A DNA stretch of 64,000 bases from Flavivirga amylovorans (GTDB lineage Bacteria; Bacteroidota; Bacteroidia; Flavobacteriales; Flavobacteriaceae): the NCBI RefSeq assembly GCF_030540875.1, contig NZ_JAUOEM010000002.1, positions 588,926-652,925 of the forward strand, read 5' to 3'. Made by a program: the position numbers and the translations under genes. The number at the start of each line of letters is the position of its first letter. Position 1 is the first letter of the stretch. Below the pieces are notes generated by a model. That model did not search any database, was not told the DNA's origin, and saw only the letters and a list, made by a program, of their open reading frames with translations. This document shows, in pieces, positions 1-64,000 of the stretch.

Positions 1-476
1 CCCAGAAACTCGAAAGCAAATCCTTTTTTGCTTACAAATTTACCTCCTAAAGAGATCCCTAGAGCAACGTTATTTGAAGTGCCATCTCTAAAGACATCTT
101 GACCAATACTACCATCGTAATAACCATCAAAATCTTTTTGAACATTATACATCCCAAAAGCTTCTAGGAAAAATCCCCAAGCATACTTATTGGAAAAATA
201 ATGTCTGTAAAAAGGAGTCAATGCAAATTCTTCATTGTAAATAGGACCATTATCATCATCAAATGATCTGTCATCAGAGTCATGTAAATTAAAAAAAACA
301 GATACACCTATAGAAGATTCTGAATCGATTAAATACTCATAAGAGAAATCAATAGATTTAAAAATAATAGCATTAAATGCATTTAGTTTTATTTCATGAG
401 ATTTTATATTTTCTTCTTCTTGAGAAAAGGAAAAGTATGACACTAGGAGTAATAATAAACAAAGTACTTTTTTCAT
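1..476 (-). CDS. Outer-membrane beta-barrel-like protein, C-terminal part cut by window edge
   Basis: The reading frame starts at an ATG at 476-474 on the minus strand and runs off the left edge, giving about 158 residues. The first 19 residues, MKKVLCLLLLLVSYFSFSQ, are a clear Sec signal peptide ending in the SFSQ pattern common in flavobacterial exported proteins. The mature part alternates hydrophobic and polar residues and has stretches typical of small outer-membrane beta-barrels (SIDFSYEYLID, LTPFYRHYFSNKYAWGFFLEA, NVALGISLGGKFV). This suggests a porin-like or OmpW/DUF3575-type barrel in the outer membrane. The precise family and function cannot be assigned from a fragment. It is transcribed in the same direction as the Lrp gene, but about 145 bases separate them. 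Confidence 0.7.
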   Translation of the reverse strand, partial: MKKVLCLLLLLVSYFSFSQEEENIKSHEIKLNAFNAIIFKSIDFSYEYLIDSESSIGVSVFFNLHDSDDRSFDDDNGPIYNEEFALTPFYRHYFSNKYAWGFFLEAFGMYNVQKDFDGYYDGSIGQDVFRDGTSNNVALGISLGGKFVSKKGFAFEFL

Positions 477-620
477 AATTTAGATTTAAGATTAAATATG
501 GCTTATAATCAATAACTGTACCATCTAAAAGATGAAGTGTTAATAAAAAGGTTGCTTAAGAAAAGCGCTTATTTTTTATGAAGGAAAAGGAGTGAGTACA
601 AACCTTTTAGTTATTATTCA

Positions 621-1091
621 TTAAATTTTTATTTGTCTGTTAATTTGTTGATCTAAAGAAATGATAGATTCTGTTCTTAAAACGCCTACTATGGTTTGAA
701 TTTTATTATTTAATAATAGCATTAAATGATTGTTATTGTAAGCCAGCATTTTGATAAAAATATTCCAATCGCCAGTTGTGTAATGGCATTCTAAAACCTC
801 TGGAACTTTTTTTAAAGCTCTAATAACATCTTCTGTATTTACAGCCTTCTCAAGATAAATACCAACAAAAGTCATGGTTGTATAGCCCAAAACTTTTGGA
901 TCTATAATGAATTGTGAACCAGAAATAAGTTTAGATTTTTCTAATTTTCGTAAACGTTGATGGATAGCAGCGCCAGAAATACCAACATTACGAGCTATTT
1001 CTAAAATAGGTATTCTTGCATCTTCTGTTAATGCGCGCAGTATTTTTTTATCAATCCCATCTATTATTATAGGCTTGTTTTTAGACTTCAT
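621..1091 (-). CDS. Lrp/AsnC-family transcriptional regulator
   Basis: A 156-residue protein with the two-part Lrp/AsnC layout. The N-terminal winged helix-turn-helix covers about residues 12-60 (IDKKILRALTEDARIPILEI, then GISGAAIHQRLRKLEKSKLI). The C-terminal RAM ligand-binding domain covers about residues 70-150 and contains VGIYLEKA and the VLECHYTTGDWNIFIKM stretch. Family members bind DNA as dimers or octamers and respond to amino acids. The gene lies 157 bases downstream of saccharopine dehydrogenase on the same strand, so a role in regulating lysine catabolism is a reasonable inference, but it is not proven. Length is normal for the family. The ATG start matches the usual distance to the helix-turn-helix. 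Confidence 0.93.
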   Translation of the reverse strand: MKSKNKPIIIDGIDKKILRALTEDARIPILEIARNVGISGAAIHQRLRKLEKSKLISGSQFIIDPKVLGYTTMTFVGIYLEKAVNTEDVIRALKKVPEVLECHYTTGDWNIFIKMLAYNNNHLMLLLNNKIQTIVGVLRTESIISLDQQINRQIKI

Positions 1092-1220
1092 TAGTTGAAT
1101 TTTAAAACATAAAAATAACTATTTGATTTCAAATTGAAACTGTTTTATGTAAAAGGTTACTCATTAAGCCATGTTTTATAACCTCTATTAAATGAAAAAT
1201 ATATTCAATTCGTTTTGCCC

Positions 1221-1240
1221 CATCGAATGCAGTCGAGAGG
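1221..1240. repeat. Single copy of a CTCGACTGCATTCG intergenic repeat
   Basis: The minus strand here reads CCTCTCGACTGCATTCGATG. The core CTCGACTGCATTCG recurs exactly at 22596-22609 inside a hairpin element. It lies just past the 3' end of the saccharopine dehydrogenase gene and has no coding sense, so it looks like a solitary fragment of a dispersed repeat. Confidence 0.5.
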
Positions 1241-1248
1241 GTTTTAAA

Positions 1249-2613
1249 CTAATTATTTAATGGATTGTAACCTAAATAAGGAACCTCTTTTTCATGAAAA
1301 GTTACACCAAAAGTTTCCAGTTCTTTTAAAATAGGTTCGTAAACTTCTTTTGTAATAGGGATTTGAACACCAGGGGAGGTGATTTTTTTATTCAGAATAG
1401 CCAGAGTAGCCATGGCAACAGGTAAGCCGACGGTTTTTGCCATAGCTGTATAAGTTTGATCTTCACCTAAAACGACCATATTAGCGTCTATTTGATATTT
1501 TTCCCCATCTTTCTCGTAACCGAATTTATGATACATGACAATCATATCCTTATCATCCGAATCAAGCGTCCAACTGTCCATGAGTATTTTTTGAAGTATT
1601 TGAGCAGGAGTAGCTTTTTGAAGTCCTACTTTCTTTTCAGGATTAAAGATATCAAGCTCTATAAGTTTGTCCCATACAATATCATCCTGATCAATCTTAA
1701 GCGCATGTCTTAGCTTCAATTCTACAGAATCAAAAGGGCTATAGGTTAAAAAGGCATTGATAAAATCACGATAACTCATGTTTTCACTATCGTCTATCGT
1801 ATAACTATCATCCGTCATTCCTAATATGACAAAAATATTCCACGCACGACTAAAACCAACACGCCTTATAGTGCCTCTATATAATGTTTTAACATTATCA
1901 AGACCATAAATGCTTTGATATTTTAAAGAATCTCTATTGGCATAAACTTCAAAACGACCATAATTATCAATATCCAGAAACTCAGTGCGCCTAAATAAAC
2001 GGTGATAAGGGATATATTTATAAGTGCCTTCCTGTAAAAATTTAGCCGTCCCGCCTTGCCCAGCAGTAACTACGTTCCTTGGGTTCCAGGTGAATTTATA
2101 ATTCCATAAGTTATTATCACTTTCGGGAGCTACTAAACCACCCGTAAATGATTCAAACAAAATTATTTTTCCACCCTTGTTACGTATACGATCTAAAACT
2201 TGCATCGCGCTCATGTGATCTATACCTGGATCTACACCAATTTCATTCATAAGTACAAGCCCTTTGGCTTTGGCATCGTCATCTAAAGCTTGCATTTCTG
2301 GACTTACGTAAGAAGCTGTTACCATATGCTTTCCTAGTAAAACACAATCTTTGGCAACTTCTATATGAAAACGAGCAGGTAGCATGGATACTACAATATC
2401 TGCATTTTTTATAGCATCAGTACGAGATGCTTCATCGAAAATATCCAATAATATAGCTTTCGCATTTTTATGATTATCAATCAGTTTTTTAGCAGCATTA
2501 ATGTTTAAATCGCCAACGGTAATGAAAAGATTTTCAGAAGTCGATTTATCTAATAAATATTTTAGAAGACTGGAAGCCGATTTTCCTGAGCCAATGACTA
2601 AAATTTTTCGCAT
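1249..2613 (-). CDS. Saccharopine dehydrogenase family protein (lysine catabolism)
   Basis: A 454-residue saccharopine dehydrogenase/reductase-like oxidoreductase. The N-terminus is a Rossmann NAD(P)-binding fold (KILVIGSGKSASSLLKYLL, residues 3-21), followed by the acidic strand end near VGDLN. The middle contains the saccharopine dehydrogenase C-terminal domain, with MNEIGVDPGIDHMSAM and a conserved ESFTGGLVAP segment. The enzyme would interconvert saccharopine with lysine or with aminoadipate semialdehyde plus glutamate in the cytosol. Which half-reaction is used cannot be read from sequence alone. The length agrees with the LYS9-type subfamily. The Lrp regulator follows on the same strand, and a glutaryl-CoA dehydrogenase lies further on at 26.8 kb. 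Both fit a lysine-degradation role. Confidence 0.85.
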   Translation of the reverse strand: MRKILVIGSGKSASSLLKYLLDKSTSENLFITVGDLNINAAKKLIDNHKNAKAILLDIFDEASRTDAIKNADIVVSMLPARFHIEVAKDCVLLGKHMVTASYVSPEMQALDDDAKAKGLVLMNEIGVDPGIDHMSAMQVLDRIRNKGGKIILFESFTGGLVAPESDNNLWNYKFTWNPRNVVTAGQGGTAKFLQEGTYKYIPYHRLFRRTEFLDIDNYGRFEVYANRDSLKYQSIYGLDNVKTLYRGTIRRVGFSRAWNIFVILGMTDDSYTIDDSENMSYRDFINAFLTYSPFDSVELKLRHALKIDQDDIVWDKLIELDIFNPEKKVGLQKATPAQILQKILMDSWTLDSDDKDMIVMYHKFGYEKDGEKYQIDANMVVLGEDQTYTAMAKTVGLPVAMATLAILNKKITSPGVQIPITKEVYEPILKELETFGVTFHEKEVPYLGYNPLNN

Positions 2614-2694
2614 AATAAGAATAGTTAACTTAGTTTTGTAAAAACGAATTTAATAAATACATTAGGTTTTAATAGTCTTAACGAAACACATATT

Positions 2695-3096
2695 ATGAAC
2701 AAAAAAATAGTAATAACGGCTTCCTTTTTTGGTTTATTAGCTGTTGTTTTTGGCGCATTTGGAGCCCATGCGTTAAAAGAATTAATTACAGTTGAAGCAA
2801 AACAAACTTTTGAGACAGGTGTGAGATATCAGATGTATCATGCTATTTTACTACTATTTGTAGGAAGTACTACATATATTCAACAAAAGACGAAGAACGT
2901 TTTATACTATTTAATTGTATTGGGAATCATTTTATTCTCAGGATCTATTTATGGATTAGCAACAAATTTGTTAACAACTTTTGATTTCAAAACGATCGGT
3001 TTTATAACTCCAATAGGTGGAATGCTCCTAATTTTAGCATGGGGCGTTATGATTGCGAATTTCTTAAAAATTGAATCTAAAAACGATAATCAATAA
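2695..3096 (+). CDS. DUF423 family small membrane protein
   Basis: A 133-residue integral membrane protein with about four hydrophobic segments: residues 4-24 (VITASFFGLLAVVFGAFGAH), 45-62, 68-90 and 100-125. The start KKIVITASFFGLLAVVFGAF and the following GAHALKE motif are the signature of the DUF423/YgdD family. The molecular function of the family is unknown. The gene is divergent from saccharopine dehydrogenase, with 81 bases between the starts, and lies 57 bases upstream of pckA. That gap carries its own promoter-like box, so the two need not be one operon. Confidence 0.9.
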   Translation: MNKKIVITASFFGLLAVVFGAFGAHALKELITVEAKQTFETGVRYQMYHAILLLFVGSTTYIQQKTKNVLYYLIVLGIILFSGSIYGLATNLLTTFDFKTIGFITPIGGMLLILAWGVMIANFLKIESKNDNQ

Positions 3097-3119
3097 CGGA
3101 TAATTTAAAATAATTGTTT

Positions 3120-3127
3120 TAGTTTTG
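3120..3127 (+). promoter_or_regulatory. -7 box of a Bacteroidetes promoter for pckA
   Basis: TAGTTTTG matches the TAnnTTTG -7 consensus and lies 27 bases before the pckA ATG. No clear -33 TTTG is present at the usual 19-base spacing, so this is a partial match only. Confidence 0.4.
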
Positions 3128-3153
3128 CACAATAAATAATTTTACAACAAATT

Positions 3154-4770
3154 ATGATAAACGATAATCAAGTTACGAAAACGATTTCGCTGGAAGCATA
3201 TGGAATTAAAAATGCCAATGTACAGTATCAACTTTCACCAGAACAACTTCATAAAATTACGATTGAAAAGGGCTTAGGTTATGAAGCATCGTCAGGAGCT
3301 TTAGCAGTTAATACAGGTGAGTTTACTGGGCGCTCTCCAAAAGATCGATTTATTGTTAAAGATGATATAACAAAAGATCGAGTTTGGTGGGGTGATATTA
3401 ATATTCCGTTTGATGCAGACAAATTTGATATATTATATAATAAGGTTGTTAATTATTTATCTAATAAAGAAATTTTTGTAAGAGATAGTTATGCTTGTGC
3501 AGATGAAGATTATAAGTTGAATATTCGCGTGATTAACGAATACCCTTGGAGCAATCAATTTGCTTACAATATGTTTTTAAGACCAACAGAAGAAGAGTTA
3601 ACAGGCTTTGATCCAGAATGGACAGTGGTTAACGCTCCAGGTTTTATGGCGAATCCGGAAGAGGATGGAACACGTCAACATAATTTTGCTATTTTAAATT
3701 TTTCTAAAAAAATAGCATTAATTGGAGGTACAGGATATACTGGAGAGATTAAAAAAGGTATTTTTTCAGCTCTTAATTTTATACTTCCAGTATTTAAAAA
3801 CACATTACCAATGCATTGTAGCGCAAATGTAGGTAAGGAAGGTGATACGGCTATTTTCTTTGGATTGTCCGGTACAGGAAAAACAACGTTATCAACAGAT
3901 CCAAATAGAAGTTTAATTGGAGATGACGAGCATGGTTGGACTGCAGGAAATTCAGTGTTTAATTTTGAAGGTGGATGCTATGCTAAGGTTATTAATCTTT
4001 CTAGAGATAATGAACCAGAAATATACGATGCCATTAAAAAGGGAGCTATTCTGGAAAATGTTATTTTAGATGCAGATGGTCACGTAAATTTTGAAGATAC
4101 GTCAATTACTCAAAATACAAGAGTTAGTTATCCAATCGAACATATTGAAAATATTCAAATACCTTCAACTGGTGAGAATCCAAAAAATATTTTCTTTTTA
4201 ACAGCTGATGCCTTTGGGGTATTGCCTCCAATATCTAAATTAACACCTAGTCAAGCGGCCTACCATTTTATTTCTGGATATACAGCAAAAGTAGCTGGAA
4301 CAGAAGCTGGGGTTAAAGAACCACAGCCATCTTTTTCGGCCTGTTTTGGTGCGCCTTTTATGCCTTTGCACCCAGCTAAATATGCCGAAATGTTAAGCGA
4401 AAAAATGATACAGTCTGGGGTTAATGTGTGGTTGGTAAATACAGGTTGGACTGGTGGTCCTTACGGTATTGGTACAAGAATGAAATTAAAGTATACGCGT
4501 GCTATGATTAACGCTGTATTAAATGGTGATTTAGGTTTATATAACTATGATGATTACCATATCCATTCGGTTTTTGGTGTTGCACAACCTAGAGAATGCC
4601 CTGGAGTGCCAACGAGTGTTTTAAGCCCTAGGGCGACTTGGAACGATGATGAAAATTATTATAAAACAGCATTTAAATTAACCAATGCGTTTCGTGAGAA
4701 TTTCAAAAAATTTGAAGCACATTGTAATGAGGAAATCAGACGTGGCGGTCCGCAACGTTATGCCTTTTAA
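3154..4770 (+). CDS. pckA: Phosphoenolpyruvate carboxykinase (ATP)
   Basis: A 538-residue ATP-dependent PEP carboxykinase. It converts oxaloacetate plus ATP to PEP, CO2 and ADP at the entry to gluconeogenesis, in the cytosol. Visible motifs are the kinase-1a P-loop GLSGTGKTT (residues 237-245), the kinase-2 metal-binding segment LIGDDEHGW (about 254-262), the oxaloacetate-binding TGRSPKDRF (58-66), and NTGWTGGPYG near residue 430. Length is normal for the family. It stands alone, with a strong hairpin terminator at its 3' end. A second, unrelated candidate PEPCK (23212-26703) lies 18 kb away. Confidence 0.98.
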   Translation: MINDNQVTKTISLEAYGIKNANVQYQLSPEQLHKITIEKGLGYEASSGALAVNTGEFTGRSPKDRFIVKDDITKDRVWWGDINIPFDADKFDILYNKVVNYLSNKEIFVRDSYACADEDYKLNIRVINEYPWSNQFAYNMFLRPTEEELTGFDPEWTVVNAPGFMANPEEDGTRQHNFAILNFSKKIALIGGTGYTGEIKKGIFSALNFILPVFKNTLPMHCSANVGKEGDTAIFFGLSGTGKTTLSTDPNRSLIGDDEHGWTAGNSVFNFEGGCYAKVINLSRDNEPEIYDAIKKGAILENVILDADGHVNFEDTSITQNTRVSYPIEHIENIQIPSTGENPKNIFFLTADAFGVLPPISKLTPSQAAYHFISGYTAKVAGTEAGVKEPQPSFSACFGAPFMPLHPAKYAEMLSEKMIQSGVNVWLVNTGWTGGPYGIGTRMKLKYTRAMINAVLNGDLGLYNYDDYHIHSVFGVAQPRECPGVPTSVLSPRATWNDDENYYKTAFKLTNAFRENFKKFEAHCNEEIRRGGPQRYAF

Positions 4771-4790
4771 ATATAAAGAAGTAGTTAAAT

Positions 4791-4910
4791 AAAAAAAGAG
4801 GGCGTCTAAAAAGTTTTTTCAAGTCCTTGAGAATTGCGTATTTGAAAAATCTCTCCGATACCTATCCGAATAAAAAAGAGGCTGTCTTGACTTTTTAGAC
4901 AGCCTCTTTT
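4791..4910. repeat. Inverted-repeat element, GAGGCTGTCTAAAAAGT family, copy 1
   Basis: The left arm AAAAGAGGGCGTCTAAAAAGT (ending at 4814) is an imperfect reverse complement of the right arm ACTTTTTAGACAGCCTCTTTT (4890-4910), with two mismatches in 21 bases. About 75 bases lie between the arms. Related pairs occur at 22528-22654 and 59210-59347, and a lone right arm at 56212-56232. It fills the space between the convergent pckA and hemD genes. Confidence 0.7.
4874..4910. terminator. Strong bidirectional terminator between pckA and hemD
   Basis: A perfect 14-base-pair stem, AAAAGAGGCTGTCT (4874-4887) with AGACAGCCTCTTTT (4897-4910), and a 9-base loop. The flanking A and T runs would let it stop transcription from both convergent genes. 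It forms the right end of the larger inverted-repeat element. Confidence 0.85.
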
Positions 4911-4929
4911 CTCTATAAGAATTTTAAGT

Positions 4930-5679
4930 TTATTTTCCTTTATTAACTTTATCAATATACTTCTGTAAAGCCATTGTCATTGATGGTGTTTCTGGTGTTG
5001 GTGCAGCAATATCTACTCGCAACCCTTTTTCTTCTACAGCTTTTATTGTTGTATTTCCAAAAACAGCAATTCGTGTATCGTTTTGCTTAAAATCTGGAAA
5101 ATTATGAAATAAAGATTCTATTCCAGAAGGACTGAAAAAGACTAAAACATCATAATATACATTCGCTAAATCAGACAGATCACTAACCACAGTTTTGTAA
5201 AAAGTAGCTTGTTTCCAATTAACACCTAAAGCATCTAAAGTTTCAGGCACAGCTGGTTTTACCTTATCTGTATTAGGTAACAAGAAGGTTTCTTCTTTAT
5301 ATTTTTTAATTAATGGGGATAATTCAGCAAACGTACGTTTACCAACATAAATTTTACGTTTTCTGTATACCACATATTTTTGTAGATAAAAAGCAACAGC
5401 TTCAGACTGACAGAAATACTTCATGGAGTCAGGAACTTTGAATCGCATTTCTTCAGCAATTCTAAAAAAATGATCAACAGCATTTCTACTTGTTAAAATA
5501 ATAGCTGTGTAATTATTTAAATCTACCTTTTGATGTCTAATTTCTTTGGCAGATACACCTTCAACATGAATAAAAGGTCTGAAATCTATTTTTACCTTTT
5601 GCTTTTCTTGTAAATCAAAGTAGGGTGAGTTCTCTATTTTGGGTTCTGGTTGAGATACTAGAATTGTTTTTACTTTCAT
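4930..5679 (-). CDS. hemD: Uroporphyrinogen-III synthase
   Basis: A 249-residue HemD-family protein, which closes and inverts hydroxymethylbilane to uroporphyrinogen III in heme synthesis. Sequence is poorly conserved in this family. The recognisable parts are the N-terminal ILVSQPEP start, the ILTSRNAVDHFFRIAEE segment (about residues 60-77), and the C-terminal VLVFFSPSGIESLFHNFPDF followed by AVFGNTTIKAVEEKGLRVDI, which forms the second Rossmann-like lobe. It lies 23 bases downstream of a DUF4271 membrane protein on the same strand, an arrangement I recall as common in Flavobacteriaceae. The length is normal. Confidence 0.9.
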   Translation of the reverse strand: MKVKTILVSQPEPKIENSPYFDLQEKQKVKIDFRPFIHVEGVSAKEIRHQKVDLNNYTAIILTSRNAVDHFFRIAEEMRFKVPDSMKYFCQSEAVAFYLQKYVVYRKRKIYVGKRTFAELSPLIKKYKEETFLLPNTDKVKPAVPETLDALGVNWKQATFYKTVVSDLSDLANVYYDVLVFFSPSGIESLFHNFPDFKQNDTRIAVFGNTTIKAVEEKGLRVDIAAPTPETPSMTMALQKYIDKVNKGK

Positions 5680-5702
5680 ACGGGTAAGTAGTTTGTTCTC
5701 TA

Positions 5703-6350
5703 TTATTTGGTAATAAACACCTTATACAAAATGACGTAAGGTGAGATTTCGAGAGTGCAAAGATACAAAATAAAATAAAAATAATTGTGTTTTATTAAAC
5801 TTTGATGTGTTTTAAAAGAAGTTATTAGCCCAATAATATTAACAATTAGCAATAAAATAATTACGAAATAGATAATTGGTAAAGAGGGGTTAAAACTAAA
5901 TAGTAGAAAAGCGTTTATAGGAAGTAATAATACACCTAAGAAATTTTTATAGCTAATTTTTTGAAAAAGATATTGATCTATTAACTTATCAATTCCAAAA
6001 AGACTCCCAATAAGTCGTTCAATAAGAACCTTTATCAAGATAAAAACAGCAATACCAAAAGATAGTTTAAACATTAAATCTATTGAAAGCGATTTGCTGT
6101 TAGTTATATTTTGGTAAGCGATGAAGCTAAAAACAGATAATGAAAGAATTAAGTTGCCAAATAATAAGGCATCAAATTTGTCAAGAAATTTTTGTTCTCT
6201 AGAATAAATCTTTAAGTATTTGTAATTTCCTAAAACAAATATAAAGTCATCAAAACGTTTTGGGGATACTAATTTTGCCACAGCGACAACAACTAGTCCT
6301 GTGACTAATAAAATGGTATATAATTCATTTGATACAATATCCCGAAGCAT
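5703..6350 (-). CDS. DUF4271 domain membrane protein
   Basis: A 215-residue integral membrane protein with about six hydrophobic helices: roughly residues 11-27, 66-84, 95-112, 138-155, 158-178 and 190-210. It has the FVLGNYKYLKIYSREQKFLD segment between helices one and two. It matches the DUF4271 family of Bacteroidetes, whose function is unknown. It precedes hemD by 23 bases on the same strand, so the two are probably co-transcribed. The shared operon hints at, but does not prove, a link to heme synthesis or the cell envelope. Confidence 0.85.
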   Translation of the reverse strand: MLRDIVSNELYTILLVTGLVVVAVAKLVSPKRFDDFIFVLGNYKYLKIYSREQKFLDKFDALLFGNLILSLSVFSFIAYQNITNSKSLSIDLMFKLSFGIAVFILIKVLIERLIGSLFGIDKLIDQYLFQKISYKNFLGVLLLPINAFLLFSFNPSLPIIYFVIILLLIVNIIGLITSFKTHQSLIKHNYFYFILYLCTLEISPYVILYKVFITK

Positions 6351-6429
6351 GGTATAAAATTATCATAATTATTAATAATAGACTTATAATTATTAAGGAA
6401 TATTTAAAAAAAATGAGCGGTTATTAATG

Positions 6430-6437
6430 TACATTTG
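6430..6437 (+). promoter_or_regulatory. -7 box upstream of the GT2-pyrC operon
   Basis: TACATTTG matches TAnnTTTG and ends 34 bases before the ATG at 6472. The -33 element is not convincing, so only the -7 part is supported. Confidence 0.4.
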
Positions 6438-6471
6438 CTAAAAATTAAAAAGATTTTAATAAAGTTAGAGA

Positions 6472-7194
6472 ATGAAAGATACGGTTGTTATCATTCCAAC
6501 ATACAATGAAATAGAAAACATTGAGGCTATTATAAAAGCTGTTTTCTCTCAATCTGATAGTATTCACATTCTTGTTGTTGATGATAATTCACCAGACTTA
6601 ACGGCTTTAAAGGTCAAAGAACTTCAAGCTGATTTCCCAAACAGATTATTCTTAGAAATTCGAAAAGAAAAGTCGGGATTAGGAACTGCTTATATTTATG
6701 GTTTTAAATGGTGTTTAAATAAGCACTATGAGTATATTTTTGAAATGGACGCAGATTTTTCACATAATCCAGACGATTTGATTAAATTATATAATGCTTG
6801 TCACATAGATGGAGCAGATTTATCTATAGGATCTAGGTATGTTACAGGTGTTAATGTTGTTAATTGGCCAATGAACCGTGTTCTTATGTCTTATTGTGCA
6901 TCAAAATATGTACGTATTATTACAGGCATGAAAATTCATGATACAACGGCAGGCTATGTTTGTTATAAACGTCATGTTCTTGAGACAATAAATTTGGACG
7001 CTATAAAGTTTATTGGTTATGCGTTTCAAATTGAAATGAAATTTAAAACCTATTTAAAGAAGTTTAAAATTATAGAAATACCGGTTATTTTTACAGATAG
7101 AACAAAAGGAGAATCAAAACTGAGTTCTGGTATTATCTCTGAAGCTATTTTTGGAGTTATTTCGATGAAACTTAAAAGTCTTTTTAAAAAATAA
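6472..7194 (+). CDS. GT2 polyprenol-phosphate glycosyltransferase (dolichyl-phosphate mannose synthase-like)
   Basis: A 240-residue family 2 glycosyltransferase with a GT-A fold. The nucleotide-binding start VVIIPTYNEIENIEAII (residues 4-20) is followed by VVDDNSPD, and the metal-binding acidic motif is FEMDADFSHNPDDL. The later GSRYVTG and the DTTAGYVCYKR segment fit soluble polyprenol monophosphomannose synthases. There is no C-terminal membrane domain, so it would act at the inner face of the cytoplasmic membrane, transferring a sugar from an NDP-sugar to a polyprenyl phosphate. It is the first gene of an operon: dihydroorotase begins 8 bases after it ends. Confidence 0.9.
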   Translation: MKDTVVIIPTYNEIENIEAIIKAVFSQSDSIHILVVDDNSPDLTALKVKELQADFPNRLFLEIRKEKSGLGTAYIYGFKWCLNKHYEYIFEMDADFSHNPDDLIKLYNACHIDGADLSIGSRYVTGVNVVNWPMNRVLMSYCASKYVRIITGMKIHDTTAGYVCYKRHVLETINLDAIKFIGYAFQIEMKFKTYLKKFKIIEIPVIFTDRTKGESKLSSGIISEAIFGVISMKLKSLFKK

Positions 7195-7202
7195 GAATTT
7201 AT

Positions 7203-8549
7203 ATGAAATTAAAATCGACACTTATTAAGAATGCGAATATTGTAAATGAAGGCGTTATTTTTAATGGCGACATATTAATTGAAGGTGAGTACATTAAAAA
7301 AATAGGAAAATCTATAAGTGCTAAATCTGCCGATGTGCTTGTTGTAGATGCCGAAGGAAAATACTTATTACCTGGAGCTATCGATGATCAAGTTCATTTT
7401 AGAGAACCAGGATTAACACATAAAGGTAATATAGAAACTGAATCTAGAGCCGCTATTGCAGGAGGGATCACCTCTTTTATAGAAATGCCTAATACAACCC
7501 CTCAAACAACAACCATTGAGAAATTGGAAGAGAAGTTTGAAGTAGCGGCAAAAACGTCTTTAGCTAATTATTCGTTTATGTTTGGAGGCACTAATGATAA
7601 TTTAGATGAAATTCTAAAATTAGATATAAATCAAGCAGCAGGTCTGAAACTATTCTTAGGATCTTCAACAGGTAATATGTTGGTTGATGACCTAGATGTT
7701 CTGGAGAAGATTTTCAGGAGTACCAAAATGGTTATTTCTGTTCATTGCGAAGATGAAGGTACCATAAGAAAGAATCTTAAAGAACATTTAGAAACGTATG
7801 GAGATGACATTCCTATTAAATATCATCCAAAAATAAGAAGCGAAGAAGCTTGTTATTTGTCATCTTCAAGGGCGATAGAATTAGCCAAGAAAACGGGGGC
7901 AAGATTGCATGTATTTCATCTTTCAACCGGAAAAGAAACTAATCTATTTGACAATAAGACTCCTTTAAAAGATAAAAAGATTACCTCAGAAGTTTGTACA
8001 CATCACTTGTGGTTTAGTGATGAAGATTATGATGAAAAAGGGACTTTTATTAAGTGGAATCCAGCGGTTAAAACCAAAGAAGATAGAGCGCAATTATGGG
8101 AAGCTTTATTAGATGATAGAATAGATGTTTTAGCTACCGATCATGCACCGCATACTTTAGAGGAAAAGAAAAATATTTACACCAAGGCACCGTCAGGAGG
8201 CCCGTTAGTACAACATGCATTGCCAGCCATGTTGGAAATGTGTCATAAAGGCAGAATTACTTTGGAGAAAGTCGTTGAAAAAATGTGTCATAACCCAGCA
8301 ATTCTATTTCAAATTGCAAGGAGAGGTTTTATAAAGGAAGGTTATTTTGCAGATTTGGTGTTGGTAGATTTAAATAATCCGTGGACAGTAAAGAAAGATA
8401 ATATTTTATATAAGTGTGAATGGTCTCCGTTTGAAGGAACAACATTTAAATCAAGAGTTACGCATACCTTTTTAAACGGTAGTTTAGTGTACCAAAACTC
8501 TAAATTTAATGGTGTAAAAGCAGCAAAACGATTAACTTTTAATAGATGA
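7203..8549 (+). CDS. pyrC: Dihydroorotase
   Basis: A 448-residue class I dihydroorotase-type amidohydrolase, catalysing the reversible cyclisation of carbamoyl aspartate to dihydroorotate in pyrimidine synthesis. The metal-site region is DDQVHFREPG (residues 61-70). The usual first histidine of the HxH motif is Gln63, while His65 remains. Other ligand regions are the SVHCEDEG and VFHLSTGKE segments, CTHHLWF, and the aspartate in ATDHAPHTLEEKK. I recall that Bacteroidetes dihydroorotases generally show this Gln, so activity is likely. It overlaps the downstream DUF4296 gene by 4 bases (ATGA). Confidence 0.93.
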   Translation: MKLKSTLIKNANIVNEGVIFNGDILIEGEYIKKIGKSISAKSADVLVVDAEGKYLLPGAIDDQVHFREPGLTHKGNIETESRAAIAGGITSFIEMPNTTPQTTTIEKLEEKFEVAAKTSLANYSFMFGGTNDNLDEILKLDINQAAGLKLFLGSSTGNMLVDDLDVLEKIFRSTKMVISVHCEDEGTIRKNLKEHLETYGDDIPIKYHPKIRSEEACYLSSSRAIELAKKTGARLHVFHLSTGKETNLFDNKTPLKDKKITSEVCTHHLWFSDEDYDEKGTFIKWNPAVKTKEDRAQLWEALLDDRIDVLATDHAPHTLEEKKNIYTKAPSGGPLVQHALPAMLEMCHKGRITLEKVVEKMCHNPAILFQIARRGFIKEGYFADLVLVDLNNPWTVKKDNILYKCEWSPFEGTTFKSRVTHTFLNGSLVYQNSKFNGVKAAKRLTFNR

Positions 8550-9100
8550 TTTTTAAACGATTAACTATATATTTAAGTATTTTAATAGTCATTTCGGCCT
8601 GTCATGATTTAGAGAAACCAAAGAAACCCGATAATTTAATATCTAAGGAGAAAATGGTTGATATTTTAATTGATGCTAAAATAATATCATTGGCAAATCC
8701 TGTTAATAGAAAAATAATGGAAGATCATGGTGTTAAGTTTAACACCTATGTTTATGATAAGCATAATATAGACAGCTTGCAATTTGCTTTAAGTAATGAA
8801 TATTATGCTTTTTATATAAAAGATTATGAAGAGATTTTTCTTAAAGTTAAAGATAGCTTAGAAATACTTAAGGTTAAGTTTAAAGATGAAGAAGAAAAAG
8901 AACGAATAGAAGCCGAAAAAAGAAAAGAAGACTCACTTATAGTGGCATTTACAGAAAAGGATTCAACAAGTTTATTAAAAATTAGAGATTCGTTAAAAGT
9001 ATTATCTATAAAGGACTCTATTACTGAAATGTTAATAGATAGAAGACTTGAAGAAATAAGAACTGTAATAGACTCTATTTCAGATAAAGATTCCCGATAG
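8546..9100 (+). CDS. DUF4296 domain lipoprotein
   Basis: A 184-residue predicted lipoprotein. The N-terminus has a hydrophobic segment ending in the lipobox VISAC (Cys19), so the mature protein would be lipid-anchored. Residues 35-100 contain the DUF4296 core (LISKEKMVDILIDAKIISLA, then KYNIDS-like HNIDSLQFALSNEYYA). The tail from about residue 105 is a charged Glu/Lys/Asp-rich helical region, possibly coiled coil. Function is unknown. The start overlaps the pyrC stop by ATGA, so translation is probably coupled. The 3' end overlaps the convergent epimerase gene by 26 bases. Confidence 0.88.
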   Translation: MIFKRLTIYLSILIVISACHDLEKPKKPDNLISKEKMVDILIDAKIISLANPVNRKIMEDHGVKFNTYVYDKHNIDSLQFALSNEYYAFYIKDYEEIFLKVKDSLEILKVKFKDEEEKERIEAEKRKEDSLIVAFTEKDSTSLLKIRDSLKVLSIKDSITEMLIDRRLEEIRTVIDSISDKDSR

Positions 9101-10076
9101 TAGTAATCGTTTTATCTATAGGCTTAAACTTGTAGTTTAAAGCAGTTATAACTTTATGACTACTGTAGTTGGTTTTTGTTGATAAAGATATGGCAATGTG
9201 TTTTGTTAATTGCCTTCGTTTACCCGTTAATCTGGTTTTTAACCAATCTAATTTCCATGCCAATTTTAATAACCAATTGCTAATCATCTTCTCTGGAGGC
9301 TTTGCATTTACAGACTTAGATAAAGCTTGTAGAAACTTTTTATATGTCCAATGTTCCGCAACTAAAACAAAACGTTCATTTATGATGTCACTCTTTATAA
9401 GTCTTATCATAATCGAAACGACATCCTCAACAGCTATAAGAGCCACTGTTCCAGAAGTATAATATTTAAAGCCTTTATGTGCTTTTTTGAAAAAACTTCC
9501 AGTTCCATAACGCCAAATACCAGCACCTAAAATAACGCCAGGATTAACAATTACGACATTAAGTCCTTCCTGTGTTGCACGCCAAATTTCCATTTCGGCA
9601 CCATATTTTGTAATCGCATAAACACTATTATCATCTTCGGGGTTCCAAATAGTATCTTCGTTTATATCTTCATTATTAATAGCGTTACCTAAAGTAGCAA
9701 TGGAACTTACATAACAAAGTTTACTAACAGTATTTGATAAACATAGATTTGCAATATTAGCAGTGCCTTCAATATTTGTTTTTCGTAATGTTTGATATTT
9801 ATTGGGATCAAAAGATACAAATGCAGCACAATGATATACATGAGTAACCTCTTTAAATGCTTCAGATAATGCAGGAATATCCAAAAGATCTGCTTTCACC
9901 CATTCAATGGTTTTAAAAAGAGGCTCGTAATTATTCGTATACGTAGCAAAAACAGATTTTACATTAGCAAGTTTGCGTTCTGTTCTATAGATAGCCCTAA
10001 TTTTCTCATTACTGCTAGCAAGCTTATAAAGTAAATGAGAACCAACTAAACCCGTACCACCTGTTACTAAAATCAT
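9075..10076 (-). CDS. NAD-dependent epimerase/dehydratase family protein
   Basis: A 333-residue extended short-chain dehydrogenase/reductase. It has the N-terminal NAD-binding motif TGGTGLVGSHLL (residues 5-16) and the catalytic YxxxK in YAITKYGAE (Tyr about 153). The VYHCAAFVSFDP and VNPGVILGAG segments resemble dihydroflavonol-reductase or 3-beta-HSD-like members. The substrate cannot be named. It is monocistronic and convergent with the DUF4296 gene, overlapping it by 26 bases at the 3' ends. Length is typical. Confidence 0.9.
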   Translation of the reverse strand: MILVTGGTGLVGSHLLYKLASSNEKIRAIYRTERKLANVKSVFATYTNNYEPLFKTIEWVKADLLDIPALSEAFKEVTHVYHCAAFVSFDPNKYQTLRKTNIEGTANIANLCLSNTVSKLCYVSSIATLGNAINNEDINEDTIWNPEDDNSVYAITKYGAEMEIWRATQEGLNVVIVNPGVILGAGIWRYGTGSFFKKAHKGFKYYTSGTVALIAVEDVVSIMIRLIKSDIINERFVLVAEHWTYKKFLQALSKSVNAKPPEKMISNWLLKLAWKLDWLKTRLTGKRRQLTKHIAISLSTKTNYSSHKVITALNYKFKPIDKTITTIGNLYLK

Positions 10077-10258
10077 GCAACGAAAGTAATAAATATTTAA
10101 GAGTACTTAGGTTCAAATGTCATCTATGTAAAATATTTATTGTTTTAATCCTCACTTATAAAGGATGATAATTTCAATTAAAATTGCGATGTTAGATTAG
10201 ATCTATTTTTCCAAGTAAAGAATTATTCATAATACCTAAGTAATTATACATTGATTTT

Positions 10259-10266
10259 TATCTTTG
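10259..10266 (+). promoter_or_regulatory. -7 box upstream of tyrS
   Basis: TATCTTTG matches TAnnTTTG and lies 25 bases before the preferred tyrS ATG at 10292. No -33 TTTG is seen at the usual distance. Confidence 0.4.
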
Positions 10267-10291
10267 CATAGTTTTGTAAAAATTGAAAATA

Positions 10292-11587
10292 ATGATAAAG
10301 AACTTTGTTGAAGAATTAACGTGGAGAGGTATGATACATACCGTAATGCCAGGAGCTGAAGAGCATTTAATGGAAAGTATGCGCAGTGCGTATGTGGGGT
10401 TTGATCCTACAGCAGATTCTTTACATATTGGAAACCTGGTTCCTATTATGCTTTTGGCGCATTATCAGCGTTGTGGGCATAGACCACTAGCTTTGGTTGG
10501 AGGTGCTACAGGAATGATTGGAGATCCGTCTGGTAAATCAAACGAACGTAATTTGTTAGATGAAAAAACATTACGTCATAACCAAAACGCTATTAAAAAT
10601 CAATTATCACATTTTTTAGACTTTGAAAGTGATGTTGAGAATGCTGCGGTTTTAGTGAATAATTACGATTGGATGAAAGACTTTTCATTTCTTGAATTTA
10701 TTCGCGATGTTGGTAAGCATATCACTGTAAACTATATGATGGCAAAAGATTCTGTGAAAAATAGAATTTCGTCTGAGGCGTCCGAAGGAATGAGTTTTAC
10801 AGAGTTTACATATCAATTAGTCCAAGGGTACGATTTTCTTCATTTGTATAAAGAAAAAGATTGTACAATTCAAATGGGAGGAAGTGACCAATGGGGAAAT
10901 ATTACAACTGGTACAGAATTAATTAGAAGAATAGATAGCGGAAAAGGCTTTGCTATCACCTGTCCGTTAATTACTAAATCCGACGGTTCTAAATTTGGAA
11001 AATCTGAAGGCGGCAATGTGTGGTTAGATGCTAATAGAACCTCACCATATAAGTTCTACCAATATTGGTTAAATTCTAGTGATGAAGATGCTGAAAAATA
11101 TATCAAAATATTTACTTTTTTAACAGAAGGGGACATCAATACTTTAATAGATACTCATAAAGAAGCTCCTCATTTACGTGTTTTACAAAAGCGTTTAGCC
11201 GAAGAAATAACCATGATGGTGCATTCTAAAGACGATTTAGAAAACGCAATAAAAGCAAGTACTATACTTTTTGGTAAGTCGACAAGCTATGATCTAAAAG
11301 GACTGAATGAGCAAACATTTTTAGATGTATTTGATGGTGTGCCACAAACAGAAATATCTCAAACAGATATTGATAATGGCCTAGATATTATTGCAGCTTT
11401 AGCCGAGAAAGGTGGATTTTTGAAGTCTAACGGAGAAGCAAGAAGGGCGCTTAAAGAGAATTCTATTTCTGTAAATAAAGAAAAGGTAAAAGACGATTAC
11501 CGTATTACCACAAAAGATTTAATTAACAATAAGTTTGTATTGTTGCAGCGTGGTAAGAAAAATTATTTCGTATTACGAATTGTATAA
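10292..11587 (+). CDS. tyrS: Tyrosyl-tRNA synthetase
   Basis: A class I aminoacyl-tRNA synthetase that charges tRNA-Tyr. With the ATG at 10292 it has 431 residues. An upstream in-frame TTG at 10283 would add three residues but is less likely than the ATG, because the homologous start reads M-x-NFVEEL. The HIGH-type signature is HIGN (residues 45-48), and the KMSKS-type loop is KFGKS (234-238). Tyrosine recognition includes the GGSDQWGNI segment. A C-terminal S4 RNA-binding domain is present from about residue 360. A strong terminator follows immediately. Confidence 0.97.
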
Positions 11588-11594
11588 AAATAAC

Positions 11595-11627
11595 AAAGCC
11601 TGATTTAAGAAATCAGGCTTTGTTTTA
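11595..11627 (+). terminator. Rho-independent terminator of tyrS
   Basis: A perfect 12-base-pair stem, AAAGCCTGATTT (595-606 of the 11-kb block) with AAATCAGGCTTT (610-621), a three-base loop, and a short T run. It lies 8 bases after the tyrS stop codon. Confidence 0.85.
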
Positions 11628-11736
11628 ACCAACCAACTAAAAACTAAATTTTTCTTTTATCTTAGCTGTTGGTTTTGTCGTAGCTATTTCGAATAACTTA
11701 CACAAAGATTAAATTATTTTCTATTTTTTTTTGTAA

Positions 11737-12717
11737 TTAAAGCACCATAAGGTTACATCCGCGAATATCCGAATTATCAAAACGACCAATAACTTCGAAT
11801 GCCCCGTTATTGTTAACACGGCCTAAATCTTGAGTGGCAATAAAAGAACAGGAGTTTATATTGGCTAGGTCAATAACATTTATCCCACCTGTTTTGCCTA
11901 ACGGTTGTATAGAAAACGGGTCTTCCGTATCTCGTGTTAAAATACGCATCCAGTTAGGGCAATTAAAAATACCATGCCCTTTAGAATATCCTTGACTTAA
12001 AAGCTCGGTCATTCCATACTCACTATGTATTACGTTAATTCCAAAGCCTATTTTTAACTTTTTATGCAAGGCTTCTCTAATAAGTTCTTTTCTTCTCCCT
12101 TTCATACCGCCAGTTTCCATAACAATGGTATTGTTTAGATTAAACTGATGTATTTCAACAAGATCTAACAAAGCAAAAGATACGCCTATTAATAATACCT
12201 TTTTCCCCTGTGAGTCCAATGTTATTAATGTGTCTTTCAGCTCGGAATAATTATTTAAATAAAATCCGCTTTCAGGATGTTTTGATTGCTTAATCATAGC
12301 ATCTACCATATATATCAAGGAGGAACCTTCACGCTCTAAATAAGAAGGTAATAATGCCAGAATCACATAGTCTTCGATAGCTTCATAGAATTGTTGAAAT
12401 CCTTTGGTGAAACTTTGGGTATAAATATCTAAATCTGTTACTTGATGTTTGCTAGTCATACTTCCAGTAGTGCCAGAACTAGAAAAAGTAGTTTTAATAG
12501 TGTCTTTAGAGCTTAGAATATTATGAGATTTAAAGAACTGGATAGGTAAAAAAGGGATGTCCTTTATAGTCTTAACATCGCTGGGATGTTTATATATTAA
12601 ATCGCAAAAAGAACGATAAACACGATTATTTTCAAATTGAAACTTAAAAACTTGGAGTGCCAAATCTTCAAACTCTGTTTGCGTATTAATATTGAAAATA
12701 GAATTAGTGTCAATCAT
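11737..12717 (-). CDS. LuxE-like acyl-protein synthetase / acyltransferase
   Basis: A 326-residue member of the LuxE (acyl-protein synthetase) branch of the adenylate-forming superfamily. The phosphate-binding loop is TFSSSGTTGS (residues 77-86). The conserved METGGMKGRR segment and IHSEYGMTELLSQ (the A5-like TE motif) are present, and the C-terminus closes with ATQDLGRV and IGRFDNSDIRGCNL. LuxE enzymes activate fatty acids as acyl-AMP and move the acyl group to a protein cysteine. No lux reductase or luciferase genes are nearby, so the acceptor is unknown. It stands alone and is flanked by terminators on both sides. Confidence 0.85.
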   Translation of the reverse strand: MIDTNSIFNINTQTEFEDLALQVFKFQFENNRVYRSFCDLIYKHPSDVKTIKDIPFLPIQFFKSHNILSSKDTIKTTFSSSGTTGSMTSKHQVTDLDIYTQSFTKGFQQFYEAIEDYVILALLPSYLEREGSSLIYMVDAMIKQSKHPESGFYLNNYSELKDTLITLDSQGKKVLLIGVSFALLDLVEIHQFNLNNTIVMETGGMKGRRKELIREALHKKLKIGFGINVIHSEYGMTELLSQGYSKGHGIFNCPNWMRILTRDTEDPFSIQPLGKTGGINVIDLANINSCSFIATQDLGRVNNNGAFEVIGRFDNSDIRGCNLMVL

Positions 12718-12802
12718 AATTAATCGAACAGAATTCCTCCGGGTTTTGTCTTGAGGATAGTCAGTTTTAAGAATTTTTATTAGAAAGACAAAAATATATA
12801 AA

Positions 12803-12839
12803 TTTAAAAAGCGTTACTATATTAGTAACGCTTTTTAAA
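12803..12839. terminator. Terminator after the small T9SS-sorted protein
   Basis: A perfect 17-base-pair stem, TTTAAAAAGCGTTACTA (12803-12819) with TAGTAACGCTTTTTAAA (12823-12839), and a 3-base loop. It lies 18 bases past the stop codon of the minus-strand gene at 12857. Confidence 0.85.
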
Positions 12840-12856
12840 TTTATGAATTGTAATAT

Positions 12857-13198
12857 TTATTTAATCACTAGTTTTCTTGTCTCACTAAAGCCTTTTTCAG
12901 TAATCTTTAAAATATAGACGCCTTTGCTTAAATTTGAAATATTTAATTCTTTACCAGTTAAAACAATAGAACGAATCTGTTTTCCTAAAACATTAAAGAA
13001 CTCAATTTTTTTAGTCAAATTACGTTTTGATGTTATATTTACAAACGTTCTGCCAATAGGAGAAGGGTTTGGATATAAAGATAATCCTTCTATTTTTTGT
13101 TGAATAGGAGAGTTGTTAACATTGTTTTGAGCAAGCCCGTATTGGGTTGCAGATAATGTTAATGCTAAAAACAAAATGAATAGGTAGTTTTTTTTCAT
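12857..13198 (-). CDS. Very small type IX-secreted protein (signal peptide plus sorting domain)
   Basis: A 113-residue protein. Residues 1-23 form a signal peptide (MKKNYLFILFLALTLSATQYGLAQ). After about 15 linker residues the rest is a type A T9SS C-terminal sorting domain: LSLYPNPSPIGRTFVNIT, then FFNVLGKQI, then LSKGVYILKITEKG and the final KLVIK. There is essentially no cargo domain between the signal peptide and the sorting domain. The protein would be exported across both membranes and attached to the cell surface, or released. Homologous sorting domains normally sit at the end of much larger enzymes or adhesins. The gene is monocistronic. Confidence 0.88.
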   Translation of the reverse strand: MKKNYLFILFLALTLSATQYGLAQNNVNNSPIQQKIEGLSLYPNPSPIGRTFVNITSKRNLTKKIEFFNVLGKQIRSIVLTGKELNISNLSKGVYILKITEKGFSETRKLVIK

Positions 13199-13400
13199 AT
13201 ACTCTTTTCAACACTATAAAGGTAATAATTTACTACAAAATTGATGCCAAAAAAGTGTTAAAGATTTCGTTATTTGGTCGAAAGTTTAAATTACTGTAAC
13301 TTGTCTGTTACGTTAATGTTATTAATTTTAGAGTATCAATAAAACGGTGTTATTTAGTTTTATCTTTACTTTAAGAAATAAATATAATTGTTATTTAAGT

Positions 13401-14081
13401 ATGAAAAAGAATGATATTAAGATATTATTAGTTGACGATGAACCAGATATTTTAGAGATAGTTGGTTACAATTTGTCAAGTGAAGGCTACCAAGTTATTA
13501 CTGCAGAAAACGGTCATGAAGGGGTTAAAAAAGCAAAAAAAGAGCTTCCACAATTAATCATTCTAGATGTTATGATGCCAGAAATGGATGGTATTGAAGC
13601 GTGTGAATTAATTCGAAAAAACCCTGATTTAAAAAACAGTATTATTACTTTTTTAACAGCTAGAGGAGAAGATTACTCTCAAGTAGCTGGTTTTGATGCA
13701 GGTGCAGACGATTATATAACAAAACCAATAAAACCAAAGGTTTTAGTTAGTAAAGTAAAAGCCCTTTTAAGACGCTTTAAAGAAGAGGATACTTCAGATA
13801 CGGTTAAAATAGGGAATTTAGTAATAAATAGAGATGAGTATAAGATTATTTCAAAGGGTGAAGAAATAATTTTACCAAGAAAAGAATTTGAATTGTTATC
13901 TTTGTTAGCTTCAAAACCAGGAAAGGTTTTTAAAAGAGATGAAATTCTTGATGCAGTTTGGGGCAATGAAGTTGTTGTTGGAGGAAGGACAATCGATGTA
14001 CACATTCGTAAATTAAGAGAAAAATTAGGAGATACTAGTTTTAAAACCATAAAAGGAGTAGGTTACAAGTTTGTAGAATAA
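13401..14081 (+). CDS. OmpR/PhoB-type response regulator
   Basis: A 226-residue two-component regulator. The receiver domain occupies residues 6-120, with the acidic pair Asp12/Asp13, the phospho-acceptor Asp56 in LIILDVMMPEMDG, and the conserved Lys in DDYITKPIKP. The winged-helix DNA-binding domain (about 133-226) includes LPRKEFELLSLLASKPGKVF and GGRTIDVHIRKLREKLG. An upstream GTG at 13347 would extend the frame by 18 residues. The ATG at 13401 is preferred because the receiver fold begins only six residues after it. Its stop overlaps the histidine kinase ATG by one base, so the pair is co-transcribed and PhoB/PhoR-like. Confidence 0.95.
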   Translation: MKKNDIKILLVDDEPDILEIVGYNLSSEGYQVITAENGHEGVKKAKKELPQLIILDVMMPEMDGIEACELIRKNPDLKNSIITFLTARGEDYSQVAGFDAGADDYITKPIKPKVLVSKVKALLRRFKEEDTSDTVKIGNLVINRDEYKIISKGEEIILPRKEFELLSLLASKPGKVFKRDEILDAVWGNEVVVGGRTIDVHIRKLREKLGDTSFKTIKGVGYKFVE

Positions 14082-15124
14082 TGCAGACAAAATTTAAAAG
14101 GTCATATAGGTTTTCCATAAAAACATCATTATATATAACTTTATTTACAACGCTCTTAATGAGTGTTTTTTTATATTATTTATATGAGTTTAATTGGCTT
14201 CACGCATTTGCTTTTGCAGTAAGCGTTTATGTATTTTCTTTTTTAGTCATTCAGTTTAGCGTAGAACGATTTATATATAAGCGTGTTAAAAAAATATATG
14301 ACGATTTAACCCTTTTAGAATCTGCTAGTTTAAATAAAGGTCCTATTACTACAGATATGCGAACACTTACTCAAGAGATTGATAAGTTTGCGAGAGACAA
14401 AAAGCTAGAAATTGAAACTTTAAAAGTTCGTGAAAAATATAGGAAAGAGTTTTTAGGTAATGTATCTCATGAATTAAAAACGCCATTATTTACAGTGCAA
14501 GGTTACATACTTACTTTGTTGGATGGTGCTATGAATGACGAAAAACTACTAGAAAAGTATTTGGAACGTGCTAGTAAAGGTATTGAACGCTTAGGCTATA
14601 TTATTAAAGACTTAGATATGATCACTAAATTAGAAGTTGGTGATTTAAGTTTAACTATAGAAGAATTTGATATTGTTGAGTTAGTTGAAAACGTATTTGA
14701 GATGTTGGAGATGAAAGCTAACAAAAGAAAAATCACACTTACTTTTGATACAGATTATAAAAACTTGGTGTTAGTTAAAGCAGATAAAGAACGTATACAG
14801 CAAGTATTAGTAAATTTAATTGTGAACTCTTTAAAATATGGAAGAGAAAAAGGAACTACAGAAATAAGCATAGAAAACTTAATAAAAAACAAGGTTATTG
14901 TTCGTGTTACAGATAATGGAGAGGGGATAGAAAAAGCACATCTTCCTCGTTTGTTTGAACGTTTTTATAGAGTTGATAAAAGTGGCTCTCGTAAAGAAGG
15001 AGGCTCTGGTTTAGGACTTTCTATTGTAAAACATATTATTGAAGCTCACGACGAAAAAATATATGTAGAAAGTGAGTTTGGAGTTGGTAGTGAGTTTTCA
15101 TTCACACTCGAAAAGATCGAATAG
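14081..15124 (+). CDS. Sensor histidine kinase, PhoR-like
   Basis: A 347-residue membrane histidine kinase. Two transmembrane helices lie at about residues 14-34 and 40-60, separated by only a few residues, so there is almost no periplasmic sensor domain. The HisKA domain holds the phospho-acceptor His130 in NVSHELKTPLF. The ATPase domain has the N box (NLIVNSLKYG), the G1 box (VTDNGEGI) and the G2 box (GGSGLGLSIVKHI). With no extracellular sensor, the signal is probably sensed in the membrane or through a partner protein. PhoR of the phosphate system is the closest familiar analogue. The gene overlaps the response regulator by one base and the convergent glycosyltransferase by 27 bases. Confidence 0.93.
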   Translation: MQTKFKRSYRFSIKTSLYITLFTTLLMSVFLYYLYEFNWLHAFAFAVSVYVFSFLVIQFSVERFIYKRVKKIYDDLTLLESASLNKGPITTDMRTLTQEIDKFARDKKLEIETLKVREKYRKEFLGNVSHELKTPLFTVQGYILTLLDGAMNDEKLLEKYLERASKGIERLGYIIKDLDMITKLEVGDLSLTIEEFDIVELVENVFEMLEMKANKRKITLTFDTDYKNLVLVKADKERIQQVLVNLIVNSLKYGREKGTTEISIENLIKNKVIVRVTDNGEGIEKAHLPRLFERFYRVDKSGSRKEGGSGLGLSIVKHIIEAHDEKIYVESEFGVGSEFSFTLEKIE

Positions 15125-16153
15125 TTTTTTAAAATTCACATGATAATCAAAGGATTTTAAACCTTTAAAAGAGTCTATGTCTTTTAATTTGTCTAATGAA
15201 AAATCCTCCTGGTTACAGCTTGATACTAACTCTAGATCAGTCAATCTTTTTGCTAAATATTCTTGCTCAAATTGTCCAGGGGTAGGTATAAAAAAAGCTT
15301 TTTTGTTGAGTTTAGCTAAATCCATAATGGTTGTATAACCAGATCTTGATAAAATTAATTTGCTCTGATTAATAGTTTTTTCCAATAAATTAGAGGTCAT
15401 AAAGTTATAAATAGTCATATTTCCTATAATTTGGATCGTTTGTTCCTTTTCCATAATACCTTTAACAAAAACAATTTTTCCGTTATACTGTTTTAATTCA
15501 GAAAAAAGGATTTCTTCTAGTAATGTACGTTGCGGTTCGGGACCAGACAATAATACCATTAAATCATTTTCAATGCTTGAATATTTGTTGTCAAACCTAC
15601 TTAAAGGTCCAATATATTCTATAGGTATTTCAAAACTATCAACATGTCCAAGTTTGCCACTTAGATTAATATCTCCTTTAGTATCGGGAACCCAGCATAC
15701 ATCAAATTTCTTTATGATTTTTTGATGCATTTTTGTACTTAGCCATGTCGTGCTTCCTGTTAAAACATTAAGTTGATGTGTTATAAAAACAGAAGGTATT
15801 TTTTTACTATATACACCTAATCGGTTATCGGAAATAATTCCTTTAATATTATGAGTTTCTACAATAAGCTTCGTCGCTTTTTTCTCAGCTTTAATAGCTT
15901 TAATTAATTTAGGAGAATCCTTAATCAGTTTTAATTTAAAATGCTTTCCTTTTTTAGCATAGGTAATGTTATAAGAAGGTAACGTTATAGACGAAAGCAT
16001 TGGGAACTCTTTTTGCAGAAGTGTTAAAGCTACTCCGTCACTGGCAATAATAGGTTCAAATCCATGTTTTATCAATTCATAAATAATAGGAATGCTTCTA
16101 GTGGCATGCCCTAAGCCCCAATTTAAAGGAGCAACTAAAATTCGTTTTTTCAT
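15098..16153 (-). CDS. MurG-like glycosyltransferase family protein
   Basis: A 351-residue GT-B-fold protein. The N-terminus, ILVAPLNWGLGHATRSIPII (residues 4-23), carries the glycine-rich loop of the MurG/GT28 group. The C-terminal half has LLSGPEPQRTLLEEILFSEL and the donor-binding stretch ILSRSGYTTIMDLAKLNKKAF, followed by IPTPGQFEQEYLA. These are the hallmarks of UDP-sugar-using GT28-like enzymes. Similar proteins are annotated as glycosyltransferases of unknown acceptor. The gene is transcribed toward the histidine kinase, with 27 bases of 3' overlap. Confidence 0.85.
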   Translation of the reverse strand: MKKRILVAPLNWGLGHATRSIPIIYELIKHGFEPIIASDGVALTLLQKEFPMLSSITLPSYNITYAKKGKHFKLKLIKDSPKLIKAIKAEKKATKLIVETHNIKGIISDNRLGVYSKKIPSVFITHQLNVLTGSTTWLSTKMHQKIIKKFDVCWVPDTKGDINLSGKLGHVDSFEIPIEYIGPLSRFDNKYSSIENDLMVLLSGPEPQRTLLEEILFSELKQYNGKIVFVKGIMEKEQTIQIIGNMTIYNFMTSNLLEKTINQSKLILSRSGYTTIMDLAKLNKKAFFIPTPGQFEQEYLAKRLTDLELVSSCNQEDFSLDKLKDIDSFKGLKSFDYHVNFKKLFDLFECE

Positions 16154-16342
16154 CTGTTAAATATAACCTGCCTTTAACTTTGCTAAAGACGAGTTTTCTA
16201 CAATAATCTTTTTAATTTAAACAATACGACCAAGTTAAAAAGATGTTGTTACTGTTCTTTGCTCAAGTTTTTAGTAAAATCAAAGATAAGCATATAAACG
16301 CTCTCGTATATTTCCTTAATTTTACCAAAATTTTAAATAATA

Positions 16343-17020
16343 GTGGGAAGTAAAAATAAACTCAAGAGATTTAAGGAAAATGAAACCTTTTCAAACGTGT
16401 TTCAACCATCAAGAGAAGAATTGGTTAATGAAGAATATGAGTTAAAAGGTCATTGGAGACCATCTGTATTTAAAAATGAAAACCCATTAGTGTTAGAACT
16501 AGGTTGTGGAAAAGGAGAATATTCTGTAGCATTGGCAAAAAAGTATCCTAATAAAAACTTTATAGGAATAGATATTAAAGGGGCGCGCTTTTGGAGAGGA
16601 GCAAAAACAGCTATTGAAGAAACTATTTCTAATGTTGCTTTTTTAAGAACTCAAATCGAATTAATAGATCATGCTTTTGCAGAAAACGAAGTAGATGAAA
16701 TCTGGATAACCTTTCCAGATCCGCAAATAAAGTATAAGCGAACAAAACATAGAATGACCAATGAAGCATTTTTAAAACGCTATAAAAAAGTATTAAAAAA
16801 GGAAGGTGTGGTTAATCTAAAAACAGATAGTGAGTTTATGCACGGGTATACACTCGGTTTGTTGCATGGTGCAGGGCATGAGGTGCTTTATGCCAATCAT
16901 AATGTATACAAGCAGGAAGGTAGCCCCGAAGAAGTTACAAGCATTCAAACATTCTATGAATCGCAATATTTAGAACAAAACAAACCAATTACGTATATTC
17001 GGTTTAAAATTAAGCATTAG
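16343..17020 (+). CDS. trmB: tRNA (guanine-N7)-methyltransferase
   Basis: A 225-residue SAM-dependent enzyme that methylates G46 of tRNA. It starts with GTG at 16343; no suitable ATG lies upstream, and the family N-terminus SKNKLKRFKENETFSNVFQP follows directly. SAM-binding motif I is VLELGCGKGEYSVALA, followed by FIGIDIKGARFWRGAKTA. The catalytic and substrate region is IWITFPDPQIKYKRTKHR, then LKTDSEFMHGYTL. It is the first gene of a tight three-gene operon: LysE starts on the last base of its stop codon. Confidence 0.95.
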   Translation: MGSKNKLKRFKENETFSNVFQPSREELVNEEYELKGHWRPSVFKNENPLVLELGCGKGEYSVALAKKYPNKNFIGIDIKGARFWRGAKTAIEETISNVAFLRTQIELIDHAFAENEVDEIWITFPDPQIKYKRTKHRMTNEAFLKRYKKVLKKEGVVNLKTDSEFMHGYTLGLLHGAGHEVLYANHNVYKQEGSPEEVTSIQTFYESQYLEQNKPITYIRFKIKH

Positions 17021-17646
17021 TGAGCATAACTCTTATCTTTATTTTTGGTTTATTTATAGCTTTAATTGGAGTGATCCCTCCAGGCTTGTTGAATATGACG
17101 GCTGCTAAAATAAGTTTAAAAGAAGGACACGCGAGGGGTATTATGTTTTCTATTGGGGTATGTGTTGTCGTTTTACTTCAAACATATCTTGCTGCAGTTT
17201 TTGCAAGGTATTTAAGTAAGCACTTAGAAGTCGTAGACATTCTGCAACGTGTTGCATTCGTGATTTTTGTATTAATAACTATTTACTTTTTGATTATAGC
17301 AAAACCTAAACCACCAATTGAAACTCAAATGCGCCGTAGTAAACATAGTCGGTTTTTCCAAGGTATGTTTCTATCAGCAATAAATGTGTTTCCTATTCCT
17401 TATCAGGCGTATATGACGATTACATTGGCTTCTTTTGGATGGATGTCTTTTGGTCAAACTAGTATTATATCTTATGTAGCCGGAGCAGCGATGGGAACTT
17501 TTGTAATGTTATACATGTATATTTTCTTTTTTGATAAAATAAAAGGAAAATCGTTTACGTCTCAAAAAAACATGAACTATGTTATTGGAAGTATTACAGG
17601 CGTTATTTCAATTATTACACTAATCAATATCATCAAAGAAATATAG
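17020..17646 (+). CDS. LysE-family transporter
   Basis: A 208-residue inner-membrane protein of the LysE/RhtB superfamily, which exports amino acids or related small molecules. About six hydrophobic segments are visible, starting with ITLIFIFGLFIALIGVIPPG (residues 3-22), which contains the family PPG motif. Residues 40-58, 68-90, 115-130, 142-168 and 185-205 complete the set. The start is a GTG overlapping the trmB stop by one base, and the ATL gene follows after 3 bases, so expression is probably translationally coupled. The substrate is unknown. Confidence 0.88.
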   Translation: MSITLIFIFGLFIALIGVIPPGLLNMTAAKISLKEGHARGIMFSIGVCVVVLLQTYLAAVFARYLSKHLEVVDILQRVAFVIFVLITIYFLIIAKPKPPIETQMRRSKHSRFFQGMFLSAINVFPIPYQAYMTITLASFGWMSFGQTSIISYVAGAAMGTFVMLYMYIFFFDKIKGKSFTSQKNMNYVIGSITGVISIITLINIIKEI

Positions 17647-17649
17647 GCT

Positions 17650-17979
17650 ATGAAACCTGAAACCTTAAATTTTTTTGACAAAGTTTACGAAGTAGCTAAA
17701 CAAATCCCCTATGGCAAAGTTACAAGTTATGGTGCTATTGCGGTCTACTTAGGAGCGGCTAGGAGTGCTCGTATGGTGGGTTATGCTATGAATGGTTCTG
17801 GAGGCAAAGATGTTCCAGCCCACCGTGTTGTAAACAGAAAAGGCTTACTAACTGGTAAGCATCATTTTGATGGAACTAACCTTATGCAGCAACTACTAGA
17901 AAGCGAAGGTGTTGAGGTGATAGAAAATCAAATTCAGAATTTAGAAAAAGTGTTTTGGGATCCTTCAAAAGAATTATAG
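17650..17979 (+). CDS. Alkyltransferase-like (ATL) DNA-repair protein, MGMT family
   Basis: A 109-residue protein with the DNA-binding domain of O6-methylguanine methyltransferases: FFDKVYEVAKQIPYGKVTSYG (residues 8-28), then RSARMVGYAMNGS. The catalytic PCHR motif is PAHRV (residues 56-60), so the alkyl-accepting cysteine is replaced by Ala57. Proteins of this kind cannot remove the alkyl group themselves. Studied ATLs bind the lesion and pass it to nucleotide excision repair. The best-known ATLs have Trp at this position; Ala is a known alternative. It is the last gene of the trmB-LysE-ATL operon. Confidence 0.9.
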   Translation: MKPETLNFFDKVYEVAKQIPYGKVTSYGAIAVYLGAARSARMVGYAMNGSGGKDVPAHRVVNRKGLLTGKHHFDGTNLMQQLLESEGVEVIENQIQNLEKVFWDPSKEL

Positions 17980-18226
17980 TGAAATAGAATCAAATTTATC
18001 TCCTTTCCAATAATTAAATGTTTTTTATTGACGGCCACTTTTTTAGATCTTCAGATTCAATTTCTGTATTAGGTGCTTTTCAATCATAATTCACTAATAT
18101 TTCCTAATTTTATAAAAATTTACAAATAACTACATATTGGTTTTCTCCTATAAATAAACCGAATAATCATATAAATCATTTCAATAAAATGGCTTTAAAG
18201 TCTAAACAATTCACTGTATATTTGCA

Positions 18227-18234
18227 TATTAGAA
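18227..18234 (+). promoter_or_regulatory. -7 box for the Mrp/NifU-like operon
   Basis: TATATTTG is an exact TAnnTTTG match, identical to the -7 boxes of both tRNA genes in this window. It ends 16 bases before the ATG at 18251. No TTTG occurs 19 bases upstream, so the -33 element is weak. Confidence 0.5.
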
Positions 18235-18250
18235 TTAATCTAAATAAGGA

Positions 18251-19387
18251 ATGAAGCTTAATAAACAAGATATATTAAAAGCATTAGAATCTATTACTGT
18301 ACCAGGAGAAGGACAAAATATGGTTGAAAGCGGTGCTGTGAAAAATGTGATTACTTTTGGAGATGAGGTTATTGTAGATATTACCATTAAAAACCCTAGT
18401 TTACAAGCTAAGAAACGTACAGAGGTAGATATCTTAAAAACAATTCATGAGCAGGTTTACGAAAAAGCTAAAATTACAGTGAATGTAAAAGTAGAAGCTC
18501 CTGCAAAACCAAAAGCTAATGTTATTAAAGGAAACCCTATTCCAGGGATTCAAAATATTGTAGCTGTAGCATCTGGTAAAGGTGGTGTAGGCAAATCTAC
18601 GGTTACTGCAAATTTAGCAGTTACTTTAGCAAAAATGGGCTTTAAGGTAGGTGTTTTAGATGCCGATATTTATGGGCCGTCCATCCCTATTATGTTTGAT
18701 GTAGAAGACGAAAAACCTTTAGCGGTAAATATTGGTGGGAAATCTAAAATGAAACCTATAGAGAATTATGGTGTTAAAGTATTATCTATCGGTTTTTTTA
18801 CGCAACCTAACCAAGCAGTAGTTTGGAGAGGCCCCATGGCTGCAAAAGCATTAAATCAAATGATTTTTGATGCGCACTGGGGGGAATTAGACTTCTTACT
18901 TTTAGATTTACCTCCTGGTACAGGAGATATTCATTTAAGTATTATGCAATCTCTGCCAATTACTGGAGCCGTTGTAGTAAGCACTCCTCAAAACGTAGCA
19001 TTAGCAGATGCTAAAAAAGGAGTGGCTATGTTTCAGCAAGAGAGTATAAATGTGCCTGTTTTAGGAATTATAGAAAATATGGCTTATTTTACACCAGATG
19101 AATTGCCAGATAATAAATATTATATCTTCGGAAAAGAAGGTGCTAAAAATTTATCTGAAGATTTAGAAGTGCCATTTTTGGGAGAATTACCTTTAGTACA
19201 AAGTATAAGAGAAGCAGGTGATGTTGGTCGTCCAGCAGCTTTACAAACTGCTACAGCATTGGAGCAGGCTTTTGAAAAATTAACTCAAAATGTGGTGCAA
19301 GAAGTTGTAAGACGAAATGATGATTTACCTCCAACAGAAGCAATTAAAATAACAACAATGGCTGGGTGTTCAGCAGTTAAAAAATAA
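18251..19387 (+). CDS. apbC: Mrp/ApbC-type Fe-S carrier P-loop ATPase
   Basis: A 378-residue protein that loads iron-sulfur clusters onto target proteins. The N-terminal DUF59/MIP18-like domain (residues 1-90) is followed by a deviant Walker A, ASGKGGVGKST (107-117), Walker-type DADIYGPSIPIMF, and LLLDLPPGTGDIHLSI. The usual CxxC pair of Mrp proteins near the C-terminal third is not seen as such. The segment MAYFTPDELPDNKYYIFG occupies that place, as in many Bacteroidetes homologues. A NifU-type scaffold domain protein starts 3 bases later, and a ferredoxin follows, supporting the Fe-S role. Confidence 0.92.
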   Translation: MKLNKQDILKALESITVPGEGQNMVESGAVKNVITFGDEVIVDITIKNPSLQAKKRTEVDILKTIHEQVYEKAKITVNVKVEAPAKPKANVIKGNPIPGIQNIVAVASGKGGVGKSTVTANLAVTLAKMGFKVGVLDADIYGPSIPIMFDVEDEKPLAVNIGGKSKMKPIENYGVKVLSIGFFTQPNQAVVWRGPMAAKALNQMIFDAHWGELDFLLLDLPPGTGDIHLSIMQSLPITGAVVVSTPQNVALADAKKGVAMFQQESINVPVLGIIENMAYFTPDELPDNKYYIFGKEGAKNLSEDLEVPFLGELPLVQSIREAGDVGRPAALQTATALEQAFEKLTQNVVQEVVRRNDDLPPTEAIKITTMAGCSAVKK

Positions 19388-19390
19388 CAA

Positions 19391-19636
19391 ATGACTTCAG
19401 AAGAATTAAAAGTAAATGTTGAAAAAGCCCTAGAAGAAATCCGTCCATTTTTACAAAGTGATGGTGGTGATATTTCTTTACTATCAATAGAAGAAAACGA
19501 TACTTTAGTTAAAGTAAAGCTAAAAGGAGCTTGCGTGGGTTGTAGCGTTAATCAAATGACCTTAAAGTCTGGTGTAGAAATGACTATTAAAAAGTATGCA
19601 CCTCAAATAGAACAGGTTATTAATATTGAAGACTAA
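19391..19636 (+). CDS. NifU C-terminal domain Fe-S scaffold protein
   Basis: An 81-residue stand-alone NifU C-terminal (Nfu) domain. The cluster-binding CxxC is Cys48-Val-Gly-Cys51 in the motif GACVGCSVNQMTLKSG. The upstream SDGGDISLLSIEEN segment is the conserved start of the domain. Two such domains are expected to hold a 4Fe-4S cluster between subunits and pass it on. The gene starts 3 bases after apbC, so the two are one transcription unit working in Fe-S cluster delivery in the cytosol. Confidence 0.93.
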   Translation: MTSEELKVNVEKALEEIRPFLQSDGGDISLLSIEENDTLVKVKLKGACVGCSVNQMTLKSGVEMTIKKYAPQIEQVINIED

Positions 19637-19674
19637 TTCACTTTTTTTAATTCCTACTAAAATAATAGAGAAAC

Positions 19675-19707
19675 TTGTCTCTAAATAATTCAGAAAGTTT
19701 AAATTTG
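19675..19707 (+). promoter_or_regulatory. Promoter of the ferredoxin gene
   Basis: TTG at 19675-19677 and TAAATTTG at 19700-19707 are separated by 22 bases, slightly more than the 19 bases seen for the two tRNA promoters here. The -7 box ends 48 bases before the ATG. Confidence 0.45.
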
Positions 19708-19755
19708 CGGCACGAATTGTGAAATGCTTTTAATTAAAAGTATAAAAACTTAACA

Positions 19756-20085
19756 ATGGAAGACATTAATATAAAAATTACAGATAGAGACGGTGTAACT
19801 CATGATATTGTTGCGCCAACAGATATGGCAATGAATCTTATGGAAGTTGTAAGATCTTATGAGTTAGCTCCAGAAGGCACTATTGGTGTTTGCGGAGGTA
19901 TGGCTATGTGTGCATCCTGTCAGTGTTATGTATTAAGTGAAACAGATTTACCAGAAATGAGCGACGATGAAGAAGCGATGCTATCAGAAGCTTTTGATGT
20001 AAAAGATAATAGCCGTTTAGGTTGCCAGATTCAAATGACTTCAGATATGGAGGGTCTCGAGGTCGAGTTGGCACCAGAGAGTTAA
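19756..20085 (+). CDS. 2Fe-2S ferredoxin, adrenodoxin type
   Basis: A 109-residue soluble electron carrier. The cluster ligands are Cys46, Cys52, Cys55 and Cys90, spaced C-x5-C-x2-C-x34-C, with the typical GVCGGMAMCASCQCYV core. That spacing is characteristic of adrenodoxin/Fdx (Isc-type) ferredoxins rather than plant-type ones. An extra cysteine, Cys57, is present. Its position downstream of the Mrp and NifU-like genes suggests electron supply to Fe-S assembly or to a monooxygenase. It has its own promoter-like sequence. Confidence 0.93.
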   Translation: MEDINIKITDRDGVTHDIVAPTDMAMNLMEVVRSYELAPEGTIGVCGGMAMCASCQCYVLSETDLPEMSDDEEAMLSEAFDVKDNSRLGCQIQMTSDMEGLEVELAPES

Positions 20086-20160
20086 TATATTCCTGCGACT
20101 TGTGCTGAATTTGTTTCAGTAAGGTAGGAGATCTCATAAATAGTAACTAAGAATACCAAA

Positions 20161-20250
20161 TGTTTGGGCGTTACCCTATTGGGGCGGGCTTTCACTACTT
20201 GCTCTCAAAGAGGAGCTCAAACATGCCGCTTAATCCCTAACGCAAAAAAG
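20161..20250. repeat. Dispersed intergenic hairpin element (GGGCGTTA...TAACGC)
   Basis: The stretch begins TTTGGGCGTTACCC and ends ATCCCTAACGCAAAAAA, giving imperfect outer inverted repeats. Inner blocks GGGGCGGGCTTTC and ATGCCGCTTAATCC complete a G/C-rich core unlike the AT-rich surroundings. It lies 75 bases past the ferredoxin stop and 28 bases from the DUF1853 stop. From memory, similar elements occur between genes in many Bacteroidetes genomes. It has no coding frame. Confidence 0.65.
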
Positions 20251-20278
20251 TTCCTATTCTAGATCCTCAAAAGTATAA

Positions 20279-21085
20279 TCACCACCAAACCAAGAATATT
20301 TTTTTTAATTCACCGTTTTTTAATTTCACCCAGCATAGTGGAGAAAATTGCTGATTAAAATAGTCTTTAGCAACGGTTTCAAATTCGTTGGGATGTAACC
20401 ACTTTACATTTGTATGCGGAATTACTAACCAATCTTTCTTTTGTGGGATATAAAACTTGCAATCATTAAATTGATTTAGCTGATTTTTATTGATATAGAA
20501 ACCGTTAATACAGTCGTTATTTAGTGTTTTAAGTTGAATATCTTGATTTGAAAAAGGAACAAACAATTGAGCTTTAAAATAGACCTGTTGCGAAATATCT
20601 TCAGATTTTAGATTAAGTGTTTTTAAGTATTCTTTACATTCGTTGGAATGCAAAAGAGGTAATTGTTTCTCCGTTAACTTAGTGATTTTTTCTTTTAAAG
20701 AGTCTTTTCTATTTGGTCCAATAAAATGTTCGATTTCTGTTTCTCCAATGGAAGTATCATATACGTAGAATTTGTAAACGATCTCTAAATGAATAGGTTT
20801 GTTGTTTTTAAGCAGTAAACAATCAAGTTCTCCTAAAGTTATGTTATTATCTTGAATTTGTACATTTTCTGCTATAATGGAAATGTTTTTATACTGTTCT
20901 AATTCAAAAGAAACAAATCGCTCTACATATTTTCCTAAGCGCAGTTTTTCATCAATATTAATAGCAATTTTATTAGATTTTGAAATGATTTCGAATGGAT
21001 TTAAATTTGAAAGGACACCACTTTTCCATAAAAAAGGCGTGTTTAAAAAACCTTCATATCGTTTTTGGAGTATATGCTTAGTCAC
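20279..21085 (-). CDS. DUF1853 family protein with PD-(D/E)XK nuclease-like core
   Basis: A 268-residue protein that fits the DUF1853 family. The centre has GELDCLLLKNN (about residues 87-97) followed by HLEIVYKFYVYD. This gives Asp in GELD and the ExxxK pair in EIVYK, the catalytic pattern of PD-(D/E)XK nucleases. Catalysis is therefore possible but unproven. The C-terminal LVIPHTNVKWLHPNEFETVA and the final FLVWW fit the same family. It is the last of three minus-strand genes, 39 bases after an unknown protein. Confidence 0.75.
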   Translation of the reverse strand: MTKHILQKRYEGFLNTPFLWKSGVLSNLNPFEIISKSNKIAINIDEKLRLGKYVERFVSFELEQYKNISIIAENVQIQDNNITLGELDCLLLKNNKPIHLEIVYKFYVYDTSIGETEIEHFIGPNRKDSLKEKITKLTEKQLPLLHSNECKEYLKTLNLKSEDISQQVYFKAQLFVPFSNQDIQLKTLNNDCINGFYINKNQLNQFNDCKFYIPQKKDWLVIPHTNVKWLHPNEFETVAKDYFNQQFSPLCWVKLKNGELKKIFLVWW

Positions 21086-21124
21086 AGGAAGTAATAATGG
21101 ATATTTTATGAGATTTTTTTAACG

Positions 21125-21616
21125 TCAATTTTTGTGCAATGATATTAATTGATTGTAAGTAGGTATATTTTTATTATTCGTTTTCCAGATTTCAATTTCA
21201 TAATAATCATCACCATCAAGTTCATCCTTACTAATTTTGTCTAGATCACAATAGTAAATTCGAACTCTATAAATTCCATTTTCTAATTCAATACGTTTTG
21301 CTTCTGGAAAATATTCAGTACATCCCATCACTACTAATTTTTTAGATATAATCAATAAGTCTGATTCATTAATTTGAAATATAGAATCCTTGTTATTATT
21401 TTTTGGCACTGGTTCAGAGTCAAGTATTTTAATTAGAACTTTGACATCCATATTTCTACGAGTACCTACGGCAATGCCTTCATCTGTTATAGCTAGAAGG
21501 TTTTTTGTAGTAAATTCAGTCCATGCATTTCCAAAATTTGGATTATATTTTTCATCATGCAAATGAAATTGAAAGTAATCAGCAAAAATTTCTAATTTAT
21601 ATTCTTTCATTTTCAA
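21125..21616 (-). CDS. Uncharacterised 163-residue protein
   Basis: I do not recognise this protein. It has no signal peptide or membrane helix. It begins KEYKLEIFADYFQFHLHDE and is rich in beta-strand-like alternations, e.g. GIAVGTRRNMDVKVLIKILD and GIYRVRIYYCDLD, with an acidic loop DELDGDDYYEIEIW. The fold could resemble small beta-rich immunity or nuclease-inhibitor-like proteins, but that is only an impression. Its ATG overlaps the metallophosphoesterase stop by 4 bases, so the two are translationally coupled. Confidence 0.75.
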   Translation of the reverse strand: MKMKEYKLEIFADYFQFHLHDEKYNPNFGNAWTEFTTKNLLAITDEGIAVGTRRNMDVKVLIKILDSEPVPKNNNKDSIFQINESDLLIISKKLVVMGCTEYFPEAKRIELENGIYRVRIYYCDLDKISKDELDGDDYYEIEIWKTNNKNIPTYNQLISLHKN

Positions 21617-22512
21617 TTTGTCTTATAGTCAATCAATTTCATAGGACCTTCAAGTACTGTTCTAACAATTTGAAGTGTACCATCTTCTTTAGTCGCTATA
21701 TGCCATTTAATTAATGAAATGGTACCGTTCTCTATTTCAATCCCCGTAATGCTTCGTGGGTGTACACAACTACCATCATTAAAAAAAGCTATATCTCCGG
21801 GTTCGGGAAAACGAGGTCGGTGTGTATGACCAACAATGGTTAATAAATTATCGTTATCGCTAATCCATTTTTTAGTTCTACGTTCTACTTTTATGAGTTC
21901 TTTGTAGTTCTTAGCTGGGCTTGTAGGGTCTGCTATTCCCATAACATTCAATGGTTTCCAAAGAACACGAACCATAAACCGACTCCATTTCCAAAACAAG
22001 AAGTTCCACCAATCGGCTTGATGCCCATGCGTTAAAAATAATTCTTGTTCAGTCTTTCGGTGTTTTAAAACAATGCCTTCATGATATGTAATGTCTCCAA
22101 AGAGTTCCACATTTTCACCAGTTTTGGCATCAAAATAAGTTGATAAATGCTTTTTTACATAATTAGGGTTTCGGTAAACCATATCATGATTACCCCAAAT
22201 CATATGTAGTCTATTTGCTTTATGAAACTGTTTCATAAGCATGAATACATTTTTATGTGCATTTAAAATAGCATTGAAAGAAATGTTTTCCCAGAGTTCA
22301 TCACCATCACCAACCTCACAATACTGAAAACCTTCAGTATAATAATGCTTTAAAGCATGAAAGTAAATGTTTCGGTTATTTGCAAAATCGTCGGCAAAAC
22401 TATTATCTCCTCTATGGCAATCACTAAATAGTATAAATTTACTATCATCATCAAAATCAATGATCTTAGCATTTTTATAAGCGTTGTCTAATCTTTTTTT
22501 AGATGAAAACAT
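21613..22512 (-). CDS. Calcineurin-like metallophosphoesterase
   Basis: A 299-residue metal-dependent phosphoesterase. The five signature blocks are visible in order: FSDCHRGD (residues 29-36, D-x-H), GDGDELWEN (standing for GDxxD), WGNHDMVYR (GNHD), LTHGHQADWW (HGH), and VGHTHRPRFPEPG (GHTH). The late block FFNDGSCVHPRSITGIEIENG is typical of UDP-2,3-diacylglucosamine pyrophosphatase-like and related hydrolases, but the substrate cannot be stated. No signal peptide is seen. It is the first gene of a three-gene minus-strand operon with the unknown protein and DUF1853. Confidence 0.9.
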   Translation of the reverse strand: MFSSKKRLDNAYKNAKIIDFDDDSKFILFSDCHRGDNSFADDFANNRNIYFHALKHYYTEGFQYCEVGDGDELWENISFNAILNAHKNVFMLMKQFHKANRLHMIWGNHDMVYRNPNYVKKHLSTYFDAKTGENVELFGDITYHEGIVLKHRKTEQELFLTHGHQADWWNFLFWKWSRFMVRVLWKPLNVMGIADPTSPAKNYKELIKVERRTKKWISDNDNLLTIVGHTHRPRFPEPGDIAFFNDGSCVHPRSITGIEIENGTISLIKWHIATKEDGTLQIVRTVLEGPMKLIDYKTN

Positions 22513-22527
22513 GAAGTAAAAGTACGC

Positions 22528-22654
22528 AAAAAGAGGCAGCCTAAAAAGTGTACTTAGATGTCTGTTCGTGGGCAGTCGAGAATTTTTAAAAACATCTCGA
22601 CTGCATTCGGTGTGACAATTTTAAGCTTCTAAACTTTTAAGGAAGCCTCTTTTT
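22528..22654. repeat. Inverted-repeat element, GAGGCTGTCTAAAAAGT family, copy 2
   Basis: The left arm AAAAAGAGGCAGCCTAAAAAGT (22528-22549) pairs imperfectly with ACTTTTAAGGAAGCCTCTTTTT (22633-22654). Inside it is a second palindrome, GCAGTCGAGA (22573-22582) with TCTCGACTGC (22595-22604). This inner part shares CTCGACTGCATTCG with the solitary repeat at 1221-1240. It lies directly upstream of the metallophosphoesterase start. Confidence 0.7.
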
Positions 22655-22716
22655 ATGATTTGAAAAAAAAGGTTTTAATGAAAGGCGTACTGCAATCCGA
22701 ACGTTAAATTATAGTT

Positions 22717-22936
22717 CTATTTTAATTGAATGCCATTTAGGTCTTGGTAAAGTGGAGTTGAACATTCTGCAGCAAAACGAAGGCCTTTTTTTTGAGATTC
22801 TGTATTCCCATCTTCTTTTGGAATATCTAAATCTATATTTTGAGTTTTATCGTCTTCTTTAAGAGTAAGTATCTTTATCATCACTACAACAAAACTAAGG
22901 GTAAGAAAGTATTATTAAGTAAATACTCTTTTTCAT
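22717..22936 (-). pseudogene. Broken small lipoprotein gene
   Basis: From an ATG at 22936-22934 the frame reads MKKSIYLIILSYP, then a stop (TAG), then FCCSDDKDTYS, which resembles a lipobox and early mature region. A second frame continues with LKEDDKTQNIDLDIPKEDG and ends at CSTPLYQDLNGIQLK before a stop at 22717-22719. Read together, the pieces resemble one small lipoprotein of about 70 residues interrupted by a stop codon and a frameshift. Alternatively the second frame, starting from an internal ATG, could be a real 54-residue peptide. The product family is not recognised. Confidence 0.5.
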
Positions 22937-22987
22937 GTTTATTAAGATTAAAGATTCGAATTTCCTTGTTTTTCGATTTTTTGAATA

Positions 22988-23151
22988 AGAACTCATTTAG
23001 ACTTTTTCAATTTGCTAAAAAAATTGCTGTTTTCAGCTCTGTTTTTTGTCTTTTTTTCCTTCCGTAGCTCTGCTATGCAATTCAAAAAAGTCTTCAACAT
23101 AGGCAAAAACTTCTAATTTTCGCTTAAATCCAAAAAGTCTAAATGAGTTCT
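22988..23151. mobile_element. MITE-like element with 20-bp perfect terminal inverted repeats
   Basis: AGAACTCATTTAGACTTTTT (22988-23007) is the exact reverse complement of the sequence at 23132-23151. The 164-base element has no coding capacity for a transposase. Its interior is AT-rich with runs of T, including TTGCTAAAAAAATTGC and a CTTCCGTAGCTC block. Size and terminal repeats fit a miniature inverted-repeat transposable element. No clear target-site duplication is seen. Confidence 0.6.
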
Positions 23152-23155
23152 AAAA

Positions 23156-23186
23156 AAAAATGCTTCTTACAATAAGAAGCATTTTT
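23156..23186 (-). terminator. Terminator of the 1163-residue putative PPi-PEPCK gene
   Basis: A perfect 14-base-pair stem, AAAAATGCTTCTTA (23156-23169) with TAAGAAGCATTTTT (23173-23186), followed on the minus strand by a T run. It lies 25 bases past the stop codon at 23212. Confidence 0.85.
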
Positions 23187-23211
23187 AAAAAGGTTGTTTT
23201 AAAGAATTAAT

Positions 23212-26200
23212 TTACTTTCTAAATAAAGGATCGGCTCCAATAGTGCCAATTAAACTGTCTAAATATGAATCGGATTTAACATTATTATATGACTGTTTTA
23301 CAGATTTTAAACGACCTTTAATATTCATTTCTGAAACTAATACGCTATTATCTGGATTTGCAATGAAATTTTCTAGGTAAGCGATTTGAGAATCATAAAA
23401 ACGGATATCTTTTTGTTGTTTTAACACCAATCGTTCTTTATACCAACTACTATTTAAAACGTAATCTCTATCAAAGAATTTTCGTAACTCAGGGTCACTT
23501 ATCTGTTTACCTTCATAAGTACCGTAAGCCATAATATGTAATAGGATTTTAAGAGGTGGTATTGCTGCATCTACACTTCCATCTTCGAAGTAATTCATAG
23601 CTACTTTTTGCTGGGTTTCAACAATATTTTTAATACCGTCTACATAATCCTCCAGACCTTGTAATTCTGGTTTTAACATGTGTTCATTGAAAACAGCAGT
23701 TGGTTCATCGAATAGACGATTTAAACACCTTAGAGAGAATGTCTTAGTGATTCTATACCCTAAACGACTTGCTAAAATAGTGTCTCCGTTATACTCGAAA
23801 TCTTCCAGTTTTTCTAATGAGCCGTTAGCGATTAACTCTTTAGGGTCTCTATCTTCTGGCTCTAATCTTGCCCAGATCTCCGGAATTAATAAACTTATAT
23901 CATGGTCTACTTTATTCTCTGCGCCTACGTAACCAGCTGCTGTGCTGAATCCATTTGACTCTGTTAAAATATGCGATAATAAGGCATTATTTAAATCGGT
24001 TGTTGGTGTCAGCATATTAAAAGGCGCTTTGGTTAATGCACCTTCAGATCCAGCTCCTGTTGTTGATGGTGATTTACCTGTTAAACTGCTAACAAAATCC
24101 ATAAACAATTCTGGTGTTTCTTGATAGTGAATTGGATTGTATACTGCCAATGGACGTATTCCTGCTTTTTTATCCACAGGGTTATTTCTTCTACCTGGTA
24201 ATACGGCATTCACCACATGAATTACTGGTTCATCAGATTTTATTTTTCTAACTAAACGAACTCCGACATCAGCCAAATAACTTGCTTCGGTTTCATTTAC
24301 AAATCGATTTGGTTCTAGATAACGTGGGTTTTTTGTTGGACCGTCACTTATAATTCTTGTATGCGAAGGCACTACAAAGAACTCTTCTTCGTTTGGACTG
24401 TTTACAATACTTATTATGAAATCTTGAACGGGTTGCGTGTATTTATCAAAATTAATAGTGTCTTCATAAAGTGCTATAGCATCTTTTTTCTTTAACAGTT
24501 CATAATTTGTTAAGAATCGGCCATCAGAAACAATATCTAATTCGGCATTCTTATCGTAACCTCTTACAACAGCTTCATCTGGTCTTTGAAATAAATGAGC
24601 CTCACAATTAACAAGTACTTTTACACTCTTATTGTCAAATTCCGGATTTAAGTTTTTAAATTGTTGTCTCGGTAACGTTATGGATGCTGAGATATCATCT
24701 TCAGTCTGAATTTTTTCACTTGGTGAAAAATCAGATCTTAATTTGTTGAGCATCCAATTGCCTTTTTGATTAAAACCAATACGAACATAACTACCAACCA
24801 CAGGAGTATTGTTATGTAAAAGGCCTGTGCCTTTTTCCCCGTTAATAATTTCTACAGACATATAATCTTTCCAGTTTAAGACACCGTGGGCTTGTCTGTA
24901 TAGTCGTTTTACAAATAAAACTAAAGAACGGATATGTACTGGAATATTCTTTAAGAATTCATTGAATTCATCTGAGTTTTCTTCAGAAGGAATTAACAAT
25001 TTTACAGCCGAACTTAAAGTCCGTTCTTCACTTAAGAAAGGTCTTGATTTAGGTCTGTTAGGGTCTTTAACTTTCCATCTTGTAGAATAATCAAATTCTA
25101 TAATTTCATCTGCTTTTTTAAAATCTTCATCTATATTTTGAATGTTGAACGTGCTATATGTGATAGCATTTTGCATAGATTTTGAAATCTCAGATTTACC
25201 TCCACCAGATACAGTACATGGTTTATGGCAGAATATCCCCTCGGCAAAGGTGTCAACAATACGCCATAAATCAACGGACTTATGCTTTTCTAATCTGAAT
25301 TTGTTTCCCGTAGGATGAACATACGTTTTATAAGGAGACAAAATTAATTTTTGCTCTTTATTATTATATGTCCATGTAATACTATTTGTATTGGTATTTA
25401 CATAAGCGAATTCAGGGATGTAAATAATATTTGGATATTTTTTATCGATGGCATAGTTTTCTGGTTGTACCTCAATGCGATCCCCCATTAATTTTTTGAC
25501 GTCTTCGAAACTATGACGGTTGTTATGAAAGTCTGAGTAATCTTTCCCATCTAGAGTGTCTCCCATAACTCTTCTTGCAAAGGCTATAGCACCTCCTGCG
25601 TGTTCTTCCTCAAGGATACCAAATAAATTTGCAGAGTAACTTATTTGTGTTTTGATTTCTTTTTTTGAATATCCATAATAATTATCTGCAATAAGCGTAA
25701 TAACAACACCTCTATCATCCCTACAAGTAATTTTAAAAGCACCCCCGTTGTTATAAAGTTCGTTTGCATCTTTCCAGCACATACCATCTTTTATTTGACG
25801 CTCTGTCGCATCATCAAAATGAGGTAATCCAACATCCTTTTTCTTTAAATCTTTTAATTGTGGTGCTAAAATGATACAACCTGTATGACCTGTCCAATGT
25901 TCAGGATCTAATGCTGCGTCGTTATGCACTAAATTAGGATCTCCAGCGTTGCCAAAAATAGACTCTACAAAGTCAAGATTGCTCACTAAAGTACCAGGAA
26001 CAAAAAAGCGAACTTCTAATGATTTTTTAGCAATAATTCCTGGAACCTCTGGACAAACAGTAGGTCTTAATAACATTGAAACCATCGTTTTTGCTTGATC
26101 TTCTTGACTAGAAGTAAATGGAAGTGTTTTTAAATCATCCGAAGGGTTAAAAGCAGCATGTAAAAAATGCGCAAATGCAATTTTTGGAACTTCTTTTTTG

Positions 26201-26703
26201 TCAAGAGGAACAGGTAAATCTCCTTCTACAATATGAAAGGTGCCTTTTGTTGTTCTTTTATCATGTAATGGGTTATTTAAAATCCCCTGTTTTACACGAC
26301 TTGAAGTTACTAAATCACTTTTAAAAGAATTTCCATCTGGAGGTAAACTAATCTCTCTGGCTTGTCCTTTTTTTGATAAAATCAGTGTATTGTTGGGTAG
26401 CTTTAATGATTTACCTATTGAAATGTCTTTTAGATAATCGTCAATAAAATTTTGAATCCTCGAGTCTGCTGGTGCCTGATGGTCTGCTAATAATCTTGAT
26501 TTCTCTCTCAGGCTCATTATAAGAGCTCTAGTAGATTTTTCAAATTTTGGATCTAAAAATTTATCAGTACTTTCTGGTTTATCTTTAAAAGTTGGTTGTC
26601 CTATTGAAGCTAACTGTAAGTTAATAAACTGAATGATGTCTTGTCTTGATTCTCGCATGATTTTAAAGGTTAGAATACGCATAGTATTCAAATTCACAGA
26701 CAA
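23212..26703 (-). CDS. Putative PPi-type phosphoenolpyruvate carboxykinase
   Basis: A 1163-residue soluble protein, far larger than ATP- or GTP-type PEPCKs. Its size and several blocks recall the PPi-dependent PEPCKs described from Entamoeba and Propionibacterium, which interconvert oxaloacetate plus PPi with PEP, Pi and CO2. Notable blocks are CHKPCTVSGGGKSEISKS (about residues 492-508, a P-loop-like glycine/lysine motif), GIRPLAVYNPIHYQ (about 848-861), and SSLTGKSPSTTGAGSEGALT (about 870-890). The assignment rests on recalled family features, not a search. No signal peptide or membrane helix is seen. Alternative starts exist at the Met residues 8 and 16. The gene is monocistronic with a strong terminator. 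Confidence 0.6.
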   Translation of the reverse strand: MSVNLNTMRILTFKIMRESRQDIIQFINLQLASIGQPTFKDKPESTDKFLDPKFEKSTRALIMSLREKSRLLADHQAPADSRIQNFIDDYLKDISIGKSLKLPNNTLILSKKGQAREISLPPDGNSFKSDLVTSSRVKQGILNNPLHDKRTTKGTFHIVEGDLPVPLDKKEVPKIAFAHFLHAAFNPSDDLKTLPFTSSQEDQAKTMVSMLLRPTVCPEVPGIIAKKSLEVRFFVPGTLVSNLDFVESIFGNAGDPNLVHNDAALDPEHWTGHTGCIILAPQLKDLKKKDVGLPHFDDATERQIKDGMCWKDANELYNNGGAFKITCRDDRGVVITLIADNYYGYSKKEIKTQISYSANLFGILEEEHAGGAIAFARRVMGDTLDGKDYSDFHNNRHSFEDVKKLMGDRIEVQPENYAIDKKYPNIIYIPEFAYVNTNTNSITWTYNNKEQKLILSPYKTYVHPTGNKFRLEKHKSVDLWRIVDTFAEGIFCHKPCTVSGGGKSEISKSMQNAITYSTFNIQNIDEDFKKADEIIEFDYSTRWKVKDPNRPKSRPFLSEERTLSSAVKLLIPSEENSDEFNEFLKNIPVHIRSLVLFVKRLYRQAHGVLNWKDYMSVEIINGEKGTGLLHNNTPVVGSYVRIGFNQKGNWMLNKLRSDFSPSEKIQTEDDISASITLPRQQFKNLNPEFDNKSVKVLVNCEAHLFQRPDEAVVRGYDKNAELDIVSDGRFLTNYELLKKKDAIALYEDTINFDKYTQPVQDFIISIVNSPNEEEFFVVPSHTRIISDGPTKNPRYLEPNRFVNETEASYLADVGVRLVRKIKSDEPVIHVVNAVLPGRRNNPVDKKAGIRPLAVYNPIHYQETPELFMDFVSSLTGKSPSTTGAGSEGALTKAPFNMLTPTTDLNNALLSHILTESNGFSTAAGYVGAENKVDHDISLLIPEIWARLEPEDRDPKELIANGSLEKLEDFEYNGDTILASRLGYRITKTFSLRCLNRLFDEPTAVFNEHMLKPELQGLEDYVDGIKNIVETQQKVAMNYFEDGSVDAAIPPLKILLHIMAYGTYEGKQISDPELRKFFDRDYVLNSSWYKERLVLKQQKDIRFYDSQIAYLENFIANPDNSVLVSEMNIKGRLKSVKQSYNNVKSDSYLDSLIGTIGADPLFRK

Positions 26704-26800
26704 AGTTAAAATGCGAATTAGATTAAAAACATGTCAAAAGTCAGTTCTCCAATAATTTTATAAGAAAACGTTTTCGTAAAAAAAGGAAGGAAAATTACGA

Positions 26801-27979
26801 TTATTTAAAAGCGTTTAAACCAGTAATATCTAAACCTGTAATAAGTAAATGTATATCATGTGTCCCTTCATAAGTAATAACGCTCTCTAGATTCATGGAA
26901 TGACGCATAATACTGTATTCTCCCGTAATTCCCATGCCACCAAGTATTTGCCTAGCTTCTCGGGCAATATTGATAGCCATATCCACATTATTACGTTTCG
27001 CCATAGATATTTGTGCAGAAGTCGCTTTATTATCATTACGTAAAACACCTAGCCTCCAGGTTAATAGTTGAGCTTTAGTGATTTCAGTAATCATTTCTGC
27101 TAATTTTTTTTGTTGTAATTGAAATTGACCAATAGGTTTTCCAAATTGCATACGTTCTTTGCTATATCGAAGTGCCGTATCATAACAATCCATTGCAGCT
27201 CCAATGGCGCCCCAGGCAATACCATAACGTGCGGAGTCCAAACACCCAAGAGGTGCTCCTAATCCAGATTTATTAGGGAGTAAATTTTCTTTTGGTACTT
27301 TGACATTATCAAAAATAAGTTCACCAGTTGCAGAAGCTCGCAATGACCATTTATTATGAGTTTCGGGAGTTGTAAAACCTTCCATGCCACGTTCAACGAT
27401 TAAACCGTGGATGCGTCCCTCTTCATTTTTTGCCCAAACAACTGCCACCTGCGCGAATGGTGCATTGCTGATCCACATTTTGGCACCATTTAAAAGATAA
27501 TGGTCTCCCATATCTTTGTAATTTGTAACCATACCAGATGGGTTGCTTCCATGATCAGGTTCTGTTAAACCAAAACAACCGATCCATTCACCACTGGCTA
27601 ATTTTGGTAAATATTTTTGGCGTTGTTCTTCATTACCATATTTCCAGATAGGATACATAACGAGTGATGACTGCACAGAAGCTGTACTTCTAACACCAGA
27701 ATCGCCACGTTCTATTTCCTGCATGATTAAGCCATAAGAAATTTGATCTAATCCAGCACCACCATATTCCATTGGAATGTATGGGCCAAAAGCACCTATT
27801 TCTGCCAGCCCATTAATAATTTGTGTTGGAAATTCTGCTTTTTGTGCGTAGTCTTCAATAATGGGAGAAACTTCTCGTTTCACCCATTCACGAGCTGCAT
27901 CGCGTACTAATTTATGTTCATCTGTAAGTAACTCATCTAGGTTATAGTAATCGGGAGCTTCGAATAGGTCTGGTCGCAT
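26801..27979 (-). CDS. gcdH: Acyl-CoA dehydrogenase, probable glutaryl-CoA dehydrogenase
   Basis: A 392-residue FAD-dependent acyl-CoA dehydrogenase. Family blocks are GCFGLTEPDHGSNPSGM (about residues 135-151), WISNAPFAQVAVVWAK, and the C-terminal QILGGMGITGEYSIMRH. The catalytic base is Glu371 in VITYEGTHDIHLL, placed as in glutaryl-CoA dehydrogenases, which convert glutaryl-CoA to crotonyl-CoA in lysine and tryptophan degradation. The N-terminal YYNLDELLTDEHKLVRDAAR segment also fits that subfamily. The saccharopine dehydrogenase at 1.2-2.6 kb would feed the same pathway. The gene is monocistronic. Confidence 0.85.
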   Translation of the reverse strand: MRPDLFEAPDYYNLDELLTDEHKLVRDAAREWVKREVSPIIEDYAQKAEFPTQIINGLAEIGAFGPYIPMEYGGAGLDQISYGLIMQEIERGDSGVRSTASVQSSLVMYPIWKYGNEEQRQKYLPKLASGEWIGCFGLTEPDHGSNPSGMVTNYKDMGDHYLLNGAKMWISNAPFAQVAVVWAKNEEGRIHGLIVERGMEGFTTPETHNKWSLRASATGELIFDNVKVPKENLLPNKSGLGAPLGCLDSARYGIAWGAIGAAMDCYDTALRYSKERMQFGKPIGQFQLQQKKLAEMITEITKAQLLTWRLGVLRNDNKATSAQISMAKRNNVDMAINIAREARQILGGMGITGEYSIMRHSMNLESVITYEGTHDIHLLITGLDITGLNAFK

Positions 27980-28087
27980 AAAAACTGAATTTAAGTATAT
28001 TTGAAATCAAATTATTAATAAAAATGCTATTTTTTTAACAATTCAATATTTTTAGAGCTCAAATTTAATTAATTCATATCGATTCGA

Positions 28088-28804
28088 TTACATTTTTAAG
28101 TAAAAATCTTTAGTAAGATTAGTGTAATCTTGAGTATATTGATGTCTTCCTGTTTCAATAATCAAATTGTCAACTTTTTTATCGCTTTCGTGGAAGGAGA
28201 ATTCGATTAAACTTCGTTTAATTTCAGAAGTTGGAGTTCCTTTTACATGTAGTATTTTGTTTGGAATGAGTTTGAATTTTGATGCTAAATGAATTAGTTT
28301 TTCTTCTTCTTTAAATGGAATAATCACTGAAAATATGCCATCTTCTGATAATAGTTTAGATACACTTTCAATTAAATGATTAAAAGGCATAGCGTCTTGA
28401 AAACGTGCAAGGTCCCGTTGCGTATTTTCTGTTTTGTAATCTTCTGAATAAAAAGGAGGGTTAGATATAATGAGATCGTATTTGTCGTCTATCTCTTCAG
28501 CAAATTCTTCAAGTGAAGCATGGTAACAAAATAATCGATCTCCCCAAGGAGAGTTTTCAAAGTTATCAACGCATTGTTCGTATGCATTATCATCAATTTC
28601 AATGCCGTCAACCACTTCAGCATGGCTGCGTTGTGCTAACATAAGTGATAAAATACCTGTACCAGTTCCAATATCTAGTATAGAAAAAAGATTATCTTTA
28701 ACGGATGTCCATGCTCCTAATAAGACACTATCGGTGCCAATTTTCATCGCGCATTGCTCTTGTTTTACGGAAAATTGTTTAAAAACAAAGGGTTTTTTAG
28801 ACAT
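28088..28804 (-). CDS. trmN6: tRNA1(Val) (adenine37-N6)-methyltransferase family protein
   Basis: A 238-residue SAM-dependent N6-adenine methyltransferase. SAM motif I is LDIGTGTG (residues 43-50) and the catalytic N-P-P-F/Y motif is NPPFY (115-119). The start FKQFSVKQEQCAMKIGTDSVLLGAW is characteristic of the YfiC/TrmN6 group, which methylates A37 in tRNA-Val. Close relatives methylate other substrates, so the exact target is not certain. It stands alone, divergent from the DUF2383 gene. Confidence 0.88.
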   Translation of the reverse strand: MSKKPFVFKQFSVKQEQCAMKIGTDSVLLGAWTSVKDNLFSILDIGTGTGILSLMLAQRSHAEVVDGIEIDDNAYEQCVDNFENSPWGDRLFCYHASLEEFAEEIDDKYDLIISNPPFYSEDYKTENTQRDLARFQDAMPFNHLIESVSKLLSEDGIFSVIIPFKEEEKLIHLASKFKLIPNKILHVKGTPTSEIKRSLIEFSFHESDKKVDNLIIETGRHQYTQDYTNLTKDFYLKM

Positions 28805-28953
28805 GAAATGATATTTTGAATTTTAAAGCAATAGTATAAAATAAAATGAAAGAATGAAGTGAAAATCATAAAAGTATATTAAAATTAATGTTAAAGATAT
28901 CCATTTATTTTATAGTTAACGTATATAAAAAAATAGTGGTCTAATTGAAGAAA

Positions 28954-29403
28954 ATGAAAAAAGAAAACAAAATTTTGGTAAAGTTGAACGACGTCTTATT
29001 AATGAATGAAGTCATTGAAAAAATCTATATAAAAACATGTGAAAAAGCGTCTGATACAAATATAGAGACCTTTTTAAAAGGAAAAATCTTAGAACAACAA
29101 AATTTTGGTAAAATATTACAAAATGAAATTAAAAAACTTGATGGAGATGTTCAAGAGTCGATAATGTCAAAAAGGCGATACCATCTTTATATGAGAGATT
29201 TTAATAATTTATTGCAACTAGGGAATAATAGTGATTTGATAAATGCTATTTATAAAATCGAGCTATTATGCATGGAAAAATATAATGAATTACTTAGGGA
29301 AATTAATCTGTCTTTGTCACTTTGCAAATTATTGGTAAAACAACAAGATAGTGTTCAATACGGATTGCGTTTAATAAAAAAAGAATTGATTGTTGCTGAT
29401 TAA
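28954..29403 (+). CDS. DUF2383-like ferritin-type helical protein
   Basis: A 149-residue, mainly helical protein. An ATG at 28954 is preferred over a TTG at 28945. The pattern LVKLNDVLLMNEVIEKIYIK, then LKGKILEQQNFGKILQNEIK, then SDLINAIYKIELLCMEKYNE, then a final helix, gives a four-helix bundle like the DUF2383/PA2169 family. Its conserved acidic residues are at best partly visible. Related proteins are often stress-induced. It is convergent with rimM, with 19 bases between the stops. Confidence 0.7.
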   Translation: MKKENKILVKLNDVLLMNEVIEKIYIKTCEKASDTNIETFLKGKILEQQNFGKILQNEIKKLDGDVQESIMSKRRYHLYMRDFNNLLQLGNNSDLINAIYKIELLCMEKYNELLREINLSLSLCKLLVKQQDSVQYGLRLIKKELIVAD

Positions 29404-29422
29404 TTTTTTAAACATCAAATAG

Positions 29423-29947
29423 TTACAAATATAAGTCGATTAGTCCTTCTGGTGTTTCAACCAAAATAGTTTTATTTTCCCTATCCACCTTTACTATAAA
29501 TTCATCATTCATAGGGATTAAAATTTCAATACCATTTCTGTCTATTTCAAAAAGTGATTGAGCAGTCGAATCGTTTATCGCTTTTATAGTGCCCACTTTT
29601 CCGTAATTTACATCTTCAATAGTAAAACCAATGACTTCATGAAAATAAAACTTATTGCCTTCCAGTTTAGGTAATAAGTCTAGAGGTAAATACAAATCAC
29701 TTTTCATGATGGCATCTGCATCAGCTTCCTCATCTACATCTTCAAATTTAATACGTAATAATTCTGATTTGTGCAGCTGAGAACGTTCAATAAAAAAAGG
29801 AACCAGGTTATTTCTTAAGTTTAAAAAAATAGCGTCTAAGTTTTCGTAAATTTCAGGCTGATCAGTATCTAGCTTAGCTAAAACTTCTCCTTTAAAACTA
29901 TATTTTTTAACAATTTTACCTAAGTAAAAACAATTTTCTTTTTGCAT
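29423..29947 (-). CDS. rimM: 16S rRNA processing protein RimM
   Basis: A 174-residue ribosome maturation factor. The N-terminal RimM domain starts YLGKIVKKYSFKGEVLAKLDT (residues 8-28) and ends near residue 90. The PRC-barrel follows with KFYFHEVIGFTIEDVNYGKVG and ILIPMNDEFIVKVDRENKTI. It helps assemble the 30S head domain with ribosomal protein S19. It follows rpsP, the usual order in bacteria, but about 218 bases with a terminator and three palindromes lie between the two genes. Separate expression is therefore possible. Confidence 0.96.
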   Translation of the reverse strand: MQKENCFYLGKIVKKYSFKGEVLAKLDTDQPEIYENLDAIFLNLRNNLVPFFIERSQLHKSELLRIKFEDVDEEADADAIMKSDLYLPLDLLPKLEGNKFYFHEVIGFTIEDVNYGKVGTIKAINDSTAQSLFEIDRNGIEILIPMNDEFIVKVDRENKTILVETPEGLIDLYL

Positions 29948-29965
29948 GACAAATGGTTTTTTGTC

Positions 29966-30069
29966 ATTCCCGGCTTGCGGGAATCTTTTAAAGTTTATGA
30001 GATTCCCACCTTTGTGGGAATTATTTAATCAAACTTGTGAAAGTTTGTGAGATCCCGCTTTAGCGGGAT
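29966..30069. repeat. Cluster of three short palindromes (REP-like) between rpsP and rimM
   Basis: Three stem-loops follow one another: ATTCCCG/CGGGAAT at 29966-29984, ATTCCCAC/GTGGGAAT at 30002-30021, and ATCCCGCT/AGCGGGAT at 30052-30069. The second and third are preceded by near-identical spacers, AAAGTTTATGAGATTCCC and AAAGTTTGTGAGATCCC. This gives a tandem array of a short repeat unit. Related single palindromes are at 36400-36419 and 62919-62938. Confidence 0.7.
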
Positions 30070-30112
30070 TTGTTCAATTACGTATTTTGCTTTTTGACAA
30101 AATACTATTTCA

Positions 30113-30143
30113 CAAAAAAACTCCGATAAAAATATCGGAGTTT
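30113..30143 (-). terminator. Terminator of rpsP
   Basis: An 11-base-pair stem, AAACTCCGATA (30118-30128) with TATCGGAGTTT (30133-30143), followed on the minus strand by a run of T. It lies 23 bases after the rpsP stop codon. Confidence 0.88.
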
Positions 30144-30165
30144 AAAAGTATAAAAAATTATTTTT

Positions 30166-30684
30166 TTATTCTTCTTCAGTTGAAGCTTCTGCTTCGGCAG
30201 CAGGAGTTTCTTCTTCAGCAACTTCCTCTTCTACAACAGGAGCAGCTGCAGCAATACGTGCTTCATTAGCAGCCTTTTCAGCTTCAAAAGCTTTTGCTTT
30301 TGCTTCTGCCTCGGCTTTAGCTAAACTATCAACTTTAGCACCAACTTTGCTTTCTTTTTCTTCTACCCAAGCAGTAAACTTAGCTTCTGCTTGCTCTTCA
30401 GTTAAAGCCCCTTTTCTAACACCACCTACAAGATGATTTTTTAGTAAAGCACCTTTATGAGATAAAATAGCTTTGGCTGTATCTGTTGGCTGTGCACCAT
30501 TCTGTAACCATTGCACTGCACCATCAATGTTTAATTCGATAGTTGCTGGGTTTGTGTTTGGATTGTAAGCACCTAATTTTTCTAGGTATTTACCATCTCT
30601 TTTTGAACGTGCATCTGCTGCTACGATCCAGTAGTAAGGTTTTCCTTTTTTACCGTGTCTTTGTAATCTAATCTTTACTGGCAT
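30166..30684 (-). CDS. rpsP: 30S ribosomal protein S16 with long C-terminal tail
   Basis: The first 80 residues are a normal S16: VKIRLQRHGKKGKPYYWIVA, then DARSKRDGKYLEKLGAYNP. Most bacterial S16 proteins end near residue 80-90, but this one has 172 residues. The extension contains an Ala/Glu/Lys-rich helical segment (about residues 118-150) and a strongly acidic end (EEEVAEEETPAAEAEAST). I recall that flavobacterial S16 proteins often carry such tails. S16 is a core component of the 30S subunit. A good promoter lies upstream, at 30732-30760. Confidence 0.97.
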   Translation of the reverse strand: MPVKIRLQRHGKKGKPYYWIVAADARSKRDGKYLEKLGAYNPNTNPATIELNIDGAVQWLQNGAQPTDTAKAILSHKGALLKNHLVGGVRKGALTEEQAEAKFTAWVEEKESKVGAKVDSLAKAEAEAKAKAFEAEKAANEARIAAAAPVVEEEVAEEETPAAEAEASTEEE

Positions 30685-30731
30685 AATAATTAATTATTTG
30701 AGGTTCTCGACCTCGGTTATTAATGAGGGCG

Positions 30732-30760
30732 CAAAGATACTATATTTTTTTAATTATCAA
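30732..30760 (-). promoter_or_regulatory. Promoter of rpsP
   Basis: On the minus strand TTG (30760-30758) and TATCTTTG (30739-30732) are separated by 18 bases. This is a close match to the flavobacterial TTTG-N19-TAnnTTTG pattern. The -7 box lies about 47 bases before the ATG. Confidence 0.65.
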
Positions 30761-30783
30761 TGCTTTATTTTTAATTAGAAAAC

Positions 30784-31845
30784 TTAAAATAATAAGCAAA
30801 CAGGAGCTGGTAAATCTGTTGAATGCAGGAAAGATAGTTTTCCTGATTCAGGATCTATTTTAAATACACTAATATTATTACTTTTTTTATTTGCTACTAA
30901 AAGAAATTTACCCGTTGGATCTAATGAGAAATTTCGAGGCCAATCACCATGAACACTCATGTTTTGGATTCTGTCTAAAGTACCATTTCGAGTATTTCTT
31001 TTAAAAACAGCAATAGAGTTTTCACCTCTGTTTGATCCGTAAAGAAATCGTTCGTCTTTAGATAAATGAATGTCGGCACAAGAATTTTTTCCTTTATAAT
31101 TTTCATCCAGAGTAGAGTCGAAATCTATTTGCTTAAAGCCTTTTTTTGTTTTCTTAATTGAAGTAACCGAACCTCCGTATTCATTAATAACATATAAAAA
31201 CTCATTCCCTTTGTCTAATAAAAAATGTCGTGGTCCTGGGTTGCCTTCCATTTCAACGATAGAAGGAGATGCAAGTTTATAATTCCCGTCTTTTAATTTA
31301 TATTGATAAACGGCATTTCTTCCTAAATCGGCAACAAATAAATTATCTTTAGAGAACTTAGCGGAATGCGCATGTGATTTTTCATTTTCTGAATTATGAT
31401 TAAAGATTTGAGAAGCTTCTTTTAGACTGCCATCCTTATTAATAGGATAAATGGATACGGTGCCCCCAGTGTAATTAGAAACGACAACTTTATCTCCACT
31501 TTCATTTATAGAAATATGACAAGGCCCTTTACCATGACTGCTAACACGTGTTAAAAGTGATAACGTACCATCGGTATTAATTTTGTAAGATGATACAAAT
31601 CCATCGTCACTTTGATTTACAGAATACAGATATTTCTTGTCTGGAGAATATGTCAGAAATGAAGGGCTATCTATGTTTATAGCAAGCTGTTTGTTTTCTA
31701 AATTCCCGGTTTCAGTATTGAATTCGAGTTGATAAATGCCTTTGCTATCACCATTGGTATAGGTGCCGACATATAAACGAATATTTTGCGCTTGGATATT
31801 TAGAAGGATAAAAACAAAACTAAGAAAGGATAATTTAAATTTCAT
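30784..31845 (-). CDS. Secreted lactonase-family beta-propeller (6-phosphogluconolactonase type)
   Basis: A 353-residue protein with a signal peptide (MKFKLSFLSFVFILLNIQAQ, residues 1-20), so it is likely periplasmic or outer-membrane-facing. It has seven-bladed propeller repeats of the lactonase family: YVGTYTNGDSKGIYQLEFN at the start, KGPCHISINESGDKVVVSNY, EGNPGPRHFLLDKGNEFLYV, and DWPRNFSLDPTGKFLLVANK. Cytosolic relatives hydrolyse 6-phosphogluconolactone. The exported location here argues for a different sugar lactone or carbohydrate substrate. It stands alone. Confidence 0.88.
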   Translation of the reverse strand: MKFKLSFLSFVFILLNIQAQNIRLYVGTYTNGDSKGIYQLEFNTETGNLENKQLAINIDSPSFLTYSPDKKYLYSVNQSDDGFVSSYKINTDGTLSLLTRVSSHGKGPCHISINESGDKVVVSNYTGGTVSIYPINKDGSLKEASQIFNHNSENEKSHAHSAKFSKDNLFVADLGRNAVYQYKLKDGNYKLASPSIVEMEGNPGPRHFLLDKGNEFLYVINEYGGSVTSIKKTKKGFKQIDFDSTLDENYKGKNSCADIHLSKDERFLYGSNRGENSIAVFKRNTRNGTLDRIQNMSVHGDWPRNFSLDPTGKFLLVANKKSNNISVFKIDPESGKLSFLHSTDLPAPVCLLF

Positions 31846-32007
31846 GTGTTAAAGATAAAAATGACTTTCAAAAGTAACATAATTAAAATTAAGTTTTTTT
31901 GTTTAAAACTGTTCATAACTTTCATTTCCATAAATTATAATATTCTGTATTTTTATAAACTGCGTTTAATAATTCTAAACGGCTTAACACCAAACATCTA
32001 AATATAT

Positions 32008-35000
32008 ATGTACTTAATTTTCGATACAGAAACTACTGGATTGCCAAAACGTTGGGATGCACCCATTACCGATACAGATAATTGGCCAAGGTGTATTCAA
32101 ATTGCATGGCAATTACATGATGCTATGGGGAACTGTATTGAACATCAGGATTATTTGGTGCAACCGGATGGGTTTAATATTCCGTATGATGCAGAAAAAA
32201 TACATGGTATTTCTACCGAATTAGCTCAAGAACAAGGTATTCCATTAGCGAAAGTTCTTGAAAAATTTAATGATGCTTTAAGTAAAACAAAGTTTGTTGT
32301 TGGGCAAAATGTGAAGTTCGATTTAAATATTATGGGCGCCGAATTTGTTCGAGGTGATGTTTCAAACCCATTACAAGAATTACCCGTTTTAGATACTTGT
32401 ACAGAACATACAGCAAGTTTGTGTCAGATTCCAGGAGGACGTGGTGGTAAATTTAAATTGCCTACACTTACAGAGTTGCATGAGTTTTTATTTAAGACTC
32501 CTTTTGCAGAGGCGCATAATGCTACAGCTGATGTTGAGGCAACGACACGTTGCTTTTTTGAGTTGGTTCGACTGGGGGAGTATACCAAAGAACAACTTGA
32601 TGTAGAACCTGATTATTTTCAGAGTTTTAACGAAGCCAACCCGAAAGAAATTGAGCTTATAAAATTAAAGCACGTTAATCTTAAACAAGAAAGTGCTGAA
32701 ATTCGAAAGCGTCTTCAAAGTCTTAAGCAAGAAACAGTTTCTACAGAAGATATTAAGAAAAATATATCTGATTTAGCAGATGCTAGTTTTGTACATCTTC
32801 ATAACCATTCACAGTTTTCTGTATTACAATCAACTATGAGTGTTGTTGACATTGTAGCTGCTGCTGCCTCTCATAACATGCCAGCTGTGGCGCTTACCGA
32901 TCATGCAAATATGATGGGGGCATTCCATTTTATAAATGCTGTTAACAAACAAAATAGTAGTATAAAGGCGAGTATAGCAGAAGCAGAGGAAAGAGGGGAG
33001 GCTTCAGAAAAAAAACTGATAAAGCCAATTGTAGGCTGTGAGTTTTTTGTCTGTGAAAATCATGAGGATAAATCGAGAAAAGATAATGGCTATCAAGTCG
33101 TATTAATAGCTAAAAATAAAAATGGTTATCATAATCTAGCAAAACTATCTTCTCATGCCTTTGTTAATGGGTTTTATTATGTCCCTAGAATAGATAAAAA
33201 ATTGATACAACAATATAAGGAAGACATTATAGTACTTACTGGGAATCTATACGGTGAAATACCAAGTAAGGTTCTTAATATTGGTGAAAAGCAAGCAGAA
33301 GAAGCTTTGTTATGGTGGAAAAAAGAGTTTGGAGATGACCTGTACGTAGAACTGATGCGTCATAATCAGGAAGATGAAAATCGCGTAAATCCAACCTTGA
33401 TAGCATTGGCTAAAAAGCATGATGTAAAATTAGTGGCTACAAATAATACGTATTATCGAAAACAAGATGATGCGAATGCACATGATATTTTATTATGTGT
33501 AAAAGATGGAGAAAAACAAGCAACACCAATAGGTCGAGGAAGAGGATATCGCTACGGACTCCCTAATCAGGAATATTATTTTAAGTCTCCTGACGAAATG
33601 AAACAATTGTTTCAAGATCAACCTGACGCTATTTTAAATATTGAAGAGTTAGTAGATAAAATTGAAGGGTTTCAGCTTGCAAGAGATGTTCTTTTGCCTG
33701 CTTTTGATATTCCTGATAAATTCAAGCATGATGAAGATTTAGTTGATGGAGGAAAACGTGGAGAAAATGCTTATTTAAAGCATTTAACATTTGAAGGCGC
33801 TAAAAAACGTTATGGAGAACCGCTTTCAGAAGAAGTGGTTGAACGGCTCGATTTCGAATTAAGTGTTATCGAAAATACGGGATATCCCGGATATTTCTTA
33901 ATTGTAGAGGATTTTATTCGAGAGGCTCGAAATATGGATGTATCTGTTGGTCCTGGGCGTGGATCTGCTGCTGGATCTGTAGCAGCATACTGCTTGTGGA
34001 TTACCAATATAGATCCGCTTAAATACGATTTGCTTTTTGAGCGTTTTTTAAATCCGGATCGTATTAGTATGCCCGATATTGATATCGATTTTGATGATGA
34101 AGGAAGAAGCCGCGTTATGGATTATGTAATTAATAAATATGGAGCTAATCAAGTAGCACAAATTATTACTTACGGTACTATGGCAGCTAAATCGTCCATT
34201 CGAGATACAGCTCGTGTTTTAGATTTACCTTTGTTTGATGCCGATAGAATTGCAAAGTTGATACCTAACATGTCTAAGCTCAATAAGATTTTTGGGTTAG
34301 ACGAAAAAGCGTTGGCCGGTAAGTTTAGAGCAGAAGAATTAGAAAAGGTTAATGAGCTTTTAAATATTTCTGAGGGATCAGGTTTAGAAGCTGAGACTGT
34401 TAACACCGCAAGAGCTTTGGAAGGTTCTGTTAGAAATACGGGAATCCATGCCTGTGGGGTGATTATAACACCTGACGATATTACAAAATTTGTTCCTGTA
34501 TCTGTAGCTAAAGATTCCGATTTATATGTCACACAGTTTGATAACTCGGTTGTTGAGGATGCTGGTTTATTAAAAATGGATTTCTTAGGATTAAAGACAC
34601 TAACTTTAATTAAAGATACTGTTAAAATCGTAAAAGCAAAACATAATATTTTGCTGGATCCAGAATCCTTTCCTTTGGATGATGAAGAAACATATGCCTT
34701 ATTCCAACGAGGAGAAACAGTAGGGGTATTCCAATATGAATCTCCTGGTATGCAGAAGCACCTTAGAGATTTAAAACCAACAGTCTTTGAAGATTTAATT
34801 GCCATGAACGCTTTGTATCGTCCAGGGCCTATGGAATATATTCCGAGTTTCGTTAGAAGAAAACACGGAGATGAAGATATTGAGTACGATTTACCAGCCA
34901 TGGAAGAATACTTAAAAGAAACGTATGGTATTACAGTATATCAAGAGCAAGTAATGCTTTTGTCCCAAAAATTGGCTGGATTTACAAAAGGTGAAGCCGA

Positions 35001-36396
35001 TGTATTACGTAAGGCAATGGGAAAAAAACAAATTGCGGTACTAGATAAAATGAAACCAAAATTTGTAGAACAGGCGAGTGCCAACGGCCATGATGCTAAA
35101 GTATTAGAGAAAGTATGGAAAGATTGGGAAGCTTTTGCAAGTTATGCCTTTAATAAATCTCACTCGACATGTTATGCTTGGATAGCTTACCAAACAGCCT
35201 ATTTAAAAGCGCATTACCCTGCAGAGTATATGGCTGCTGTATTATCCAATAACATGAACGATATAAAACAAGTTACATTCTTCATGGAAGAATGTAAACG
35301 GATGAAGTTGGACGTGTTGGGGCCAGATGTTAACGAATCGTATTATAAGTTTTCCGTGAATAACGACTATGCGGTACGTTTTGGGATGGGAGCTATAAAA
35401 GGTGTTGGTCATGGTGCTGTAATGACCATTGTAGAGAATAGAAAAGAAGATGGACCGTATAAATCTATCTTCGATTTAGCAAAACGAATCGATTTAAGAG
35501 CGGCGAATAAAAAAGCTTTTGAAAATTTGGCTTTAGCTGGAGGTTTTGATTGTTTTGGAGGTACACATCGCGCGCAGTATTTTCATAGAGAAGGAGATGG
35601 CATTACCTTTTTAGAAAAAGCAGTCAAATATGGAAATAAACATCAAGAAAATGAAAACTCATCTCAGGTAAGTTTATTTGGAGCATCAAGTGATGTACAA
35701 ATAGCAGAACCAGAAGTACCGCCTTGCGAAGAATGGGGAACTATGGAAAAATTAGCTCAGGAACGTGAGGTTGTAGGAGTTTATATTTCGGGCCATCCAT
35801 TAGACGATTTTAAAACGGAAATGAAAACATTTTGTAATGGAACCATTGCTATGTTTAATAATTTAGAACCTTATGTAAACAGAGAAATTGTTTTTGGCGG
35901 CGTTGTAACCGATGTACAACATCGTGTGAGCAAGCAAGGAAAAGGATGGGGCATGTTTACTGTTGAAGATTACACCGATAGTTTTGAGTTTAGGATTTTT
36001 GGTGAAGAATATTTAAAATACAGACACTTCCTAATGAAGAATAACTTTGTATTTGTAAAATCGTTTATTCGAGAAGGTTGGGTTAATAAAGACACAGGGA
36101 AAAAGAGTGACCCAAGATTGCAGTTTAATAGTTTTCAATTATTACATGATGTCATGGAAAACTATGCTAAAAAATTGTCCATTCAGCTGAACATTAAAGA
36201 CTTACATGAAGAAAGTATTTTGCGTTTAAAAGAATTATTACAAATGCATCCAGGAAACCAAGCATTAAATTTTGTAGTGTATGACAATAGGGAGAAAATA
36301 AAATTACAGATGCCTAGTAGAAGACAAAAAGTTAAGGTGTCTCAAGAATTGCTTAGTGAATTAGAGAGTCAAGACGTAATGTTTAAGTTAAATTGA
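32008..36396 (+). CDS. dnaE: DNA polymerase III alpha subunit fused to a DnaQ-like exonuclease
   Basis: A 1462-residue replicative polymerase. Residues 1-190 are a DnaQ-type 3'-5' exonuclease, starting YLIFDTETTGLPKR with the DxE metal motif and ending in the HNATADVEATTRC region. The PHP domain begins at about 261 (FVHLHNHSQFSVLQS). The polymerase catalytic aspartates are in PDIDIDFDDEGR (about 689-700), preceded by the nucleotide-binding PGRGSAAGS. The later RPGPMEYIPSFVRRKHG and SFNKSHS-like AFNKSHSTCYAW blocks are canonical DnaE. An OB-fold and C-terminal tau-binding region follow. The fusion replaces a separate epsilon subunit, which is usual in Bacteroidetes. Confidence 0.97.
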   Translation: MYLIFDTETTGLPKRWDAPITDTDNWPRCIQIAWQLHDAMGNCIEHQDYLVQPDGFNIPYDAEKIHGISTELAQEQGIPLAKVLEKFNDALSKTKFVVGQNVKFDLNIMGAEFVRGDVSNPLQELPVLDTCTEHTASLCQIPGGRGGKFKLPTLTELHEFLFKTPFAEAHNATADVEATTRCFFELVRLGEYTKEQLDVEPDYFQSFNEANPKEIELIKLKHVNLKQESAEIRKRLQSLKQETVSTEDIKKNISDLADASFVHLHNHSQFSVLQSTMSVVDIVAAAASHNMPAVALTDHANMMGAFHFINAVNKQNSSIKASIAEAEERGEASEKKLIKPIVGCEFFVCENHEDKSRKDNGYQVVLIAKNKNGYHNLAKLSSHAFVNGFYYVPRIDKKLIQQYKEDIIVLTGNLYGEIPSKVLNIGEKQAEEALLWWKKEFGDDLYVELMRHNQEDENRVNPTLIALAKKHDVKLVATNNTYYRKQDDANAHDILLCVKDGEKQATPIGRGRGYRYGLPNQEYYFKSPDEMKQLFQDQPDAILNIEELVDKIEGFQLARDVLLPAFDIPDKFKHDEDLVDGGKRGENAYLKHLTFEGAKKRYGEPLSEEVVERLDFELSVIENTGYPGYFLIVEDFIREARNMDVSVGPGRGSAAGSVAAYCLWITNIDPLKYDLLFERFLNPDRISMPDIDIDFDDEGRSRVMDYVINKYGANQVAQIITYGTMAAKSSIRDTARVLDLPLFDADRIAKLIPNMSKLNKIFGLDEKALAGKFRAEELEKVNELLNISEGSGLEAETVNTARALEGSVRNTGIHACGVIITPDDITKFVPVSVAKDSDLYVTQFDNSVVEDAGLLKMDFLGLKTLTLIKDTVKIVKAKHNILLDPESFPLDDEETYALFQRGETVGVFQYESPGMQKHLRDLKPTVFEDLIAMNALYRPGPMEYIPSFVRRKHGDEDIEYDLPAMEEYLKETYGITVYQEQVMLLSQKLAGFTKGEADVLRKAMGKKQIAVLDKMKPKFVEQASANGHDAKVLEKVWKDWEAFASYAFNKSHSTCYAWIAYQTAYLKAHYPAEYMAAVLSNNMNDIKQVTFFMEECKRMKLDVLGPDVNESYYKFSVNNDYAVRFGMGAIKGVGHGAVMTIVENRKEDGPYKSIFDLAKRIDLRAANKKAFENLALAGGFDCFGGTHRAQYFHREGDGITFLEKAVKYGNKHQENENSSQVSLFGASSDVQIAEPEVPPCEEWGTMEKLAQEREVVGVYISGHPLDDFKTEMKTFCNGTIAMFNNLEPYVNREIVFGGVVTDVQHRVSKQGKGWGMFTVEDYTDSFEFRIFGEEYLKYRHFLMKNNFVFVKSFIREGWVNKDTGKKSDPRLQFNSFQLLHDVMENYAKKLSIQLNIKDLHEESILRLKELLQMHPGNQALNFVVYDNREKIKLQMPSRRQKVKVSQELLSELESQDVMFKLN

Positions 36397-36399
36397 TAA

Positions 36400-36419
36400 A
36401 TCCCTGCGAAGGCAGGGAT
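36400..36419. repeat. Short palindrome, TGCGAAGGC family
   Basis: ATCCCTGC-GAAG-GCAGGGAT is a perfect 8-base-pair hairpin beginning 4 bases after the dnaE stop codon. It continues with CTCATTT, as does the related palindrome in the ilv operon (62919-62938). It might serve as a weak terminator or mRNA end. Confidence 0.6.
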
Positions 36420-36479
36420 CTCATTTCCTGAGCCACCCTTTTAAGCGTTAAGAAAGAATCTGATCGATTATTGAAAGGT

Positions 36480-36923
36480 TTATTTTTTCGTCTCTAAAAA
36501 GTTTTTCAAACCGTTAGTAATAAAACGATCCCAAGTATTAGAACATACGTCATAGCAATCAATATTTGGAGTAAGCCCAACTTGATGAAAGTTAATCACA
36601 CATTTTCCATTTTGTTCTTCTATTTCCCAATGTAATACGTGACCGATCCATTCTTTATTAAAATCAGGTTCACCATCAATACATTTCCAAACCAATTCCA
36701 GATTAGGAGTATATTCAATAATTTTAAAAGTCCACCAATACTCATTTTCGAATTGTATAGTGAATTGCCCACCAGCTTTAAATTCAGAATTACTTATTTT
36801 TCCCCACCATGAATGGAGTCCTTGGTTTAATGCTAAGAACGCTTGTTCTGAACTAGTATTGACTTCTAATTTGTTTTTATAGTTCATATCCAGATCTTCC
36901 ATTAAATTTGGGTTATTATTCAT
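36480..36923 (-). CDS. SRPBCC (AHSA1-type) protein, distal gene
   Basis: A 147-residue START/Bet v1-like protein. The fold is indicated by YKNKLEVNTSSEQAFLALNQ, then LHSWWGKISNSEFKAGGQFT, then LVWKCIDGEPDFNKEWIGHV, and a C-terminal helix (CSNTWDRFITNGLKNFLETK). Members bind small hydrophobic ligands or act as stress proteins. It is the last gene of a three-gene operon: its start overlaps the ArsR gene by 8 bases. The start at 36923 gives an acidic N-terminal extension of about 13 residues; the Met at residue 14 is an alternative. Confidence 0.85.
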   Translation of the reverse strand: MNNNPNLMEDLDMNYKNKLEVNTSSEQAFLALNQGLHSWWGKISNSEFKAGGQFTIQFENEYWWTFKIIEYTPNLELVWKCIDGEPDFNKEWIGHVLHWEIEEQNGKCVINFHQVGLTPNIDCYDVCSNTWDRFITNGLKNFLETKK

Positions 36924-37245
36924 TGTCTTTTGTATTTAAATAATTTTCCAAACCTTGTAGTGAATTATCCCAGAATTGTGAGTAAAACTCAACCCATTTA
37001 CTAACTTCCTTTAATGGTTTAGCATTGGCATTACAAAAACGTTCCCGTCCGTTTGTATTAATATTAACAAGACCAGCTTCTTCCAATGTTTTTATATGTT
37101 TAGTAACGCCTTGCCTGCTAATATCAAACTGACTGGATATTTGTGTAATAGATAAGGCTGAGGTTGCTATAACCAAGGCGTGAAAAATATCACGCCTTGT
37201 TGGATCTGCAATAGCTTTAAATAGTTTTGTTATTTTATCCTGCAT
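36916..37245 (-). CDS. ArsR-family winged-helix repressor
   Basis: A 109-residue ArsR-type regulator. The winged helix runs from LFKAIADPTRRDIFHALVIA (residues 8-27) through ITQISSQFDISRQGVTKHIK to the wing AGLVNINTNGRERFCNANAK. No metal-binding ELCVCDL-type motif is present, so it is probably of the non-metal subclass commonly paired with AHSA1 proteins. It is embedded between two SRPBCC genes, overlapping them by 11 and 8 bases. Two palindromes upstream of the operon are its probable operators. Confidence 0.93.
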   Translation of the reverse strand: MQDKITKLFKAIADPTRRDIFHALVIATSALSITQISSQFDISRQGVTKHIKTLEEAGLVNINTNGRERFCNANAKPLKEVSKWVEFYSQFWDNSLQGLENYLNTKDNE

Positions 37246-37666
37246 TAACTAATTGTTTTAAGTAATCTGTTAATCCATTTATACAGTTATCCCAACCACC
37301 GTTGAAGCTTTCAAACATTTTCACTGCAGTTTCTCCTTCGTAATTAGAAATACCTGAATGTTCTAGATATAATTTAGTGCCATCTTCAGTAGCTTCTAAT
37401 TCCCAGGTTACTGTAGTTTCTGTTTTAATTTCAGCAACTACCCAGGTATAAACTAATTTGTAAGGGTTAGATTCTTTTACTTCTCCGCTAATAGTTGTGC
37501 ATCCTTTTTCGTTAGGTTCTGAAGTAAAGGTGTATTGATATCCTTTTTCAGCTTTAAAATCAGCTTGAATAAACCAAGCAGAGATTTCTTCAGCTTTTGA
37601 AATGGCATTCCATACTTTGTCTATGGAGTGCTTAAATACCTTTTCTTTTTTGATAACATCATTCAT
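37235..37666 (-). CDS. SRPBCC (AHSA1-type) protein, proximal gene
   Basis: A 143-residue Bet v1-like fold protein: VFKHSIDKVWNAISKAEEIS (residues 10-29), then WFIQADFKAEKGYQYTFTSE, then YKLVYTWVVAEIKTETTVTW, then the closing helix FESFNGGWDNCINGLTDYL. It is the first gene of the ArsR operon and overlaps the regulator by 11 bases. The arrangement SRPBCC-ArsR-SRPBCC suggests that two ligand-binding proteins are under one repressor. The ligand is unknown. Confidence 0.88.
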   Translation of the reverse strand: MNDVIKKEKVFKHSIDKVWNAISKAEEISAWFIQADFKAEKGYQYTFTSEPNEKGCTTISGEVKESNPYKLVYTWVVAEIKTETTVTWELEATEDGTKLYLEHSGISNYEGETAVKMFESFNGGWDNCINGLTDYLKQLVNAG

Positions 37667-37690
37667 AATAAGTTCGATTTTAATTAATAT

Positions 37691-37706
37691 GCAACTTTAT
37701 GGTTGC
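37691..37706. promoter_or_regulatory. Proximal operator palindrome of the ArsR/AHSA1 operon
   Basis: GCAACTTTATGGTTGC has 5-base arms GCAAC/GTTGC around a 6-base centre. It differs from the distal copy at 37733-37748 by one base. It lies 25 bases before the ATG at 37666 and begins on the last base of the predicted -7 box, around the expected transcription start. Confidence 0.7.
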
Positions 37707-37736
37707 TAAACTAAAATAAATATTTTTAATACGCAA
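37706..37736 (-). promoter_or_regulatory. Promoter of the ArsR/AHSA1 operon
   Basis: On the minus strand TTG (37736-37734) and TAGTTTAG (37713-37706) are separated by 20 bases. The TTG lies inside the distal operator and the last base of the -7 box is the first base of the proximal operator. The match to TAnnTTTG is one base off. Confidence 0.5.
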
Positions 37737-37748
37737 CTTTTTGGTTGC
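37733..37748. promoter_or_regulatory. Distal operator palindrome of the ArsR/AHSA1 operon
   Basis: GCAACTTTTTGGTTGC, the second copy of the palindrome. It starts 42 bases from the first, about four helical turns, so two repressor dimers would sit on the same DNA face. It covers the -33 TTG. Confidence 0.7.
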
Positions 37749-38009
37749 TTAACGTGATTTTAATCTAAGTAAAGAATTGCATAAAACTCTGAAAGGCTAA
37801 GGTTTATTGTGTGTCTGTTTTGTTGTTTTGGTAGCGTGGATTTATCTGAAGACTATATTTCATATGGCTTGAGAGTATTTATATAAATATAATAGTGCTA
37901 AACAATGTTGATATAGATAAAACAAATTGTTAGTTTGTAAGCTTTCGTAAATATTTTGACTAATTTTGTGATAATAAATAATGAAATACGAACTTAAAAC
38001 ATAAATATT

Positions 38010-38327
38010 ATGGCATTAGAAATAACAGATGCAACGTTTGAAGAAACTGTATTAAAAAGTGATAAACCAGTATTAGTTGACTTTTGGGCAGCTTGGTGTG
38101 GTCCTTGTAGAATGGTAGGGCCAATTATTGAAGAAATTAGTGGAGAATATGATGGTAAGGCTGTTGTTGGTAAAGTAGATGTAGATGCTAATCAAGAATT
38201 TGCTGCTAAATACGGTGTGCGTAACATACCTACAGTTTTGGTTTTTCAAAACGGAGAGGTTGTTGGAAGACAGGTTGGCGTAGCACCAAAAAATGCATAT
38301 ACAGAAGCTATAGATTCGCTTTTATAG
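38010..38327 (+). CDS. trxA: Thioredoxin
   Basis: A 105-residue thioredoxin with the redox-active CGPC at residues 30-33 in FWAAWCGPCRMVGP. The cis-proline motif is RNIPTVLVF, and the conserved VDVDANQEFAAKYGV segment precedes it. It reduces protein disulfides in the cytosol with electrons from thioredoxin reductase. Length is exactly that of the standard enzyme. A terminator follows 22 bases after the stop. Confidence 0.97.
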   Translation: MALEITDATFEETVLKSDKPVLVDFWAAWCGPCRMVGPIIEEISGEYDGKAVVGKVDVDANQEFAAKYGVRNIPTVLVFQNGEVVGRQVGVAPKNAYTEAIDSLL

Positions 38328-38349
38328 TCAATACATTAAAAGAATATTG

Positions 38350-38380
38350 AAAAGGTTTGCCATTAAGGTAAACCTTTTTT
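38350..38380 (+). terminator. Terminator of trxA
   Basis: The stem AAAAGGTTTGCC pairs with GGTAAACCTTTT, with one G-T wobble, a 5-base ATTAA loop and a run of T. Confidence 0.85.
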
Positions 38381-38530
38381 TATTTTAGATGAAACTTAAA
38401 AAGTACATTTACAAAATGAATCTTTTTAAGATTTTTAAAGAGCTCGCTAATTGGTTATGCGTGTTCTCAATTTTATTATTAATTTTAAAAAAAATAATAA
38501 TGTTTAAACGAGCAAAAATTAAAAATAGAT

Positions 38531-39076
38531 ATGAGTAAAGAAATAAAAGTACAAAATGCTATTGATAGTAAATTAATAGAAGAACGTAAAGTGTTTTTAT
38601 GGGGACAAGTTGATGATGATTCAGCAAAGCACGTCATAGATCGCTTAATGTATTTGGATGCATTAGAAACTAAAGATATTCATTTATATATAAATAGTCC
38701 TGGAGGTTATGTAACTTCTGGTTTTGCTATTTACGATTGTATGAAATCTTTAAAGAGTGATGTTTCTACAATTTGTACAGGATTTGCAGCATCAATGGGC
38801 TCTATAATATTATCTGCTGGAGAAAAAGGTAAACGTTTTATACAACCTCATGCACGTGTTATGATTCACCAACCAAGTGGTGGTGCACGTGGGCAAGCAA
38901 GTGATATAGAAATTACAGCTAAAGAAATTATTATTACTAAAGAGTTAAGTGCGCAACTATTAGCAGATAATTGTGGGCAAACTTTTGCTAAAATAATGAA
39001 GGATTTTAATCGTGACCATTGGATGGGAGCAGATGAGTCTGTTTCTTATGGTATTGTTGATGCTGTCTTAAAATAA
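38531..39076 (+). CDS. ClpP-family serine protease
   Basis: A 181-residue ClpP-type peptidase. The catalytic triad is complete: Ser88 in GFAASMGSI, His113 in RVMIHQPSGG, and Asp162 in NRDHWM. The INSPGGYVTSGFAIYD segment forms the oxyanion-side loop. It is shorter than most canonical ClpP proteins and lacks the pro-peptide region. It is not next to tig or clpX, where the housekeeping clpP normally sits, so it may be a second paralogue. The ClpX/A/C partner is not encoded here. A DUF58 gene begins 17 bases downstream. Confidence 0.88.
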   Translation: MSKEIKVQNAIDSKLIEERKVFLWGQVDDDSAKHVIDRLMYLDALETKDIHLYINSPGGYVTSGFAIYDCMKSLKSDVSTICTGFAASMGSIILSAGEKGKRFIQPHARVMIHQPSGGARGQASDIEITAKEIIITKELSAQLLADNCGQTFAKIMKDFNRDHWMGADESVSYGIVDAVLK

Positions 39077-39093
39077 TTTTTACTTTATAAACC

Positions 39094-40023
39094 TTGAACT
39101 TACAAGCAGAACTTAATAAAGCCGATGGTTTTAAAAACCTAGAATTACTTGCAAAACAAGTAGTAGAAGGTTTTATAGCAGGAATGCATAAAAGTCCGTT
39201 TCATGGGTTTTCTGCTGAATTTGCTGAGCATAAAATTTACAATCAAGGAGAGAGTACACGCCATATAGATTGGAAACTATTTGCTAAAACGGATAAGTTG
39301 TATACCAAGCGTTATGACGATGAAACGAACTTACGTTGCCACATTATTATAGACAATAGTAGTTCAATGCATTATCCAAAAATGGATTCTTTTTCTATTG
39401 ATAGTTTAAATAAAATAGGGTTTTCTGCATTAGCTTCGGCATCTCTAATGCATATTTTAAAAAAGCAAAGAGATGCAGTTGGCTTAAGTATCTATAGTGA
39501 CGATTACGACTATTATGCGCCGGAAAAGGGTAGTGAACGTCATCATCAAATGTTATTGAGTCATTTAAGTGATGCGGCAATTTCTAGGTCTTTAAATAAA
39601 GAAACGGAAACCTATAAGTATTTACATGAAATAGCTGAAAAGATTCATAGACGTTCCATGATATTTTTATTTACGGATATGTTTCAAACATCGGAAGATG
39701 AAGTAAAATTGTTTGAAGCATTACGTCATTTAAAATACAATAAGCATGAAGTGATTTTATTTCATGTATTTGATAAGCAAAAAGAATTAATTTTTGATTT
39801 TGATAATAAGCCTAAGCGTTTTATTGATGTTGAAACAGGTGAGTATATTAATTTATATGCAGATACTATAAAAGATAATTATAAAAAGGACGTAAGTAAT
39901 TATTTTGAAGCCTTGCGTTTAAAATGTGCTCAGTATAAAATTAAATATGTTGAAGCAGATATTAATAAAAATTTCAATAACATCCTCACAACATACATGA
40001 TAGAGCGTCAAAAGTTCGTGTAG
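39094..40023 (+). CDS. DUF58 domain protein
   Basis: A 309-residue protein starting with TTG at 39094. An in-frame stop lies 3 bases upstream and the family N-terminus (NLQAELNKADGFKNLELLAK) follows, so TTG is the best start. The DUF58 core is SPFHGFSAEFAEHKIYNQGE, then STRHIDWKLFAKTDKLY. It continues in a VWA-like fold with a MIDAS-like DNSSSMHYP motif (Asp about 89). Proteins of this type usually work with a MoxR AAA+ ATPase in envelope or metal-enzyme maturation, but no moxR gene is adjacent in this window. It ends 100 bases before tRNA-Asp. Confidence 0.87.
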   Translation: MNLQAELNKADGFKNLELLAKQVVEGFIAGMHKSPFHGFSAEFAEHKIYNQGESTRHIDWKLFAKTDKLYTKRYDDETNLRCHIIIDNSSSMHYPKMDSFSIDSLNKIGFSALASASLMHILKKQRDAVGLSIYSDDYDYYAPEKGSERHHQMLLSHLSDAAISRSLNKETETYKYLHEIAEKIHRRSMIFLFTDMFQTSEDEVKLFEALRHLKYNKHEVILFHVFDKQKELIFDFDNKPKRFIDVETGEYINLYADTIKDNYKKDVSNYFEALRLKCAQYKIKYVEADINKNFNNILTTYMIERQKFV

Positions 40024-40077
40024 GGTTATTACAGGAAACATTTTTTAAAAATAAAATCCAAAAAACTTTAAAAAACA

Positions 40078-40108
40078 TTTGAGATATAAAAAAAGGCGTG
40101 TATATTTG
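40078..40108 (+). promoter_or_regulatory. Promoter of tRNA-Asp
   Basis: TTTG (40078-40081), a 19-base spacer and TATATTTG (40101-40108). This is an exact Bacteroidetes-type promoter, with the -7 box ending 18 bases before the mature tRNA. The tRNA-Tyr promoter has identical boxes and spacing. Confidence 0.85.
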
Positions 40109-40126
40109 CAACCGCAATAAAGCAAC

Positions 40127-40200
40127 GGTCTGGTAGTTCAGTTGGTTAGAATGTCGCCCTGTCACGGCGAAGGTCGCGGGTTCGAGTCCCGTCCAGACCG
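40127..40200 (+). tRNA. tRNA-Asp (anticodon GTC)
   Basis: A 74-base cloverleaf. The acceptor stem GGTCTGG (40127-40133) pairs with CCAGACC (40193-40199) and the discriminator is G. The anticodon stem TCGCC/GGCGA encloses CTGTCAC with GTC at 40161-40163. The T arm is GCGGG-TTCGAGT-CCCGT. The 3' CCA is not encoded. A promoter lies just upstream and a terminator at 40218-40245. Confidence 0.98.
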
Positions 40201-40217
40201 CAAAAATTGCAAAAAAG

Positions 40218-40245
40218 AAAGCTCTGAGAAATTAGAGCTTTTTTT
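40218..40245 (+). terminator. Terminator of tRNA-Asp
   Basis: The stem AAAGCTCT (40218-40225) pairs with AGAGCTTT (40234-40241) around an 8-base loop and is followed by T residues. It lies 17 bases after the tRNA. Confidence 0.8.
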
Positions 40246-40963
40246 GGCAATAAAAAGAAGTTGTGTTGTTTATCTCAATGAAAGTTGAGGTAAAAAGGTA
40301 GAGTTGCTGAAATAAATTCAGCACAAGCCAATGAGAAGCTTTCCTTTTTTCTTTATAGAAGATTGGGATGCTTTTTTGTTTTAGTGAGGTTTCTATGTGA
40401 TTTTTATTCATCATGTGTGTTTAAATTGCTATTAATAAATAAAAGATTTGCTATGAAACGCATATTTTTAAAAAGAAAAGCTGTAATTTTTTACAGTTTT
40501 TTTACTTTAGGGAGAAGCTAAATGAGAAACTTTCTTTTTTTATGTTTTCCGCATAAAAGAGTATAAACTAGGTCGTACTCAAACTTGTAAATATTTATTT
40601 TAATTGTGCAGATTTAAATAAAGATATCGACGTCAATTTAATGATGATGGGGAAAATAAATTATTAAAACATAAGCAGTAATTAGATTGATTTAGAAATG
40701 ATATGGATTGAAAACACAAGAAAATTAATCTTAAAATACATTTAATCAATATAATTTAACCGTTGAACTAATAATTCTTAGTAGTTAAGATGTAAACAAC
40801 TAAATTGGTCTCACCATAACATAAGTAGGTTAAGTTCATGGTAGATTTGGGGCAAAAAAAGGTGAACATTTAGTTCACCTTTTTTTATTGAAGGGCATTA
40901 TGTGACTTTTTATTACATCCTGTGTCTTATTAATATTCTTAATTATTATTAAACCCTTATAAG
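40246..40963. other. Long non-coding stretch with an orphan terminator
   Basis: No supported gene lies in this 718-base interval. A hairpin AAAGCTGTAA/TTACAGTTTTT occurs near 40478-40506. A strong terminator is at 40857-40886 although no gene precedes it. Short frames are present but have no start context or composition to support them. The AT content is very high. Confidence 0.5.
40857..40886 (+). terminator. Orphan rho-independent terminator upstream of the YegP-like gene
   Basis: An 11-base-pair stem, AAAAGGTGAAC (40857-40867) with GTTCACCTTTT (40873-40883), a 5-base loop and a T run. No coding gene ends nearby, so it may end a small RNA transcribed from within 40250-40850, or be a relic. 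Confidence 0.75.
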
Positions 40964-41293
40964 ATGGCAAAATTTGAAATTTATAAAGACAAAAGAGGAG
41001 AATTTAGATTTAGATTAAAAGCAGGTAATGGGCAATCAATTTTAGCAAGTGAAGGTTATGCTGCTAAACCTGGCTGTACTAATGGTATTGAATCTGTGAA
41101 GAAAAATTCGAGAGATGATGCAAGATATGAACGCTTAGAGTCTAAAGGAGGGAGTCCTTATTTTAACTTAAAAGCTACAAATGGACAAGTTATAGGAACC
41201 AGCGAAATGTATTCATCTACAAGCGCCATGGAGAATGGAATTGCTTCTGTAAAAAAGAATGCATCAGGAGCAAGCATTGATGATTTATCTTAA
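40964..41293 (+). CDS. YegP-like protein with two DUF1508 repeats
   Basis: A 109-residue protein made of two copies of the DUF1508 module. The first is FEIYKDKRGEFRFRLKAGNG, with GYAAKPGCTNGIESVKKNS. The second is YERLESKGGSPYFNLKATNG, with MYSSTSAMENGIASVKKNA. Each forms a small beta-sheet plus helix. The function of the family is unclear; some members are stress-induced. The gene is monocistronic with a terminator downstream. Confidence 0.92.
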   Translation: MAKFEIYKDKRGEFRFRLKAGNGQSILASEGYAAKPGCTNGIESVKKNSRDDARYERLESKGGSPYFNLKATNGQVIGTSEMYSSTSAMENGIASVKKNASGASIDDLS

Positions 41294-41360
41294 GACTAAT
41301 TAGATTACTCATAATAGATTGTTTTAGGGTTACAAGAAATTGTAGCTCTTTTTTTGTATT

Positions 41361-41390
41361 AAAAAGGGTTGCAAAAAAGCAACCTTTTTA
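41361..41390 (+). terminator. Terminator after the YegP-like gene
   Basis: AAAAAGGGTTGC (41361-41372) pairs with GCAACCTTTTT (41379-41389) with one bulged G. A-rich loop and T run follow. Confidence 0.75.
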
Positions 41391-41621
41391 TCTTTCAAAA
41401 TTTATTTGTTGACTAACTCAAATAATTTACACTAAAACAAAGTTTTATGAAAGATTCTATATTCTTACTTTCCCCTTTTTTGTTAAAAAAACTCATCCTA
41501 ACTGATAGGTTTTCAATTAATTCACCCGAGTTTCCTAAAAAGAAGAGCCAAATGAGTTTGTGAATTTGAGATACGAACTCCAAGAACAACTCAAGATGCT
41601 TCAAGACAACGTTATATCAAT

Positions 41622-41901
41622 TTATTGTTTAGTTGATGACCTCTTGAGCAGTTTTCTTACTTTTTTATTTGAAGTGTTTTTCTTTGAAAAGTCTTCGTAG
41701 GCAGCTAAAGAATCAAATATTAAATCGTTATTCAATGTGTTATGAATAGATAGATGATCTTTAAAAATTTTAAGGGTATCTTTTTTCCAACCATTCGCTT
41801 AAAGCATCCATTTCAACTTTTGTAGCTTTACTATTAGTATATTTAGAAATAATATTTTCTATGATTTGGTATGAATAGTCTGTGTATTTGTATGAATTTA
41901 T
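41622..41901 (-). pseudogene. FecR-family anti-sigma factor remnant
   Basis: The minus strand encodes a recognisable FecR N-terminal region: SYQIIENIISKYTNSKATKV, then EMDALSEWLEK. After a run of six A (41781-41786 on the plus strand) the frame shifts. It continues with DTLKIFKDHLSIHNTLNNDL and DSLAAYEDFSKK, and ends at KVRKLLKRSSTKQ before a stop at 41622. The normal start codon appears as ATA. The C-terminal two thirds of a FecR protein are absent. A lost start, a frameshift and a truncation together make this a dead gene. FecR proteins normally control an ECF sigma factor and a TonB receptor; a TonB receptor lies at 43539. Confidence 0.65.
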
Positions 41902-41954
41902 TTGTTAAATTTGGAATGTAGAAGTAATGTTGTTTTAAATTATTAAAATTAGTT

Positions 41955-42617
41955 ATGAAAAATATTATCCTATTTACTGTTATTTTAATTTCAATGCTTT
42001 CTTTCTCCCAAAGCAATTCGATTAATACAAAGTTTTCTTATGAAGAAAAAGGGCTGGTACCCAGAAACTTTATTGTAGAGGTGAAAGGAAAGAATAAAGA
42101 TGAATTACTATCTAAAACAGAAGCATGGCTTAAAGAAAAATACAAGGAACTAAAGAGCGATAACGATGATAAAAATGATAAGACGGATAAAACCGATAAA
42201 ACAAAAAGAACTATTATTGGTTATGAAGTTTTTAAAGATGATGAGTTAGATGAAGCAGATAAAAGCGACGCAGGAAAAGCAAATAAAAATATAAAATTGC
42301 GTTTTACTGGTTTTACAAATAATGCTATTTGTTTTGGTGATAAATCTAATTTCAGTTGTGAAAGACTTGAATATATTATAGAGTTAAGATTTAGAGATGG
42401 AGATTATAGGTTTAGGCCTATAAAATTGATCTATAAAACAGCTTCTGATAAAAAGGAGCAAACCATAAATTTGAAAAAGCATAAGTTTTATTCTAAGGAT
42501 GGAATCATAAAAAAAGGCTATGAAAAGGTTTCATCACAAGTAGAAGATTTACTTAATAAAATGAATAAAAGCCTTTTAAATTATTTGACTGACAAACCGC
42601 AGGAGGATGAATGGTAA
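41955..42617 (+). CDS. Exported DUF4468-like protein
   Basis: A 220-residue protein with a signal peptide of about 19 residues (MKNIILFTVILISMLSFSQ). The mature N-terminal part, FSYEEKGLVPRNFIVEVKGK followed by NKDELLSKTEAWLKEKYK, resembles the DUF4468/TBP-like fold. A low-complexity Asp/Lys/Thr segment (residues 74-88, DDKNDKTDKTDKTKR) interrupts it. The rest (LRFTGFTNNAICFGDKSNFS, then EYIIELRFRDGDYRFRPIKL) completes the domain. The protein is probably periplasmic or outer-membrane-associated; function unknown. It is followed by other exported proteins on the same strand. Confidence 0.75.
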   Translation: MKNIILFTVILISMLSFSQSNSINTKFSYEEKGLVPRNFIVEVKGKNKDELLSKTEAWLKEKYKELKSDNDDKNDKTDKTDKTKRTIIGYEVFKDDELDEADKSDAGKANKNIKLRFTGFTNNAICFGDKSNFSCERLEYIIELRFRDGDYRFRPIKLIYKTASDKKEQTINLKKHKFYSKDGIIKKGYEKVSSQVEDLLNKMNKSLLNYLTDKPQEDEW

Positions 42618-42779
42618 TTCATTATAAATTGATTAGGTGATCAGAGGATAAATCATCTTTAATTGAAGTTTTTTCTTGCTTTCCGAATAAGTTAGGGTAT
42701 ACTTTATGTTAAATAAAAGCTTTTGTGCTAATTTTAATATAATTAGACTAACTTTATTTTTCTTAATTGACTACTAAGA

Positions 42780-43526
42780 ATGAAATACTACCTATTAGCC
42801 CTATTACTATCTTTAACTTCTATCGATTTAAGCTTTTCCCAAGCTAAATCCTCAACAGAAACATATTATAAGTTATTCGATTCGTTTTTTGAATACGATA
42901 ATAGTAGTGTTTTTAATGGTTTAGAGTACGTGGATCATTATCCAGGTACTTTAAGAACTATAGAAACTAATAATAAATTTTATAAGTCATTTAACTTTCA
43001 AAAAGGGTTCGTAATTTATGATGGGCAACCCTATTATGACTTAAAGATGAAGTATGATTTGCTTAATGATCTAGTAATCTTAGAATATGTAAATAAAAAG
43101 GTTAATTACTTAAGTCTTAATTCAACAATTATTAATCAGTTTGAATTAATGGGAGGTAAATTTATACGATTAGAAAATAATCCTGTTTTGAACTCAATTT
43201 ATGGGAATGGATTTTTTGAAGAAAAATATAAAGGAAAACTGTCCTCCCTATATATTAAGCATAAAAAAAATAAATTCGAGAGATTAAGAGGCAAAACAGT
43301 GTCTTATGTTTTTAAAACATATAAATTTTATGTGGTAAACATTAAGGACGAATTTTATAGAATAGATTCAAAAAAAGACATACTTAAAGCACTTCCTTTT
43401 AAAGAAAAAGAAATTAGAGCCTATTATAGTAAAAATAAGGTCGTCCTCAGAAAAGATAAAGATCTATTTTTAGTGGGGCTCTTAAAATCTTTAGATGCAT
43501 CGCATCTCTCAAAAATAAGCAAGTAA
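42780..43526 (+). CDS. Uncharacterised exported protein upstream of the TonB receptor
   Basis: A 248-residue protein with a signal peptide (residues 1-21, MKYYLLALLLSLTSIDLSFSQ). I do not recognise a named domain. It has strand-rich motifs such as NFQKGFVIYDGQPYYDLKMK, then KVNYLSLNSTIINQFELMGG, then KTVSYVFKTYKFYVVNIKDE. It ends only 12 bases before the TonB receptor start, so it is probably translated from the same mRNA and may be a periplasmic accessory of that system. Confidence 0.8.
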   Translation: MKYYLLALLLSLTSIDLSFSQAKSSTETYYKLFDSFFEYDNSSVFNGLEYVDHYPGTLRTIETNNKFYKSFNFQKGFVIYDGQPYYDLKMKYDLLNDLVILEYVNKKVNYLSLNSTIINQFELMGGKFIRLENNPVLNSIYGNGFFEEKYKGKLSSLYIKHKKNKFERLRGKTVSYVFKTYKFYVVNIKDEFYRIDSKKDILKALPFKEKEIRAYYSKNKVVLRKDKDLFLVGLLKSLDASHLSKISK

Positions 43527-43538
43527 AGAATATAGATA

Positions 43539-46307
43539 ATGAAAATAATTAAAATCACATGCTTATTCATTTTACTTTCTCATGTGGCTTTTTGCCAATC
43601 TAAAGAAAAAATCTCTATTACTTTTAACGAAGTTGAAATTGTTGAAGCTTTATCTGAATTAGAGCGTGTTTCTAGCTATAAGTTTTATTTTAATAAAACA
43701 TGGTTTAATAATAGTTTTTTGATTTCAAAATCATTTAATGATGTTAGCCTTGAAGACGTATTAACGGAAATTTTAGAGGACACCACCATCAATTATTTTG
43801 TGTTAAATGGTAAAATAATTTTAACAAACAACAATATTATAAGGGATAAATTACCACCCAATTTTTTCGGTACTGAGCTAACTGTTGAAGCTGAAGAGAT
43901 AGAAGAGGAAGTTGATAAGGTTCCTGTGCTTAAAAAACAATATCTTAATAGATCTAAAATAAACAAAACCAAGATTTTTTATATAGGTAAAGAAAGTGAA
44001 TCATCATCTCAAAAAATGATTACACTATCAGGTTATATTAAGGATGAGAAAACAAAAAAACCAATACAAAACTTAGATGTATTTATCCAAGGAACTAGTA
44101 TAAATACAGTAACCAATAATCTAGGATACTATTCTCTTAAGGTACCCATGGGTTTTAATGTTTTAGAAATAGCCTCATTAGCTTATGGAAAACATCAAAA
44201 ACAAATTGTTGTTTATGGGAAAGGAACACTTAGTTTTCAATTAAGTGAAGCCACTGAACAATTGGAAGAAGTGGTGATTAAATCAGACAGAAATGAAAAT
44301 ATTAAAAGTGCTACAGTTGGAGTAACTAAGATAGATGTTAAGGGTATAAAAAACATCCCATTAATTCTAGGAGAAAGAGATGTTTTAAAAGTGGCAACAA
44401 CAATGCCAGGGATAAAAACGGCAGGAGAAGGTGCATTAGGATATAGTGTTAGAGGCGGGAAAGTAGACCAAAACTTAATCCTCTTTGATGGCGCCGCTAT
44501 TTATAATCCGTCTCACTTTTTTGGAGTATTTTCTGCAATTAATCCGTTTGCTACTGGAAGTGTCGATATTTATAAAGGAAGTATTCCAGCCGAATTTGGA
44601 GGAAAACTGTCCTCAGTTATAGATATTTCTACTAAAGAAGCAAACATGGAAAAGTTTTCTGGGGAAGGTAACATAGGACCCGTAACAGGAAACCTTTTGA
44701 TTGAAACACCTATAATTAAAGATAAAATATCTGTTTTGGTAGGAGGAAGGGCAACATATTCGGATTGGGTGCTTAAAGCTATTTCAGAAGAATCTATAAA
44801 AAATAGCAAAGCCAATTTTTATGATGCCATTATAAAATTCAATTATAAAATTAATGAAAAAAATGATTTACAAGCTACGGGGTATTACAGTAACGATGAG
44901 TTTAGTATAACTTCGGATTCTGTTTATAATTATAGTAATCGGATAGGGTCGATAAAGTGGGATCATAAGTTTAATGATAAAAATAGACTTACTACACAAT
45001 TAGCTTCGAGTCAATATAAATTTAATATTATTTATGATGGGATATTTAATAGGAATTTTGATTTTGGCTATAGTATAAATGAAACAGAACTTAAGTTAAA
45101 GGCAAAATATTTATATAGTAAAAAGCATAAATTTAGTTATGGGCTTAGTAGTAAGCTATACAGTATTAAACCAGGGGATATAGTGCCCTTGGGAGGTGAA
45201 TCTGTAATTGAAAGAAAAAGTGTTGACAAAGAGAGAGGTTTAGAATCTGCTTTATTTATATCAAATTTGTTTGAAGTGAATGATAAGTTGTTATTAGATA
45301 TTGGTTTTAGATATTCATTCTACGCAGCATTAGGAGCAAGTACTCAGAATGTTTACGATCCAACGGTGCCAATAAGTGCGGAATCTATTATTGAAACTAA
45401 GACTTATGAAGAAAACGAGGTTATAAAAACTTACGGAGGTCCAGAAGTCCGATTTTCAGCTAGATATTTTTTAACGCCTAGTATTTCAATAAAAGGTGGG
45501 TACAATAGAACCATTCAATATTCTCACTTACTTTCTTCTAATACCACAGCCTCCCCTGTAGATTCATGGAAATTATCAGATTTAAATATTGAACCTCAGA
45601 GAGCTGAGCAATTTTCGTTAGGCTTGTACAAGAATTTTGATGATGGTATACATGAACTTAGTATTGAGGGTTACTATAAAAAAATGAAGAATCTTTTGGA
45701 TTTTAAAATAGGAGCAGAATTACTGTTAAATCAAGATATTGAGACGGAACTATTGCAAGGTGATGGGAAAGCATATGGAATAGAATTCTTGCTTAAAAAG
45801 AAAGAAGGTAGGTTGAATGGATGGTTAGGCTATTCTTATTCAAGATCTTTTGTTAAATTAGATAGTGAATTTTTAACGAATCAAATAAACAGTGGCGACT
45901 ATTTTGCTGCTAATCAAGACCGACCACATGATGTGAGTTTGGTGTCTAATTATAAACTCACCAAACGTTACAGTTTTTCGTTAAATTTTAATTATCAATC
46001 AGGGAGACCCATAACATATCCAGTTGGGAAATATATTTATAATGGCGAAGAACAGGTGTTATATAGTGATAGAAATAAGTTTAGAATCCCCGATTATTAT
46101 CGGTTAGACCTTGGTGTTAATATAGAAGGTAATCACAAAAACGTAAAATTAGCGCACAGTTTTTGGAATATATCGGTTTATAATGTTTTAGGAAGAAATA
46201 ATCCGTACTCGGTGTTTTTTGTAAATGAAAATGGTCAGATAAAAGGTTATAAGTCGTCCATTTTTTCAATCCCAGTTCCTACTATAACATATAATTTTAA
46301 ATTTTAA
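43539..46307 (+). CDS. TonB-dependent receptor with STN and carboxypeptidase-like N-terminal domains
   Basis: A 922-residue outer-membrane receptor. Residues 1-20 are a signal peptide. Residues 25-95 are an STN (secretin/TonB short N-terminal) domain, starting ISITFNEVEIVEALSELERV; this module normally talks to a FecR anti-sigma factor. A carboxypeptidase regulatory-like beta-sandwich follows (about 160-235, KMITLSGYIKDEKTKKPIQN). The plug is at about 250-360 (GERDVLKVATTMPGIKTAGE, then GYSVRGGKVDQNLILFDGA). The beta-barrel occupies the remainder and ends FSIPVPTITYNFKF, with a terminal aromatic. It would import an unknown ligand using TonB energy. Confidence 0.93.
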   Translation: MKIIKITCLFILLSHVAFCQSKEKISITFNEVEIVEALSELERVSSYKFYFNKTWFNNSFLISKSFNDVSLEDVLTEILEDTTINYFVLNGKIILTNNNIIRDKLPPNFFGTELTVEAEEIEEEVDKVPVLKKQYLNRSKINKTKIFYIGKESESSSQKMITLSGYIKDEKTKKPIQNLDVFIQGTSINTVTNNLGYYSLKVPMGFNVLEIASLAYGKHQKQIVVYGKGTLSFQLSEATEQLEEVVIKSDRNENIKSATVGVTKIDVKGIKNIPLILGERDVLKVATTMPGIKTAGEGALGYSVRGGKVDQNLILFDGAAIYNPSHFFGVFSAINPFATGSVDIYKGSIPAEFGGKLSSVIDISTKEANMEKFSGEGNIGPVTGNLLIETPIIKDKISVLVGGRATYSDWVLKAISEESIKNSKANFYDAIIKFNYKINEKNDLQATGYYSNDEFSITSDSVYNYSNRIGSIKWDHKFNDKNRLTTQLASSQYKFNIIYDGIFNRNFDFGYSINETELKLKAKYLYSKKHKFSYGLSSKLYSIKPGDIVPLGGESVIERKSVDKERGLESALFISNLFEVNDKLLLDIGFRYSFYAALGASTQNVYDPTVPISAESIIETKTYEENEVIKTYGGPEVRFSARYFLTPSISIKGGYNRTIQYSHLLSSNTTASPVDSWKLSDLNIEPQRAEQFSLGLYKNFDDGIHELSIEGYYKKMKNLLDFKIGAELLLNQDIETELLQGDGKAYGIEFLLKKKEGRLNGWLGYSYSRSFVKLDSEFLTNQINSGDYFAANQDRPHDVSLVSNYKLTKRYSFSLNFNYQSGRPITYPVGKYIYNGEEQVLYSDRNKFRIPDYYRLDLGVNIEGNHKNVKLAHSFWNISVYNVLGRNNPYSVFFVNENGQIKGYKSSIFSIPVPTITYNFKF

Positions 46308-46308
46308 A

Positions 46309-47532
46309 ATGAGATTAAAGAAGATATATTATAATGTATTGTTTCTAGTTTCACTGTTATGTGTTTTTAGTTGTACAGAACCGTTTTCTTTGGTTACAAA
46401 ATCTTTTGAAGATGTAATTATAGTTGAAGCTACCATTACAGACGAGCTAAAACATCAGCAAATTAAAGTCTCGCGTACATTTTTATTAGAAAGTGACAAA
46501 CAAGTTTTTGAGAAAAATGCTATTGTTAAAATAGAAACTAATACTAACGAGGTCTATAACTTTTCAGAAACTCAAGATGGGTTATACACATCCGATATCG
46601 CTTTTAAAGCAATAGAAGGTTTGTCATATAAACTATCAATATCTACTTCAGATGGAAGTAGTTATAGCTCTAATGAGGAATTTTTGCCTCCTAAAGCTGA
46701 AATAAAAAATCTTTATGGAGAATTAGTTAACTTAAACGGCAAGATAGGAATTCAAGTTCTAGTTGATAGTAATGAAAATTTAGGTGATGCAAATTTTTTT
46801 AGATATGAGTATGAAGAAACATATAAAATAGTGGTTCCTTTTTATAATGAATATAATGCCTTAATCACTAACGTAATAGGCTCTGGAAAGGATATTGAAT
46901 ATGATATTGAATTTGAACTTAAAGCTCAACAAGGAAAAATCTGTTATTCTAATAACTATTCAACAGAAATATTGTTGGCTAATGTTGATGGCATAAATGA
47001 AAATGCGTTAACGCAGGTTCCTATTCGTTTTATTCCTGCAAACGACCCTGTTATAAGAGAACGGTACAGTATTTTAGTAAAGCAGTATGTGCAATCTGCT
47101 GAAGCCTATAACTTTTATGATATTTTAAAAGAGTTGAGTGCAGATGAAAGCTTGTTAGTAGATAATCAGCCTGGTTTTATTCAAGGTAATATGTTTTCAC
47201 TTCAAAGCTCAAGTGAAAAAGTTATAGGGTTTTTTAATGTATCTACAGTGAGCACAAAAAGAATATTTTTTGATTATTCAAATTTTGAAATAGGGTTACC
47301 AACATATATTTTTGATTGTGATCTCACTGTATTAGATTATAATATAGATGAAGAACCAACTAATGAAAAATTATTATTATATGAATCGTTGCTTTTTAAT
47401 GGTTACAAGTATGTATCTCATGTCGAATCTGATAACCCTGATTTAAAACCAACATATACAATCGTGCAGTCAGGCTGTGGAGATTGCACAACCTTTTCAT
47501 CTAATATAAAACCAGCATTTTGGGAAGATTAA
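46309..47532 (+). CDS. DUF4249 lipoprotein, first copy
   Basis: A 407-residue predicted lipoprotein: a hydrophobic segment ending in LCVFSC (Cys22), followed by TEPFSLVTKSFEDVIIVEAT, the canonical DUF4249 start. Further blocks are FLPPKAEIKNLYGELVNLNG, FFRYEYEETYKIVVPFYNE, RERYSILVKQYVQSAEAYNF, and the C-terminal CGDCTTFSSNIKPAFWED with a CxxC. DUF4249 proteins are regularly encoded next to TonB-dependent receptors in Bacteroidetes, and may act as a surface partner as SusD does for SusC. The gene starts 1 base after the receptor stop. It is a tandem duplicate of the next gene. Confidence 0.88.
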   Translation: MRLKKIYYNVLFLVSLLCVFSCTEPFSLVTKSFEDVIIVEATITDELKHQQIKVSRTFLLESDKQVFEKNAIVKIETNTNEVYNFSETQDGLYTSDIAFKAIEGLSYKLSISTSDGSSYSSNEEFLPPKAEIKNLYGELVNLNGKIGIQVLVDSNENLGDANFFRYEYEETYKIVVPFYNEYNALITNVIGSGKDIEYDIEFELKAQQGKICYSNNYSTEILLANVDGINENALTQVPIRFIPANDPVIRERYSILVKQYVQSAEAYNFYDILKELSADESLLVDNQPGFIQGNMFSLQSSSEKVIGFFNVSTVSTKRIFFDYSNFEIGLPTYIFDCDLTVLDYNIDEEPTNEKLLLYESLLFNGYKYVSHVESDNPDLKPTYTIVQSGCGDCTTFSSNIKPAFWED

Positions 47533-48695
47533 TTTATATATATATTGGCGTTTTTAGCTTGATTAGCCTTTGTGTGCTAGGGTGTACAGACCCGTTTCAA
47601 TTGGAAACAGAATCTTTTGAAGATGTTTTAGTAATAGAAGCTACTATAACAGATGAATTTAAGCGTCAGGAAATTAAAATTTCACGTACGTCTTTATTAG
47701 AAAGCGACATGCAAATTTTTGAGAACAATGCCAATGTTAGAATAGAAGCTAGCAATGGTAATGTTTATAGGTTTTCTGAGACCCAAAATGGTCTGTATCA
47801 TTCAAATGTTCTTTTTCAGGCTGTAGAAGGAATATCTTATAAATTATTAATAACTACAGCTATAGGAAGAGAGTATGTTTCTGATGATGAATTTCTACCA
47901 CCTAAAGCCGAAATAGAAAACCTTTATGGAGAAGTCGTTAACTTAAATGGAGAAATAGGAATTCAAGTCTTGGTTGATAGTAATGAAGATTTAGGAGAAG
48001 CTAACTTTTTTAGATATGAATATGAAGAAACCTATAAAATTATTGCCCCTAATTTTAGCTTTTTTGACGCTACGCTTATAGGTGATGTTATAACTTTAGT
48101 GCCAAGAGACCCAAGTAAACAAACGTGTTATTCAACTAATTATTCAGGTGACATAATATTAACTAGTGTAAGTAGTTTAGCAGAAAATAGAATCTCAAAA
48201 TTTCCTATTCGACTTATCCCAATCAAAAGCTCCATAATAAGGGAGCGTTACAGTATTTTGGTAAAACAATATGTGCAATCTGTTAATGCTAATACGTACT
48301 ATAAAATATTAAAAGATTTAAATTCTGATGAAGAAGGTGTCTTTATAGATAATCAACCAGGATTTATTAAAGGGAATATTTCTTCAAAACAAAGTATAAA
48401 TGAAAAAGTTATCGGTTTTTTTGATGTTTCTTCAGTCACTTCAAAAAGAATTTATTTTAATTACCTAGACTTTAATTTAGAGTTGCCCCCTTATTTATTT
48501 GCTTGTGATTTTTTAGAATTAGATTCGGCAATGACAGATCCTATTAATGAGCGGTTGATACTCATTGGTTCGTTTAGAGATGGTTATAAATATGTTTCGG
48601 GAAATGATGGAGGTGTATTTACAATCGTAAATCAAGAATGTGGAGATTGCACAACGTTTTCTTCTAATATAAAACCAACATTTTGGATAGATTAG
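47520..48695 (+). CDS. DUF4249 lipoprotein, second copy
   Basis: A 391-residue paralogue of the preceding gene. The lipobox is LCVLGC, followed by TDPFQLETESFEDVLVIEAT. The blocks FLPPKAEIENLYGEVVNLNG, RERYSILVKQYVQSVNANTY, DNQPGFIKGN and CGDCTTFSSNIKPTFWID repeat those of copy one with substitutions. The only possible start is a TTG at 47520, within the last codons of copy one and giving a 13-base overlap. Copy two differs most in the central region after KIIAPNFSFFD and in the last 40 residues before the CxxC. The duplication is fairly old, as identity is only moderate. Confidence 0.87.
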   Translation: MGRLIYIYIGVFSLISLCVLGCTDPFQLETESFEDVLVIEATITDEFKRQEIKISRTSLLESDMQIFENNANVRIEASNGNVYRFSETQNGLYHSNVLFQAVEGISYKLLITTAIGREYVSDDEFLPPKAEIENLYGEVVNLNGEIGIQVLVDSNEDLGEANFFRYEYEETYKIIAPNFSFFDATLIGDVITLVPRDPSKQTCYSTNYSGDIILTSVSSLAENRISKFPIRLIPIKSSIIRERYSILVKQYVQSVNANTYYKILKDLNSDEEGVFIDNQPGFIKGNISSKQSINEKVIGFFDVSSVTSKRIYFNYLDFNLELPPYLFACDFLELDSAMTDPINERLILIGSFRDGYKYVSGNDGGVFTIVNQECGDCTTFSSNIKPTFWID

Positions 48696-50440
48696 TTAAA
48701 AAAATAAGAGTAGTTAGCATCATAGTTTTGTGCTTGTTTTTTAATAAGATATATGGTCAATTAAACACTGATAACTATAATTCTTTAATAAATACCGTCC
48801 CTAAAGAAAAAGTGTTTCTTACAACAAATACAAACATGTTTTTAGCAGGTGAAGCATTGTATTATAAACTCTACTGTTTAATTAAGGCTCAAAATATATT
48901 GAGCCATATTAGCAAGATTGCTTATGTAGAACTCATAGGGAAAAGTGACAATATTTTATTTGAACACAAATTAAAATTAGTTAATGGTATCGTGAATGGT
49001 GATTTCTTTATACCTGCATCAACCAAGACTGGGCATTATAAGTTAATAGCATATACTAAATGGACTCTTAATAATTCACAAAATTCCTTTTTTGAAAAGG
49101 ATATTTATGTTATTAATCCATATATCTTAAACGAAGAAGCGTCCAATAACAAACTAGGACAAGCTAATGATATTAAAATAGGAGTAAAAGAAACTAATAT
49201 TTTAGCTCAAAAGGATAGTTATGATCGTTTTAGAATTAGTACAGATTCGGAGGTTTATAAAAGCAGATCCAAAGTTTTATTAGAAATTGAAAGCTTGCTT
49301 GAAGGTCAAAATCATGGAAATTATTCTATTTCAGTAAGAAAGATAGATTCTGTTGACATATTAAACGTTGGAGACAATTTTAGAGGAGCTAGAGAGGGTA
49401 TCGATAACAAATTAATGGCTCTTCCTGAAATTAGAGGAGAGATCGTTTCGGGGAAAATAAAACCTCTTAAATCGGGACTAACAGTTTCAGATAAAATAGT
49501 GGCGTTAACAATTCCTGGGAAAGATTATGTTTATAAAAATGTAAGCACTAACAAATTGGGTGAATTTCATTTTAACCTTTACGAAGCATATAATAACGAT
49601 AAAATTATTATTCAAGTTGTAGATGAACATAAGGAAGATTATGAAATTGATTTGAATATAGAATTTATAAAACCAGATGGATTAAATTTTTATAACCTTG
49701 CTTTAGAAAAAAATATTAGTAATTGGCTATTAGATAAAAGTATTCAAAATCAAATAGAAAGTGCCTATTATCATTCTAAGCAAGATAGTATAGTTAGCCC
49801 AAAGTCTAATGAAATATTTTATGGACGACCAAGTGTTGAGTACTTATTGGATGATTATAAAAGATTTCCAACTATTAAAGAGACTTTTGTAGAAGTTATT
49901 GAAGAAGCTGCACTTAGAGGGAATAGTGATGAACAATATAGGTTTGTTGCTTATGACTATGAAGAAGCTCGCAGTAATGCGTTTAATCACTTGAGACCTT
50001 TGGTACTCTTTGATGGAGTTCAAATTCAAAATAATTTAGATATAGTACATTACGAGTCAAGTAAGATTAAAAAAATAGATGTAGTTAGAGGAATTTATTT
50101 TAATGGTCCAAGCGTATATAACGGTATCATTGACATTAAAACAAATAATGGAGATTTTGATATAGTTACCAAAGCCTATTTAAAGCATTTTGATTTTCGA
50201 CTGCCACAAAGGAGTAAGATATATTTTAACCCTAAATATGAAAGCAAATCATTAGATAAAATTCCAGACTATAGAACGCAATTACTTTGGATGCCAAATA
50301 TTACCATTGATTCTAATTTAAAAGAAATAAGCTTTTATACTTCCGATGTGGAAGGTGCCTTCGAGATATCCATAGAAGGATATAACACTAACGGAAACTA
50401 TATAAAATTGAAAAAAATTATAGAGGTTAAAAATAATTAG
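48683..50440 (+). CDS. Exported MG2/plug-like protein of the DUF4249-TonB cluster
   Basis: A 585-residue exported protein. The start is a TTG overlapping the previous gene by 13 bases, and a hydrophobic signal segment (VVSIIVLCLFFNKIYGQ) follows. Residues 35-150 resemble a macroglobulin-2 (MG2)-type beta-sandwich: VPKEKVFLTTNTNMFLAGEA, then LYYKLYCLIKAQN, then GDFFIPASTKTGHYKLIAYT. Residues 430-500 resemble a TonB-receptor plug: RPLVLFDGVQIQNNLDIVHY, then KIKKIDVVRGIYFNGPSVYN. No beta-barrel follows. Such proteins commonly sit next to TonB receptors, and their role is unknown. It closes the operon. Confidence 0.8.
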   Translation: MDRLVKKIRVVSIIVLCLFFNKIYGQLNTDNYNSLINTVPKEKVFLTTNTNMFLAGEALYYKLYCLIKAQNILSHISKIAYVELIGKSDNILFEHKLKLVNGIVNGDFFIPASTKTGHYKLIAYTKWTLNNSQNSFFEKDIYVINPYILNEEASNNKLGQANDIKIGVKETNILAQKDSYDRFRISTDSEVYKSRSKVLLEIESLLEGQNHGNYSISVRKIDSVDILNVGDNFRGAREGIDNKLMALPEIRGEIVSGKIKPLKSGLTVSDKIVALTIPGKDYVYKNVSTNKLGEFHFNLYEAYNNDKIIIQVVDEHKEDYEIDLNIEFIKPDGLNFYNLALEKNISNWLLDKSIQNQIESAYYHSKQDSIVSPKSNEIFYGRPSVEYLLDDYKRFPTIKETFVEVIEEAALRGNSDEQYRFVAYDYEEARSNAFNHLRPLVLFDGVQIQNNLDIVHYESSKIKKIDVVRGIYFNGPSVYNGIIDIKTNNGDFDIVTKAYLKHFDFRLPQRSKIYFNPKYESKSLDKIPDYRTQLLWMPNITIDSNLKEISFYTSDVEGAFEISIEGYNTNGNYIKLKKIIEVKNN

Positions 50441-50443
50441 GAA

Positions 50444-51058
50444 TTAAAACAATCCATTAATTTCGGCATCTATAGTATTAATAACATTACCTAAGTCTTC
50501 AGGGTTATCTACAAAGTTTAAATTATCAACGTCTATAATTAAAAGTTTTCCTTTATTATAACCATGAATCCAAGCTTCGTAACGCTCGTTCAACCGACTT
50601 AAATAATCAATACTGATTGAATTTTCATAGTCACGACCACGTTTATGTATTTGAGATACTAAATTAGGAATTGAACTTCGCAAATAAATTAATACATCTG
50701 GACCTTTTACTAAGGATTCCATTAAATCGAAAAGCGATCTGTAGTTTTCGTAATCACGATTTGTCATTAAACCCATAGCATGCAAGTTAGGAGCAAAAAT
50801 ATGAGCATCTTCATAAATGGTTCTGTCTTGAATAATGTCTTTACCGCTCTGGCGAATCTGCTGTACCTGACGGAATCTACTGTTTAAGAAATATACTTGT
50901 AAGTTGAAGCTCCAACGCTCCATCTGGTTATAAAAATCGTCTAAATAAGGGTTGTCTACAACATCTTCCAGTTGTGCTTCCCATTTATAATGTTTTGCTA
51001 ATAATTTAGTGAGAGTGGTCTTTCCGGCGCCAATATTTCCAGCAATAGCAATATGCAT
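50444..51058 (-). CDS. Deoxynucleoside kinase
   Basis: A 204-residue enzyme of the dNK/thymidine-kinase-2-like family, which phosphorylates deoxynucleosides with ATP for nucleotide salvage. The P-loop is GNIGAGKT (residues 7-14), and the conserved DR-type motif is QDRTIYEDAHIFAPNLHAMG (about 80-99). The lid-like VYLRSSIPNLVSQIHKRGRD segment is close to the family pattern LIYLRxxPExxxxRIxxRGR. Substrate preference cannot be stated. It is on the minus strand, convergent with the preceding cluster and 6 bases downstream of an exported propeller-like protein. Confidence 0.93.
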   Translation of the reverse strand: MHIAIAGNIGAGKTTLTKLLAKHYKWEAQLEDVVDNPYLDDFYNQMERWSFNLQVYFLNSRFRQVQQIRQSGKDIIQDRTIYEDAHIFAPNLHAMGLMTNRDYENYRSLFDLMESLVKGPDVLIYLRSSIPNLVSQIHKRGRDYENSISIDYLSRLNERYEAWIHGYNKGKLLIIDVDNLNFVDNPEDLGNVINTIDAEINGLF

Positions 51059-51064
51059 AGTTTT

Positions 51065-51844
51065 TCAGTCAATTTTTATTTTGTACTCATGTAAGATTTC
51101 GTTTGCGTAAATATACAAGGTTTCATTGGTTACAAAAAACGCATTTATTAATAAATTCGGTATTAATATTGGAATTATAGTTTCAGTACCCTTTTTCAAA
51201 TAAACTAGAGCGTTTTCCTTTTTTAAAAATATATCTCCATTACTTTCAGATAGTTGGGTATGTCCGTTATTTTTTATCCTTTTTATCAAGCTTCCAAAAT
51301 AATTGTAAGTATACAAATAGTTTTTTGTGAGTAAATAACAAAAATTGTAATTACTTTTTAAATCTAAAACGATACTTTGAATGGGGACTGTTTGAGCTCG
51401 TGTGGTGAGCGATCTATAATCAAAAAGTTCTAGTTTTTGATTATTTTCATTAAAGATCCATATGGTATTATCATGTCCTGTAGAAACATGCGATACATTT
51501 TTATAGTCTGGGAGTGTGTTAAAATCAATTTTGAATATTTCAGCTAATCGGTTGTCAAGAATGATAACGCTATTAAAATCTTTATAAAACAAATTTATTT
51601 TTAAAGGATTAAAAGCGTTTGCTGTTGTTATATTACCAAGTTGTAAATTGTTATAAGTAATCGTTCTATCGATGCCTTTTTTATTAAAAACATTATTACT
51701 TATGAAGTATTTGGTTCCAAAGTTGTCAATAGTAACTATTTGGCTAGCCTTAAAATCTGTTTTTTTTATAAATGAGGTCTCAATAGTCTTTTGAGCAGAT
51801 ATTGAACAAGGTAAAAGTAAAAAAAGATAGATTACATATTTCAT
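51065..51844 (-). CDS. Exported beta-propeller-like protein
   Basis: A 259-residue protein with a signal peptide (MKYVIYLFLLLPCSISAQ, residues 1-18). The mature part shows repeated strand-rich units of the kind found in six- or seven-bladed propellers: QIVTIDNFGTKYFISNNVFN, then SVIILDNRLAEIFKIDFNTL, then HVSTGHDNTIWIFNENNQKL, then NGDIFLKKENALVYLKKGTE. I cannot name the family. It is 6 bases upstream of the deoxynucleoside kinase on the same strand. The two genes are probably one transcript even though their locations in the cell differ. Confidence 0.75.
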   Translation of the reverse strand: MKYVIYLFLLLPCSISAQKTIETSFIKKTDFKASQIVTIDNFGTKYFISNNVFNKKGIDRTITYNNLQLGNITTANAFNPLKINLFYKDFNSVIILDNRLAEIFKIDFNTLPDYKNVSHVSTGHDNTIWIFNENNQKLELFDYRSLTTRAQTVPIQSIVLDLKSNYNFCYLLTKNYLYTYNYFGSLIKRIKNNGHTQLSESNGDIFLKKENALVYLKKGTETIIPILIPNLLINAFFVTNETLYIYANEILHEYKIKID

Positions 51845-52211
51845 ACTGATCTGAAAAGTACAAAAACCTTACCACTTATTTATAAATAAATTTATAACCA
51901 AATCTTAGAATATTAATAATTTATATAGTATTGTCTTGATACTGTTATCAGAGATATTATTAATAGTGTTTTCAAAATGAAATACATCCAAATTAGCCAT
52001 TATAGAATTTAATAGATGATAATAAAGTTTATTGTTTTATTTTAGTTTGTATATAGAATTACACATCGATGATGGTGAAAGGGTTGAAATTAGAATAGGC
52101 GGATAATTTTAAGACTTATTTAACATTAAGTCATTAAACTACATAAGATGGTTTTAGTCAAATTAAAATTGAAACGTCGTTTTAATAACCTAACTAAAAT
52201 ATCCTATTTTA
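51845..52211. other. Intergenic region upstream of the GLPGLI gene
   Basis: A 367-base divergent spacer with no gene. A small inverted repeat, GACTTA (52113-52118) with TAAGTC (52127-52132), lies 80 bases before the GLPGLI ATG and could be an operator. No complete promoter was recognised. Confidence 0.4.
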
Positions 52212-53087
52212 ATGAAAACGAATTCTAAAAGATTAGCAGTACTTATTTTTCTTTTCATGTTTTCCATGACATTTGCTCAAAAAAACTTCCAAGGAAAAGC
52301 ATATTATCAAACTAAGACAGCTCTTGATATGAGTAGGTTTGGAGGAAGGCAAATGAGTGAAGATCAAAAAAAACGTATTGCAACACGTATGAAAAGTATG
52401 TTTGAAAATGTATATGTTCTAACGTTTAACCAAATTGAATCCATTTATAAGCAAGAAGAAAAACTGGATGCTCCTGGCACTGGATCTGGACGTTGGAGAA
52501 GTATGATGAGTAGTTTTACAGTAGGAAATCTATATAAAAATGTGAAAGAGCAAACATTGTTACAAGACCATGAGTTTTTTGGAAAACAGTTTTTGATTAA
52601 AGATTCCTTACCGCAATTAAAATGGGTCATGGAAAATGAGACAAAGCAAATAGGAAAGTATACTTGTTTTAAGGCTACAGCTATAAAAACCAATACTGAG
52701 TTTGATTTCAATAGGTTTAGAAGACCTCCTGATAGAGAAGGAAATAAAGAAAAAGATTCTGCCAATACCCAAACCCAGTCTATAAAAAAAGAAACTCCTG
52801 ATTTGATTGAAGTCGTGGTATGGTATACGCCTCAAATTCCAGTGAATCAAGGTCCGGGAGAATATTGGGGGCTCCCAGGTTTAATTTTAGAAGTTAATGA
52901 AGGGAGAACAACCATTTTATGCTCTAAAATTATCTTGAATCCAGAAGAGAAAGATGATATTAAAAAGCCATCAAAGGGTAAGGAAGTATCAAAAGAAGTA
53001 TATAATGCTATTGTAAAAAAGAAAACCGAAGAAATGCGAGAAAACTTCAGAAGAGGTGATGGTCGCCCAGGCGGGAGGAGAAGGTAA
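52212..53087 (+). CDS. GLPGLI family exported protein
   Basis: A 291-residue protein with a signal peptide (residues 1-23, ending MTFAQ). The family-defining motif EYWGLPGLILEVNEGRTTI lies near residue 220. Earlier blocks, LKWVMENETKQIGKYTCFKA and VVWYTPQIPVNQGP, match the GLPGLI pattern. The C-terminus is basic and Gly/Arg-rich (ENFRRGDGRPGGRRR). Function is unknown; such proteins are nearly always paired with a TonB-receptor-like barrel. Here the barrel gene starts 35 bases downstream. Confidence 0.9.
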   Translation: MKTNSKRLAVLIFLFMFSMTFAQKNFQGKAYYQTKTALDMSRFGGRQMSEDQKKRIATRMKSMFENVYVLTFNQIESIYKQEEKLDAPGTGSGRWRSMMSSFTVGNLYKNVKEQTLLQDHEFFGKQFLIKDSLPQLKWVMENETKQIGKYTCFKATAIKTNTEFDFNRFRRPPDREGNKEKDSANTQTQSIKKETPDLIEVVVWYTPQIPVNQGPGEYWGLPGLILEVNEGRTTILCSKIILNPEEKDDIKKPSKGKEVSKEVYNAIVKKKTEEMRENFRRGDGRPGGRRR

Positions 53088-53122
53088 TTTCTATAAATAT
53101 GTAATCAATCAAAAAACATGTA

Positions 53123-55834
53123 ATGAAATTAAAAATAACCATGTTACTGTTACTGGTAACAAGCTCCTTTTTTGCTCAAGTCAAGCTGGAAGGTTTTGTA
53201 AAAGATAGTATAGGCAATCCTTTAGAGTTAGCTAATGTTGTTGCTATAAATCAAGAAACAAAAGCTTTGGATTCTTATGGAATTACAAATGATAAAGGGC
53301 GTTATAAACTTAGTTTGAAAAAGAATACAGGATATAAAATTCAAGTGAGTTATATAGGTACAAAAACCAATGAAAAACTGCTGGAAACTAAAGAAGAGCC
53401 TATTACAAAAAATTTCATATTACAGTATGATAATGCTTTGGATGAAATAGAATTAGTTTATGAAATGCCCGTGACTATAAAGGGAGACACAATTGTATAC
53501 AATGCAGATTCTTTTAATCGAGGTACAGAAAGGAAACTGGAAGATGTGCTTGAGAATTTACCAGGTGTAGAAATCAATGATGATGGCGAAGTAGAAGTAG
53601 AGGGTAAAGTCGTTTCTAAAGTGATGGTTGAAGGCAAAGATTTTTTTGATGGAGATTCAAAATTAGCAACAAAAAACATTCCTTCTAATGCTGTTGATAA
53701 GGTTGAGATTCTTAAAAATTACGCTGAGGTAAGTCAGTTAAGCGGAGTTACTAATAATCAGGATAATATTGCCATAAATATTAAGTTAAAAGAAGGAAAA
53801 AAGAGTTTCTGGTTTGGCAATATTACTGCTGGTGGTGGTGCTTCAAGTGAAAATGAATTGTATTTATTTCAGCCAAAATTATTTTATTACAGTCAGGAGT
53901 ACAGTATCAATGTTATTACCGATCTAAATAATGTAGGCGAAATTGCCTTTACAAGACGCGATTATTTCAATTTTTCAGGCGGGTTTAGAAGTCCAAGCCG
54001 ACAAAGCGGTACCAATATTAATTTAGGAAGTAATAATCTGGGGTTTTTAACGGTTCAAAACAATAGAGCAAAAGATATTAATACTAAGTTTGGAGCAGCA
54101 AATTTTAATTGGTCACCTAATAAGGCATTAGACTTAAGTGGTTTTGCTATTTTTTCTAATAGTAAAACGGAATTACAGGAAGATAGGGATATAAAATATA
54201 CGAATCCTGATTTAGGTATTCCTGACGAAAATACAGAAAGCAATACCACTCAACGCAGCGATTTAGGTATGTTGAAGCTTTCTGCTAAGTATAAGCCTAA
54301 CGCCAATAATCAATTAGATTATGATATTTTAGGTCGCGTATCAAAAGAATCACAAGATCAAGGTTTTTTTTCGTCAGTTATTGGAGATATTAATCAGTTA
54401 GAAAAATCGAGTCCTTACAGTATCAATCAGAATTTAAACTATTATTATACGCTAGACGACACCAATATTTTTGCACTAGAAGTTCAGCATTTATTACAAG
54501 ATGAAGATCCTTTTTATAATGCCATTTTAGATGATAAAGCGAATTATGATGACACAGCAAATAATTTAGGCTTAGATGGGGCACAATTAGATTATAATGT
54601 GGCACAAGATAAGCGTATAAAGTCAAATCAAATTGATGCAAAATTAGATTATTGGAATGTCATAAATAATAAGAGTGATATCAATTTTACCTTAGGAACT
54701 ATATTTAGTAGTCAACAATTCAACTCTAATATTTTTCAATTCTTAGACGATGATTCCCAGTTTAATCCAACACCAACTATTAATGATGGCATGGATACAA
54801 ACGATATTAAATATAATTTTAGTGATTTATATTTAGGTGTTCATTATAGATTAAAGGCAGGTATTTTTACATTTACACCAGGTTTTTCAGCGCATGGCTA
54901 TAGTTCGAAAAACACGCAGTTTGATAATCGGACAACCGATAATTTTTTCAGGTTATTACCAGATTTCAATATGAGAATGCAGCTAAAAAAGAGTGAGCAA
55001 ATTATTTTTAATTATAAGATGCAAACACAATTCACAGATGTATCGAAATTTGCAAGTGGTTTGGTTCTTAATAATTATAATGCCTTGTTTTCTGGTAATC
55101 CTGAGTTGGAAAACGCTTTATCACATAATGTGAATTTGTCCTATTTTAGTTTTAATATGTTTAATTATACAAATGTGTTTGCTAATATTAATTATAACAA
55201 AAGTATAGACAATATAAGAAATATATCTACTTTCGAACCTGGAAGTGTAATACGAGTTAGTTCACCATTTAACTCAGCTTTTGCAGATGAAAGTTTAAGC
55301 GCAAATGGGAGCTACGAACGCACATTTGGTAAAGTAAAAGCGAATTTAAGAGGTAGTTTTAATTATTCAAAGTTTAATCAATTTGTGCAAAATGTACAGT
55401 CTGTTAATGAAAGTTTTTCGCAAACGTATAGAGCAGGCGTACGAACTAATTTTAGAAATGCTCCTAATATTGATATTAGATACCGCTATAGAATTCAAGA
55501 TAACAACCAAGGAACTAATAATACTAAATTCTTTACTAAAACACCTTCGGTTGAGGTGGATGCACTCATATTAAAATCTTTTACATTCAGAACAGATTAT
55601 TCATATAATAACTTTAGTGATGTTTCTGGAACAATAAATAGTTATGAGTTTTTAAATGCGTCTTTGTCTTATAGAAAAAATAAAGACGCCAAGCTGGAAT
55701 ATGAAATAAAGGCAACGAACTTATTTGATACGAAATCGCAAAACAATAGCAGTACAACCAATATATCTGTAAGTGCTACAGAATATTACATTCAACCACT
55801 ATTTTTATCGTTTAGACTACGCTACGAGTTATAA
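53123..55834 (+). CDS. Outer-membrane beta-barrel protein paired with GLPGLI
   Basis: A 903-residue TonB-receptor-like protein. A signal peptide covers residues 1-18. A carboxypeptidase regulatory-like domain follows (KLEGFVKDSIGNPLELANVV at the start of the mature protein, to about residue 110). The plug is recognisable at about 120-220: NLPGVEINDDGEVEVEGKVV, then KVMVEGKDFFDGDSKLATKN. The beta-barrel ends with LSASxTEYYIQPLFL-like strands and a terminal RLRYEL. It is of the type often annotated as outer-membrane beta-barrel family 14. The GLPGLI neighbour suggests a joint role at the outer membrane. tRNA-Tyr follows. Confidence 0.9.
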   Translation: MKLKITMLLLLVTSSFFAQVKLEGFVKDSIGNPLELANVVAINQETKALDSYGITNDKGRYKLSLKKNTGYKIQVSYIGTKTNEKLLETKEEPITKNFILQYDNALDEIELVYEMPVTIKGDTIVYNADSFNRGTERKLEDVLENLPGVEINDDGEVEVEGKVVSKVMVEGKDFFDGDSKLATKNIPSNAVDKVEILKNYAEVSQLSGVTNNQDNIAINIKLKEGKKSFWFGNITAGGGASSENELYLFQPKLFYYSQEYSINVITDLNNVGEIAFTRRDYFNFSGGFRSPSRQSGTNINLGSNNLGFLTVQNNRAKDINTKFGAANFNWSPNKALDLSGFAIFSNSKTELQEDRDIKYTNPDLGIPDENTESNTTQRSDLGMLKLSAKYKPNANNQLDYDILGRVSKESQDQGFFSSVIGDINQLEKSSPYSINQNLNYYYTLDDTNIFALEVQHLLQDEDPFYNAILDDKANYDDTANNLGLDGAQLDYNVAQDKRIKSNQIDAKLDYWNVINNKSDINFTLGTIFSSQQFNSNIFQFLDDDSQFNPTPTINDGMDTNDIKYNFSDLYLGVHYRLKAGIFTFTPGFSAHGYSSKNTQFDNRTTDNFFRLLPDFNMRMQLKKSEQIIFNYKMQTQFTDVSKFASGLVLNNYNALFSGNPELENALSHNVNLSYFSFNMFNYTNVFANINYNKSIDNIRNISTFEPGSVIRVSSPFNSAFADESLSANGSYERTFGKVKANLRGSFNYSKFNQFVQNVQSVNESFSQTYRAGVRTNFRNAPNIDIRYRYRIQDNNQGTNNTKFFTKTPSVEVDALILKSFTFRTDYSYNNFSDVSGTINSYEFLNASLSYRKNKDAKLEYEIKATNLFDTKSQNNSSTTNISVSATEYYIQPLFLSFRLRYEL

Positions 55835-55852
55835 AAAAATATAACATTTTTA

Positions 55853-55883
55853 TTTGTAGAATTAAAGAACAGTAATATATTTG
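55853..55883 (+). promoter_or_regulatory. Promoter of tRNA-Tyr
   Basis: TTTG (55853-55856), a 19-base spacer and TATATTTG (55876-55883). The boxes and spacing are identical to those of tRNA-Asp. The -7 box ends 11 bases before the mature tRNA. Confidence 0.85.
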
Positions 55884-55894
55884 CGCTCAGTTTA

Positions 55895-55976
<82 letters not shown>

Positions 55977-55985
55977 CTTAACTCG

Positions 55986-56013
55986 AAAAGTTTGTATTTT
56001 TATGCAAACTTTT
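55986..56013 (+). terminator. Terminator of tRNA-Tyr
   Basis: AAAAGTTTG pairs with CAAACTTTT around an AT-rich loop and is followed by a T run, 9 bases after the tRNA. Confidence 0.8.
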
Positions 56014-56337
56014 TTTGTTTTATAATAAAAAGGACGTTGCGATAGTAACGTAGCTTTTCATTTTCAGGAGTGAGAAACCTGTTCTTAGTATAAAGCTCGT
56101 TTTTTATTTTGTGGATTCTTCTATTTTCAAAACGTAGCTTACTGGAAAAGCATAATTGAACCAACTTTCTTATTTTCATTCAAATAAAGCATTAAATACA
56201 GCATTGAATTGACTTTTCAGATAGTCTCTTTTACTTTAAACAGTCAAAGTTTTTTATTTATAAATCTTGATAATTAAGATTAAAATATTAAATTCACGTC
56301 CATTTTTAAATGCTTAACATATTAATCCCAAATCAAT
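56014..56337. other. Intergenic region before the WGR-LRR gene
   Basis: A 324-base stretch without a gene. It includes ACTTTTCAGATAGTCTCTTTT (56212-56232), a diverged lone right arm of the GAGGCTGTCTAAAAAGT inverted-repeat family. No promoter is recognised for the following gene. Confidence 0.5.
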
Positions 56338-59190
56338 ATGCTTTTAAAGACTTACTTAGAATATACTGATGAAAAGTCCTCTAAATTTTGGACGATTGAA
56401 GTTGATGGAAACAATTATATCGTCACTTATGGAAAACTGAATACCAAGGGGCAACAAATAACAAAAAATGTTGATTCAAATGAAAAAGCCCTGAAAGAAG
56501 CCAAAAAATTAATCAATTCAAAAGTAAAGAAAGGTTATGTTGTCGTACCTTCAGAGGAACAAGCAAGGGAAGAAAAAGGTTGGTTTGAAAACTTAGAAGA
56601 TACGGTTTACAGCATTTATAAAAATGAGATCCTACGCTATAAAGAAAAAGACTACCGCTCGATTCGCCTTACCAGAAGAGGAGATTATAATCGATATGCC
56701 TTAGGGTTGGAAACAAAAGAGAATGGTGATTATTGGGAAGGCATAAATGCTGCTTACGATTATGAGTATGAGGTATTTGAATCTTTTTGTTGGGAAGTAT
56801 TTGGAGAAAAAGGTATAAAAAACAATTGGCCTTCAGAAGACCATTATTTTGATTTAGATGCTTTTTTAACCTCGATCATTCTAGGGAAGGTGTATTTAAA
56901 ACTTAAACAAGCCCCAGAATTAAAAGGCTATTTAAAAAATATTAGTACGGTATCTATAGATTTCGACGATATGCATAAACTGCCATTTACCGAATATTTT
57001 CCAGATGAAGTTACACGTACGGTCTTTGTGAAAAAAGTGGCTGCACAAGAGGTAAACCAACAATTAATATTCGATTTATGGGCAGACAAAGTAAACGGTA
57101 CTGGAATCGATTTTTTAACGGAATTACAAATACCGTTGCCCCAAAAAAAAGCAGACTCAACAATAGAGCAGTTTAAATCTGTTTTAGATACTTCCAAAGA
57201 TTTATGGAAAGAAGATAAAACTAAAAAGGCAATTAAATTGTTAGAACCCGCCCTGCACGATTTTGTCACAAATAGCAATGCCGGTCAAAATAGCTTAATA
57301 GATGAGGCTAGTGGTTTCCTAGCGAGTTATTTCAAAGAACTTAAACAAATTCCCGAAGCTGTAAAAGCTTATCAAATAGGAATAGCCCACGTTCCTAATG
57401 GTTACACTGCTCTGAATTTATTATATCTTCTTAAAGAATCTGCTTTTGATAATGAACTGATGTTTTCTACAGCAGAAGCCTTAGTAAAAAAAGGAAAATT
57501 CAATAATAAAGAATACAGGTTTTATGCCTATTATTATTTTGGATATGCCTGTGTCGTTACAGAGAGAGAAGAGGAAGCAAAAAAGACTTTTCAAACGGTT
57601 AAAACTTTTGTCGATTCGCTAAAAGATTTAAATAAGCTAGAAGAGATTATAAAAGACCTATCGGCACTTGTAGAGTCTGAAACCCAAGAGGCTGAAATAG
57701 CAAAGGAAATTCTTCCCCTTTTTAAAGGTGATATACAAGAAACAGATGAAAAACAAGCAGATAAACTTATAGAATGGTGGGCTTCTGTACCTTCTAATGT
57801 AAAGCGTACAGCTATGAAATATGCTAAAGTAAAAGGTGATGCCGACCAATTAGCGCCTTCTGCTTTATTACGGGTTTCACGTATGGATTTTCTTCCTTTA
57901 ATGAAGCATGAGTTAGAGGAAATATCTTTTTTAACAGGTTTTACTCATTTAGAAACACTTTATATTAATAGGAATCAGATAGCCGATATAAGTGTACTCT
58001 CCAAGTGTTTTTATCTTAAAGAATTATACCTTTCCAGTAATCCAATTACTTCAATTGCTTCTTTAAAAAACCTTTATAGGCTTGAAAAATTAGAAGCAGG
58101 TAGGTGTGAAATAGACAATATTTCTGTGCTGAGTAATTTGAAAAGACTAGAGGTGTTGGAACTAAATAATAATAAAGTTTCTGATATTGAGTCACTTAAT
58201 AACTTACATGCGCTTAAGGAATTAAAGCTGTCTAATAATACTATTTCAGATGTTTCTGTAATTGGTACGTGTACAGGTCTAAGAAAATTAGACTTGGAAA
58301 ACAACCCGATAGAGAAAGGCATGGAAGACATTATTAAATTACCTATTTTACAGAAAATTGAACTGGATTATAGTCTAATTAAAGAATATTTATCAGATTT
58401 ACCTTATTTAATGAAAGATTGGGAGCATTGGAAAGAACATGCTTTGGAAGAAGAAAAAAAGGAATTAAAGACTTGGTTAAAGGATGCTAAAACACATCCA
58501 AAATTCAAGGAAGTATGGTGGAAAGGAGAAGAGCCTAGTGTTAAAGAATTGGCTAAGTTCGTTTATACGGAAGATCATATTAGTCTCGAAAACAAAAAAA
58601 TAGGAGATTTATCTCTATTATATATCTTTAAAAGGTGTTATTATTTGAATGTTGAAAACACCAAAATTTCAAGTCTAGAAGGCATTGAAAACCTATCCTT
58701 ATTGGAGTATCTTATAGTAAGTAATAACGATATTTATAATACTTCTGTAGTTGAAAATTTCGAGTATCTTAGAACTTTAAGAGCTTCAAATTGTAAATTA
58801 AATAATTTGAGTAAATTAGAAAATTGCCGTAACCTAAAGAACCTAAATGTTAGTGATAATAATTTAAAAGATTTATTTCCTTTAGATAAATTAGAAAACC
58901 TTGTTAATTTTAGTGCTTCTAAAAATAAATTAAGGGATATCAAGCCTTTAGCGAATCATAAAAAGTTGTCGAGAGTAACTATTGAAAACAATGAAGAGGC
59001 ATTAGATCTTTCTCCTTTGGCATCGTGTGGAGAACTTCGTATTATTAAATGTTCTAGCCCAAGAGGCATAACAGGTTTGGTAGCACTTGCTAAGCTTCCT
59101 TTATTAAGAGAAGTAAATACAAATGGTACGGCCAGTAAAATTCAAATAGATATGTTAAGAGCAAAGAATCCAGATTTATTAATTAGTTAA
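56338..59190 (+). CDS. WGR-domain leucine-rich repeat protein
   Basis: A 950-residue cytosolic protein. Residues 1-75 are a WGR domain, the nucleic-acid/PARP-associated module: LEYTDEKSSKFWTIEVDGNN, then YIVTYGKLNTKGQQ. The central 300-470 region has TPR-like helices (KEDKTKKAIKLLEPALHDFV, then IPEAVKAYQIGIAHVPNG). Residues about 520-690 and 745-940 are two LRR blocks of the internalin type, e.g. LETLYINRNQIADISVLSKC and LRKLDLENNPIEK. No signal peptide or catalytic domain is seen. The combination suggests a nucleic-acid-binding scaffold, possibly in stress or defence, but the function is unknown. Confidence 0.85.
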   Translation: MLLKTYLEYTDEKSSKFWTIEVDGNNYIVTYGKLNTKGQQITKNVDSNEKALKEAKKLINSKVKKGYVVVPSEEQAREEKGWFENLEDTVYSIYKNEILRYKEKDYRSIRLTRRGDYNRYALGLETKENGDYWEGINAAYDYEYEVFESFCWEVFGEKGIKNNWPSEDHYFDLDAFLTSIILGKVYLKLKQAPELKGYLKNISTVSIDFDDMHKLPFTEYFPDEVTRTVFVKKVAAQEVNQQLIFDLWADKVNGTGIDFLTELQIPLPQKKADSTIEQFKSVLDTSKDLWKEDKTKKAIKLLEPALHDFVTNSNAGQNSLIDEASGFLASYFKELKQIPEAVKAYQIGIAHVPNGYTALNLLYLLKESAFDNELMFSTAEALVKKGKFNNKEYRFYAYYYFGYACVVTEREEEAKKTFQTVKTFVDSLKDLNKLEEIIKDLSALVESETQEAEIAKEILPLFKGDIQETDEKQADKLIEWWASVPSNVKRTAMKYAKVKGDADQLAPSALLRVSRMDFLPLMKHELEEISFLTGFTHLETLYINRNQIADISVLSKCFYLKELYLSSNPITSIASLKNLYRLEKLEAGRCEIDNISVLSNLKRLEVLELNNNKVSDIESLNNLHALKELKLSNNTISDVSVIGTCTGLRKLDLENNPIEKGMEDIIKLPILQKIELDYSLIKEYLSDLPYLMKDWEHWKEHALEEEKKELKTWLKDAKTHPKFKEVWWKGEEPSVKELAKFVYTEDHISLENKKIGDLSLLYIFKRCYYLNVENTKISSLEGIENLSLLEYLIVSNNDIYNTSVVENFEYLRTLRASNCKLNNLSKLENCRNLKNLNVSDNNLKDLFPLDKLENLVNFSASKNKLRDIKPLANHKKLSRVTIENNEEALDLSPLASCGELRIIKCSSPRGITGLVALAKLPLLREVNTNGTASKIQIDMLRAKNPDLLIS

Positions 59191-59209
59191 GAAGGATTTC
59201 TGTAAATAT

Positions 59210-59347
59210 AAAAGAGGTTGTCTAAAAAACATCGAAGATTACTTTGTCAGTTTGAACTTGTTGAAAATGATATTAATTATAAAATAAATCAAAAATATTT
59301 TCAACAAGCTCAATGTGACTTGCTTTTTGCTTTTAAACAGTCTCTTT
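59210..59347. repeat. Inverted-repeat element, GAGGCTGTCTAAAAAGT family, copy 3
   Basis: The left arm AAAAGAGGTTGTCTAAAAAA (59210-59229) pairs with the right arm TGCTTTTAAACAGTCTCTTT (59328-59347), with several mismatches. A nested inverted repeat lies inside: TTGAACTTGTTGAAAAT with ATTTTCAACAAGCTCAA. It fills the space between the convergent WGR-LRR gene and metK, where it could serve as terminator. Confidence 0.65.
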
Positions 59348-59370
59348 GAAACCTTAATTAGAAGTCAGGA

Positions 59371-60624
59371 TTATAACCCAAACACTTCTTTTACTTTATC
59401 AACATAATCCAATTTTTCCCAAGTGAATAATTCTACATCTAACGTTGTAGCTTCTCCATTAGGTTGTGCGAATGTTTTGGTAACCGTTTCGTTATTACGT
59501 CCCATATGACCATAAGCAGCAGTTTCACTATACATTGGGGAACGCAGTTTTAAGCGTTCTTCAATAGCAAAGGGGCGCATATCAAAAACCTCAGAAACTT
59601 TTTCAGCAATTTCACCATCGGTCATGTTAAAAGAACATGTACCATAAGTATCAATAAAAATCCCCATAGGTTCTACCACACCAATAGCGTAACTTACTTG
59701 CACTAAAACTTCGTCGGCTACACCAGCTGCAACCAGATTTTTTGCAATATGACGCGTTGCATAAGCAGCACTTCTGTCTACCTTACTAGGGTCTTTTCCA
59801 GAAAATGCACCGCCACCATGAGCGCCTTTACCACCATAAGTATCTACAATAATTTTTCTTCCAGTTAACCCAGTATCTCCATGAGGACCACCAATAACAA
59901 ATTTTCCAGTTGGGTTTATGTGGTATTTAATATCATTATTAAATAAAACCTGAATTTGCTCAGGTAGTTTAGCAACCACACGAGGAATTAAAATGTTAAC
60001 AATATCTTTTCTGATTTTGGCTAACATAGTCTCATCTTCATCAAAATCGTCGTGTTGCGTTGATACTACTATAGCATCAATACGTTGAGGGACATTATCA
60101 TCACTATACTCAATAGTTACCTGACTTTTAGAATCTGGACGTAAATAGGTAATCTCTTTATTTTCTCTTCTTAATTCAGCAAGTTCTATTAGGATTCTAT
60201 GCGATAGATCTAAAGCCAAAGGCATGAAATTTTCAGTTTCATTAGTGGCATAACCAAACATCATACCTTGATCACCTGCTCCTTGCTGTTCTTTACTTGC
60301 TCTATCAACCCCTCTATTAATATCGTCAGATTGTTCGTGAATTGCAGAAAGGACTCCACAAGAGTTACCGTCAAACATATATTCTCCTTTGGTATAACCA
60401 ATTTTGTTTATAGTTTCTCTGGCAATTTTTTGTACATCTAGATACGTTTTAGACTTTACTTCACCAGCAAGTACAACTTGACCTGTAGTAACTAAGGTTT
60501 CACAGGCTACTTTTGAGTCTGTATCGAAAGCTAAAAAATTATCAATGAGAGCATCACTAATTTGGTCTGCTACTTTATCTGGGTGTCCTTCAGAAACACT
60601 TTCCGAAGTAAATAAATAAGCCAT
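59371..60624 (-). CDS. metK: S-adenosylmethionine synthetase
   Basis: A 417-residue MetK that forms SAM from methionine and ATP. Key blocks are [20 protein letters not shown] (residues 9-28, ATP/methionine binding), the central [16 protein letters not shown] (P-loop-like), and [20 protein letters not shown] with the conserved [12 protein letters not shown]. The C-terminus closes with [15 protein letters not shown]. Length is in the normal range of 380-420. The 5' leader contains a SAM-II-like aptamer, so expression is probably repressed when SAM is abundant. Confidence 0.98.
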
Positions 60625-60671
60625 AAGTTATCTTTTATATTTTAGGATTTGACGATAGCGTCGAAGGAAGT

Positions 60672-60754
60672 TTACACTGCCTTTAGCATTTTTATTTTAT
60701 GCTGAAAACAAGCTCAGCATAAAGAGGTTGCAATCAGTCAAATCTTTCCTCTGT
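60672..60754 (-). promoter_or_regulatory. SAM-II-like riboswitch upstream of metK
   Basis: On the minus strand AGAGG (60752-60748) and CCTCT (60727-60723) form P1 around the conserved GATTTGACTGATTGCAA. The downstream ATGCTAAAGGCAG (60689-60677) matches the A-rich pseudoknot partner of SAM-II riboswitches. Between P1 and this segment lies an extra perfect 9-base-pair hairpin, TTATGCTGA/TCAGCATAA (60722-60714 with 60705-60697). The aptamer begins just after a -7-like box, TACTTTTG (60774-60767). About 50 bases separate it from the metK ATG. SAM binding would be expected to block translation, because the segment lies near the start codon. Confidence 0.72.
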
Positions 60755-60823
60755 TATTTGTGTTGGCAAAAGTAAAAAAATAAAAGGAAACGATAATTTG
60801 TTTTTCTTTTTTTTAAAAATAAA

Positions 60824-60854
60824 TTGGTTATTTCATAATAATTGTAAATATTTG
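60824..60854 (+). promoter_or_regulatory. Probable promoter of the ilv operon
   Basis: TTG (60824-60826) and AATATTTG (60847-60854) are separated by 20 bases. The -7 box matches TAnnTTTG except for its first base. Transcription would start 3-10 bases before the leader peptide ATG, so the leader peptide would be nearly leaderless. Confidence 0.45.
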
Positions 60855-60864
60855 TAAAAGTAAA

Positions 60865-60927
60865 ATGAAAAAGCAAATATTAAATATCGTTTCTATTATT
60901 GTCATTGTGATTATTTCGCAACGATAG
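60865..60927 (+). CDS. ilvL: ilv leader peptide
   Basis: A 20-codon frame encoding MKKQILNIVSIIVIVIISQR. Eleven of the 20 codons are Ile, Val or Leu (7 Ile, 3 Val, 1 Leu), concentrated in residues 11-17. This composition is far from random and is what ribosome-mediated attenuation of branched-chain synthesis requires. A perfect terminator follows 22 bases after the stop codon, and ilvD begins about 245 bases after the terminator. Starved ribosomes stalling on the Ile/Val codons would favour read-through. The gene symbol is by analogy with enteric ilvL. Confidence 0.8.
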   Translation: MKKQILNIVSIIVIVIISQR

Positions 60928-60949
60928 GGAACGCTATATATAAATTTTT

Positions 60950-60979
60950 AAAAGCCTTCCTTAATCGGAAGGCTTTTTT
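60950..60979 (+). terminator. ilv attenuator terminator
   Basis: AAAGCCTTCC (60951-60960) pairs perfectly with GGAAGGCTTT (60967-60976) around the 6-base loop TTAATC, and a T run follows. An alternative pairing of AGGGAA (60926-60931) with TTCCTT (60957-60962) would exclude the terminator and could serve as antiterminator. Confidence 0.85.
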
Positions 60980-61224
60980 ATTGCATATTTTTTAAATTTT
61001 GAACATCATAAAAATAACAGTTTAAAACATTGTTGTACAGTTGTTTATGTCTTTTTAGGTGGTTGTGGATTTAACCAGAAAAACCAAAGAATAATGTAAA
61101 CAAATACCTAAATAAATTAATTTCGAATATTATTTTAGACGGTTATAGGATTTTTAAAAGAATTCTTAAATCATTAAAAGATTAAATCAAAAAAAGGAAA
61201 AGTATAAAATTATCTGTAATAAAG
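60980..61224. other. Untranslated region between the attenuator and ilvD
   Basis: About 245 bases with no gene. It is AT-rich, and no second hairpin or clear promoter is seen. Confidence 0.4.
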
Positions 61225-62904
61225 ATGAAGGAACTTAATAAATACAGTAAAACAGTAACTCAGGATTCAACACAACCAGCGGCACAAGCCATGTTATATG
61301 CCATTGGTTTTTCTGAGGAAGACTTTTTTAAACCTCTTGTAGGGATTGCCAGTACAGGTTATGAAGGGAATCCTTGTAACATGCATTTAAATGATCTAGC
61401 AAAATTAGCTAAAGAAGGTACGAAGAATGAAGATCTGGTCGGATTAATTTTTAATACAATAGGTGTGAGTGATGGTATTTCGATGGGAACACCGGGAATG
61501 CGTTATTCATTACCTTCAAGAGATGTTATTGCAGATTCTATGGAAACTGTTGTACAAGCTATGAGTTACGATGGTTTAATTACTGTTGTAGGTTGCGATA
61601 AAAATATGCCGGGCGCATTAATTGCAATGCTACGTTTAAACAGACCTTCTGTTTTAATTTTTGGAGGAACAACAGACTCTGGCTGTCATGAAGGAAAAAA
61701 ATTAGATATCGTTTCTGCTTTTGAAGCATGGGGAAGCAAAGTTGCGGGAACAATGGAAGAAAGTGAATTTAAGAGCATTGTAAAAAAATCTATTCCTGGT
61801 GCAGGTGCTTGTGGTGGTATGTATACTGCAAACACAATGGCATCGGCTATAGAGGCTTTAGGAATGTCATTACCATATAATGGCTCTAACCCAGCTGGTA
61901 GTGATGAGAAAAAAGCAGAATCTATAAAGGCAGGAGAAGCTATGCGTTTGTTGCTTGAAAGAGATATTAAACCTTCTGATATTGTGACGCGTAAATCTTT
62001 AGAGAATGCCATTCGTTTGGTAACTATTTTAGGAGGATCTACCAATGCAGTATTACATTTCTTGGCTATAGCCAGAGCAGCGCAAATAGATTTTACTCTT
62101 AAAGATTTTCAAGATATAAGCGATACAACACCATTTTTAGCAGATTTAAAACCTAGTGGAAAATACTTAATGGAAGATTTGCATGCTGTAGGAGGTATTC
62201 CAGCGGTGTTAAAATATTTGTTGAAAGAAGGATTATTACATGGCGATTGTTTAACTGTAACAGGAAAAACATTAGCCGAAAACTTATTAGATGTTAATGA
62301 CCTTTCCGAAGGACAGGATATTATAAAACCTTTAGAAAACCCTATTAAAGCAACAGGACATTTACGTATGCTATATGGAAATTTAGCAGAAGATGGAAGT
62401 GTGGCTAAAATTACAGGAAAAGAAGGTTTGAGTTTTGTTGGTAAAGCGAAAGTGTTTAATAGTGAATACGACGCGAATGATGGTATTCGTGATGGATTGG
62501 TAGAAAAAGGGGATGTCGTTGTTATTCGTTATGAAGGACCAAAAGGAGGACCAGGCATGCCAGAAATGCTAAAACCGACTGCTGCTATAATGGGGGCAGG
62601 ACTAGGTAAGGATGTTGCTTTAATTACAGATGGTCGTTTCTCTGGTGGAACACATGGTTTTGTTGTGGGGCATATAACACCTGAAGCTCAAGAAGGAGGC
62701 ACTATTGCATTTGTAAAAGATGGCGATATGATTACCATTGATGCCGAAACAAATAGTATTTCTTTAGAAGTTTCAGAAGAAGAATTACAGGAAAGAAGAC
62801 AAAATTGGACAGCACCGAAATTAAAATTTGATAGAGGTGTTCTTTATAAATATGCAAGGTCGGTATCATCAGCATCAAAAGGATGTGTTACTGATGAATT
62901 CTAA
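61225..62904 (+). CDS. ilvD: Dihydroxy-acid dehydratase
   Basis: A 559-residue Fe-S dehydratase that converts 2,3-dihydroxy-3-methylbutanoate (and the isoleucine analogue) to the 2-keto acid in branched-chain amino acid synthesis. Cluster cysteines lie at about Cys51 ([11 protein letters not shown]), Cys124 ([10 protein letters not shown]) and Cys197 ([14 protein letters not shown]). The C-terminal [15 protein letters not shown] and [16 protein letters not shown] are the family signatures. It follows the ilv attenuator and precedes ilvB by 43 bases, in which a palindrome of the TGCGAAGGC family sits. Confidence 0.97.
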
Positions 62905-62918
62905 ATAGATATTTTTTC

Positions 62919-62938
62919 ATTTCTGCGAAGGCGGAAAT
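62919..62938. repeat. Short palindrome inside the ilv operon, TGCGAAGGC family
   Basis: ATTTCTGC-GAAG-GCGGAAAT forms an 8-base-pair hairpin with one T-G pair, and the same GAAG loop as the palindrome at 36400-36419. Both are followed by CTCA and a T/A-rich tail. It lies 9 bases before the ilvB start codon. Confidence 0.6.
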
Positions 62939-62947
62939 CTCAATTTA

Positions 62948-64000
62948 ATGAGTATGGATACAGAAACAGCAAATAAAACACGGGAAGTGCTAAGTAAAAC
63001 AGAACGAATTACAGGTAGTGAAGCTATTATTAAATGCTTGATAGCAGAAGATGTAGATATTCTTTATGGATATCCAGGAGGTGCTATTATGCCAGTTTAT
63101 GATGAGTTATATAAATTCAGAAATGAAATTCATCATGTATTAACGCGTCATGAACAAGGTGCAGCACATGCGGCTCAGGGATTTGCAAGAATTTCTGGTA
63201 GAGTTGGTGTTGCCATGGCAACATCTGGACCGGGAGCTACTAATTTAATTACAGGAATAGCTGATGCTCAAATCGATTCTACACCATTAGTATGTATTAC
63301 AGGGCAAGTACCATCTCATTTATTGGGTACCGATGCGTTTCAAGAAACAGATATTATTGGTATTTCTACACCCGTTACTAAATGGAACCACCAAGTTACA
63401 AAAGCATCAGAAATTCCAGAAGTTTTAGCCAAAGCATTTTATATAGCTAAAAGCGGTCGTCCTGGACCTGTGTTGATTGATATTACAAAAGATGCTCAGT
63501 TTGGAGAACTTGATTTTAAATACGAAAAATGTACAGGTGTAAGAAGTTATATTCCAACACCAAAAACCAATTTAGAATCGGTGAAGGCTGCTGCCGAATT
63601 AATTAATGCCGCAAAAAAACCAATGATTGTTTGGGGACAAGGTGTTATTTTAGGAGAAGCAGAAACAGAATTAAAAGCAGTTATTGAAAAAGCTGGTATT
63701 CCTGCTGCTTGGACTATTATGGGGGCTTCGGCAATACCAACATCGCATCCCTTAAACATTGGTATGGTTGGAATGCATGGTAACTACGCACCAAATAAAT
63801 TAACCAACGAATGTGATGTGCTTATCGCAATCGGAATGCGTTTTGATGATCGTGTTACGGGCAGTTTAGATACTTATGCTAAACAGGCCAAGGTGATTCA
63901 TTTTGAGATTGATCCAGCTGAAGTTAATAAAAATGTATATGCAGATGTAGCGGTATTGGGTAACTCTAAAGATAGTTTAACAGAATTATTACCATTGTTA
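62948..64000 (+). CDS. ilvB: Acetolactate synthase large subunit, cut by window end
   Basis: The first 351 codons of the large subunit; the gene runs past the right edge. It condenses pyruvate with pyruvate or 2-oxobutyrate. The ThDP-activating glutamate is in VLTRHEQGAAHAAQGFAR, preceded by YGYPGGAIMPVYDEL. The TSGPGATNLITGIADA and ITGQVPSHLLGTDAFQE blocks, then the central domain (KKPMIVWGQGVILGEAETEL), are characteristic. The ThDP-binding C-terminal domain is beyond the window. An ATG at 62948 is chosen; a second in-frame ATG follows two codons later. Confidence 0.97.
   Translation, partial: MSMDTETANKTREVLSKTERITGSEAIIKCLIAEDVDILYGYPGGAIMPVYDELYKFRNEIHHVLTRHEQGAAHAAQGFARISGRVGVAMATSGPGATNLITGIADAQIDSTPLVCITGQVPSHLLGTDAFQETDIIGISTPVTKWNHQVTKASEIPEVLAKAFYIAKSGRPGPVLIDITKDAQFGELDFKYEKCTGVRSYIPTPKTNLESVKAAAELINAAKKPMIVWGQGVILGEAETELKAVIEKAGIPAAWTIMGASAIPTSHPLNIGMVGMHGNYAPNKLTNECDVLIAIGMRFDDRVTGSLDTYAKQAKVIHFEIDPAEVNKNVYADVAVLGNSKDSLTELLPLL

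Follow-up and report, generated by a model that had tools for sequence, protein, structure and literature searches.

The ilvD-ilvB-ilvN-ilvC-ilvA operon of Flavivirga amylovorans is very probably (about 0.9 by our estimate) controlled by a ribosome-mediated attenuator of the trp/his/ilv kind. Upstream of ilvD lie a short frame rich in isoleucine and valine codons, an intrinsic terminator and a pairing that competes with it, and all three recur in relatives far more often than in shuffled sequences. In a model of ribosome positions the run of Ile/Val codons ends where stalling would stop being useful. The earlier note on this DNA had proposed attenuation, and this reading is supported by the comparative and in-silico evidence. 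From these features we infer translation of the leader, ribosome stalling, a response to isoleucine and valine and a transcription start just before the frame.

Anatomy of the region upstream of ilvD

Positions are given in the window, the whole stretch of 64,000 nt that was analysed, and the features are collected in Table 1. The leader frame (60865-60927, plus strand) runs over 20 codons from an ATG at 60865 to the stop codon TAG at 60925-60927 and encodes the peptide MKKQILNIVSIIVIVIISQR with 7 Ile, 3 Val and 1 Leu. The frame, its codons and coordinates and the run IIVIVII in its second half had been described in the earlier note and proved accurate, the run being codons 11-17. A search of the window, plus and minus strand, for a run of at least 8 I/V/L in 9 residues followed by a terminator within 90 nt found this locus alone. 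Lowering the run to 6 or 7 of 9 added two places (54750 on the plus strand and 30266 on the minus strand); in 3000 shuffles of 60625-61224 the 6-of-9 setting matched twice and the 7-of-9 setting never.

Table 1. Features of the ilv leader region and the genes that follow, in window coordinates
Feature	Position	Strand	Basis
Putative promoter P1 (TTG 60824-60826, 20-nt spacer, AATATTTG 60847-60854)	60824-60854	+	Sequence
1:2 hairpin	60888-60933	+	MFE fold, pair counts
Control codons 11-17 (Ile Ile Val Ile Val Ile Ile)	60895-60915	+	Sequence, conservation
2:3 antiterminator (60925-60931 with 60957-60963 and 60933-60935 with 60953-60955)	60925-60963	+	Fold
3:4 intrinsic terminator (11 bp, loop TTAATC, T run)	60950-60979	+	Sequence, fold
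Conserved element (box A TTGAACATCATAAAAA 60999-61014, -7-like box TAATTTCG 61118-61125)	60999-61125	+	Alignment
ilvD, dihydroxy-acid dehydratase	61225-62904	+	NCBIfam TIGR00110, 737.8 bits, cut-off 618.15
ilvB-like frame, running off the window	62948-64000	+	Open reading frame, named by reading the sequence

The terminator arms AAAAGCCTTCC and GGAAGGCTTTT form 11 perfect pairs (60950-60960 with 60967-60977) at -15.7 kcal/mol. A perfect terminator with a T run had been noticed before and is present, although its stem is 11 bp long and not 10 bp as claimed. A consensus terminator scanner reported none in 60500-61500, in our view because most of the T run is tied up in the stem, and we used our own detector instead. 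Folding of 60920-60966 gave an antiterminator of 7 + 3 pairs around a single C60932 x C60956 mismatch, with a duplex energy of -11.1 (z -3.9 against shuffles of the segment), whose 5' strand begins with the leader stop codon. The pairing of 60926-60931 with 60957-60962 that had been pointed out is thus part of a larger one, to which the fold adds U60925-A60963 and the second helix; the antiterminator had been called short, but its geometry is classical.

The MFE fold of 60858-60985 contains the terminator together with a 1:2 hairpin, overlooked in the earlier note, that links the control codons to the stop region. Its inner helix pairs 60905-60910 with 60916-60921 and 60900-60903 with 60923-60926; the outer helix pairs 60888-60894 with 60927-60933 and is imperfectly regular on the G60931-C60932 side.

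Upstream of the frame we take the -33 TTG and its spacing to be a promoter element of P1. The AATATTTG box of P1 lies 10 nt before the leader ATG and has one mismatch to TAnnTTTG, the -7 consensus of Bacteroidetes (PMC9723704). TTTG stands at this column in 23 of 26 aligned relatives; of 59 leaders, 37 have it no more than 24 nt upstream of the ATG, compared with 71 of 354 control windows. The column lacks it in L002, L005 and L009, and the lack of a -7-like box in L002, the closest relative by ilvD, counts against the proposal. Promoter-like boxes thus predict a very short 5' UTR, which would make the transcript nearly leaderless. This would be uncommon, since leaderless mRNAs make up just 5.5% in F. 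psychrophilum (PMC9723704).

As the earlier note had it, the leader is followed by ilvD, identified by TIGR00110, and then by an ilvB-like frame. Open reading frames of the window and of locus L171 give the order ilvD-ilvB-ilvN-ilvC-ilvA, after which unrelated convergent genes follow; ilvA and ilvD were named by NCBIfam, and ilvB, ilvN and ilvC by reading their sequences. Among the open reading frames of this operon there are no leu genes, which fits an Ile/Val-rich leader with its sole Leu outside the control run. Divergent from the leader lies metK (named by reading), preceded on the minus strand by a SAM-II riboswitch (60673-60757). The minus strand also has an S16-Flavobacteria ribosomal protein leader at 30689-30724, and both are Rfam matches at gathering score.

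Conservation and covariation in relatives

We found ilvD matches in 90 of 149 relatives' genomes and read 70 upstream regions, leaving out partial and distant matches. Adding 80 named loci among the matches listed and dropping two with ambiguous letters (L095, L124) gave 148 regions. These do not equal 148 independent genomes because the sources overlap: L072 and L144 share their last 300 nt with L017 and L018, and L086 likely overlaps L037. L021, with its gene cut at a contig end, is without a true upstream region and was scored as a miss, and L049 and L135 offer 271 and 472 nt upstream.

The leader/terminator detector matched 56 of the 148 regions; among 1480 dinucleotide shuffles it matched 4, and among the 148 antisense sequences none. 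Its thresholds were fixed after the first sequences had been seen, and the rows are related and non-independent. At stricter settings 46 of 148 (7 of 9) and 21 of 148 (8 of 9) remained, with none of 1480 shuffles at either. When the antiterminator was also required, as a stop-region duplex at or below -6.5 kcal/mol, and 5 of 9 sufficed for the run, 55 of 148 regions matched, 51 with a single and 4 with a double unit; none of 592 block shuffles and none of 148 antisense sequences did. The other 93 gave no match with this detector; in many of them we saw no leader, and readable leaders below the thresholds occur in L011, L017, L059, L061 and L137. Named bearers are Flavobacterium, Lutibacter, Zobellia, Arenibacter, Dokdonia, Aquimarina, Gaetbulibacter and Algibacter, together with MAGs labelled Saprospiraceae and Ignavibacteriae.

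Conservation of the small frame and its Ile/Val codons, which the earlier note had named as the way to check its proposal, was borne out. Of the 161 cells that codons 11-17 make up in 23 leaders of twenty residues, 152 hold Ile (103) or Val (49) and 9 another residue. The terminator and the competing pairing also recur in relatives. Codons 18-20 of the same leaders hold 2 Leu and no Ile or Val among 69. Three genomes of the same genus (G003, G005 and G009; loci L055, L058 and L060) retain the leader, in G003 with a peptide identical to that of the window in every letter, above an ilvD just 69-70% identical to the window's, which suggests that ilvD was replaced under a retained leader. At locus L009 (G061) the leader has seemingly decayed, with no start ATG and mismatched terminator arms, and the element downstream of it is retained.

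For the inner helix of the 1:2 hairpin, 33 aligned sequences showed 92.3% pairing, compared with at most 58.2% for slid versions, and a covariation score of 0.234, compared with at most 0.097 (6 of 500 shuffles as high). Two-sided changes numbered nine, compared with 2.3 in shuffles (0 of 500), a count that alone is non-discriminating, since versions slid by -3 and +1 reached 8 and 9. Support was weaker on alignment A2 (22 rows, 11 of the 33 sequences left out), with 94.5% pairing, 2 two-sided cells (41 of 500) and a covariation score of 0.132 beside 0.127 and 0.136 for slid versions. Pairing in the outer helix was 91.4%, and no slid version exceeded 79.2%; the helix had 5 two-sided cells, compared with 2.0 in shuffles (10 of 500). 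Examples from alignment A1 are GTG to GTA with TCA to TTA (L057, L067), and GTGATT to GTGGTA with TCA to CCA in L011, where a Ser codon is lost and the stem kept. The covariation behind the 1:2 hairpin is fair, not overwhelming, and it partly supports compensatory changes there.

Since A1 (33 sequences) shifts the terminator arm in several rows, we recounted terminator and antiterminator on re-anchored sequences (30 distinct of the 33) and on A2. The terminator varied little on A2 (97.7% paired, 1 two-sided cell, 90 of 500 shuffles as high); re-anchored, it showed 4 two-sided changes against 0.75 in shuffles (2 of 1000). On A2 the antiterminator did not stand out from shuffles: 354 of 500 reached its 82.2% pairing (68% when slid by 1), and it showed no two-sided changes. 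This count is depressed because the leaders use two pairing registers and A2 imposes one. Re-anchoring gave 12 two-sided changes against 6.4 (2 of 1000) and a percentage paired weakly above shuffles (54 of 1000), in a set where the antiterminator strand was chosen by complementarity, which favours pairing, and some picks look wrong (L008, L075, L103). Covariation for the antiterminator is therefore mixed. Judged by duplex energy, the stop region and terminator arm beat shuffles at p <= 0.05 in 38 of 60 candidates and at p <= 0.01 in 28, with a median z of -2.5. In 39 of the 60 the stop codon lies at least partly in the paired stretch, which starts at the first or second base of the stop in 24.

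Some relatives carry two complete leader-terminator units in series before ilvD, as in L019, L020, L083 (Aquimarina) and L103 (Lutibacter) and, by eye, in L030 and L040; at the window's own ilv locus we found one. L100, an Ignavibacteriae MAG, has two leader-terminator matches, the second with a poor antiterminator (-5.7, z +0.9). In L019, L020, L030, L040 and L103 the first unit has a CCTTCC-type terminator and the second a CCTGTATC-type one. In units of the second type the stop codon TGA often opens a TGATACAG-like competing strand (e.g. L019, L033, L104), and in L020 and L040 this strand begins a few bases after the stop.

Leaders of similar design before other genes

A covariance model of the ilv unit found 106 places in 78 of 199 genomes of the family, of which we fetched and read 53, mostly weaker ones. 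Nineteen are Asn-run leaders before gatC/gatA, with one further degenerate copy; 9 lie before ilvD, 3 are His-run leaders before hisG, and 16 are without a leader and due to chance. Single leaders with an Ile/Val run, a Thr run, an Ile run, WW and a Met-rich peptide precede, respectively, IlvE-like, ThrA-like, IlvA-like and TrpB-like genes and a PLP enzyme of Met/Cys metabolism (L213, L214, L215, L246 and L247). We take the gene names at these places from the protein starts, except for gatA, gatC and gatB::aspS of the own genome. That the model found leaders of other pathways offers a route to a larger regulon. The genome of the window itself has a His-run leader, MNFIQLHHHHFHICSQAN, before hisG with a terminator 31 nt on (L172, G000:C7). 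The leader/terminator detector found no leader with a terminator upstream of the thrA-like and trpE-like genes of this genome.

Its Asn leader, MIRNNNNNNFNNPNF, lies at G000:C1:363208-363316 on the minus strand (L209/L270); in the fold of this copy the partner of the Asn codons is GTTATTGTT, next to the competing strand. The other Asn-leader loci (L211, L212, L222-L224, L226-L236, L238 and L239) likewise have a stop, a competing strand and a terminator. In the own genome the leader is followed by a GatC-like frame of 89 residues with an Asn-rich stretch (Pfam GatC, E 3e-4, 21.3 bits, cut-off 23), by gatA (TIGR00132, 428 bits, cut-off 481) and by a GatB-AspRS fusion of 1111 residues (L270:2681-6016, minus strand) that scores above the cut-offs for both parts. 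The full-length fusion occurs in 18 of 120 family genomes, including all 11 Asn-leader genomes present in both sets; in the other 7, no Asn leader was among the places read.

The own genome has AsnRS and GlnRS, no asnA match, and for asnB a best score of 60.2 bits against a cut-off of 267.1, so the gatC-gatA-gatB::aspS operon may be its route to asparagine. The Asn-run leader looks like an attenuator of tRNA-dependent asparagine synthesis, in which case charging of tRNA-Asn would determine how much of the Asn-tRNA-Asn-forming enzymes is made. NCBIfam lists an AspRS-GatC fusion, and in Bdellovibrio GatCAB occurs alongside AsnRS and GlnRS (PMC4206432). By title and abstract start, the literature found described neither a leader before gatC-gatA nor a GatB-AspRS fusion. 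We consider it rather probable that Flavobacteriaceae use one chassis for ilv genes (in some cases as two serial attenuators), for his and thr genes and, with an Asn run, for gatC-gatA-gatB::aspS. Its shared traits would be a very short 5' UTR, a leader stop codon placed in the antiterminator strand and, in many cases, a CCTTCC-type terminator.

Ribosome position, alternatives and known systems

In the proposed mechanism RNA polymerase would start a few nucleotides before the leader ATG. If Ile-tRNA or Val-tRNA were scarce, the ribosome would stall on codons 11-17 and leave 60925-60935 free to pair with the 5' arm of the terminator (60953-60963), allowing read-through into ilvD. With charged tRNAs plentiful, a ribosome at the stop codon would cover 60925-60935 and the terminator (60950-60977) would form. 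By pairing the control codons with the stop region, the 1:2 hairpin could additionally hold part of the antiterminator strand.

We modelled ribosome position with a footprint of 11, 13 or 15 nt past the first A-site base and RNA made up to 60964. The probability of the antiterminator was 0.98 with the A site at codons 11-16, 0.98, 0.93 and 0.63 (for the three footprints) at codon 17, 0.84, 0.25 and 0.25 at codon 18, 0.26, 0.26 and 0.00 at codon 19 and 0.00 at codons 20-21, so that the Ile/Val run ends where stalling stops being useful. In silico, antiterminator and terminator are mutually exclusive, and a ribosome at the stop codon masks the antiterminator. With stalls at codons 2-10 the antiterminator still reached 0.55-0.98, and the inner 1:2 stem, masked from codon 12 on, mostly still formed. 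In the absence of a ribosome the antiterminator had a probability of 0.68 and the inner stem of 0.95; the two can therefore coexist, and strong termination through the 1:2 hairpin is not to be expected when the leader goes untranslated. Since the antiterminator is free in both situations, the model fixes the 3' limit of the control window only. The 1:2 hairpin folds and is positive in part of the compensatory tests, and in the model it would act as a weak or partial protector.

Between the terminator and ilvD the earlier note had missed a promoter-like element, which consists of box A, a TTTAAA-like box, a TTGAATTTA-like box and a -7-like box. Box A with at least 13 of 16 matches and 128 nt following it was present in 59 of 150 regions. 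In 55 of these a -7-like box follows box A at a distance of 108-130 nt, compared with a mean of 4.4 and a maximum of 11 in shuffles; the patterns TAnnTTTG, TAnnTTCG, TAnnTTAG and TAnnTTTA were chosen after the alignment had been seen. Of the 68 -7-like matches, 55 sit at +117 to +119 of box A, and a TTGAATTTA-like box is found in 23 of the 59 regions (shuffled mean 0.2). Box A is a single copy in the genome when matched exactly and non-specific on its own at up to 3 mismatches (82 genome sites compared with 45 for a reversed control pattern). The element probably represents, with less certainty than the attenuator, a second promoter preceded by an operator of fixed length, to which an Lrp-like protein might bind. 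It may bypass the attenuator, and part of ilvD transcription would then escape attenuation.

This element lends some weight to a quite improbable alternative, that the hairpin merely ends a short upstream transcript and ilvD is driven and regulated by 60999-61125 only. Twenty-six of the 59 box A regions have no attenuator call, several with readable leaders below the thresholds, and the element also occurs where no leader is seen, in L015 and, by eye, in L016, which is outside the 59. Such an arrangement would however leave the conserved Ile/Val run and the antiterminator complementarity unexplained. Highly improbable is a reading of the short frame as a functional hydrophobic micropeptide, made from a short terminated RNA and without a role in ilv regulation. 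The peptide is indeed hydrophobic, and within the genus its sequence is well conserved, MKKQILN and SQR included, but wider relatives keep the Ile/Val run while much else changes, some C-terminal codons change jointly with their pairing strand, and the frame precedes ilv genes, just as analogous leaders with His, Thr and Asn runs precede hisG, thrA-like and gatC-gatA genes. T-boxes control ilv genes by termination in Firmicutes, and a riboswitch or T-box sensing an amino acid or tRNA directly could in principle act in the same place; we regard this as next to negligible, since no Rfam family matches at gathering score in 60824-61224 and the 18 Rfam matches with E up to 5 in 60624-61230 include no T-box. 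The best leader-family match, Phe_leader, scored 31.4 bits against a cut-off of 55 (E 0.0027). We rejected a T-box or riboswitch on these results.

The ribosome-mediated attenuator preferred here resembles, by description, those of the trp, his and ilv operons of enterobacteria in its frame of cognate codons, the few non-cognate codons before the stop, the competing 1:2, 2:3 and 3:4 hairpins, the T-run terminator and the cognate operon downstream. It differs in the predicted near absence of a 5' UTR, in a stop codon within the antiterminator strand and in a 1:2 hairpin that, in the model, would protect only partially; in the textbook trp operon this hairpin makes the untranslated leader terminate strongly. 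By eye we saw no Shine-Dalgarno site at the window leader, unlike at enterobacterial trp, his and ilv leaders. Such sites are reported absent in Bacteroidota (PMC9723704).

Leader-peptide attenuators in Bacteroidetes/Chlorobi are said to have been mentioned by Vitreschak et al. in 2004. As of 2010 leader peptides were described as known only from Proteobacteria, Actinobacteria and then Firmicutes (PMC2965389), leader-peptide-like sORFs are mentioned for Bacteroides (PMC7366714), and PMC9723704 places such attenuators in this phylum. The latter proposes leader-peptide attenuation for amino-acid operons of Flavobacterium psychrophilum, with a conserved 5' element upstream of hisG, that is, the same mechanism on the same class of operons in the same family. 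Its main text does not mention ilvD; its supplementary tables lay outside our search and may overlap with our findings. No paper on this ilv leader was found in literature listings that were incomplete and searched outside supplements. For Bacteroidota, where the literature found describes such regulation only in outline, the ilv leader provides a worked-out example of classical ribosome-mediated attenuation that can be put to the test.

From another phylum and on another operon, ilvBNC of Corynebacterium glutamicum is described as carrying a three-hairpin attenuator on branched-chain genes, as here (PMC11857589). The serial units of relatives recall mgtCBR of Salmonella, where two short frames share one leader region (PMC3641672); unlike mgtCBR, the ilv arrays repeat the same amino-acid class and precede biosynthesis genes. 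If the leaders are translated from nearly leaderless transcripts, ribosome and polymerase would have to become coupled within a few nucleotides of the start. The mechanism itself is classical and the ilv leader is a conserved new example of it, which its short 5' UTR, its stop codon in the antiterminator and the serial units of its relatives may make a variant.
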